From: Desulfobulbus sp.
GTDB lineage: Bacteria > Desulfobacterota > Desulfobulbia > Desulfobulbales > Desulfobulbaceae
DNA length: 34,688 nucleotides
Assembly: GCA_011051875.1 (NCBI GenBank)
Contig: DRKI01000180.1
Coordinates: 1 to 34,688, forward strand
Direction of reading: 5' to 3'
Below, one piece after another: positions 1-34,688 of this stretch. The position numbers and the translations under genes were made by a program. Position 1 is the stretch's first letter. The number at the start of each line of letters is the position of its first letter. The notes below the pieces were generated by a model that saw only the letters and a list, made by a program, of their open reading frames with translations, was not told the DNA's origin and did no database searches.

Positions 1-1505
1 AAGTTGGTCTCCTGGAACCGCTGGTAGAGTTCGGCCAGAGTCTGGTCCCTGCGGATGGTCACCGGGTTCCGGTTCATTACCTCGCCCACCATGACGCCCT
101 GCATGATGTCCATATCCCTGCCCTGGGCAAAACGGATGCCGCGTCGGGTCAGCTTGATGGTGTAGATGGAGTCGGGGTAGAGATGTTGCGCCAGGTAGGA
201 GGCCATGACCGCGGTGATCATCAGCGGCAGGATCAGAGAGTAGTCGTTGCTCATCTCGAAGACGATCAGCATGGCGGTGAGCGGGGCGCGTGCGCAGGCT
301 GCGAACACGGCGGCCATGCCCACCAGGGCGTAGGCGCCGGACGGCCCGGCCAGTTCCGGCTGCCATGCGGAAAAAAGGGTGCCCATGGCGCCGCCGAGCA
401 TGGCGCCGATGAACAGCGACGGTGCAAAGACACCACCGGAATTGCCTGAGCCCAGTGTAAAGGAAGTGGCCAGCGGCTTGAGAAAGACCAGCAGGGCCAG
501 GAGCCAGAAATCCACCCTCCCCTGCAGCGCCTCTTCAATGAAGGTGAAACCGGCGCCATAGACATGGGGAATGTTCTCGATCAGCGGCATCTCGAGCCGG
601 AACTCGGTAATGGACTGAAAACCGATGCCGGGCAGATGCAGGTAACCGAACCCGAGCAGGCCCAGCAGCAGGGCGCCCACGGCCGGTTTAAGCGCCAGGG
701 GAAATTTCCAGTCGTCAAACAGGTCCTCGAACCAGCCCAGCATGCGGATGAACATGATACCGACCAGGGCGGCGACAAGGCCCAGCACCAGGTAGAAGAG
801 GATGGAGAGCGGCGAATGCATGGTGTAGGTAGGCACGGTGAAGGCCGGCCGCGCGCCAAGAAAGATCTGGCTGACGATGGAGGCCGAGACCGCAGCGATC
901 ACCACGTTGCCGAACATGCGCACCTGCAGCTCGCTCATGAGGACCTCGATGGCAAAGGCGACCCCGGCGATGGGGGCATTGAAGGTGGCGGCGATACCGG
1001 CGGCCGCGCCGCAGGAGACCAGGTTCCTGATCCGTTCGTCGGAGAGGTGCAGGAGCTGGCCCATGGTGGAGCCCAGGGCCGAGCCCACCTGGACAATGGG
1101 CCCCTCCCGGCCCGCCGAACCACCGGTGCCGATGCACAGGGCCGATGCCACGATCTTGGCCAGGGCCACCCGCGGCCGGATACGGCCGCCACGCAGGACC
1201 AGGGCCTGCATGACCTCGGGCACACCGTGCCCCTTGGCCTCGCGGGCAAACCAGGCAATGAGCGGCCCCACCAGCAGGGCGCCGGCAACGGGCACCAGGA
1301 CGTAACTCCACATGCCCAGGTGCGGAAAGGTAACCTGGATGGTGGAGTAGGACCAGTCCTGGATCAGGGCGATGAGACGGATGAAAAAGACAGCGGCCAG
1401 GCCGGTGGCGGCACCGATAACCATGGCCAGGACAAGAAGGAGCAGCCCTTCCGGAGGGGATATCTTGTCAAGAAGGAGACCGCCGGGACTGCGATTGATG
1501 CTCAT
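1..1505 (-). CDS. CLC-family chloride channel with C-terminal CBS domain (3'-truncated by window)
   Basis: Integral membrane anion channel or transporter of the voltage-gated chloride channel (CLC) family. The reading frame is open from the ATG at 1505 to the window edge (501 codons plus 2 nt), so the C-terminus is missing. An in-frame TAA lies ten codons upstream, which fixes this ATG as the first possible one. CLC signatures are visible: GHGVPEV at about residues 92-98, GGSAGREGP at about 128-136 with the gating glutamate E134, and a GSGNSGGVFAPS loop further on. The residues before the window edge (VMNRNPVTI) look like the start of a CBS domain. At the position of the internal proton glutamate (E203 of E. 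coli ClcA) I read valine (FAIEV), which suggests a passive channel rather than a Cl-/H+ exchanger; this is inference from a hand alignment. It is the last visible gene of the minus-strand run, 67 nt after the SixA gene. Confidence 0.93.
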   Translation of the reverse strand, partial: MSINRSPGGLLLDKISPPEGLLLLVLAMVIGAATGLAAVFFIRLIALIQDWSYSTIQVTFPHLGMWSYVLVPVAGALLVGPLIAWFAREAKGHGVPEVMQALVLRGGRIRPRVALAKIVASALCIGTGGSAGREGPIVQVGSALGSTMGQLLHLSDERIRNLVSCGAAAGIAATFNAPIAGVAFAIEVLMSELQVRMFGNVVIAAVSASIVSQIFLGARPAFTVPTYTMHSPLSILFYLVLGLVAALVGIMFIRMLGWFEDLFDDWKFPLALKPAVGALLLGLLGFGYLHLPGIGFQSITEFRLEMPLIENIPHVYGAGFTFIEEALQGRVDFWLLALLVFLKPLATSFTLGSGNSGGVFAPSLFIGAMLGGAMGTLFSAWQPELAGPSGAYALVGMAAVFAACARAPLTAMLIVFEMSNDYSLILPLMITAVMASYLAQHLYPDSIYTIKLTRRGIRFAQGRDMDIMQGVMVGEVMNRNPVTIRRDQTLAELYQRFQETN

Positions 1506-1572
1506 GGGCTGGCTGATTTCCGCGGGTTGGGGTTACCGGGAACGGAATTGCGGCGGGGAAAACCGGAGCGGT

Positions 1573-2079
1573 TCACTCCTGCCTGGTCATGAGCTTCTTC
1601 GGATAATCAAAGAAGACCGGGCTTCCACCCCCTGCATCTACATCCTGCCAGGACGACACGGAAAAATCAAGACAGACAATACCGGCGGTGGGGACGTTGC
1701 CGATCGTCATCCTGCCAAGCATATTGGCCAGCAGGGTGAACTCGTTGTTATGGCCCACCATGATGACCTGCTGCCAGGCCGGGTCGAAGCGGTGGATACA
1801 GTCGAGCAGAACAGCGGGAGTCGCGCCGTAGATCGCATCGATGATCCGAATCCCGGCCAGCGGATAGCCGAGCTTCCGGGCCAGGTGTTTTGCCGTCTTG
1901 CGCGCCCTTCGGGCCGGGCTGGTGACCATGGCGTCAGGCACGATGCCGCGGGCCGCGAGCCTCTCGCCCATCAGGGGAGCATCCCGCTTGCCGCGACGGT
2001 TGAGCGGACGGTCCCGGTCAGCGAGCGACGGATCCTTCCAACTCGACTTGGCGTGCCGGCAGAGCAGCAGTCGCTTCAC
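1573..2079 (-). CDS. SixA-like phosphohistidine phosphatase (histidine phosphatase superfamily)
   Basis: 168-residue branch-1 histidine phosphatase close in length to SixA, which removes phosphate from phosphohistidine in cytoplasmic phosphotransfer proteins. The N-terminus LLLCRHAKSSW carries the catalytic RHxxS motif (His9). SPARRARKTA supplies the second arginine and MVGHNNE (about residues 106-112) the second histidine. The GTG start at 2079 overlaps the TGA stop of the upstream ParA gene (GTGA), indicating translational coupling. The whole conserved fold is present with no signal peptide. Cytoplasmic phosphatase activity is well supported. The true substrate is unknown; placement behind ParA and CHAD genes suggests a role with them rather than with a phosphorelay, since no histidine kinase is visible. 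Confidence 0.9.
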   Translation of the reverse strand: MKRLLLCRHAKSSWKDPSLADRDRPLNRRGKRDAPLMGERLAARGIVPDAMVTSPARRARKTAKHLARKLGYPLAGIRIIDAIYGATPAVLLDCIHRFDPAWQQVIMVGHNNEFTLLANMLGRMTIGNVPTAGIVCLDFSVSSWQDVDAGGGSPVFFDYPKKLMTRQE

Positions 2080-2822
2080 GGGCCCTCCAGTTCGCCGCAG
2101 ATGGCGTCCCAGAGCTGCCGGTAGCTCTCGGCGGCCGGCGAGTTCGGCAGCATGGCGGCCACGGGCTGCCGATAGATACCCATCTTTTCCACGTCAGCGA
2201 GGAACGGAATGGCACAGGGCAGGACGCCGGGTTCATCCTGCAGGAGCCGCATCATCTCGCCGTGCATCTTCTTGCGCTTTTCCACCATGGAGAAGAACAC
2301 CAGGACCTTGGCCCGGTCCAGTTCGATCTCGTCCAGGAAATCGAGAAGCTGGCCCAGGGCCAGGTGAGAGAGGGTGGTGGGAATCAGCGGGACCAGGATC
2401 CGGTCTGCGGCGTGAAAGATATTCTCGGAGAGCAGGGTGACATTGGGCGGGCAGTCGAGGAAGATGTGATCATACTCCTCGCGCAGGGGCCTGAGGATCT
2501 TCGATATCCGCCGGCGGGACTTCTTGAGGTCATCCAGGGCGATATCGATGTTGCGATAGGAGAAATCGGCCGGCAGCAGGTCCAGGCCCGGGTAATCGGT
2601 GCCCCGGATATTGCGGTCGATGTGCTTGCCGCCCTTGAGCAGCTTTCTGGTATTGAACTTCTTGGCCGGCCTGATCCGGAAATAGTAGGTGGCCGATCCC
2701 TGGGAATCCATGTCGCACAGGAGTGTCTTGTTGCCCTGGCAGGCCGACAGGTAGGAGAGGTTGACCGAGGTTGCCGTCTTGCCGACTCCGCCCTTGATAT
2801 TATATACCGCAATCACACTCAT
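2076..2822 (-). CDS. ParA/MinD-family ATPase, orphan
   Basis: 248-residue ATPase of the ParA/Soj class. Such proteins bind ATP, dimerise and use the nucleoid or membrane as a matrix to position cargo. The deviant Walker A is KGGVGKT at residues 10-16. CDMDSQGSAT (about 39-48) is the Walker A' region and IFLDCPPN the Walker B. I chose the ATG at 2822 because it lies six bases after GGAG and immediately precedes the conserved SVIAVYNIKGGVGKT start; longer upstream frames add only low-complexity residues. There is no ParB gene or parS-like array nearby, and no DNA-binding extension, so this is not an ordinary chromosome-partition locus. It sits 16 nt after the CHAD gene and overlaps sixA by 4 nt, which suggests that CHAD, ParA and SixA act together. 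A cargo such as polyphosphate granules is inference only. Confidence 0.93.
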   Translation of the reverse strand: MSVIAVYNIKGGVGKTATSVNLSYLSACQGNKTLLCDMDSQGSATYYFRIRPAKKFNTRKLLKGGKHIDRNIRGTDYPGLDLLPADFSYRNIDIALDDLKKSRRRISKILRPLREEYDHIFLDCPPNVTLLSENIFHAADRILVPLIPTTLSHLALGQLLDFLDEIELDRAKVLVFFSMVEKRKKMHGEMMRLLQDEPGVLPCAIPFLADVEKMGIYRQPVAAMLPNSPAAESYRQLWDAICGELEGP

Positions 2823-2838
2823 ACTGGTCTCCGACGAA

Positions 2839-4374
2839 TCAATGGAACAGCTTCCTGAAGAGGGCCACGTTCTTCCTGCTGTCGAACCGGGCAAAGGTCC
2901 TGGCAAACCGTTTTCTGACCCGCTGCTGTTCGTGAAACAGGTTGGTCAGCAGACCGCCGATGGCGGCGGACAGCTCCATGTTCCGCCGGGACCCCGGACG
3001 CAGACCGCGCAGCGAGCGGGCCAGCATCTCCTGCTGCACGGACAGGTCATTGAACTCCCCGAGATTGTTCTGCAACCGCTTGAGCTGCCGGATCACGACC
3101 CCCACCTCGTCGTCCGGGAACAGCGAACGGAAGAATTCCAGGCTGTAGCGCAGTTTCTTGCCCTGGATCCGCAGCCGGTGGAGGTGTTCGTCCGGGCTGT
3201 CGTCACCGATGGCCCGCCCGTCCTTTACGATCCTTTTATAGCGGCGGCGGATGATCCGCCTGGCCAGGTCGATGACGGGCACATCGGCATCGGCCGACGG
3301 TGTGGGATCATCGGAGCGCAGGTATTCGTCCCAGGAGGTGACGATCTGCCGGTAACGGGGCGAACGCAGGGCCCTGACCAGCTTCTTCTGCTCCACCTTG
3401 CGCTGCCCGGCAAGATCGGCGAAAAAGGTGCCCAGCCCATCCTGAAGCATCTCCGGCAGGCGGGCGCGGTAATCACGCTCATAGAGCAGGTACACATCCA
3501 GGTCGCGCACGGGGCCGGTAATCCTGCCCAGGTAGGCGAACTCCTCTTTCATGGTGGCGGTGATATCGGCGGGCAGGACCTTCTTCATCTGGCCCAGGCC
3601 CGAGCGGGTCCTGCGGATGGCGACCCTGAAATCGTGCAGAAACTCGGAATCGAGATCACGGATGATACCCTCCTCGTTGACCAGCATGGTCTCGAGCAGG
3701 AGCCGGTAGATGGTAACGGCGGCCTGGCGCGCGGTCAGATCGGGATCAAGCTGGATGGCGAACTTGGAACTATAGTCTCCGGGTGCCCGGCCCATGGCCC
3801 GCAGTCCCTGCTCAAAGCCGTAAAAGAGCGGGACCTTTTCCACCACCTCGTGCTTGTCGAAAAAGGCGCGCACCGCCCGCATCGGCTTGTCATAGCCCCG
3901 CACCGGGATGAGGCGCACCGTGCGTAAAAGGGTGTCGGTTCCCCTGACCTGCTGGCGGCTGAATTCGACAAAGACCGTGGTCTTCTGATCCCGGTTCAGG
4001 ATGCGGAGCCGGGTATCACCGGAGTGGAGCGTAACCAGGGGCAGCAGGGCCCGGACGTCCAGTAGCGGTTCGAGCAGGGACCGCAACCGGCCCGCGGGCA
4101 GATCCCAGGAAAATACACGTTTTTTTCCCGCCCCTGCCCGGCAGCTCACCAGGGTTTCCCCGGTTCCGGCGTCCAGGAGATGCCAATGGCGATCCCGGTG
4201 GCGCAGAAGATAGCCACGGTTATAGAGGCGCCAGTCAAAGGTATCGTACCAGGTGGCGACGCTTTCCCGCGTCCCCTCGATCTCCACGGCAAAGGCATCG
4301 GCCAGGGCATCCATGAGCGGCTGCATCTCCACCGGCTCGGGCAGATAGCGGGTATCCTGCTGTAGCTCCTGCAT
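2839..4374 (-). CDS. CHAD-domain protein with degenerate CYTH-like N-terminus
   Basis: 511 residues. The C-terminal part (about residues 215-505) is a CHAD domain, an all-helical fold with conserved histidines known to bind inorganic polyphosphate. Its histidine/basic signatures are FLHDFRVAIRRTRS (His about 247) and HLHRLRIQGKKLRY. The first 190 residues resemble a CYTH (triphosphate tunnel) domain: YDTFDWRLYNRGYLLRHR matches the 'YYDTpdlrL..gG..LR.R' part, but I do not find the ExExK motif, so catalysis is doubtful. An AGGTGA ribosome site lies five bases before the ATG at 4374. A GTG at 4383 directly abutting the argJ stop is the alternative start. The protein is rich in Arg/Lys, as expected for a polyanion binder. 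ParA follows after 16 nt. CHAD proteins of other bacteria localise to polyphosphate granules (established); here that role is inferred. Confidence 0.9.
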   Translation of the reverse strand: MQELQQDTRYLPEPVEMQPLMDALADAFAVEIEGTRESVATWYDTFDWRLYNRGYLLRHRDRHWHLLDAGTGETLVSCRAGAGKKRVFSWDLPAGRLRSLLEPLLDVRALLPLVTLHSGDTRLRILNRDQKTTVFVEFSRQQVRGTDTLLRTVRLIPVRGYDKPMRAVRAFFDKHEVVEKVPLFYGFEQGLRAMGRAPGDYSSKFAIQLDPDLTARQAAVTIYRLLLETMLVNEEGIIRDLDSEFLHDFRVAIRRTRSGLGQMKKVLPADITATMKEEFAYLGRITGPVRDLDVYLLYERDYRARLPEMLQDGLGTFFADLAGQRKVEQKKLVRALRSPRYRQIVTSWDEYLRSDDPTPSADADVPVIDLARRIIRRRYKRIVKDGRAIGDDSPDEHLHRLRIQGKKLRYSLEFFRSLFPDDEVGVVIRQLKRLQNNLGEFNDLSVQQEMLARSLRGLRPGSRRNMELSAAIGGLLTNLFHEQQRVRKRFARTFARFDSRKNVALFRKLFH

Positions 4375-4383
4375 GATCTTCAC

Positions 4384-5568
4384 CTAGCTGCGGTAATCCG
4401 CATTGATCTTGACGTAATCAACGGAGAGATCGCAGGTGTAGACCTCAGCCGTCTCCATGCCGTCGCCCAGGTCCACAGTGACGGTGAAGTGGCGCTGACG
4501 CAAGACCCCGGTAGCGGCCTCCTCCGCGGCCCTGCCCAGGCCCAGGCCATTCTCCACCATCAGCACATCGTCAAAGGCGATGGACACCCGGTCCGGAGAA
4601 AAAATGCAGCCCGACCTGCCCAGGGCGGCGATGATCCGGCCCCAATTGGCGTCCTCGCCGAAAAACGCCGTCTTGACCAGGGCGGAATTGGCTATTGTCT
4701 GGGCAGCGTTCATGGCGCTTTCCGCGTCGCGCCCTCCGGTGACCCGGATAGTGACCAGCTTGGTGGCGCCCTCGCCGTCCTCGACGATCTTGAGCGCCAG
4801 CTCGCGGAAGACGGAATGCATTGCGCCGGCAAATATCCTGGCCGCCTCCGGGTTGTCCTCATCGATCCATGGATTGCCGGCAGCACCGTTGGCCATCACC
4901 AGGACCGTGTCGTTGGTGGAGGTGTCGCCGTCCACGGTGATCCGGTTGAACGACTGATCCACACCGGTCTTGATGATCTCCCTGAGAACCGGAAAAACGA
5001 TCTGGGCGTCCGTGACCACGAAACAGAGCATGGTGGCCATGTCGGGCATGATCATGCCCGCGCCCTTGGCCACCCCGAGAATCGACACCTCGACACCATC
5101 CAGGAAAACGGTGGCCGTGGCCATCTTGGGCCTGGTGTCGGTGGTCATCATGGCCCGGGCCAGGTCGTCAAAGCCATCGGCGGAAAGGGCCCCGGCCAGC
5201 CGCGGCATGGCGCGGACAAAGGGCTCTGTCTCCATCTGTTCGCCGATGACCCCGGTGGAGGCGACCTGGACCAGTTCCTCGTCGATCCCCAGCTGCCGCG
5301 CCGCCATGGCGGCGGTGGCAACGGCCACCTCCATTCCGCGCTCACCGGTACAGGCGTTGGCATTGCCCGAATTGACCAGCACGGCCTGGGCCCGGCCCTG
5401 GCGGAGACGTTCCATGTCCAGCAGCACCGGCGCCGCCCTGACAAGATTCGTGGTAAAGACCCCGGCGGCGACCGCCGGAACATCGGAATAGATAAGCCCC
5501 AGGTCCAGCCTGTCCCGGTAGCGGATACCGGCCTGGACGGCGGCGGCGGAAAAACCTTTTACTCTCAT
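4384..5568 (-). CDS. argJ: Bifunctional ornithine acetyltransferase / N-acetylglutamate synthase (ArgJ)
   Basis: 394 residues, full family length. ArgJ transfers the acetyl group from N-acetylornithine to glutamate (and in bifunctional forms uses acetyl-CoA) in the cyclic arginine pathway in the cytoplasm. The self-cleavage site that gives alpha and beta chains is clear: KGAGMIMPDMATML, with cleavage expected between Ala178 and Thr179. VNSGNANACTG (about 65-75), VASTGVIGE (about 102-110) and GDTSTNDTV are also family hallmarks. The start is the ATG at 5568, preceded by GGGAAAGGA at good spacing; an in-frame TTG at 5586 is less likely. It is the first gene of the minus-strand run and its TAG stop is 9 nt before the chosen CHAD start. 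Its arginine-pathway role is unrelated to the downstream CHAD/ParA/SixA genes. Confidence 0.97.
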   Translation of the reverse strand: MRVKGFSAAAVQAGIRYRDRLDLGLIYSDVPAVAAGVFTTNLVRAAPVLLDMERLRQGRAQAVLVNSGNANACTGERGMEVAVATAAMAARQLGIDEELVQVASTGVIGEQMETEPFVRAMPRLAGALSADGFDDLARAMMTTDTRPKMATATVFLDGVEVSILGVAKGAGMIMPDMATMLCFVVTDAQIVFPVLREIIKTGVDQSFNRITVDGDTSTNDTVLVMANGAAGNPWIDEDNPEAARIFAGAMHSVFRELALKIVEDGEGATKLVTIRVTGGRDAESAMNAAQTIANSALVKTAFFGEDANWGRIIAALGRSGCIFSPDRVSIAFDDVLMVENGLGLGRAAEEAATGVLRQRHFTVTVDLGDGMETAEVYTCDLSVDYVKINADYRS

Positions 5569-5935
5569 TCGTCCTTTCCCGAACAATGACGGTCCTGGTC
5601 TGCACCAGGCCAGAAGGTGACTGCAAGGCTGCCCGGTTCAACACCATTCCGGTCTCGGCCGTCCGCCCGAGCCCGGGCCGGTCTCCCGGATATAGACAGG
5701 CACTCTACCAGAAAAGAGGGAAAAAACAAAAAAAATATCATTGCGCCGGTCCGCCGGGAAAGCCGGCCGGGCCACCATTTTTCTTGACCCGGAATCAATA
5801 AATATGCGAATGTGGATACCCTGAACCGAACTTCAAAAACCCTGGACCAGGTACCGGGACCGCGCTCCTTCCCTGTCGGCCGTGCCCTCTTCCACGGGCG
5901 TGGCGTACCTGATCCCAGGGGTACTGACTCGTTGT
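5569..5935. other. Intergenic region between divergent argJ and cls
   Basis: No gene is supported here. The stretch is less GC-rich around 5715-5745 (an A-rich run). On the minus strand a possible sigma70 promoter for argJ reads TTGTTT, 16 bases, TAGAGT within about 5700-5735; both boxes are imperfect. The remaining 5936-6043 is taken up by dispersed repeat copy A and the cls leader. Confidence 0.4.
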
Positions 5936-6029
5936 TGGCATAGGCTCAAAACTGTACGTTGGCACAGGTGCCCGAACCTGTGCCGGCGCGCCGGTATGCC
6001 ATATCCCGGTATGCGGAGCGGCGCGAACC
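5936..6029 (+). repeat. Dispersed intergenic repeat, copy A
   Basis: About 94 bp that also occurs at 21066-21160 (same strand) and, more diverged, inverted at 10796-10887. The block CTCAAAACTGT, two variable bases, GTTGGCACAGGTG is nearly identical between copies A and B. The GCG(T/C)GCCGG and TATGCGG-GCGGCGCGA blocks are shared with copy C. Inside, GGCACAGGT (5961-5969) pairs perfectly with ACCTGTGCC (5976-5984) around a 6-base loop. It ends 14 nt before the cls start codon, so it would lie in the cls leader RNA. Confidence 0.75.
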
Positions 6030-6043
6030 AGACCCAGGAACCC

Positions 6044-7504
6044 ATGGAATCATACTACTGGATACCCACCGGCATGATCCTGATCGCGGATCTCACGATC
6101 CGCATCGGACTCTCCATCAGGGTGATCATGCGCAAGCGGGCGGCAAGCGTCACCCTGGCCTGGCTGGTTGTCATCCTGCTGCTGCCCTTTGTCGGCGCCT
6201 TCATCTACCTCCTGTTCGGAGAAAACAGGCTGGGCGAGCACAGGGCGGTCCGGGCCGCGGCCGACCTCGAGGTCATCACCCGCTGGGCCGATTCCCTGCG
6301 CCGGCGGACCCGGGTGGACTGGGAGAAGATCAACCCGGAGTGTCAGCCCCTGCACCGCCAGATCGACGCCATCATCGGTATCCCCACCATGCCGGACAAC
6401 AGGCTTGACCTGATCACCAGTCCAGCCGACTTTTTCAGGCGCCTGATCGCGGACATCGACAGCGCCGTATCAAGCTGTTTTCTCGAGTTCTACATCTGGA
6501 ACGAGGGCGGCATGGCCGACCAGGTCACAGAGGCCCTGATCCGGGCCCGCAGCCGGGGCGTCACCTGCCGGATTCTGCTCGATTCCATCGGCAGCAAGGA
6601 ATTCTTTTCCAGCCCGACCTGCCGGCGTATGCGCAACCACGGTATTGAGATTGTCGAGGCCCTGCCCGCCGGCCTGGTCAGGGCCCTGTTCGTGCGTGTC
6701 GACCTGCGCAACCATCGCAAGATCGTCACCATCGACGGCAGGATCGGCTACAGCGGTTCGCAGAACCTGGTCGATCCCCGTTACTTCAAGCAGGACGAGG
6801 GGGTGGGCCAGTGGATCGACACCATGGTCAGGGTCGAGGGGCCGGTGGTGGAAATCATGACCGCCTCCTTCATCTATGACTGGCTGCTCGAGACCGGAAA
6901 GAGCATGGAGGAACTGACAGCATCACCGGAGATTCACGAGGTCCCGCCCAATGGCAATGCCCTGGTCCAGCTTGTGCCGTCAGGGCCCGGCTATGGCGAG
7001 GACACCATTCACAACCTGCTGCTGACCACCATCTATGCCGCCCGCAGGGAGCTGATCCTGACCACTCCCTACTTCGTGCCGGACAACGCCATCCTTGCGG
7101 CTCTCAAATCCGCTGCCCAGCGCGGGGTGGAAGTCATCATCATTCTGCCGGAAAAAAACGACTCCCTGCTGGTCCAGTACGCGAGCCGGGCCCATTTCGA
7201 CCAGCTCATCGAGGCCGGGGTGAAGATCATGGCATTTTCCGGCGGCCTCCTCCACGCCAAGACCATCACCGTGGACCGGGATTTTTCCCTGATCGGTTCG
7301 GTAAACCTGGATATGCGCAGCTTCTGGCTCAATTTCGAGATGACGCTCTTTGTCTATGACAAGGAGTTCACCGTGCGCCTCTGCGATATCCAGCACGGCT
7401 ACCTGCGGCAGGCCCGGCAGATCAGGCACGCCGAGCTCAGCCACCGCTCGGCAGGCCGGAGATTCCTGGAAAACTGTGCCCTCCTGGTGGGCCCCCTGCT
7501 CTGA
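6044..7504 (+). CDS. cls: Cardiolipin synthase (phospholipase D superfamily)
   Basis: 486 residues, typical ClsA length. It condenses two phosphatidylglycerol molecules (or a related pair) to cardiolipin at the inner membrane. Two N-terminal hydrophobic segments (about residues 7-27 and 36-58) form the membrane anchor, followed by the usual FGE motif. Both HKD motifs are intact: NHRKIVTIDG (His224, Lys226, Asp231) with a following GYSGSQN, and LHAKTITVDR (His404, Lys406, Asp411) with a following GSVNLDMRS. The start is the ATG at 6044, with AGGA five bases ahead, because the membrane anchor begins just there; a longer frame from 5882 would translate through the dispersed repeat and is not credible. 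A phosphoesterase gene follows after 71 nt. Confidence 0.96.
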   Translation: MESYYWIPTGMILIADLTIRIGLSIRVIMRKRAASVTLAWLVVILLLPFVGAFIYLLFGENRLGEHRAVRAAADLEVITRWADSLRRRTRVDWEKINPECQPLHRQIDAIIGIPTMPDNRLDLITSPADFFRRLIADIDSAVSSCFLEFYIWNEGGMADQVTEALIRARSRGVTCRILLDSIGSKEFFSSPTCRRMRNHGIEIVEALPAGLVRALFVRVDLRNHRKIVTIDGRIGYSGSQNLVDPRYFKQDEGVGQWIDTMVRVEGPVVEIMTASFIYDWLLETGKSMEELTASPEIHEVPPNGNALVQLVPSGPGYGEDTIHNLLLTTIYAARRELILTTPYFVPDNAILAALKSAAQRGVEVIIILPEKNDSLLVQYASRAHFDQLIEAGVKIMAFSGGLLHAKTITVDRDFSLIGSVNLDMRSFWLNFEMTLFVYDKEFTVRLCDIQHGYLRQARQIRHAELSHRSAGRRFLENCALLVGPLL

Positions 7505-7575
7505 ATGGCCACCGTTGCCGGGACCGGAACCACGCAGATCCGGCTGCACCGGTGAACTGTAACCGGGATTGTCCC

Positions 7576-8292
7576 ATGCAGATCCTTCTCATCAGCGATA
7601 TCCACGGCAACTACCCTGCCCTGGCCGCCGTGGCGGCACACCCCGCGGCCGCGTCCTGCGCCATGATTCTCAACTGCGGCGACTCCACGGTCTATGCCCC
7701 CTTTGCCGACAAGGTCCTGGCCTGGCTGCGCGGCAACAGCGCCATCTCCATTCTCGGCAACACCGACCGCAAGGTCCTGAAACTGCTTGCCGGCAAGAGC
7801 TTCAAGAAGCCGCGCAAACCGGAAAAACGGATCATGTACGAAGACACGGCCCGGCGGCTGTCGCCTGCCGGCCGAACCTATCTCCGACAACTGAAAAAAA
7901 AGAAAAAACTGACCCTGGAAGGATATCGCATCGGTCTCTACCACGGCAGCCCGGAGCACCGTGACGAATTCCTGTTTGCCGACACGGCCGAAAAACGGTT
8001 TTGCGAGCTGGCCGCACAGACCGACCGCGACATCATTGTCACCGGTCATTCCCATTCACCCTACCACCGGCTGGTGGGCGGTGTCCACTTCATCAACCCC
8101 GGCTCGGTGGGCCGCATGTTCGACGGCAATCCCGAGGGTTCATTCGCTGTGCTCGTGCTGGGTCCGGGCAGGATTGCCGTCCGGCACTTCAGGGTCCCCT
8201 ACGACATCGACCAGGTCGTGGCCGGCCTGGCCCGCCACGACCTGCCTGCCATCTACGCCGCCATGTATCGCCAGGGCAGAAAGCTGAACTGA
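7576..8292 (+). CDS. YfcE/MJ0936-type metallophosphoesterase
   Basis: 238-residue calcineurin-like phosphoesterase expected to use a dinuclear metal centre to hydrolyse phosphodiesters or phosphomonoesters in the cytoplasm. Metal-binding motifs appear in the right order: SDIHGN (Asp8, His10), NCGD (Asp36), GNTD (Asn62, in place of the commoner GNHE), YHGSP and GHSHSP. A lysine run follows LRQL at about residue 105, a surface loop without known meaning. I chose the ATG at 7576, which begins directly with the first beta strand; an in-frame start at 7552 is possible. The physiological substrate cannot be read from sequence. It lies 71 nt after cls and could be co-transcribed. Confidence 0.87.
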   Translation: MQILLISDIHGNYPALAAVAAHPAAASCAMILNCGDSTVYAPFADKVLAWLRGNSAISILGNTDRKVLKLLAGKSFKKPRKPEKRIMYEDTARRLSPAGRTYLRQLKKKKKLTLEGYRIGLYHGSPEHRDEFLFADTAEKRFCELAAQTDRDIIVTGHSHSPYHRLVGGVHFINPGSVGRMFDGNPEGSFAVLVLGPGRIAVRHFRVPYDIDQVVAGLARHDLPAIYAAMYRQGRKLN

Positions 8293-8408
8293 TCCCGGCC
8301 TGCAGCGGTGCCATCTCCCGCATTACAGGGGGCCCGCGGCCCATCGGGCAGCGGTTCCCATTCCTGTTTATCAATCACACTGTTTCCCATTCCCGGAACC
8401 CCCTTTCC

Positions 8409-8437
8409 GTCGCTCCGCGACACCTCTTATTTTTTTT
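8409..8437 (+). terminator. Possible rho-independent terminator after the phosphoesterase gene
   Basis: A short stem GTCGC/GCGAC (8409-8413 with 8417-8421, loop TCC) is followed after eight bases by a run of eight T (8430-8437). The stem is short and the T run is slightly displaced, so the call is modest. A second hairpin, GATACA/TGTATC (8468-8473 with 8479-8484), lies between it and the chemotaxis gene and could sit in that gene's leader. Confidence 0.4.
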
Positions 8438-8528
8438 CAAATGTACTACACATGGTGGTACCGGGGTGATACACTTCCTGTATCGAGGCCAATCCGTTCA
8501 CCCATGATTTTCACAGCTGAGGAATTGT

Positions 8529-10589
8529 ATGAATCCCTTCTTGCGCAACAACTTCCGGTTCCAGCTCATCGCACCGGTCGCCATTGCCATGACCCTGGCC
8601 ATTGCCTGTGCCGTCACCTTCATCGTCATCATGCAGAACCGTTCGAGTTCCGCCCTCAACCAGAAGATCGGCATCGGATTTGACCGCATTGCCGAGCTGG
8701 TCAGAACCGATCTCGAAAAGCTGGCCACCCAGCAACAGAAAAAACTGCGCACCATGACATACTCGGTCAAAGAGGCCCTCACCGAGTCAGCCACCAAAGC
8801 GCTCACCGAGACCGCCGAATCGGTCCAGAAAGACCTGCGTACCATGCGCCGTCAAAACGGACAGACCGTGGCTCTTCTCCTTGCCCGGATGGCGGAATCG
8901 GCGGTCATGACCCATGACTATGCCGCCCTGAACCAGTATGTCCGCGCGGCCCACAAAAACCCGCACGTGGTCTTTGTCTTCTACCGGGACAGAACCGGAA
9001 AATCCATGACCCGGTTCCTGAACCGGAACAGCGAAAAACTGCAATCCCTCCTCCCGGACCATGGCCGTCCCGACATCGCCGCTATCATCGCCCGGGCCGA
9101 GGAAGATCCTGATATTCTCGTCCTCAGCCAGCCTGTGCAATCCGAGGGCGAAGACATCGGTTCCGTCGTCCTGGCCCTGGACATGACCGGCGCCAGGGCC
9201 AGGGCCGTGGCCATGCAGGAGCGGTTCGAGGAACTGATCGATTCCAATGAACAGCAGATCGAAACCATTGTCGGACAGGAGTCGAGAGGTATCATCACGG
9301 CGCTCAACGGGATCATTGTCAAACTGCGCCGTGATATCCGGACCACGGCAGCCACGATCCGGGACGAGATCAAGACGACCAACTCCGGCATGGTCTCCCG
9401 GCTGCGCCGGTCGTTCGTCCTGGGCAGCCTGGCGGCGCTGACGCTGGTTATCGTCATCCTGCTGCTCAATGCCCGCTCAGTTCTGCGCCTCCTGGGCGGC
9501 GAGCCCGCGACCATGGTGGAGATGGCCCGCCGGATCGCCCGCGGTGACCTTGACATCTCCATTGACAGAAACAGCCATGACCAGACAAGCCTGCTGGCCG
9601 CCCTCCACGACATGGTCCTCAGTCTGCAGCAGCTCATCGGCAAGATCACGGCCGAGAGCCGCCGCCTGGCCGACACCTCCAGGGAGCTGGAAAGGGCGGC
9701 CGGGGAGATGTCCGACGATGCCGGAAAATCGGCTGAACGTGCCAACGCCGTGGCTGCCGCCACCGAGGAGATGAGCGCCAACATGGACTCGGTCACATCG
9801 GCCAGTGAACAGGCGGCAAACAATGTCACTATCGCCGCCACCGCTGTGGAGGAGATGTCCGCGGCCGTGCGTGAAATCGCCGGCAACACCGACAGGGCCA
9901 GCCGGATAACCGGTGAAGCGGTCAGGTATGTCGAAAGTTCCTCCGAAAAGGTTAATACCCTGGGTGATGCGGCACGCGAGATCTCCAGGTTCACCGAGGT
10001 AATCAATGAGATATCAGAACAGACCAACCTGCTTGCCCTCAACGCCACCATTGAAGCGGCCCGGGCCGGCGAGGCCGGCAAAGGATTCGCCGTTGTCGCC
10101 AACGAGATCAAGGAACTGGCAAAACAGACGGCCGAGGCCACGGGTGAAATCAAGAGCCTGATCACTTCCATCCAGGCGTCCACCGACGACACGGTGGGGG
10201 AGATACGGGAGATATCCCGGGTGATCAACGATGTGGACAAAATCGTCTCCTCCATCGCCACTGCCGTGGAGGAACAGACCAGCGTGACCGGCGAGATCGC
10301 GGAAAATGTCTCTGAGGCGGCCCAGGGAATCAGCGAGGTCAACGAAAACGTGGCCCAGAGTTCGACCGTTGCCGGCGAGATCGCGCGCGACATCTCAGAA
10401 GTAAGTGAACTTGCGGAGAACTCGAGAAAATGCAGCATCAGAGTGGAGGTGAGCTCCCAGATGCTGAGTTCCATCGTCGAGACGATGGGACAGGAGACCG
10501 GACGCTTCAGGATCGTTCCCGCCGTTCTGGAGGCGGCCCTGGCGGAAGATGGCATCACGTCAGCCGAAGACAACCGCCTCTCCACCTGA
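8529..10589 (+). CDS. Methyl-accepting chemotaxis protein
   Basis: 686-residue transmembrane chemoreceptor. Transmembrane helix 1 is about residues 12-35. A periplasmic sensor region of about 260 residues follows, partly coiled-coil with an alpha/beta segment ([11 protein letters not shown]) that suggests a Cache-like or double-Cache-like domain. Transmembrane helix 2 is about 297-316, then a HAMP domain ([20 protein letters not shown]). The C-terminal coiled-coil signalling hairpin has the diagnostic tip [20 protein letters not shown] with [15 protein letters not shown]. Glutamine/glutamate pairs typical of methylation sites flank the tip. There is no NWETF-type CheR/CheB tether at the C-terminus. 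GAGGA is placed seven bases before the ATG. No che genes are visible nearby, so this is an orphan receptor; the ligand is unknown. Confidence 0.96.
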
Positions 10590-10914
10590 AGCAGTGCCCT
10601 CGCCGGGGGCATCGGGAGTATCGATGGTCAGCACAGGAAGCGCATCGACCTGATCAACCGGTTGCACAATGCCGTGGCCGACCATGCGGACCGACAAATA
10701 CAGTGACTTCTTCCGGGGCAGGGGCGTCTCCTGATACGCCCTGTCGCGGGAAGATGCACAGGCCGGGGGAGCGGCCGCGTCCGGGAAGACGGACCGGTCG
10801 CGCCGCCCCGCATAGAGGGCCTGTAGTGAACCGGCACGCCTGCACGATCGGGGCACCTGTACCGACGTGCAGTTGTACGATGTGCAGACAGCGAATTATC
10901 AACCCAGTGGTCAG
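10590..10914. other. Intergenic region between convergent MCP and SulP genes
   Basis: No gene supported. It holds an inverted repeat at 10719-10743 (CAGGGGCGT against ACGCCCTG with one bulged G), which could help terminate either gene although no T run follows. It also holds dispersed repeat copy C at 10796-10887. I saw nothing else with clear structure. Confidence 0.45.
10796..10887 (-). repeat. Dispersed intergenic repeat, copy C (inverted, diverged)
   Basis: Read on the minus strand this matches copies A and B: TGCACATC, then CTG, GT-GG-ACAGGTG-CCC, GTGCA-GCGTGCCGG and a 3' block TATGCGGGGCGGCGCGACC that is closest to copy A. Its inner stem uses different bases: CTGCACG (10840-10846) pairs with CGTGCAG (10866-10872). 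The ability to fold is therefore kept although the arms changed, which hints at selection for structure. Confidence 0.65.
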
Positions 10915-12648
10915 TTATGTGCCCTTCTTGTTCACCCGGACCGACGAGCGGCTCATGAATTTCTTATAGGCCCGCACCGCATCCCCCACGGATTCATAGA
11001 GGTGGCCGTCGGTCAGTTTCTCTCCCCCATCCAGGCGGCGCAGCTTGTCGATCACCGGGTCCTGCATCTGGGCCACCCAAAACCTGATTCCCTTGCGGCG
11101 CAGTTTCTCCTCCAGCCGTAACAGGGCCTGGGCGCCGGTCAGGTCCAGGTCATTGATGGTCTCCGCATTGATCAGGAAGACCTGGACCGGGTCCCGCGCC
11201 CGCTTGACCTCCCCCATGGCCTGGTGCAGGAAAAAGCGTGAACTGGGAAAGACCAGTTCGGAATCAAACCGGAAGATCAGCAGGCCCGGCACGGTGATCG
11301 CCTCGGGGTGACGGCGGATATCACGGTAGACGGCGTGCCCGGGTATCCTGCCCAGCACGGCCGTGCCCGGGTGGCTCGCCCGCTCCAGGAGAACGATGAT
11401 GGAAAGGATCACTCCGGCAACCACGCCTTCGACCACGCCGAAATAGAGCACACCGAGCAGGGAGACCATGGCCAGCAGCCCTTCCAGCCTGCTGAACCGG
11501 AACTGCTGCCTGATGGCCGCGCTCTGGTCCAGGCCCAGCATGGCCTCTATCACGATGGCGGCCAGGGTGGCATGGGGCAGGTTGGAGAGCAGCGGCAGCA
11601 GGAACAGCAGGGTCAGGAGGGAGAGGATGCCGCTGACCAGGAAGGCCGCCTGGGTCTTCACCCCGCAGACTGCGGCAACCGAGGTCTTGGACAGGCTGCC
11701 CACGGCGACGAAACCCGAGGAGATACCGGCGCCCAGGTTGCAGAACCCCAGGGCGATCAGTTCCTGGTCCGGATCCACATCCCGCCCGCTTTGCAGGGAC
11801 GAGACCTCTGCCGCGCCCAGGGACTCGATATAGCCGAGCAGAACAATGGTCAGGGCGCCCGGCACCAGGTCGAGATACTCGCCCGGGCTGACCCGGGGTA
11901 AAGAAAGCGGTGGCAGCGAGGTGGCCAGGGTGCCGGTCACGGCCACCCCCCGGCTCTCCAGGTCCAGGATGGTGGAAACCAGGGTCATGACGATGACCGT
12001 GACCATGGCCGACGGCAGCCGGGGCATTTTCCGGTGCAGGACCAGGAGCAGGGCAAGACTGGCGCCACCCACGGCCAGGGTCATGCCATGCACCGCGGGC
12101 AGGGCCCGCAAACAGGCGGCCAGCCGGTGAAAGAAAAGCCCATGCTCCGGCCCGATACCGATCAGGCCCGGCACCTGGCCGATGATGGTCACCAGGACGA
12201 TACCCTGGAGAAAGCCACTCATCACCGGCCTGGAAACCAGGTTGGCCAGCCAGCCCAGGCGGAAGACACCGAAAAGCAGAAAGAGTGCGCCCACGGTGAC
12301 TGCCAGGGCCGAGGTCAGGACCAGGTAATTCCCGTGCAGGGCCATGGACCCGACAATGCCCGCGGACAGCAGGGCGGTGGCCGAATCCGGCCCAACCACC
12401 ATCAGGCGCGAGCTGCCCAGCAGGGCATAGAAAAACAGGGGCAGCGGCACGGTGTAGAGCCCCATGAGCGGCGGCACACCGGCGATACCGGCATAGGCCA
12501 TGGCCTCCGGGACCAGGACCGCCCAGACCGTGATCCCGCCCAGGACATCGGCCCGGAGCCACTTGCGCCGGTACTTGCGCAGCCATCCCGCAGCAGGCAC
12601 GTACCGGGTGACAACAGACATTCTGTCTACCATCCCGGGCCTGCCCAT
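10915..12648 (-). CDS. SulP-family anion transporter with STAS domain
   Basis: 577-residue SulP (SLC26-type) permease. Such proteins carry sulfate, bicarbonate or other anions across the inner membrane. The N-terminal LRADVLGGITVWAVLVPEAM is the family signature (normally DxxAGLTVAxxxIPqsmA). About 12 hydrophobic segments follow, including SRLMVVGPDSATALL. The C-terminus from about residue 455 is a STAS domain (ITVPGLLIFRFDSELVF...VFLINAETINDLDLTGAQAL), lying in the cytoplasm. The start is the ATG at 12648, six bases after GGGAG; ATGs at 12633 and 12621 are alternatives. The substrate is not decided by sequence: sulfate would suit a sulfur-metabolising anaerobe, but bicarbonate transport is common in the family. 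The gene lies 73 nt downstream of the LOG-family gene on the same strand. Confidence 0.93.
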   Translation of the reverse strand: MGRPGMVDRMSVVTRYVPAAGWLRKYRRKWLRADVLGGITVWAVLVPEAMAYAGIAGVPPLMGLYTVPLPLFFYALLGSSRLMVVGPDSATALLSAGIVGSMALHGNYLVLTSALAVTVGALFLLFGVFRLGWLANLVSRPVMSGFLQGIVLVTIIGQVPGLIGIGPEHGLFFHRLAACLRALPAVHGMTLAVGGASLALLLVLHRKMPRLPSAMVTVIVMTLVSTILDLESRGVAVTGTLATSLPPLSLPRVSPGEYLDLVPGALTIVLLGYIESLGAAEVSSLQSGRDVDPDQELIALGFCNLGAGISSGFVAVGSLSKTSVAAVCGVKTQAAFLVSGILSLLTLLFLLPLLSNLPHATLAAIVIEAMLGLDQSAAIRQQFRFSRLEGLLAMVSLLGVLYFGVVEGVVAGVILSIIVLLERASHPGTAVLGRIPGHAVYRDIRRHPEAITVPGLLIFRFDSELVFPSSRFFLHQAMGEVKRARDPVQVFLINAETINDLDLTGAQALLRLEEKLRRKGIRFWVAQMQDPVIDKLRRLDGGEKLTDGHLYESVGDAVRAYKKFMSRSSVRVNKKGT

Positions 12649-12721
12649 CCGCAGCTCCCGGCCGGATGAACGGTGCCACGGCGCCATCCCCCGTGCGCCG
12701 TGCCGTGACCGCGGCCGATGA

Positions 12722-13714
12722 TCATTCGATGCCCGGCAGGAAAGGCTCGCCGATCTTGCCGTACCAGTCGTTCAGTCCCTGCCATATCTCGTCCGCTGTC
12801 TCGGCATACCAGAACAGTTCCCTGTCCTCTTCGTCGATGACCCCCTCGGCAGCCAGGAAATCCACGTCCACGGCCCGGCGCCAGAACGACTCTCCCACCA
12901 GGACCACGGGCAGAGGGCGCATCTTGCGGGTCTGGACCAGGGTCAGGGTCTCGAACAGCTCGTCCAGGGTGCCGTACCCGCCGGGAAAGGCGACCAGGGC
13001 CCGGGCCCGGAGGAGGAAATGCAGTTTGCGGATCGCGAAATAATGGAACCGGAAGCAAAGCTCCGGCGTGATATAGGGGTTGGGATACTGCTCGTGGGGC
13101 AGGGTGATGTTCAGCCCCACCGACCTGGCGCGGACATCAAAAGCGCCGCGGTTGGCCGCCTCCATGATACCCGGTCCGCCGCCGGTAACCAGCATGACCC
13201 GGTTGTCCTCGGGCCCCTTGCCGGCGCTGCCGACAATGGCGCCGAACTCCCTGGCCACGTCATAATAGCGACTCTTGGCAAGCAGACGTTCCTCCACGGC
13301 CAGACGACGCTGCAGGTCGCTGTTCTGCGGATCTTCGGCCAGGACGGCACGGGTTTTCTCCAACCGGCGGGATATGGCCCTGGGTTCACGCAGACGGGTG
13401 CTTCCGAACGTGACAATGGTATGCCTGACCCCATGTTTCCTGAGCAGGAGTTCCGGCTTCAGATAATCGAGCTGCAGCCGGATGCCCCTGGTCTCGTCAC
13501 GGCCGAGAAAATCGACATCCTCGTCTGCCTGGCGGTATCCGGGGCTCTGCATGATCTTTTCAACCCGGACCGGCGCCTCGGGATCATCCTCGCGTTCCTT
13601 GGGAGACTGCCAGGGCAGTGGCTCCCGCCGTTTCTCCGGATGGGGCGGAGAACACACCCCGCCCCGGCAGTCCGCATGCTCGTTTTCCTTCACATTCCTC
13701 TCCCTGTCCTTCAC
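12722..13714 (-). CDS. LOG-family (TIGR00730-like) Rossmann-fold protein
   Basis: 330 residues. The core (about 95-320) is the LOG/lysine-decarboxylase-like fold that in characterised members releases the base from nucleoside 5'-monophosphates (cytokinin-activating phosphoribohydrolase). Motifs: TGGGPGIMEAANRGA (about 177-191) and PGGYGTLDELFE (about 244-255), the latter carrying the catalytic PGGxGTxxE. It is longer than the usual 180-250 residues, with an N-terminal extension of about 95 residues and a coiled insertion (RRLEKTRAVLAEDPQNSDL), like the larger LOG subfamily. The N-terminal 50 residues are Arg/Glu/Pro-rich and of low conservation value. Two equivalent GTG starts (13714 and 13693) exist because the initiation region is duplicated. 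True activity here is unproven. Confidence 0.88.
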   Translation of the reverse strand: MKDRERNVKENEHADCRGGVCSPPHPEKRREPLPWQSPKEREDDPEAPVRVEKIMQSPGYRQADEDVDFLGRDETRGIRLQLDYLKPELLLRKHGVRHTIVTFGSTRLREPRAISRRLEKTRAVLAEDPQNSDLQRRLAVEERLLAKSRYYDVAREFGAIVGSAGKGPEDNRVMLVTGGGPGIMEAANRGAFDVRARSVGLNITLPHEQYPNPYITPELCFRFHYFAIRKLHFLLRARALVAFPGGYGTLDELFETLTLVQTRKMRPLPVVLVGESFWRRAVDVDFLAAEGVIDEEDRELFWYAETADEIWQGLNDWYGKIGEPFLPGIE

Positions 13715-13728
13715 ATTCCTCTCCTTTC
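13687..13728 (-). repeat. 21-bp tandem duplication of the LOG-gene initiation region
   Basis: Two adjacent 21-bp units (13687-13707 and 13708-13728) share 17 consecutive identical bases. Read on the minus strand each unit carries GGAGAGGAAT followed by GTG AAG GA, that is, a ribosome site and a GTG start. The 21-bp period keeps both GTGs in the same frame, so the gene has two nearly identical start signals seven codons apart. Confidence 0.8.
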
Positions 13729-13746
13729 CTGGTTCCGCTTCCCGGT

Positions 13747-15573
13747 TCAGGACGTGCCCTTGACCGGCGCCGGTTCATTCTCCCTGAAGATGCGCTTTTC
13801 ATAGGCCCTGAGGATGTCGGCGCGGGTCAGGATGCCGATGACCCGTTCCCTGCCGTCCTCGCGGGACAGGACGACCACTTCGTCCACGTTGTCTTCCGCC
13901 ATCAGCTCCAGGACACGGTTCAGTCGTTCCCAGGGATAGACCGTCTTCCTGGGCTCGACAAAATCCCTGGCCTTGAGGTCGTCGGAAATCCCCCTGGTCG
14001 CGACGAGCTTGCGCACAACCGGTGCATGGATGATGCCGATGTAGCGTTCCTCGTCATCGACGACCGGAAAGTGGGCATGGGGGAAACGGGCCATGTGTTG
14101 CAGCAGCTCGGCCATGGAGATCTCGTGCGGCACCGGATCAGGCGGCGGTGTATCACTGTGCTGGAGTGTTTCATGTACCGTCAAACGAGAGAGAACGCCA
14201 TAGAAAAAATCACCGAGATGGATGGGCGTATCGAAACGGGTGGGAATCTGCTTCTCGTAGAGCCCCTTGCGGCCGCGCAGGAGAAAGGCGATGGTGGAAA
14301 CCCAGACCGCGGGCAGCAACAGGTCGTAACTGCCGGTCATCTCGCTGACCATGATCACGGTGGAAAACGGGGTGGAGGCGGCGGAGGCGAAAAAACCGGC
14401 CATGCCCACCACCACGTAGGCCGGTGCATCCGGGACCAGGCCGGGCCAGAGCTGCTGCAGGGCGAGTCCCACGCTGCCGCCCAGGGCGCCGCCGATCACC
14501 ACCGAGGGGCCGAAGACACCACCGGACCCGCCGGAGCCGATGCTGAAGGCGGTGGTAAAGACCTTGGCCGCGGCGATGGCCAGCAAGAGCTGCATGGAGA
14601 CCTGGCCGTACAGGGCCTGCTGGAGGACCCCGTAGCCGGTATAGATGGCGCCGGGCAGGAAAAAACCGATGACCCCGGTCAGGAGTCCGCCGATGGCCGG
14701 CTTGACATGGGGTTTGACCGGCAGCTTCAGGAACAGGTCACGGATGGCGTAGAAACACCGGGCATACAGACCGGCGCAGAGCGCGACCACGACGGCGAGC
14801 ATGGTATAGGGCACCAGCTCCACTGCGCTGGAAAAGACAAAGGGCGGTGTCACGAACAGAGTCTGGAATCCGAAGAAGAGCGAGAACACGCAGTAGGCGA
14901 TCACCGAGGTGATGGCCGACGGCACCAGCAGTTCATACTCCATGTCAATATCGCGGTACAGGATCTCGGCGGCGAATATGGCTCCGGCCAGCGGCGCATG
15001 GAAGATGGAGCCGATACCGGCGCTCATGCCCGACATCATCAGGATACGGCGCTCCTGCACGTTCAGGCCCAGCCGATGCGCGAAAAGGGAGCCAAAGGCG
15101 GCACCGATCTGGGCGATGGGTCCTTCCCGGCCACCCGACCCGCCCGAGCCAATGGTCACGGCCGAGGAGATGATCTTGATCAGCGGCACCCGTCCCCGGA
15201 TGCGGGCATGTTTGAAATGATAGGCCTCCAGGGCCGCATCGGTGCCATGCCCCTCGGCCTCCGGGGCAAAGGTGAAGACCAGCCAGCCCGAGATGATGCC
15301 GCCCAGGGTGGGGACCACAAGGAGCATCCAGGGAACAAAAGCGGTGTTGGAGGGCGCGAACAGGGACTCTTCACCACCGGGTCCGGGCGGCCGGTAGCCG
15401 GCCATGTGGTCAAGAAAAAAGGATGAGGCGGCATCGAGCGCGGAATAGAAGAGCACGGATCCGAGCCCGGCGATGATGCCCACCGGCAGGGCCAGCAGGA
15501 GAACCCGCCGGTACCTGATCCAGTTGCGTACAGAGACAGCGAACTGCCTGCTGTTGATGGACAGGATCTTCAT
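13747..15573 (-). CDS. CLC-family chloride channel with paired CBS domains
   Basis: 608 residues, complete. The membrane domain spans about residues 22-440: EGHGTDA (about 107-113) at the first anion-binding loop, GSGGSGGREGP (about 142-152, gating Glu150), GSGGSGGVFGPS and TGSYDLLLP with the conserved tyrosine. The C-terminal cytoplasmic part has two CBS motifs (HEISMAELLQHMARFPHAHF... and KTVYPWERLNRVLELMAED...), which in relatives bind adenine nucleotides and regulate gating. At the internal proton-glutamate position I read isoleucine (FAAEI), so channel-like behaviour is inferred. I chose the ATG at 15573 because GGAG stands five bases ahead; a GTG at 15603 adds ten residues. It is the second CLC in the window and differs clearly from the one at 1-1505. 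It is divergent to the glycosyltransferase operon. Confidence 0.95.
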   Translation of the reverse strand: MKILSINSRQFAVSVRNWIRYRRVLLLALPVGIIAGLGSVLFYSALDAASSFFLDHMAGYRPPGPGGEESLFAPSNTAFVPWMLLVVPTLGGIISGWLVFTFAPEAEGHGTDAALEAYHFKHARIRGRVPLIKIISSAVTIGSGGSGGREGPIAQIGAAFGSLFAHRLGLNVQERRILMMSGMSAGIGSIFHAPLAGAIFAAEILYRDIDMEYELLVPSAITSVIAYCVFSLFFGFQTLFVTPPFVFSSAVELVPYTMLAVVVALCAGLYARCFYAIRDLFLKLPVKPHVKPAIGGLLTGVIGFFLPGAIYTGYGVLQQALYGQVSMQLLLAIAAAKVFTTAFSIGSGGSGGVFGPSVVIGGALGGSVGLALQQLWPGLVPDAPAYVVVGMAGFFASAASTPFSTVIMVSEMTGSYDLLLPAVWVSTIAFLLRGRKGLYEKQIPTRFDTPIHLGDFFYGVLSRLTVHETLQHSDTPPPDPVPHEISMAELLQHMARFPHAHFPVVDDEERYIGIIHAPVVRKLVATRGISDDLKARDFVEPRKTVYPWERLNRVLELMAEDNVDEVVVLSREDGRERVIGILTRADILRAYEKRIFRENEPAPVKGTS

Positions 15574-15670
15574 GAACACTCCACACGGTTCCGGTTTCCG
15601 CACGCCGGGATCCCCGGTTCTCTGTTCTTCAGACGGTCACGGGGCATGCATCATGCAACCCGTTGCCCGC

Positions 15671-15676
15671 TATAAT
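15671..15676 (+). promoter_or_regulatory. Possible -10 box for the glycosyltransferase operon
   Basis: A perfect TATAAT stands 165 bases before the first gene of the plus-strand operon, in the 267-bp divergent region. A matching -35 box at the proper distance is weak (TGCATC at 15647-15652). Direction and use are inferred. Confidence 0.35.
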
Positions 15677-15840
15677 AGCCCTGTTTACCGGTCAGGTACC
15701 ATCTTTTTTTCCAGGCCCGGAATCACGGCTTGCAAACAGCGCCCATTTATGGCTTGCTGTACATTCCACGAACCGGCCGTCCGGGACAGAAACCGGCACA
15801 CCATGCCACGGCCCGGCTCCGGCAACAGAACGGCAACACC

Positions 15841-16965
15841 ATGCACCTGGCTGACATCACGATATTCTGGACCCCCACATGCGGCGGAGTCCGCACCTAC
15901 CTGGAGGCCAAGCAGCGCTGGCTGGCCGCCCGGCAAGACATCCGCGTAAGCCTTCTTGTCCCCGGACCGGAAGAGGGGGTCCATTGCAACGCCTACACCC
16001 TGCCGGCCCCGCGCCTCCCCTTTGGCAAGGGCTACCGGTTTCCTCTCCGCCGCGGACCATGGACCAGGAGACTGGTCTCGCTGGGGCCCGACATCATCGA
16101 GGCCGGAGACCCCTATGTCCTGCCCTGGGCCGCCCTGGATGCCGGCCAACGGCTGGGTGTGCCGGTGGTGGGTTTCTACCACTCCGACCTGCAGCGTCTG
16201 GTGACCACCCGGGCCGGCCACTGGAGCAACCGCTGGCTCGACCGCTACATCCTGCAGCTTTACTCCCGTTTTGACCGTGTACTGGCGCCCTCCCGCGTCA
16301 TGTCCGACAAGCTGCGGCGTCTTGGCATCCCGGAGCACAGGGTGCATGTCCAGCCCCTGGGCGTGGACAGCTCCCTGTTCCATCCCAACCGGCGGGACCA
16401 GGCCCTGCGCCGCAGGCTCGAAATCGACCACAACGTCCGGCTGCTGGTCTTTGCCGGCCGCGGCTCCCGGGAAAAGCACATTCCCCTGCTGCTCAGGGTC
16501 ATGGCCGAACTGGGACCGGACTACCATCTCCACCTGGTCGGCTCCGGCATGCCCCGCCGCCTGCCGGCCAACGTCAGCAGATCCAACGGATTCGTCGACC
16601 CGCTCCGGCTCTCCCGGATCCTGGCCAGCAGCGACGCCCTGCTCCATGCCGGTGACTCCGAGACCTTCGGCCTGGTGGTCCTGGAGGCAATGGCCAGCGG
16701 AATCCCGGTGGTGGGGGTCAATGCCGGCGCCGTGGCCGAACTGGTGGTACCGGGAACCGGCCTGCTGGCCGAACCCAATTCCGCACCCTCCATTGCCGAC
16801 ACGGTGAGAAAACTCTTTGCCGGCGACTACACGGCCATGGGCCGCCGGGCCCGGCGGCACGTGACAGAGCAGTACACGTGGGACCAGGTCCTCTCCCGGC
16901 TGCTGGCCAACTACCGGGACCTGACCGGCCGCAGGCCGGAGACCGGAGAGGATGACCATGCCTGA
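15841..16965 (+). CDS. GT4-family glycosyltransferase
   Basis: 374-residue GT-B fold glycosyltransferase of the GT4 type, transferring a sugar from a nucleotide-activated donor with retention. The N-terminal glycine loop is CGGVRTYLEAK (about residues 14-24). The donor-site EX7E motif is ETFGLVVLE (Glu274, Glu282), preceded by DALLHAGDS and followed by AMASGIPVV. It is predicted to be cytoplasmic or peripheral at the inner membrane. The start is the ATG at 15841, which begins directly at the first beta strand (ADITIFWTP); upstream in-frame codons look unconserved. Its stop overlaps the next gene. The following DUF2334 and UPF0104 genes suggest synthesis and handling of a lipid-linked glycan, but the acceptor is unknown. 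Confidence 0.92.
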   Translation: MHLADITIFWTPTCGGVRTYLEAKQRWLAARQDIRVSLLVPGPEEGVHCNAYTLPAPRLPFGKGYRFPLRRGPWTRRLVSLGPDIIEAGDPYVLPWAALDAGQRLGVPVVGFYHSDLQRLVTTRAGHWSNRWLDRYILQLYSRFDRVLAPSRVMSDKLRRLGIPEHRVHVQPLGVDSSLFHPNRRDQALRRRLEIDHNVRLLVFAGRGSREKHIPLLLRVMAELGPDYHLHLVGSGMPRRLPANVSRSNGFVDPLRLSRILASSDALLHAGDSETFGLVVLEAMASGIPVVGVNAGAVAELVVPGTGLLAEPNSAPSIADTVRKLFAGDYTAMGRRARRHVTEQYTWDQVLSRLLANYRDLTGRRPETGEDDHA

Positions 16966-17710
16966 GAGTGCCGGCCGCCACGGTTTCTGCGTGGTTCTCC
17001 ATGACGTCTCCCCATCGCAGTGGCCCCTGTACCGCCCCCTGGTCGAGGCAAGCGACCGGCTGGACCTGCCCCTGACCCTGCTGGTGGTGCCGGACTTTCA
17101 CCGCCGGGACAGGGTCGACCGGGCCCCGGACTTTCTCGCCGCCATGGAGAGCCGGCTGGCCCGGGGTGACGAGATCGTCCTCCACGGCTGGTTTCACGAC
17201 GATCCCGGCCCTGTCTCCTGGCGGCCGGACCAATTCTTCATGCGCCGGATCTATACCCATGAAGGTGAATTCTACCGGATCAGCGGCGCCGAGGCGGCTC
17301 AACGCCTGCGTCACGGCCTGGCACTCTTCTCGCGCCTGGGCTGGCCGGTGCACGGTTTTGTCGCCCCGGCCTGGCTGCTGGGAAGGGAGGCCTGCCGGGC
17401 CCTGTCCGGACTTCCTTTCAGGTACACCAGTGACCCGGGCGGCCTTATCCGCCTGCCGACATTCCGCCACCTGGCGGCACCGACCCTGGTCTGGAGTTCA
17501 GGCACATGGTGGCGTCGTCTCCTCTCGCTGGCCTGGAATACCTGCCGCCTGGACCGGCACCGCCGCAGGGCGCCGCTGATCCGCCTGGGGCTGCACCCGG
17601 TGGACATGCGCCACCGGATGGTGCGCGCCTACTGGCTGCGCACCATGGAGGAACTGCTCGCGGAACGGGAGCCACTGACAAAGCACCAGTGGCTGGAGGC
17701 ACTGCGATGA
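16958..17710 (+). CDS. DUF2334 polysaccharide deacetylase-like protein
   Basis: 250 residues of the NodB-like (carbohydrate esterase 4-related) DUF2334 family. The expected metal/catalytic motifs are present: LHDVSP near the N-terminus (Asp) and VLHGWFH (paired His) at about residues 69-75, followed by APAWLLG. I see no signal peptide, so it may act on a cytoplasmic lipid-linked sugar rather than on finished polymer. The ATG at 16958 has GGAGAGG six bases ahead; an in-frame ATG at 16952 is an alternative. It overlaps the end of the glycosyltransferase gene by 8 nt and the start of the UPF0104 gene by 4 nt (ATGA), so the three are almost certainly one coupled operon. De-N-acetylation of a hexosamine added by the neighbouring GT4 is a fair hypothesis. 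Confidence 0.88.
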   Translation: MPESAGRHGFCVVLHDVSPSQWPLYRPLVEASDRLDLPLTLLVVPDFHRRDRVDRAPDFLAAMESRLARGDEIVLHGWFHDDPGPVSWRPDQFFMRRIYTHEGEFYRISGAEAAQRLRHGLALFSRLGWPVHGFVAPAWLLGREACRALSGLPFRYTSDPGGLIRLPTFRHLAAPTLVWSSGTWWRRLLSLAWNTCRLDRHRRRAPLIRLGLHPVDMRHRMVRAYWLRTMEELLAEREPLTKHQWLEALR

Positions 17711-18699
17711 AACGGTACTGGCTGCTTGCCATCCTCTCCCTGGCGCTGAGTCTCGGTATCCCCCTGCTCCTGGGCGGCCCGGAGCTGCTGCCGGTCCTGG
17801 CCCGCCTCGAGCCGCTCTGGCTCCTCCTGCTGCTGGGTATGATCCTGGTCGGCTGGAACTTCAACGCCTGCCGCCTGCGCCTGCTGGCCGGCGGCACCGG
17901 CACCAGGATCGGCCACCTGCGGGCCCTGGGTATCCTGGTCTCCACCGAGTTTGCCATCTGTGCCACTCCCGGCGGCACGGGCGGCCCGGTGACCTATACC
18001 TGGCTGCTCCGGCAGAATGGCATCCCGGCCTCGCGCAGCCTGGCGCTGTATGCCGTGGACCAGTTCATGGACATGCTCTTCTTCCTGGCCGCCCTGCTCT
18101 CCATCTCGCTCTACTGGCTGCTGATTCCCGCCGATCTGCCCTTCCACTGGGAGCTTCTTACCCTGGGCTGCCTGCTGGTCACGGGGCTGACGACCAGTAT
18201 CCTCCTGGTGCGCCGGTACCGGCTGGTACTCCTGGTCAGCGGCAGGATCCTTCGTTTCTTCCGCCTCAGCCCGAAAACCCGCCGGCGCATGGCCCGCGGA
18301 ATCCTGGCATTCAGGCGTAACCTGCAGATGGTACGCGGTTTCCGTCCCTCCCGCCTGCTGGCCATCTACCTGTTCTGCAGCGGCCACTGGCTGTTGCGCT
18401 ACTCTGTCCTCTACCTGGCCGCCCGGGGCCTTGGCGGTACCATTTCCTGGAGCTATGCCCTGCTGGTGCAGATGTTTTCCCTCACCGCGGGCCACCTTAC
18501 CCTGCTGCCAGGCGGCAGTGGCGGCGCGGAATTCAGCGGCTCCCTGCTCCTGGCCACCTATCTCGACCAGGCCACCGCGGCGGCTGCTGTGCTGATCTGG
18601 CGGTTTGTCACCTTCTACTGGTACCTCATCGCCGGCGCGCCGGTCTTCTCTCTCATGGCGGGCCTGCCCCTGTGGCGGCGACTGAACAGCGACGGCTGA
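17707..18699 (+). CDS. UPF0104 / lysylphosphatidylglycerol synthase TM-like membrane protein (AglD type)
   Basis: 330 residues with about seven to eight hydrophobic helices. It matches the LPG_synthase_TM (UPF0104) family by ACRLRLLAGG near the N-terminus, STEFAICATPGGTGGPVTY (the glycine-rich cytoplasmic loop) and HLTLLPGGSGGAEF near the C-terminus. The family includes the membrane half of MprF, which moves modified lipids across the bilayer, and AglD-like proteins of glycan synthesis. There is no aminoacyl-transfer domain. The ATG at 17707 overlaps the upstream stop (ATGA). In this operon it could flip the lipid-linked product of the GT4 and DUF2334 enzymes; this is inference. Confidence 0.9.
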   Translation: MKRYWLLAILSLALSLGIPLLLGGPELLPVLARLEPLWLLLLLGMILVGWNFNACRLRLLAGGTGTRIGHLRALGILVSTEFAICATPGGTGGPVTYTWLLRQNGIPASRSLALYAVDQFMDMLFFLAALLSISLYWLLIPADLPFHWELLTLGCLLVTGLTTSILLVRRYRLVLLVSGRILRFFRLSPKTRRRMARGILAFRRNLQMVRGFRPSRLLAIYLFCSGHWLLRYSVLYLAARGLGGTISWSYALLVQMFSLTAGHLTLLPGGSGGAEFSGSLLLATYLDQATAAAAVLIWRFVTFYWYLIAGAPVFSLMAGLPLWRRLNSDG

Positions 18700-18705
18700 A
18701 TGGCA

Positions 18706-18736
18706 TTGACAAGACAACGTCCGATGGCAATAGTCT
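18706..18736 (+). promoter_or_regulatory. Possible sigma70 promoter for uspA
   Basis: A perfect TTGACA (18706-18711) is followed by a weak -10 candidate, AATAGT after 17 bases or TAGTCT after 19. It lies just past the UPF0104 stop and about 60 bases before the uspA start. Confidence 0.4.
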
Positions 18737-18796
18737 TAGCAGAATAAAGGAAATGCCTTTCCTTTGCACAAACCCCATCAACAGGAGGACAGGAGA

Positions 18797-19240
18797 ATGG
18801 CAGACATCAAGAAGGTTGTTGTTCCGGTCGATTTTTCAAGCGCCACGGACAAGGTGGCCGGCTACGCAACCTCTGTGGCGGACAAGCTGGGAGCACACGT
18901 CATCTTTTTCCATGTTGTCAATGACTTCCAGGGTTATGACATGCTGCTGGTCCATCCGTCGTTCGGGCAGATGGTCAAGGAGCTGCAGGAAAAATCCGAG
19001 GCAAGAATGGCCGCCCTGGTGGAGGACTACAAGCACCTCGAAAACGGTGTCTCCGGCAAGGTGGTGATCGGCGATGCAGCGGAGGAGATCGTGAAATTCG
19101 CCGAAGAGGAAAAGGCCGATATGATCATCATCGGTACGCACGGCGTCAAGGGACTGGAGAGGATCCTGATGGGCAGCACGGCGGAGAAGGTGGTCAAGAA
19201 GGCGCCCTGTCCGGTTCTCACCTTCAATCCCTTCAAGTAG
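18797..19240 (+). CDS. Universal stress protein (UspA family, ATP-binding type)
   Basis: 147 residues, one Usp domain. VVVPVDFSSATDKV opens the fold with the conserved adenine-contacting Asp12. The nucleotide loop GTHGVKGLERILMGS (about residues 113-127) fits GX2GX9G(S/T), so ATP binding is expected. A strong AGGAG site stands just ahead of the ATG. Such proteins are cytoplasmic and induced by starvation, oxidants or membrane stress. It has its own probable promoter and a clear terminator, so it is likely a separate unit from the glycan operon 97 nt upstream. Confidence 0.95.
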   Translation: MADIKKVVVPVDFSSATDKVAGYATSVADKLGAHVIFFHVVNDFQGYDMLLVHPSFGQMVKELQEKSEARMAALVEDYKHLENGVSGKVVIGDAAEEIVKFAEEEKADMIIIGTHGVKGLERILMGSTAEKVVKKAPCPVLTFNPFK

Positions 19241-19245
19241 GCTCA

Positions 19246-19263
19246 CTGTCGGGGAACCGACAG
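19246..19263 (+). other. Perfect hairpin just after uspA
   Basis: CTGTCGG (19246-19252) pairs perfectly with CCGACAG (19257-19263) around a GGAA loop. There is no T run behind it, so it is more likely an mRNA 3'-end stabilising or processing hairpin than a terminator on its own; a terminator follows 30 bases on. Confidence 0.5.
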
Positions 19264-19293
19264 GAGCCGTGGCGTCTATGCCGTCCGGGAGAT

Positions 19294-19328
19294 CTCCGCT
19301 GCCGGTCCTGCCGCGGCGGAGTTTTTTT
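19294..19328 (+). terminator. Rho-independent terminator of uspA
   Basis: CTCCGC (19294-19299) pairs with GCGGAG (19316-19321), extended inward by further pairs, and seven T follow at once (19322-19328). Confidence 0.75.
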
Positions 19329-19435
19329 ATTCTGCCTCATGTATTTTTTCATGTACTTTTTCTTCCCTGGAACGGGAGGGTGAAAACAGCCGGCCGCCGG
19401 CAGGCGCCTGCTGACCGGCCCGGGACCGCACTACC

Positions 19436-20602
19436 ATGGAGACAGTCGATCATACAGCCACGGCCCGGGAACTGATGCTGGAATTCGCCCGCCAGACGGG
19501 GCTTGCACCAACTGCGCCGTCACCCGTCCGCTACCTCTGGACCGATGCCTTTGCGGTCTGCAACTTTCTCGCGCTCCATCACCGCACCGGCGACAGCCGC
19601 TTCATGGACCTGGCCCGGACACTGGCAAACCAGGTGCATAGGACCCTGGGCCGCCACCGTCGGGACGACCCGAGGACCGGCTGGATCAGCGGTCTGGACG
19701 AGGATGCAGGTCAACGCCACCCCACCGCAGGAGGCCTGCGCATCGGCAAGAAACTACCCGAACGGGATCCGGCCGAGCCCATGGACGAGGAGCTGGAGTG
19801 GGAGCGGGACGGCCAGTACTTTCATTACCTTACCCAGTGGATGCACGCCCTGGCGGCCCTCACCCGCGCCACCGGTGATCCGACCTGGAACCGCTGGGCC
19901 ATGGAACTTGCCGTCACCGCCTGCGCACGGTTCATCCATATCTCTCCCCTGGATGGCCGCAAACGGCTGTACTGGAAGATGAGCATCGATCTCAGCCGGC
20001 CCCTGGTCCCTGCCATGGGCCAGCACGATCCGCTGGACGCCCTGATCACCCTGCACGAGCTGGTGGTCACCGGCCGGGATCACCCGGCCCCGGATCTGCC
20101 CGACCTGCAGGAGGAGATCGCGACCATGGAAGAGATATGCAACGGCCTGGCCTGGGAGACGGACGACCCCCTGGGCATGGGCGGCCTGCTGAGCGGGGCC
20201 TGGCGGGCCTGGCAGATGGCCGCACGGGGAATCTTCCCCCATCCCGAGCTGTCGGCACACCTCCTGCGTGCTGCCCTGGCCGGGCTGCCGGTCTTCATCC
20301 GCAGCGGGACCCTGAACCTGCCGCCTGAATACCGCCTGGCCTTCCGGGAACTGGGACTGGCCATCGGCCTGCATGCACTCCCCGGTTTCGAGCAGATGGC
20401 ACCGCCGGCAGGCCGGGCCGTTGCCCGGGTGAAGGAGGTGCTGACCGGGATCCTGCCCTATCGGCCGCTGGCCGACGAGATCGAGGGGTTCTGGCTCCGG
20501 CCGGATTCGAGGGCAACCGCCACCTGGAAGGACCACCGGGAGATCAACACGGTCATGCTGGCAACCAGTCTGCTGCCGGAGGGATACCTGCACCTGGGCT
20601 GA
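19436..20602 (+). CDS. Conserved hypothetical protein, probable all-helical (alpha/alpha) toroid
   Basis: 388 residues; I do not recognise a named family. The protein has a helical-repeat look seen in six-hairpin glycosidase-like folds: WTDAFAVCNFLALHHRTGD (about 35-53) and YLTQWMHALAALTRATGDP (about 131-149) are similar hairpins of the form (aromatic)-A-L-..-L-H/T-R-TGD. Other segments (PLVPAMGQHDPLDALITLHEL, GMGGLLSGAWRAWQMA) fit further repeats. No signal peptide or membrane span. The start ATG at 19436 has no strong ribosome site. It follows the uspA terminator and faces the DUF202 gene convergently, so it is probably transcribed alone. A carbohydrate-related function is only a fold-level guess. 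Confidence 0.8.
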   Translation: METVDHTATARELMLEFARQTGLAPTAPSPVRYLWTDAFAVCNFLALHHRTGDSRFMDLARTLANQVHRTLGRHRRDDPRTGWISGLDEDAGQRHPTAGGLRIGKKLPERDPAEPMDEELEWERDGQYFHYLTQWMHALAALTRATGDPTWNRWAMELAVTACARFIHISPLDGRKRLYWKMSIDLSRPLVPAMGQHDPLDALITLHELVVTGRDHPAPDLPDLQEEIATMEEICNGLAWETDDPLGMGGLLSGAWRAWQMAARGIFPHPELSAHLLRAALAGLPVFIRSGTLNLPPEYRLAFRELGLAIGLHALPGFEQMAPPAGRAVARVKEVLTGILPYRPLADEIEGFWLRPDSRATATWKDHREINTVMLATSLLPEGYLHLG

Positions 20603-20633
20603 CCGGGAGATTTCGCTTCCGCTGCCAGGAGCT

Positions 20634-21017
20634 TCAGTCCAGGATTCTCCAGACCACGAGCAGGGCGAGGAACGAGCAGGCGGCCAGGATCAGGCTGAGC
20701 AGCCGGACCAGGGTCAACGGCACCATATCGACATCCACATGGACCAGCCGCAGGTGGAGGTGACGGTAGCGCCAGCCGGCGAGCAGAAAGGCGGCAGCGG
20801 AAAAGAGAATCAGGATAACGGCAATGATCCGGATGCTCCACAGGGGCCAGGTATCGAGCATGAACCTGGCAACTCCCAGCCCGGAGACCAGGCAGGCAAG
20901 CCCGCTGCGGATCCAGGCGGCAAAGGTCCGTTCGTTGGCGAGCACGGTCCGGTCCAGCGCCAATCGTGTCCTGTCGGGACAGGTACTGACACAGCTGTCT
21001 GTCGAGTTGTCCATCAT
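20634..21017 (-). CDS. DUF202 (YidH-like) small membrane protein
   Basis: 127 residues. The DUF202 signature is clear at about residues 18-36: LDRTVLANERTFAAWIRSG. Three hydrophobic helices follow, ending at the C-terminus. The family sits in the inner membrane and has no settled function; some relatives pair with transport or stress genes. ATG ATG at 21017/21014 follows GAGGGGAAAC, a good ribosome site. It is the last gene of the DUF5335-marC-mscK-like run, separated from the channel gene by 135 bases that hold dispersed repeat copy B. Confidence 0.88.
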   Translation of the reverse strand: MMDNSTDSCVSTCPDRTRLALDRTVLANERTFAAWIRSGLACLVSGLGVARFMLDTWPLWSIRIIAVILILFSAAAFLLAGWRYRHLHLRLVHVDVDMVPLTLVRLLSLILAACSFLALLVVWRILD

Positions 21018-21065
21018 GTTTCCCCTCGGCCCGGATCTGCACCCCGGCGCCGGTTTCCTCTCCTG

Positions 21066-21160
21066 TGGCACATCCTCAAAACTGTCTGTTGGCACAGGTG
21101 TCCCCTGCCTGTGCAAGCGTGCCGATTTGCATTGGGTCCTCTGTGCGGGCGATCAGGCTG
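21066..21160 (+). repeat. Dispersed intergenic repeat, copy B
   Basis: Nearly the same as copy A over its first 45 bases (TCAAAACTGT and GTTGGCACAGGTG blocks identical, no gaps). It continues with CCTGTGC-AGCGTGCCG and a 3' block CCTCTGTGCGGGCGATCAGGCTGG resembling copy C. Inner stem: GCACAGG (21092-21098) with CCTGTGC (21108-21114). The repeat's right edge overlaps the stop codon of the large channel gene (21153-21155), so the element may have supplied the present end of that protein. It is oriented against the genes on either side. Confidence 0.75.
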
Positions 21161-24100
21161 GTCCTGAAACCGGACCCTTTTCGCCTCTCCCATGGTCGGC
21201 GGCCATCGTTGCCGTGGGCTGCGGCGGGGTTCCGGAAGCCGCCGCAAACGGCACTTCCTTGATATAGATATCCTGCTGCGGGAAAGGAATGTCGATATCG
21301 GCGTCCTTGAGTGCGTCCCAGATGGCGAACATCACCGAAGACTTGACCGCGAGCTGACCGGCCTGGCCGTCGGATTCGGAAAAGAACTCCACCCGGAAGT
21401 CCACCGACGAGTTGCCGAACCCGGTGAGAAAGACGCGGGGCGGCGGATCCAGGGAGACCTCGGGCACCATGGAGACCGCATCCATGATCACGTCACGGGC
21501 CTGGTGCGGGTCGTCGTGATAATGGATGCCCACCTGGAAGACCGTCCGGATCAGCCGGTCGGAAAGCGTCCAGTTGGTCACCGGCTCGGTGATCAGCTGC
21601 GCATTGGGCAGAATGACCTCCTGGTTGTTCCAGGTCCTGAGGGTAAGGGAACGGATGCCGATCCGGGTGATCACGCCCTGTTTGTCGCCAATGGCCACCC
21701 AGTCCTCGATCCGAACAGGCCGTTCCGCGAGCAGGATCAGGCCGCTGATCAGGTTGTTGGCGATGTTCTGGAGACCGAAACCGATCCCCACGCCCAGGGC
21801 GCCGGCAAAGACGGTAAGGCTGGTCAGGTTGAAGCCCATGGTGTTGAGGGCGATGAGCCCCCCTGCCACGAGGACGGCGTACTGGGTGAAAATGGAGAGA
21901 CTGTTGCGCAGGCCCCGGTCCGTGACATTGCGGCAGAGGAGGAAATAGGCCACCTGCCGCGCCAGGGCGCCGACATAGAAGACCAGGAGCAGCAGGAACA
22001 GGGTAGCAGCGACGTTGAACAGGGTGACGGCCTGGCCGCCGACATGGAACAGGGGATATCCCAGCCAGCTCTTCAGGAAGCCGCTCACCGCGTTACCGCT
22101 CCCCCAGCCATAGAGCCGTGCCAGGCTCCAGAGAACGATTGCGACCAGGACAAGCTGCACCATGTGCTCCAGGGAATCGATCAACCGGGGCGCCAGGACG
22201 TCGCGGCCGCCCCCCCGCCGTTCCAGGCGCTGCCTCCAGTGCCCGAGCAGGTCCCTGACCAGGTCACTGACCATCAGCCAGGCCATGATCACGGCCAGGA
22301 AGACGGCGAGCTGCGCGGCAACGAACCAGGCCAGGTTGATATAGCCCGCCAGGCCGACCAGGGCGGCGGTCAGGGCGGTGAGCGGGATGGAGAGACTGGC
22401 CAGCGCCACCATCCTGACCCAGAACCCCGACTTCCACTCGGCGTGGATGCGGGTAATCAGCAAGGCCCGCAGCCGCATGAACAGGTAGACCACAAGGAGG
22501 AGCAGAAACATGAAGGCCCGGTCGATCACGTCCCGCAGTGCCGTGGAAAGCAGGCCGATATTTCCCAGGCCGACCAGCAGGGTGAACAGGGCGCTGACAG
22601 AGGCCACCAGGACAATGGAGCGATGCAGCCGGACCTGGCGGTGCTCCGGCGCCACCATGGGTGAGACAAAGACCCAGTAACTGAGCTTGATCACGAGCTG
22701 GAGCACCAGCCAGATACTGACAAGGAGGGCCAGCACGTGGAAGGAAACCGTATCGATCCCGGTGAGCAGACCAAAGAGGAGCAGGGAGCCGCCCAGAAGG
22801 AGCACCGGCCTGCATCCCCGAAGCAGGGCCATGAAGATGGCCCTGGCCCTTACGGTGAAACGCAGATCCAGGGCCACCTGGCCGGTGGGCGGTGCAGGCA
22901 GGCGGCCCAGGCCAAGGTTGACCAGGACTAGCGCCAGCACAGCGCCGAAGAAGAGCAGCCGCCGGCCGGCACCGGTATCGGCCCAGCCCGAGGCCATCTG
23001 CCTGGCGATGCGGCCGGCAATGGCGAGCAGGGATCTGGGCAGGGTGACCAGTTCCAGGGCAAGCTCTTTCCAGGCAGCCAGGTCGCGGGGCAGGACCTGG
23101 CGGGCGGTCAGACTCTGTTTGACATTGGCGGCATAGGCCCTGCGGACGTTCTCCAGGTACTGGCTGACCTGGCTGTCCAGGGCCTTGAGGCTGTCGAGTT
23201 GCTCACGCAGGCTGTCGATCATGCCCAGGAGGATCTTTTTTTCCTGCCTGAAAACCCTGGCTGGCACCTCTTTCAGCGCGTACTGCTTCTGAAGCAGGGC
23301 CCACTGCTGGCTGAAGAGCTCCAGCTTGCTGCCGGTCAAGGTCTGGAGCTGCTGCAGTTCGCCTGCAGTCTGCTCCAGCGTCTGCTGGTAGCCCTTGAGC
23401 GTCTCTGCGGCCATTCCCTGGACCGTGGCCAGGTTCATGGCGTCCAGCCGGCTCCGGATCTCCTGTATTTTGAGGCGTGTGCGCAGGACATTGAGCGATT
23501 CATCCAGCGCCTCCATACGCCAATGGATCAGGTCTCTCCGGACAGCAATTCCGCTGTCATTGCCGGTGAGGGCATCCAGTTCCTTCTGCAGCCGGAGCAT
23601 TTCCTCCTGGTTCTTCTGTTCCTCCTTCTGCAGGCGGTGCTGCAGCTCCTCCAGGGATTCGCGGTGCCGCTTCCTCTGCTGCTGCTGAAAGACGGCCTGC
23701 ACATTCTGCCACCAGGATGCGGCCAGGTCGGCCTTTGTCTTCAGCAGGTCGCGGCGTTCCCGGAGCTGGGCCAGCCGCTGCTGCTCCACGGCCAGGAGGG
23801 CGTTGAGTTCCCCCAGTTTCTTTTTCGTTTCCGCCTGTGCCTGCTGTGGCACGTTCCTGCCGCCGCCTCCGGATTTGGCGGTCTGTTCGCCGAGTGCCCT
23901 GATCCTGGCCTGGAGGGTCTGGATCTTCTGTTGCTCGTTGGTCAGATCGAGTTCCACGGAACGGACCTTGAGCCTGGCCGATTCCATGGCCAGCCGGGTC
24001 TCCTCCAGCATGGTGCCGGAGACCGTCTCTTCACGCAGCCGGGCCAGCCTGGCCTCCAGATCCTTGCGCTGGTCCGCCACCTCGGCCTGGAGTTTCTTCA

Positions 24101-24311
24101 GGGCCGCGGCATCGGTGCGCACCGCTTCCCGGCCGACACGGATCGGATCCGCGCCTGCGGCGCCCGGGGCAGCGCCTTCGCACCAGCCTGCTGCGGTCCG
24201 GAGGACCACCAGCAGCAGAACCAGCAGGATGCACAGCCACACCGATCCGTGGTGGCCCGCCCCTGCCCGCCGCCGGACACGACCTGCGGCGACTGTCCCT
24301 GCCCGACGCAT
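21153..24311 (-). CDS. Large MscK/KefA-like mechanosensitive channel
   Basis: 1052 residues, similar in size to MscK. An N-terminal hydrophobic signal/anchor is followed by a long periplasmic coiled-coil region (about residues 60-410, many Glu/Gln/Leu/Arg heptads). About ten membrane helices come next, then the MscS pore and cytoplasmic domain (about 790-1020). The pore helix region reads TVFAGALGVGIGFGLQNIANN, a close match to MscS-type pores. The beta domain follows (ISGLILLAERPVRIEDWVAIGD) and then the alpha/beta part ending DIPFPQQDIYIKEV. The last 30 residues are Pro/Gly-rich and end in repeat copy B. The ATG at 24311 (or GTG 24314) follows the marC stop directly, so the two are coupled. 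Role: release of solutes on hypo-osmotic shock at the inner membrane, possibly potassium-linked as in MscK. Confidence 0.93.
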   Translation of the reverse strand: MRRAGTVAAGRVRRRAGAGHHGSVWLCILLVLLLVVLRTAAGWCEGAAPGAAGADPIRVGREAVRTDAAALKKLQAEVADQRKDLEARLARLREETVSGTMLEETRLAMESARLKVRSVELDLTNEQQKIQTLQARIRALGEQTAKSGGGGRNVPQQAQAETKKKLGELNALLAVEQQRLAQLRERRDLLKTKADLAASWWQNVQAVFQQQQRKRHRESLEELQHRLQKEEQKNQEEMLRLQKELDALTGNDSGIAVRRDLIHWRMEALDESLNVLRTRLKIQEIRSRLDAMNLATVQGMAAETLKGYQQTLEQTAGELQQLQTLTGSKLELFSQQWALLQKQYALKEVPARVFRQEKKILLGMIDSLREQLDSLKALDSQVSQYLENVRRAYAANVKQSLTARQVLPRDLAAWKELALELVTLPRSLLAIAGRIARQMASGWADTGAGRRLLFFGAVLALVLVNLGLGRLPAPPTGQVALDLRFTVRARAIFMALLRGCRPVLLLGGSLLLFGLLTGIDTVSFHVLALLVSIWLVLQLVIKLSYWVFVSPMVAPEHRQVRLHRSIVLVASVSALFTLLVGLGNIGLLSTALRDVIDRAFMFLLLLVVYLFMRLRALLITRIHAEWKSGFWVRMVALASLSIPLTALTAALVGLAGYINLAWFVAAQLAVFLAVIMAWLMVSDLVRDLLGHWRQRLERRGGGRDVLAPRLIDSLEHMVQLVLVAIVLWSLARLYGWGSGNAVSGFLKSWLGYPLFHVGGQAVTLFNVAATLFLLLLVFYVGALARQVAYFLLCRNVTDRGLRNSLSIFTQYAVLVAGGLIALNTMGFNLTSLTVFAGALGVGIGFGLQNIANNLISGLILLAERPVRIEDWVAIGDKQGVITRIGIRSLTLRTWNNQEVILPNAQLITEPVTNWTLSDRLIRTVFQVGIHYHDDPHQARDVIMDAVSMVPEVSLDPPPRVFLTGFGNSSVDFRVEFFSESDGQAGQLAVKSSVMFAIWDALKDADIDIPFPQQDIYIKEVPFAAASGTPPQPTATMAADHGRGEKGPVSGPA

Positions 24312-24314
24312 CAC

Positions 24315-24956
24315 CTACCCCAGACCGGGAAAGAGCCTGATCAGGCCCCCGGCCATCATCTGGATGCCGATGGCGGCAAGCAGCAACCCCATGACCCGGG
24401 TGGCGATGTTAAGCCCGGTGATACCGAGCCTGGCCCCGATGGGCTCGGCCAGGTGGAGCACCAGCCAGACGACGAGGGTCACGATCACGATGGCGCTGGT
24501 CAGGACCAGCCGGTTGCCCAGGCCCATCGCCTGGTGGGTGTCGACAATGACCATGCTGATGGCGCCGGGACCCGCCATGAGGGGGATGGCCAGGGGCACC
24601 ACGGCAATATCCTCCCGGCTGTCCGCCTCCTCGGCCTCCCGCTGGTTCTGGCGGGAGGGACTGAGGCGGGCGTGCATCATGGCGATGGCCATCAGCAGGA
24701 TCAACAGGCCGCCGCCGGCACGGAAAGCGGGCAGGCCGATACCGAAAAACCGGAGCAGGGCCTCGCCGGTCCAGGCGGAGATGACCAGGATCAGGCCCAC
24801 GGCCACGGCGGCCCGTCGCGCGATGCGCCGACGTTCAGCCGGGTTGCGCTCCCCGCACAGGGACAGAAACACCGGGATGGCGCCCATGGGGTTGACGATG
24901 GAGAGCAGGCCGACCACGGCCTTGGCATACAGGGTATACTGGGGAGAGAAGTTCAT
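24315..24956 (-). CDS. MarC-family integral membrane protein
   Basis: 213 residues with six hydrophobic helices. Family marks: LYAKAVVGLLSIVNPMGAIPVF near the N-terminus (the NP..A..F motif) and PLAIPLMAGPGAIS in the fourth segment, repeating the NP/AGPG half-site pattern of the family. MarC proteins are inner-membrane proteins once linked to multiple antibiotic resistance; the transported substrate remains unsettled. The start is the ATG at 24956; no strong ribosome site is visible, and upstream codons are unlike the family. The TAG stop abuts the start of the mscK-like gene, which suggests translational coupling. Confidence 0.92.
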   Translation of the reverse strand: MNFSPQYTLYAKAVVGLLSIVNPMGAIPVFLSLCGERNPAERRRIARRAAVAVGLILVISAWTGEALLRFFGIGLPAFRAGGGLLILLMAIAMMHARLSPSRQNQREAEEADSREDIAVVPLAIPLMAGPGAISMVIVDTHQAMGLGNRLVLTSAIVIVTLVVWLVLHLAEPIGARLGITGLNIATRVMGLLLAAIGIQMMAGGLIRLFPGLG

Positions 24957-24973
24957 GGTTGGCTGGTCACAGT

Positions 24974-25002
24974 GCCACTCCCGCCACCGGGGCGGGAATG
25001 GC
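24974..25002. other. Strong inverted repeat between DUF5335 and marC genes
   Basis: GCCA-C-TCCCGCC (24974-24985) faces GGCGGGA-A-TGGC (24991-25002): eleven pairs with one mismatch around a five-base loop. It lies 18 bases before the marC start, so as RNA it would hide or flank the ribosome site. No T run follows. Confidence 0.5.
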
Positions 25003-25045
25003 AGGGCCACAGAGAAGGACGGACCGGGCCGGGGCGGCCACAGGG

Positions 25046-25372
25046 TCAGAACCGGACCGGTTCCTTGAACCGCAACAGGTGCTTGTATCCGTCGGACGCG
25101 ACGATCTCGATCTTTTCCAGGCCGTTGTCGGTTTCATAGAGATTGATCTCGCGGGGTTTCTTGACCTGGTGATCCAGGTTTTCACAATAAATATAGAGGA
25201 TGTCTTCATCCGGATTGTAGGTAAGGCCGTGAATCCTGATCCAGGCGGTCTCTTTTCTGTCCATGATTCCGACGGCCATGACCTCGATCTCCGCCCGGGT
25301 ATCCTGCAGGGCCTTGGACAGGTTGTCACAGTAGTCCTGCGCCTCTGACTTTTCAAGTTTTCTCCAGGCCAT
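25046..25372 (-). CDS. DUF5335 family protein
   Basis: 108 residues. The pattern WRKLEKSEAQDYCDNLSKAL at the start and the half LDHQVKKPREINLYE...EIVASDGYKHLLRFKEP match the DUF5335 family as I remember it: small cytoplasmic proteins of unknown function with a two-layer beta-rich core. No signal peptide. An ideal AGGAGGTGG lies five bases before the ATG, and a good promoter stands about 50 bases upstream, so strong expression is likely. It heads the run with marC and the mechanosensitive channel, suggesting a stress or envelope context, but no function can be assigned. Confidence 0.85.
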   Translation of the reverse strand: MAWRKLEKSEAQDYCDNLSKALQDTRAEIEVMAVGIMDRKETAWIRIHGLTYNPDEDILYIYCENLDHQVKKPREINLYETDNGLEKIEIVASDGYKHLLRFKEPVRF

Positions 25373-25419
25373 ATTCCACCTCCTTTTTGCTGGTTTCCTG
25401 ATTTTCCCTTTTCCAACAA

Positions 25420-25448
25420 ATACTAAGCACCCTGCCCCGCCTTGTTAA
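25420..25448 (-). promoter_or_regulatory. Probable sigma70 promoter of the DUF5335 gene
   Basis: On the minus strand TTAACA (25448-25443), a 17-base spacer and TAGTAT (25425-25420). It lies 47 bases before the start codon, in an AT-richer patch. Confidence 0.55.
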
Positions 25449-25533
25449 GGGGGTGTTGATTTTTTATCCGGATTATTCACCCGACCCGTTCCCGGTCCCG
25501 GGCCACGGCTGCATTGCAGGAACGACAAGAAGA

Positions 25534-25893
25534 TCAGGAATCAGGAAGATCCAGGGGCGCTCCCTGTGTGGCAATCACCATGCCGTCCACGAGATCTTCC
25601 AGGCCTGGTATCCGCAGGACAGGCGGCGTACTCCTGTATCGACGCAGGCCGCTGTCCATGCCGGACTGGCGGATCCTGGCTCCGCACAGCCGTTCAAAAA
25701 GCTCGGCGGGTGCGGAGACAGAAAGGGTTGCCGAGCCCTCGGCCTCGACCCGGAAACCCAGCCGTTCCAGTTCAGCCTTTGCCCGCGCCAGGGTTCCGGG
25801 TGCAGGCAGGTAGAGAGCAGGATCAAGAATGGTCTCTGCCGTGGCTGACAGCAGGGAGGTCCCCCCTGCCGACCTGAGATAAACCGTGGCCAT
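25534..25893 (-). CDS. Stand-alone homologue of the neighbouring subtilase pro-region
   Basis: 119 residues from the ATG at 25893 (in-frame ATGs at 25938 and 25950 would add 15-19 residues). By eye it aligns with residues 7-125 of the subtilase encoded just upstream: MATVYLRSAGGTS against MASVILKSRSGLS, GFRVEAEGSATLSVSAPAELFE against GFTVETQTAVGLSFSGPAELFE, then a shared arginine-rich stretch. It stops where the protease catalytic domain would begin, so there is no protease core. Pro-regions of subtilases act as folding helpers and inhibitors (established). A free copy 73 nt downstream on the same strand could therefore act in trans as inhibitor or chaperone, or be a decayed paralogue. It uses a weak ribosome site, consistent with translation following the protease gene. 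Confidence 0.72.
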   Translation of the reverse strand: MATVYLRSAGGTSLLSATAETILDPALYLPAPGTLARAKAELERLGFRVEAEGSATLSVSAPAELFERLCGARIRQSGMDSGLRRYRSTPPVLRIPGLEDLVDGMVIATQGAPLDLPDS

Positions 25894-25966
25894 GATCCTG
25901 TCGTTACCGCTGTCTTCCGCTGTCAAAGGAGGCCTCATCCCGCATCGCATGTGGACCGGCCGCGGC

Positions 25967-28657
25967 CTAACGCAGCGAACCGCCTATGCAGAAGGCACAG
26001 TTGTCAAAACCGCGCCTGCGGGCCGCTTCCAGGTCGACCAGCGGTATCCGGTTATAATGCCGCATTTTCCTTACCCATGGACACTCGCGCCGGTGGATTT
26101 CCTTGCTCCGCCGGTTACCAACATAGGCGAAATGGGAGACATTGACAATCTTGGTATAGGCACCCACCTCGCTACCGTCCACACGCAGGGTCGCGCGCAT
26201 GGTATAGGATCCGTCATGGGTCCCTGCAGGTATGGTGTAATAGATGGTAACCTTGGTCCGTTCGTTTGACTTGAAATCCATGCCCTCAACGCTCCCCATA
26301 CCGCCGGCATGGGCCAGGGTGGTGTAGATCTGTGACTGATCTGCAACAGTCAGGTGATCCAGGGTCGCTGTATCGGCCAGTCGTTTCACCATCCGGACCA
26401 GGACCGTGGCCTCGGCCGGGAATTCGTCCAGGTCGATCAGCAGGTCCGCCTGATGCCCGGTTCCCTGCGGTCCTTCCATATAGAAACTCCAGGAAGATGC
26501 CCCGCCGGGAATCACATCCTCGACATCGATGTTTTTCCAGGCCACGTTGTTACGGTTCCGCACCATGCTGATGAAATCGCCGGTCGAGGTGATGGCGGTC
26601 AGATCCGGCGCCGGATCCGAGGCGCTGTCAAGAATGCTGACCAGGCAATAATGGCCGCTGGTCGGGATCTGGCTGTCCGGCCAGGTGAGCGGGCCCACCA
26701 CCCGGAACTCGCCAGGCGCCAGATTGTTGACCACCAGCTGCCCGATATCGGTCCATGCGGCAGGATTGGCGAACATGCCCGGATCAGTGAAATAGACGGT
26801 GGCGGTGCAGTCTCCTGTCACCGTGCCCCGGTTCTGGATCCGAAGATATATGAAATTGTCCTGACCATCCTCCACCTGATCGGAGAGATCACTGTGGTGC
26901 TTGAGTACCTGGCCGATCTCCTGTTGCGGATCATCCAGGGGCTCGTTGCGGACAACGATATCCGGGCTTGCCCACAGTCTGCTGGCACCGGCCGGTTCGG
27001 TACCGTTATCATTGACACTGTCACGGATATAGGGATCGAACCGGCCATCGTGCAGATAATTCACCGCCGCCTCCGCATCAAGCAGGCCAAAACCGGTGGC
27101 AGGGTCCCAGCCGGGTCCTGCGCTTTCGCCGTTGTTACTCGTCCCGGTCAGGACATCAACAGCGGAATTCTCGAGGATGTTCTTGACTGCCATGGGACTC
27201 AGAGCGGAATGCTGCTGCAGCAGCAGGGCGCAGACACCGGCTGTCTGCGGAGCCGCCGCCGAGGTGCCGCTGCACACGCACCAGCCGTCATCGGTTGCCG
27301 TGTTGTCGCCATTGGGAAAGGCGCCAGAGCTGGCCAGATTGTTATCCATGGCATTGCCAGGTTCTGTGGGCAACATGATCAGGCAGGCCCGGGGCTTCTC
27401 GCCTACCAGGCCGACGATATCCGGGCAGTGGCGTTGCGGGTTGGTGTAGATAAAGGAGTCGTAGCTGGATGCGTAGTTGGAGGCCCGCAGCCCGCCTCCC
27501 TGGATGGGATAGGCGCCGCCGGCCGAGATCAGGTCAGGATGCGCCACCGTTGTCACGCCGGCGGCCGGATTGTCGGTATGGCCGTTGCCGGCGGCAAAGA
27601 TGACCACAATGCCATTGGCCACCGCATTGACGATCTCCAGTACAAGGGCATTGTCAATGCCATAGGTTCCCCAGCTGCAGGTGATCACGTCCGGATTCTG
27701 GTGCTGGATCGCAGCCTGGAATCCGGCCAGGGGAAAGCTCCCGCCACCATTGGAATATTTGACAAAGGAAAAGGTGCAGCCCGGGGCCACCGCAAGAACG
27801 TTGGCTGCCATTGCCGTCCCGTGGCCGTACTCGTCGGTATTCACGTCCAGGCCGCCAACGGCCCGGATATCATCGATGGTATACCCCTGAGCCAGGTAAT
27901 GGGGATGAAAGCAGCTGTACACGATATCAACGGAGACCGGGCTGGAGGGAAGCGGGGTGCCAAGGTTGATGGTGGTACCGGCAAAGTTGCCGCCGGTGAA
28001 ATAATTGACCCCGGAGTGGGCTGCATCGGAAGACAGCCAGATCCCCTCAACGGCGCGCACGGTGTGATCGACGTTGACACTGGTTGGTCCGGTGGAGGGA
28101 TGGGTTTCCGTCACCCTTGTGACAAAGCCGGTGTCGATCATCGAAACCCGGACCCCGGTGCCGGTGATGCCCGCCGCATGAAGGCCATCGGCATTGAGCA
28201 GATCGGGTACATCACCGATCACATCAAGGTGATAATAGGGCGGCAGGGGTGCCGGCGGCACGGCATTGTGAAAAGGAATACCGGGCACGGCCAGGCGCAC
28301 CTCTTCCGCAGCCGCCTCGATCCGGCTGCTCATGAAGCCCGGCTGGCTCGCCTCAAAAAAGGAAAGCTCCCGCACCGGCGCATCCGGCTCCCGGATCAGC
28401 ATTTTTCTGCGCCGCACCCTGATGCTGAACTCCGACTCGAAGAGCTCTGCCGGGCCGGAAAAAGACAATCCGACCGCCGTCTGTGTCTCCACCGTGAACC
28501 CGGCCTCTGCAAGCCTGCCTGCAACGTCATCGACCTTGCCGGCCTCCGGCCTGAAGGCGTCGATACTGTTCAGAGAGAATTTCTCCGGATCACGGCGCAC
28601 CGAAAGCCCGCTGCGCGACTTCAGGATAACCGAGGCCATTACTTTTTCACTGGTCAT
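25967..28657 (-). CDS. S8 subtilisin-like serine protease with C-terminal Cys/His module
   Basis: 896 residues. Residues 1-125 form a pro-region-like domain. The S8 triad is complete: Asp175 in VSMIDTGF, His279 in EYGHGTAMAA, Ser466 in SGTSAAAP, with oxyanion Asn358 in AAGNGH. The Asp-to-His spacing is unusually long (about 104 residues), marking a large insertion. About residues 545-840 look like beta-sandwich segments (FIYLRIQNRGTVTGDCTATV, EVGAYTKIVNVS). The last 56 residues carry YVGNRRSKEIH with His855, Cys859, Cys887 and Cys890 (HX3C, 27 residues, CX2C), resembling the small Ada-like/YVGNxxS metal-binding module seen at C-termini of some nucleases and other proteins. No signal peptide is visible. 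GGGAGG stands seven bases before the ATG. Cytoplasmic action or export by an unseen route are both open. Confidence 0.93.
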   Translation of the reverse strand: MTSEKVMASVILKSRSGLSVRRDPEKFSLNSIDAFRPEAGKVDDVAGRLAEAGFTVETQTAVGLSFSGPAELFESEFSIRVRRRKMLIREPDAPVRELSFFEASQPGFMSSRIEAAAEEVRLAVPGIPFHNAVPPAPLPPYYHLDVIGDVPDLLNADGLHAAGITGTGVRVSMIDTGFVTRVTETHPSTGPTSVNVDHTVRAVEGIWLSSDAAHSGVNYFTGGNFAGTTINLGTPLPSSPVSVDIVYSCFHPHYLAQGYTIDDIRAVGGLDVNTDEYGHGTAMAANVLAVAPGCTFSFVKYSNGGGSFPLAGFQAAIQHQNPDVITCSWGTYGIDNALVLEIVNAVANGIVVIFAAGNGHTDNPAAGVTTVAHPDLISAGGAYPIQGGGLRASNYASSYDSFIYTNPQRHCPDIVGLVGEKPRACLIMLPTEPGNAMDNNLASSGAFPNGDNTATDDGWCVCSGTSAAAPQTAGVCALLLQQHSALSPMAVKNILENSAVDVLTGTSNNGESAGPGWDPATGFGLLDAEAAVNYLHDGRFDPYIRDSVNDNGTEPAGASRLWASPDIVVRNEPLDDPQQEIGQVLKHHSDLSDQVEDGQDNFIYLRIQNRGTVTGDCTATVYFTDPGMFANPAAWTDIGQLVVNNLAPGEFRVVGPLTWPDSQIPTSGHYCLVSILDSASDPAPDLTAITSTGDFISMVRNRNNVAWKNIDVEDVIPGGASSWSFYMEGPQGTGHQADLLIDLDEFPAEATVLVRMVKRLADTATLDHLTVADQSQIYTTLAHAGGMGSVEGMDFKSNERTKVTIYYTIPAGTHDGSYTMRATLRVDGSEVGAYTKIVNVSHFAYVGNRRSKEIHRRECPWVRKMRHYNRIPLVDLEAARRRGFDNCAFCIGGSLR

Positions 28658-28959
28658 GTCTGTTCCTCCCTGTCTTGTGCTGCAATGATGAAGAGATGTT
28701 CCCGCAATGATCCGGGTGAATCATGCGGACTGCCCAAGGCTCCCCGATGGAGGTGCTCTGTGTCACCGGGGTTGCAACCTCCCGGCTTTCCGGGCATCAT
28801 GGTTGCAGTCGGATCCACGGAACCGCTCTCCTCTGTCCGGGCCGGGGACCGCCTCCCGGCCGACCCGACCCGGGTCCGGACCCGGCTGTGTGGCAACAAT
28901 ATCACCTTCCGGGTAACAACCTGGTAACAAATCAAAAAAAAGGGGAGCAGGAGGAAACA
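28658..28959. other. Divergent intergenic region between subtilase and M15 peptidase genes
   Basis: No gene supported in these 302 bases. They hold a perfect 16-bp palindrome (CCGGGTCCGGACCCGG, 28870-28885), a GGTTGCAACC palindrome near 28770, and a direct repeat GGTAACAA spaced 11 bases just before an A run at about 28933-28940. These could be operator sites for the divergent pair. I see no convincing -35/-10 pair. Confidence 0.45.
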
Positions 28960-29745
28960 ATGAAAACACCACTGACCAGGGTGGAGATCCTCTCCATCTA
29001 CAAGGTCCATGGCGAACGGGTTCTGCTGCCGGAAAGGATGGCGCTCGCGCCACCCGATGTGCGTGAAGCGATCCGGGGCCTGGCCGGAGACCTGCGGAAG
29101 GCCGGGGGACGGCTGATCCTCTCGGACCTGTTCCGCAGCCATGACATGCAGCTCCAGGCGCACCTGGACTGGAAGAGCGGCAAGAAAAAGGCCTACAGCC
29201 CGCCTCCGGGCGGCTCCATGCACGAGGCAGGCAGGGCCTTTGATCTTTCCCTGCGGGACCTGAGGATACCGCTGGCCGAATTCTGGGAGATGGCGGAGCG
29301 CCGGGGGGTCTTTCCCATCATCGGGGCGCCGGACAGGAGAAAGAGCGAGGCATGGCATTTTGACTGCCCGGGCAGCCACCGCCGGGTGGCCGACTACTAC
29401 CGGGCCGGCAGGGGAGACAACATGCCGCCCTACAAGGCCATGGCGGTCTCGGCCATCCTGGCCATCGGGGTCCGGGTGGACGCCTTTGGCGACAACCAGG
29501 ATGCGGCCCGGCTCCAGGCATCGCTGATCCGGCTGGGTTACGAACTCGGCAACATCGACGGCCGGATTGGCCGGAGAACGAGGGAAGCGATGGAGCAGGC
29601 GGAGATCGACATCAGGGAACCGGCGCTGGCCGTCGCCCGGGCGGAAGACCTGCTCCAGCAGCGGTTTGCCGGGGAATACCGGGAATCATCGCCCATGGAA
29701 GAGGACCTGTTCGACTTCCTGGTGCCGCCCCATGTTCTGGCCTGA
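28960..29745 (+). CDS. M15-type (VanY/DacB-like) peptidase with peptidoglycan-binding-like C-terminus
   Basis: 261 residues. The M15 zinc peptidase pattern is present: GGSMHEAGRAFDLSL gives His88 and Asp95 (HX6D) and SEAWHFD gives Glu130 and His133. Such enzymes cut D-Ala-D-Ala or related peptidoglycan cross-link peptides. Residues about 166-222 match the PG_binding_1 form (LQASLIRLGYELGNIDGRIG followed by RRTREAM). There is no signal peptide, which is odd for a wall-acting enzyme and resembles endolysin-like proteins that need another release route. AGGAGG stands five bases before the ATG, a near-ideal ribosome site; a longer frame from 28723 lacks support. It is divergent from the subtilase gene. 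A short inverted repeat (CCTGAG/CTCAGG, 29741-29764) spans its stop codon. Confidence 0.87.
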   Translation: MKTPLTRVEILSIYKVHGERVLLPERMALAPPDVREAIRGLAGDLRKAGGRLILSDLFRSHDMQLQAHLDWKSGKKKAYSPPPGGSMHEAGRAFDLSLRDLRIPLAEFWEMAERRGVFPIIGAPDRRKSEAWHFDCPGSHRRVADYYRAGRGDNMPPYKAMAVSAILAIGVRVDAFGDNQDAARLQASLIRLGYELGNIDGRIGRRTREAMEQAEIDIREPALAVARAEDLLQQRFAGEYRESSPMEEDLFDFLVPPHVLA

Positions 29746-29765
29746 GAACCAGCCGCGCCTCAGGC

Positions 29766-30671
29766 TCAGATCCTGGAGCCGATCACGGTGTAGTGTACCC
29801 GGCGCTGCTCTTCCGGTCGGGCGAGAAACTCCCGCACCTCGGCGAGCATCTCGTCCCGGTCCTCGCGCAGGAGGCCGCTGACCTGGATGTAGTTGTTGGC
29901 ATGGTCGCAGGCAAAAAAGGTGTTCAGGGGGTGCAGCAGCCCAAGCAGCAGCTCGACCTCGCGCACCGTGCCCTCGGGACTCTGCTCGACAAAGGCTCCG
30001 GTCGCCACCTCCTGCCAGAGCGGACAACCGTTCTCCGCATTGCCGTGCAGCCACAACCGGCGAATCCTGACAAATTCCGGTTCAATGGTGTTGACGAGCC
30101 GGGCGGTCCCGGTGATGTGCTGCCGCCACCGGTCCCTGCCGCCAAGGCCGAGCAGGACATAGCAGGAGAGCTCGATGCCGGCCTCCTTCAGCCAGCGTGC
30201 CACCTGCACCGCCATTTCCGGCGACTGGCCTTTGCGCTGCCGCCGCAGGATCCCGGCGTCACCGGACTCGAGGCCGACATGGATCCGGTCCAGGCCCGCC
30301 TCGGCCAGCCTGCGGATATTTTCCGGGCCCAGACGGTGGAGAGTGGCGATACGGCCGTAACAGGTCAGCCGCTGCACCGGCCTGCACCGTCGCAGGTACC
30401 GGGCCGCGCCGCAAAAGATCTCCATGCCGGCTGCCAGGGGATCGGCATCACCGAAAAAGGCGGTCTCGGCCCGGGGATGGAGCCGGACCAGCAGGTCGAT
30501 GTCACTGCAGATCTCCGCCAGGGAACGGATGGAAAAACCGGTCTGGCCCATGGCCGGATAGATGCCGCAGAAGCGGCACCGGTTCCAGTTGCAGCCGCGG
30601 GTGATCCGCACCAGCAGACTGCGCCACTCCGAGGGCGGCCGGATGACCAGGGATTCGGGCCGGTCGGTCAT
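29766..30671 (-). CDS. Radical SAM protein (CX4CX2C variant)
   Basis: 301 residues. The iron-sulfur motif is RITRGCNWNRCRFCGIY with Cys27, Cys32 and Cys35, spaced CX4CX2C rather than the usual CX3CX2C. This spacing occurs in a known group of anaerobe proteins with GCxWNRCxFC. The TIM-barrel continues with FFGDADPLA, LTCYGRIATLHRLGPENI, RIHVGLESGDAGIL and YVLLGLGGRDRW, in the order typical of the COG1032-like family. The start is the ATG at 30671; a longer in-frame ORF runs through the upstream gene and is a shadow. It begins 4 nt after the stop of the frameshifted binding-protein gene, so the pair was likely co-transcribed. Substrate unknown. Confidence 0.9.
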   Translation of the reverse strand: MTDRPESLVIRPPSEWRSLLVRITRGCNWNRCRFCGIYPAMGQTGFSIRSLAEICSDIDLLVRLHPRAETAFFGDADPLAAGMEIFCGAARYLRRCRPVQRLTCYGRIATLHRLGPENIRRLAEAGLDRIHVGLESGDAGILRRQRKGQSPEMAVQVARWLKEAGIELSCYVLLGLGGRDRWRQHITGTARLVNTIEPEFVRIRRLWLHGNAENGCPLWQEVATGAFVEQSPEGTVREVELLLGLLHPLNTFFACDHANNYIQVSGLLREDRDEMLAEVREFLARPEEQRRVHYTVIGSRI

Positions 30672-30675
30672 TGCG

Positions 30676-31501
30676 CTATTCCACCGCTGTCCGGCCGGAG
30701 GCGGCCGACGGCGATTCATTCCCCGCAGGAGTTGACATCCGGGGAAAGCAGCGCCTGCCGATCGCATCAAGGCGGCCGGAATCCTTGAGTTCATCAAGTG
30801 CCCGCTGCCAGCGTGCCACTGTCGTATCAGGCACATCCAGGGAAAACGCCAGGTAGAGGACAGAGTCATACAGCCTGACATCGGTCCGTTCCAGGTTTGC
30901 CGGGTCGATACCCGCCTTCGCGGCCAGCCACGGCATGGCCAGTTCACTGACCGGAGTCACATCGACCCGGCCATAATGGAGCATCCGGATCGACTGGAGC
31001 TGGTTTTCCACCTGGTGGATATTGGTAAAGCCCAGGCTATGGAGATAGACGTCATCGGCATTGCCCAGGCCGACGCCGACGGCGGTCAGCCTGGGCACGT
31101 CGTCAAGAGTGTTCACCCGGACCCGGCTGTCCTTTTGCCGGTAAAAATAGACACTGCTCGAAATCAACGGCCCCACCCACTTGATGGTTTTTTCCCGCTC
31201 CGGCCTCCTGGCAACAATGAACAGGGCATGCCGGCCTGTGCTGCACGGTCCAGAGGGCCCGCTTGAACGGATAGATCACCAGTTGCCGTGAATGACCGGC
31301 CCTGTCCATCATCTCGCGGACGAGATCCACCGCAAACCCCTGCAGCCGCCCATCTTCCACGAACGTGAACGGTCCGGGCAGATGGGCCAGAAAGACGATT
31401 TCCCCGGTGTCGGCCGGTCCGGCCCGCAACGGCATTGCCAGCGCAGCCAGCAGCAGCCAGATGCCGGCGCCGGTCATCCATCCTTTGCCTCTCCTGCGCA
31501 T
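30676..31501 (-). pseudogene. Frameshifted periplasmic solute-binding protein (SBP family 3)
   Basis: Two frames together make one protein of about 274 residues. The first (ATG 31501) has a signal peptide (WLLLAALAMPLRA, cut likely before GPADTG), then GEIVFLAHLPGPFTFVEDG, LQGFAVDLVREMMDRAG and YPFKRALWTVQHRP. The next residues HALFIVARRPEREKTIKWVG continue in a different frame and run to the TAG at 30676 through LTAVGVGLGNADDVYLHSLG and LYLAFSLDVPD. The break is at about 31225-31235 (one extra G or two missing bases). GGGGGAGAG precedes the ATG. Such family-3 proteins capture amino acids or act as sensors; no ABC permease is adjacent. It could be a true pseudogene, a sequencing error, or (unlikely, no slippery run) programmed shifting. 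Confidence 0.85.
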
Positions 31502-31705
31502 CTCTCCCCCCGGTCCCTGATTCCACCATCCAACAGGTGAAGATTCCTCTACAATTCTAGCAATTCACACCACAATGGACAAGATCCTCCCTGGAACGTT
31601 CACCAGCGCCCCATCTTCGTCCGATCAGGCCTCCTCACCCAGCCGGCATATTACACAAGCGATCTGCCGGAAGGGCCGAAAACACCACGCCTTGCTGCGT
31701 CACAA

Positions 31706-31757
31706 CGCAAAAAGGATTCCTCGGAATATTTCAAATATGCCTGCGGACCTTTTTGCG
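31706..31757. repeat. Long cruciform-like inverted repeat
   Basis: CGCAAAAAGG (31706-31715) pairs perfectly with CCTTTTTGCG (31748-31757). Within the loop lies ATATTT-C-AAATAT (about 31726-31738), itself a perfect small hairpin. It sits 25 bases after the LysR stop (minus strand), where the A5/T5 arms could serve as a terminator-like structure in either direction, or be a REP-like element. Only one copy is in the window. The rest of the 280-base gap (31502-31781) shows nothing I can name. Confidence 0.65.
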
Positions 31758-31781
31758 CTGCTCCCTGCATTCATGGCATTT

Positions 31782-32681
31782 TCAGGCCGTTCGCGACGAC
31801 CTTTGTGAACAGAGTGTTTCCAGGAAAACCGTGTACAGGTTCGGCAGGGTGCGTTTTTTCAAGGTAGTGATGTAGAAGGATCTTTTCAGGGTCATGCCCT
31901 GGATCCGGATCTTCTGCAATCGGCCGCACCGCAGCTCGTCCCGGATGGAGATTGAAGAAAGAATCGAGACCCCCAGGTCCTCCTTGATCGCCTCCTTGAC
32001 AGCCGCGTTGGATCCCAGTACGGCGACGACGTTGAGCTGGTCGAGACCAAAGCCGTTCTTCAGACCATATTCCTCCAGGGTCTTTCTCGTACCCGAGCCC
32101 TGTTCCCGGAGCAGAAAAGGCAGTTCCGCAAGCTGCTGCAGCGAAACGGATGATGGCAGTTCCCTCCGGGCAGATGCCGCCAGGACCAGTTCATCCTCGA
32201 CAAATGGGAAAAAATTCAGGCTAGTGGACGAGATCCTGGTGCCGACAATGCCGATGAGCAGATCATGGTTGAGAACCGAGTCGATGACCTCCCCGGAATC
32301 TGCTATCCGGATCTCAAAGGATATCTGCGAATGATCGGCCTTGAAGTTCGTGGCGATGCGGGGCAGGATGTATGCGCCGGGAATGGTGCTGGCACCCAGG
32401 ATCAGCTCTCCCGAGACATTGTCGGCCTCGACCAGAAGTTCCTGCTCCAGCCGCCGGATATCCTCCAGGATGGCCATGGCCTTGGGAAAGAGGATCTCTG
32501 CATGCCGGGTGGGCTTGATGGAGCGGCCCAGGCGATCAAACAGTCTGCACTCCAGCCGCCGCTCCAGGGACCGGATCTGCTCGCTCACCGCCGGCTGACT
32601 GGTGGCGAGCTGCTCCGCGGCCCTGGTGAAACTGCCGCTCCGGTAGACCGTGACAAAAACTTTGAGTTGTCGCGTTTCTAT
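31782..32681 (-). CDS. LysR-family transcriptional regulator, likely selenium-metabolism associated; non-canonical start
   Basis: About 299 residues if started at the ATA at 32681. The N-terminal winged helix-turn-helix is intact (ETRQLKVFVTVYRSGSF then TRAAEQLATSQPAVSEQIRS) and the C-terminal effector domain has the usual layout (LILGASTIPGAYILPRI, FLLREQGSGTRKTLEEYG, GVSILSS). Between the in-frame TGA upstream and the helix-turn-helix there is no ATG, GTG or TTG; the only candidates are ATC (32684) and ATA (32681), with GAGAGG placed five and eight bases ahead. The first canonical start, GTG at 32588, would remove the recognition helix region. ATA gives the textbook opening METRQLKVF. It is divergent from selD across 259 bases, and I recall a LysR subfamily tied to selenium genes; regulation of selD is inferred. 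Confidence 0.88.
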   Translation of the reverse strand: METRQLKVFVTVYRSGSFTRAAEQLATSQPAVSEQIRSLERRLECRLFDRLGRSIKPTRHAEILFPKAMAILEDIRRLEQELLVEADNVSGELILGASTIPGAYILPRIATNFKADHSQISFEIRIADSGEVIDSVLNHDLLIGIVGTRISSTSLNFFPFVEDELVLAASARRELPSSVSLQQLAELPFLLREQGSGTRKTLEEYGLKNGFGLDQLNVVAVLGSNAAVKEAIKEDLGVSILSSISIRDELRCGRLQKIRIQGMTLKRSFYITTLKKRTLPNLYTVFLETLCSQRSSRTA

Positions 32682-32855
32682 GATGGATACCTCTCACGGT
32701 TGCGGACGGGTTCCCGGTCACCGGACCGGTTGCGCCACCTGACCCGGTTTTATCGCCAGGCGGAACCGCAACAAGCTGTTCCGGCTTTCTTTTTCGCCTC
32801 TATCCCGGCGAATCTCCTGGCAGGGAAAACTCCCGCTTCCAGACATTTTTTATTA

Positions 32856-32885
32856 TTGACAGCCACTCCGTGGTCGTATTATAAA
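32856..32885 (+). promoter_or_regulatory. Probable sigma70 promoter of selD
   Basis: Perfect TTGACA at 32856-32861, then TTATAA after 17 bases (32879-32884) or TATAAA after 18. It is AT-rich compared with the surroundings and lies about 55 bases before the selD start codon, in the gap shared with the divergent LysR gene, where an activator site would be expected. Confidence 0.65.
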
Positions 32886-32940
32886 TATCCAGTATAGGTG
32901 AACCGATATTGATAAATAAACCATATGAGAACGGAGCGCT

Positions 32941-33993
32941 ATGCAAATCTTCAAAAAGAAAACACTGACCGGGCTTGCCCGGACCTGCGGTTGAGCCGCG
33001 AAAATCGGTCCGACGGCTCTGTCGGACGCGCTCGAGGGACTGCCGACACCGACCGATCCCAACCTGCTGGTGGGGATCGAGACAGCGGACGATGCGGCGG
33101 TATACCGGCTCACCGACGAGATCGCCATGATCAATACGGTCGATTTCATTACCCCGCCGGTGGATGATCCCTACTGGTTCGGCCAGATCTCGGCGGCCAA
33201 CTCCATCTCGGACATCTACTCCATGGGCGGCCGGCCGCTCACGGCCCTCAACGTGGTGATGTTTCCCTCCAGGCAGCTCGACATGGGGTTGCTCAAGGAG
33301 ATCCTGCGCGGCGGTCACGACAAGGTGGTGGAGGCCGGCGCCTGCCTGGTCGGCGGCCACACCGTGGATGATGAAGAGCCCAAGTACGGGCTCTCTGTCA
33401 GCGGCACCGTCCATCCGGACCGGATAATCACCAACGCCGGCGCCCGGCCCGGCGATGCCCTGGTCCTGACCAAGCCCCTGGGTTCGGGCGTACTCTTCAA
33501 CGCGGTCCGCTCGGGCAGACTCGCCTTCACCGAGCTGGAGCGAGAGGTTCTGCCCATGCTGGCCGCGCTCAACGGCCCGGCCATGGAGGTGGCGCTGCGT
33601 TTTGATCTCCATGCCTGCACCGATGTCACCGGCTTCGGCATCCTGGGTCACCTGCTCGAGGTGGCCCATGGCTGTGACGCCAGGGTCACGGTAGAGTTCG
33701 ACAAGCTCCCCTTCTACCCGTACGCCGCAGACATGTACCGCAGGGGCGAGACCACCGGCAGCAACCGGCCCAACCGGGACATGGTGGCCAGGCACAGGCT
33801 GGAGATAAGCCGCTCCCTGGATCCGGTGGAAGAGGAACTGCTCTATGATCCGCAGACCTCGGGCGGGCTGGTTCTCTCCGTGCCCGCTGAACAGGCAGAC
33901 GACCTGGTCGCGGCCCTGCACGGGGCAGGCGTGTCCACGGCAGTCCGAATCGGCACGATCACCGACGAAGAGGTGGGACTGGCCCTGGTATAG
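32941..33993 (+). CDS. selD: Selenide, water dikinase (selenophosphate synthetase) containing selenocysteine
   Basis: 350 residues when the in-frame TGA at codon 18 (32992-32994) is read as selenocysteine. SelD makes selenophosphate from selenide and ATP, the selenium donor for Sec-tRNA and selenouridine. The ATG at 32941 follows GGAG by five bases, and translation gives LTGLARTCGU then AAKIGPTALSDALEGL, aligning with the active-site Cys/Sec and following Lys of the family. Further motifs: GIETADDAAVY (Mg-ATP aspartates), VDFITPPVDDPYWFGQISAA, NSISDIYSMGG and GGHTVDDEEPKYGLSVSG. A hairpin directly after the UGA supports Sec insertion. Ordinary gene callers would start at 33070 and lose the active site. 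It is followed after 2 nt by a TauE/SafE gene and is divergent from LysR. Confidence 0.95.
32992..33031 (+). promoter_or_regulatory. Selenocysteine UGA codon and bacterial SECIS-like hairpin
   Basis: UGA at 32992-32994 is followed 13 bases later by a perfect 7-bp stem GTCCGAC/GTCGGAC (33008-33014 with 33021-33027) enclosing the loop GGCTCT. GCG/CGC (32998-33000 with 33029-33031) can extend it across an internal bulge. Position within the coding region and size match bacterial SECIS elements, which bind SelB; the exact loop bases needed are not certain. Confidence 0.85.
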
Positions 33994-33995
33994 GC

Positions 33996-34688
33996 ATGAT
34001 GCCGACCCTGCTCATCATCGGCGCACTGGGAGGCATCACCGGCTTCCTCTCCGGCCTGCTCGGCATCGGCGGCGGCATCATCATGGCGCCGCTGCTGCTC
34101 TACATACCACCACTGCTGGGCCAGCCCTCTTTCTCCATGCAGACCGTGGCGGGCCTGACCATAATCCAGGGCCTGGCCGCCTGCATCTCGGGCGGCCTCA
34201 CCCACCGTAAGCACCATTTTCTCTCGGCCAGGCTCGTCACCTGGATGGGGTTCACCCTTTTCACCGCCTCCTTTGCCGGCGGCGTCAGCGCACGCCATAC
34301 CGACAACAACCTCCTGCTGCTGGTGTTTGCCCTCATGGCGCTCATCGCCGCGGTCCTGATTATCCTGCCCGGAAAACAGGAAGAGGAGTATCCCGAGGCA
34401 GGGAACCTCACCTTCAGCCGGTCGCGGGCCGTCCTGGTATCGGTGGTGGTGGGTTTCTTCGGCGGCCTGGTCGGCCAGGGCGGATCCTTCATCCTCATCC
34501 CCCTGATGACCCTGTACGTGAAGGTTCCCACCCGCATAGCCATCGGCAGCAACCTGGCCATCGTCTTTCTCTCCACCCTGGCCGCCTTTCTCGGCAAGGC
34601 GATCACGGGCCAGGTCGCCTGGCCCTTCACCGTCCCCATTGTCCTCACCGTGGTGCCGGCCGCATTCCTGGGCGCCACCTTCAGCCAG
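33996..34688 (+). CDS. TauE/SafE-family membrane exporter (3'-truncated by window)
   Basis: 231 codons, open to the window end. The family's repeated motif is seen twice: GFLSGLLGIGGGIIMAPLLL near the N-terminus and GFFGGLVGQGGSFILIPLM near residue 155, each opening a bundle of hydrophobic helices. Members export sulfite, sulfoacetate or related organic or sulfur anions across the inner membrane. ATG ATG at 33996/33999 comes 2 nt after the selD stop, so it is almost surely co-transcribed with selD. Translation from the selD stop region is likely by re-initiation, since no clear ribosome site stands there. Linkage to selD invites the idea that selenite or selenide-related anions are handled, but this is speculative. 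Confidence 0.92.
   Translation, partial: MMPTLLIIGALGGITGFLSGLLGIGGGIIMAPLLLYIPPLLGQPSFSMQTVAGLTIIQGLAACISGGLTHRKHHFLSARLVTWMGFTLFTASFAGGVSARHTDNNLLLLVFALMALIAAVLIILPGKQEEEYPEAGNLTFSRSRAVLVSVVVGFFGGLVGQGGSFILIPLMTLYVKVPTRIAIGSNLAIVFLSTLAAFLGKAITGQVAWPFTVPIVLTVVPAAFLGATFSQ

Follow-up and report, generated by a model that had tools for sequence, protein, structure and literature searches.

A conserved CHAD–ParA gene pair suggests a dedicated system that would position or distribute polyphosphate granules

The spacing and inheritance of polyphosphate (polyP) granules is an open question, and one on which the gene pair described here may bear. A 2025 review lists AlgP as the sole polyP-granule factor and says of energy use on spacing that it "remains to be seen" (PMC13052382). 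According to PMC6537752, CHAD homologues bind polyP and localise to granules, and the CHAD protein of Chlorobium tepidum (CtCHAD) was crystallised with polyP (PDB 6qva), its binding being weakened by mutations at H253, R256, R260, R296, R418/Y419 and R438/K441. ParA/MinD cargo systems of Halothiobacillus were surveyed in 2023 with no mention of polyP or CHAD. In Acidithiobacillus, a folD–ppk–parA–CHAD cluster is reported as conserved (PMC10892726, PMC6416229). A preliminary description of the locus studied here had considered its combination of genes undescribed; the CHAD–ParA adjacency was in fact already on record in those two Acidithiobacillus papers, while no positioning hypothesis appears in their accessible portions. 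Our literature search, which lay mostly outside subscription journals and bioRxiv, found no earlier proposal of a ParA–CHAD system.

The window, meaning the whole stretch of DNA analysed (34,688 nt), comes from Desulfobulbus sp.; the locus lies on contig C180 of a 3.1-Mb genome in 230 contigs that is ~80% complete. By sequence, its closest named relatives are labelled Desulfobulbaceae, Desulfobulbus, Desulfocapsa or Deltaproteobacteria. The minus strand carries the gene row argJ, CHAD, ParA, SixA-like phosphatase and ClC-like frame, with the following features.

4384–5586, minus strand: argJ, immediately upstream of CHAD (ArgJ 484 bits)
2839–4374, minus strand: CHAD protein, 511 aa (ATG start, alternative GTG at 4383; Pfam CHAD 213 bits)
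3775–4374, minus strand: N-terminal pseudo-TTM domain of the CHAD protein, residues 1–200 (TTM fold match, without the ExExK metal motif)
3613–3636, minus strand: codons of CHAD H247, R250 and R254, equivalents of CtCHAD H253, R256 and R260 (PMC6537752)
2076–2822, minus strand: ParA-type ATPase, 248 aa (ATG start; Pfam AAA_31/ParA 131 bits)
2775–2795, minus strand: deviant Walker A motif KGGVGKT including the signature lysine K10 (invariant in 49/49 sequences)
1573–2079, minus strand: SixA-like histidine phosphatase, 168 aa (GTG start; Pfam His_Phos_1 45 bits)
3–1505, minus strand: ClC channel-like frame, cut by the contig end (read from its translation)

CHAD and ParA are separated by 16 nt, and ParA overlaps the phosphatase gene by 4 nt; these spacings and the gene coordinates agree exactly with the preliminary description. 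Its statement that ParB and a phosphorelay are missing also holds for the immediate surroundings, as neither a ParB nor a histidine kinase gene adjoins the three genes, whose neighbours are argJ and the ClC-like frame. No sigma-70-type promoter site was found in window positions 1–6200. CHAD probably shares a transcript with argJ in this lineage only; argJ also lies 5′ of CHAD in loci L114 and L123, and the argJ cluster occurs in 10 of the 80 distant loci surveyed below, but argJ is outside the CHAD–ParA system. The 35-kb contig carries two separate ClC-type chloride channel genes, at 3–1505 and at 13747–15603, the latter confirmed by Pfam.

The Pfam score of the CHAD domain lies far above its cut-off of 25.6 bits, and the AlphaFold2 (AF2) model of the protein has a pLDDT of 95.9. 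In this model the C-terminal half adopts the Chlorobium CHAD fold (6qv7/6qva; Z about 37, 40% identity), and CtCHAD is the nearest solved structure. The CtCHAD residues with polyP roles in PMC6537752 align with H247, R250, R254, R290, R409/Y410 and R429/K432 of the window protein, positions that are conserved at 0.99–1.00 in paired CHADs, except R429, which is basic in 0.83. A Chlorobium orthologue lies directly before ParA (L064), which places a polyP binder proven by biochemistry within the ParA-paired CHAD subfamily. By homology, the prediction that the basic pore of the window protein holds polyP chains or the surfaces of granules is strongly supported.

For the N-terminal half, which Pfam does not identify, the model shows a triphosphate-tunnel (CYTH/TTM) fold, matched across 178 residues at Z about 14.8. 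ExExK is absent from the window protein and from 65 of 69 paired proteins; ExE.K/R occurs in the other four, possibly by chance, versus 15 of 19 standalone CYTH-cluster ORFs. Because the motif has been lost, the tunnel domain probably serves as an adaptor or binding module and not as an enzyme. Other ParA partners typically carry a basic N-terminal tail that binds ParA (PMC12204374); no such tail is conserved in the CHAD protein, which counts against a cargo-adaptor model. In a comparison of paired proteins with five unpaired long CHADs, the search for a pairing-specific signature returned scattered differences, too few to locate an interface.

The ParA protein has no N-terminal helix-turn-helix or other DNA-binding extension. 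K10, K15, D37, D39 and D123 are invariant (49/49), so that the deviant Walker A, A′ and B motifs are all kept. Its AF2 model (pLDDT 94.4) finds Soj/ParA as the nearest folds (TM 0.84–0.89, 24–28% identity), followed by BcsQ and McdA, and the Pfam/NCBIfam BcsQ models match it weakly. This closeness to BcsQ, which does not belong to the classic positioning ATPases, counts against a cargo model. As a sequence proxy for the DNA-binding site, position 183 is R/K in 42 of 49 sequences and position 184 is K/R in 48 of 49. This basic site, the counterpart of a DNA-binding arginine in Soj, is mostly kept; a second Soj arginine with importance for DNA binding is unmatched by the window ParA in the profile alignment, a further point against the cargo model.

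We then surveyed the genomic context of this ParA. When the window ParA was searched against 57 relatives, members of its subfamily scored at least 185 bits, versus at most 97 bits for other ParA-like proteins in the same genomes. Thirty loci were taken, and CHAD lies directly upstream of ParA in 28 of the 29 that could be assessed; in the thirtieth relative (G014) a contig break falls inside ParA, and the ParA N-terminus lies next to CHAD on the second piece. A scan of a genome collection with a ParA profile alone gave 80 distant loci, all of this subfamily, 78 of them assessable. CHAD was not selected for here, since only ParA was searched, although the profile had been built from ParAs that mostly have an adjacent CHAD. 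In 71 of the 78, CHAD is the immediate upstream gene on the same strand; 70 of these were counted by script, and the other is L038, where the CHAD frame, though contiguous, is broken. The distant loci span Desulfobacterota, Alpha-, Beta- and Gammaproteobacteria, Chlorobiota, KSB1, Gemmatimonadota, Verrucomicrobiota, Chloroflexota, Actinomycetota, Bacteroidota and others, and one is a MAG labelled Methanophagales. The CHAD–ParA gap has a median of −1 nt and a commonest value of −4; the stop and start touch or overlap in most loci across phyla, while other neighbours vary.

As a control, 247 genomes were sampled evenly across the phylum. Of these, 12 have the ParA subfamily and 30 have CHAD. Among the 12 ParA carriers, 11 have CHAD and 10 have the two genes adjacent (Fisher p for co-occurrence = 1.5e-10, uncorrected for phylogeny). 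The ten adjacent CHADs all sit in open frames 500 aa long or longer, and none of the short CHADs has a neighbour of this ParA subfamily. Pairwise distances of CHAD and ParA are correlated (r = 0.79, n = 68 pairs), with shared species history accounting for part of this. The adjacency in relatives, distant loci and phylum sample bears out the CHAD–ParA part of the proposed cluster.

Loci without an adjacent CHAD fall on several separate branches of the ParA tree, as expected for losses. ParA stands without an adjacent CHAD in G046, G088, L069, L098 and L100, and a long CHAD occurs without this ParA in G008, G010, G028, G243 and G263; as each occurs alone in some genomes, neither strictly needs the other. 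Two of the seven exceptions among the distant loci (L070 and L095, Candidatus Binatia) depart from the usual order, with CHAD at the opposite flank of ParA and, at one of them, on the other strand. At L114 (5375–6484; genome G008) the argJ–CHAD order is kept and ParA is replaced by a 370-aa frame without a Pfam match. At L118 (3410–5795; genome G046, which lacks CHAD) argJ is followed by ParA, with a pair of PPK2 genes nearby, giving a ParA that lacks its presumed adaptor. A different arrangement occurs at L071 (5992–7674), where a ParA of this subfamily, still behind CHAD, shares a single reading frame with a HAD domain resembling sucrose-6-phosphate phosphatase (Pfam S6PP, 220 bits). No CHAD–ParA fusion was found among the loci surveyed.

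No relative of the ParA was found in viral contigs, and among 72,556 plasmid records the subfamily occurs in 12 at E ≤ 1e-20, including six Paracoccus plasmid matches, all of which abut CHAD. Two of these plasmids (L133 and L134, ~300–370 kb) carry the row CHAD–ParA–CYTH–NUDIX, whose NUDIX gene may add one more enzyme, acting on polyP or nucleotides, to the module.

Recurrent neighbours in the 80 distant loci were clustered and then named by Pfam, revealing genes of polyP metabolism. PPK1 is near ParA in 11 loci, PPK2 in 9, Ppx in 7, SixA-like genes in 20 and a standalone CYTH cluster, which includes a few frames without the CYTH motif, in 16. At least one of PPK1, PPK2, Ppx, CYTH and SixA is present in 36 of the 80, versus about 1.6 expected under random placement, and one genome (G169) has the row PPK1–CHAD–ParA–CYTH–SixA. 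The source genome encodes both PPK1 and PPK2 on other contigs. Among the sampled relatives, 27 of 29 CHAD–ParA genomes have PPK1 or PPK2, as do nearly all family members; outside the family, ParA is present in 3 of 3 PPK-bearing genomes versus 1 of 18 others (p = 0.003). Dependence of the pair on PPK1 was rejected, as ten CHAD–ParA relatives lack it; eight of these have PPK2 and two lack PPK2 too. With adjacency across phyla and polyP enzymes nearby, the idea that CHAD and ParA form a polyP-linked system, already put forward for this locus, gains support.

The third gene is less constant. Its product belongs to branch 1 of the histidine phosphatase superfamily (the His_Phos_1 cut-off is 21.7 bits), and its catalytic motifs R8-H9, RRARKT and VGHN, starting at 8, 57 and 108, are intact. 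With the SixA equivalog model TIGR00249 (NCBIfam; cut-off 74.5) it reaches 41.8 bits and is therefore SixA-like and no certified SixA, which corrects the original SixA assignment. The SixA-like gene immediately follows ParA in 20 of 30 relatives versus 13 of 76 distant loci; the three-gene unit has a narrower reach than the pair, and the gene is an optional third companion. At L124, L125 and L128, loci without ParA, a SixA-like gene adjoins CHAD with PPK2 or Ppx close by, so the link between SixA and CHAD is independent of ParA. A grouping of SixA, PPX and CHAD in archaea is drawn in PMC10892726. In our reading the phosphatase is ancillary to the metabolism of polyP or phosphate and no part of the motor. 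The preliminary description had further suggested that SixA could act on a phosphohistidine in CHAD; conserved H247 matches CtCHAD His253, a polyP contact in PMC6537752, so a phosphohistidine on CHAD is unsupported.

Taken together, the conserved pair suggests a dedicated machine that would place or share out polyP granules. CHAD and ParA very probably act together on polyP, and they probably constitute a two-protein polyP cargo system, the job of which we infer to be granule positioning or partition. We lean, if only slightly, towards a broader view in which this is a widespread, unrecognised ParA class, present in many bacterial phyla and perhaps in archaea, that drives partition and spacing of polyP granules with ATP through a pseudo-enzyme CHAD adaptor. 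Physical CHAD–ParA interaction, nucleoid binding and granule positioning would all be parts of such a mechanism. The CHAD domain would hold polyP chains or granule surfaces by its basic pore, a step strongly supported by homology. ParA would take up ATP, form a sandwich dimer and coat the nucleoid, as its motifs and fold suggest. The granule-bound CHAD protein would then stimulate the ParA ATPase and free ParA locally, perhaps through the catalytically dead tunnel domain or the conserved C-terminal helix. Granules would consequently track the ParA gradient, spread and reach both daughters, in the manner of McdAB or ParAB. As with the PPK, Ppx and CYTH enzymes of other lineages, the SixA-like phosphatase would be an accessory outside this motor.

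Other explanations fit parts of these data. ParA could be a regulatory or assembly ATPase of polyP synthesis or breakdown that switches CHAD or PPK by ATP level and moves nothing, the part that BcsQ plays for cellulose synthase. BcsQ is among the nearest folds, its models match weakly, and PPK and Ppx genes are neighbours in part of the loci; however, fold comparison and profile search both place Soj/ParA partition proteins closest and no PPK type is constant, given the ten pairs without PPK1, two of them also without PPK2, and we consider a regulatory role unlikely. It is decidedly less likely that CHAD and ParA are merely co-regulated neighbours in a phosphate or stress operon. Several lineages do carry one gene without the other, but the touching or overlapping stop and start in most loci across phyla, kept while other neighbours change, and the distance correlation of 0.79 both argue for genes that act together.

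That a plasmid or chromosome partition ATPase became stranded beside CHAD by chance would agree with a ParA by motif and fold that has no ParB. Against this, the subfamily is nearly absent from plasmids, its best plasmid matches adjoin CHAD, and the pairing is kept across phyla without ParB or parS, leaving such an accident very improbable; an origin in plasmid partition was rejected, the subfamily being rare on plasmids and paired with CHAD there. A three-gene phospho-relay, in which SixA strips phosphate from a CHAD histidine, would account for the intact SixA motifs and for the recurrence of SixA-like genes beside CHAD, also without ParA and, in PMC10892726, with PPX in archaea. The conserved CHAD histidine maps instead to a polyP-contact residue, no kinase is adjacent and most distant CHAD–ParA loci lack SixA, so we give a relay scarcely any credence. 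We therefore retain the polyP cargo system as the preferred reading. If it is true, the ParA/MinD family gains a new cargo class, a mineral-like polymer, and a large protein group now annotated merely as "AAA family ATPase" gains a function. A ParA beside a proven type of polyP binder offers a two-gene test in culturable species, among them Nitrosomonas europaea, Desulfopila aestuarii, Sedimenticola selenatireducens and Methylomonas lenta.

Set against known systems, the CHAD protein shares its two-domain layout with YgiF-type CYTH–CHAD enzymes but has lost ExExK, probably does not hydrolyse, and has a long CHAD with a pore. With CtCHAD (6qva) it shares 40% identity over the CHAD domain and the tested polyP residues; the available text of that study (PMC6537752) considers neither ParA nor the N-terminal half. 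The Acidithiobacillus cluster likewise places a gene named parA and CHAD next to each other with a polyP gene, but has other flanking genes; in the accessible portions of PMC10892726 and PMC6416229, no role for ParA is proposed. The spacing of polyP granules along the nucleoid that we predict is like that by AlgP of Pseudomonas aeruginosa (PMC9239181), although AlgP is a histone-like tether and no ATPase. ParABS (Soj) has the same ATPase fold and motifs at 24–28% identity, whereas the window ParA has no adjacent ParB gene and its partner, by homology, would bind polyP and not DNA. An McdB or microcompartment operon is not indicated, as the neighbours are CHAD and a phosphatase and no shell gene was found among the scanned window proteins. 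For the window system a nucleoid gradient is a prediction. The layout resembles McdAB and other ParA/MinD cargo systems, with McdA among the fold matches and a small ParA, lacking a DNA-binding domain of its own, encoded beside a presumed cargo-binding partner; here that partner is a large, folded pseudo-TTM–CHAD protein in place of McdB, and the predicted cargo is polyP.
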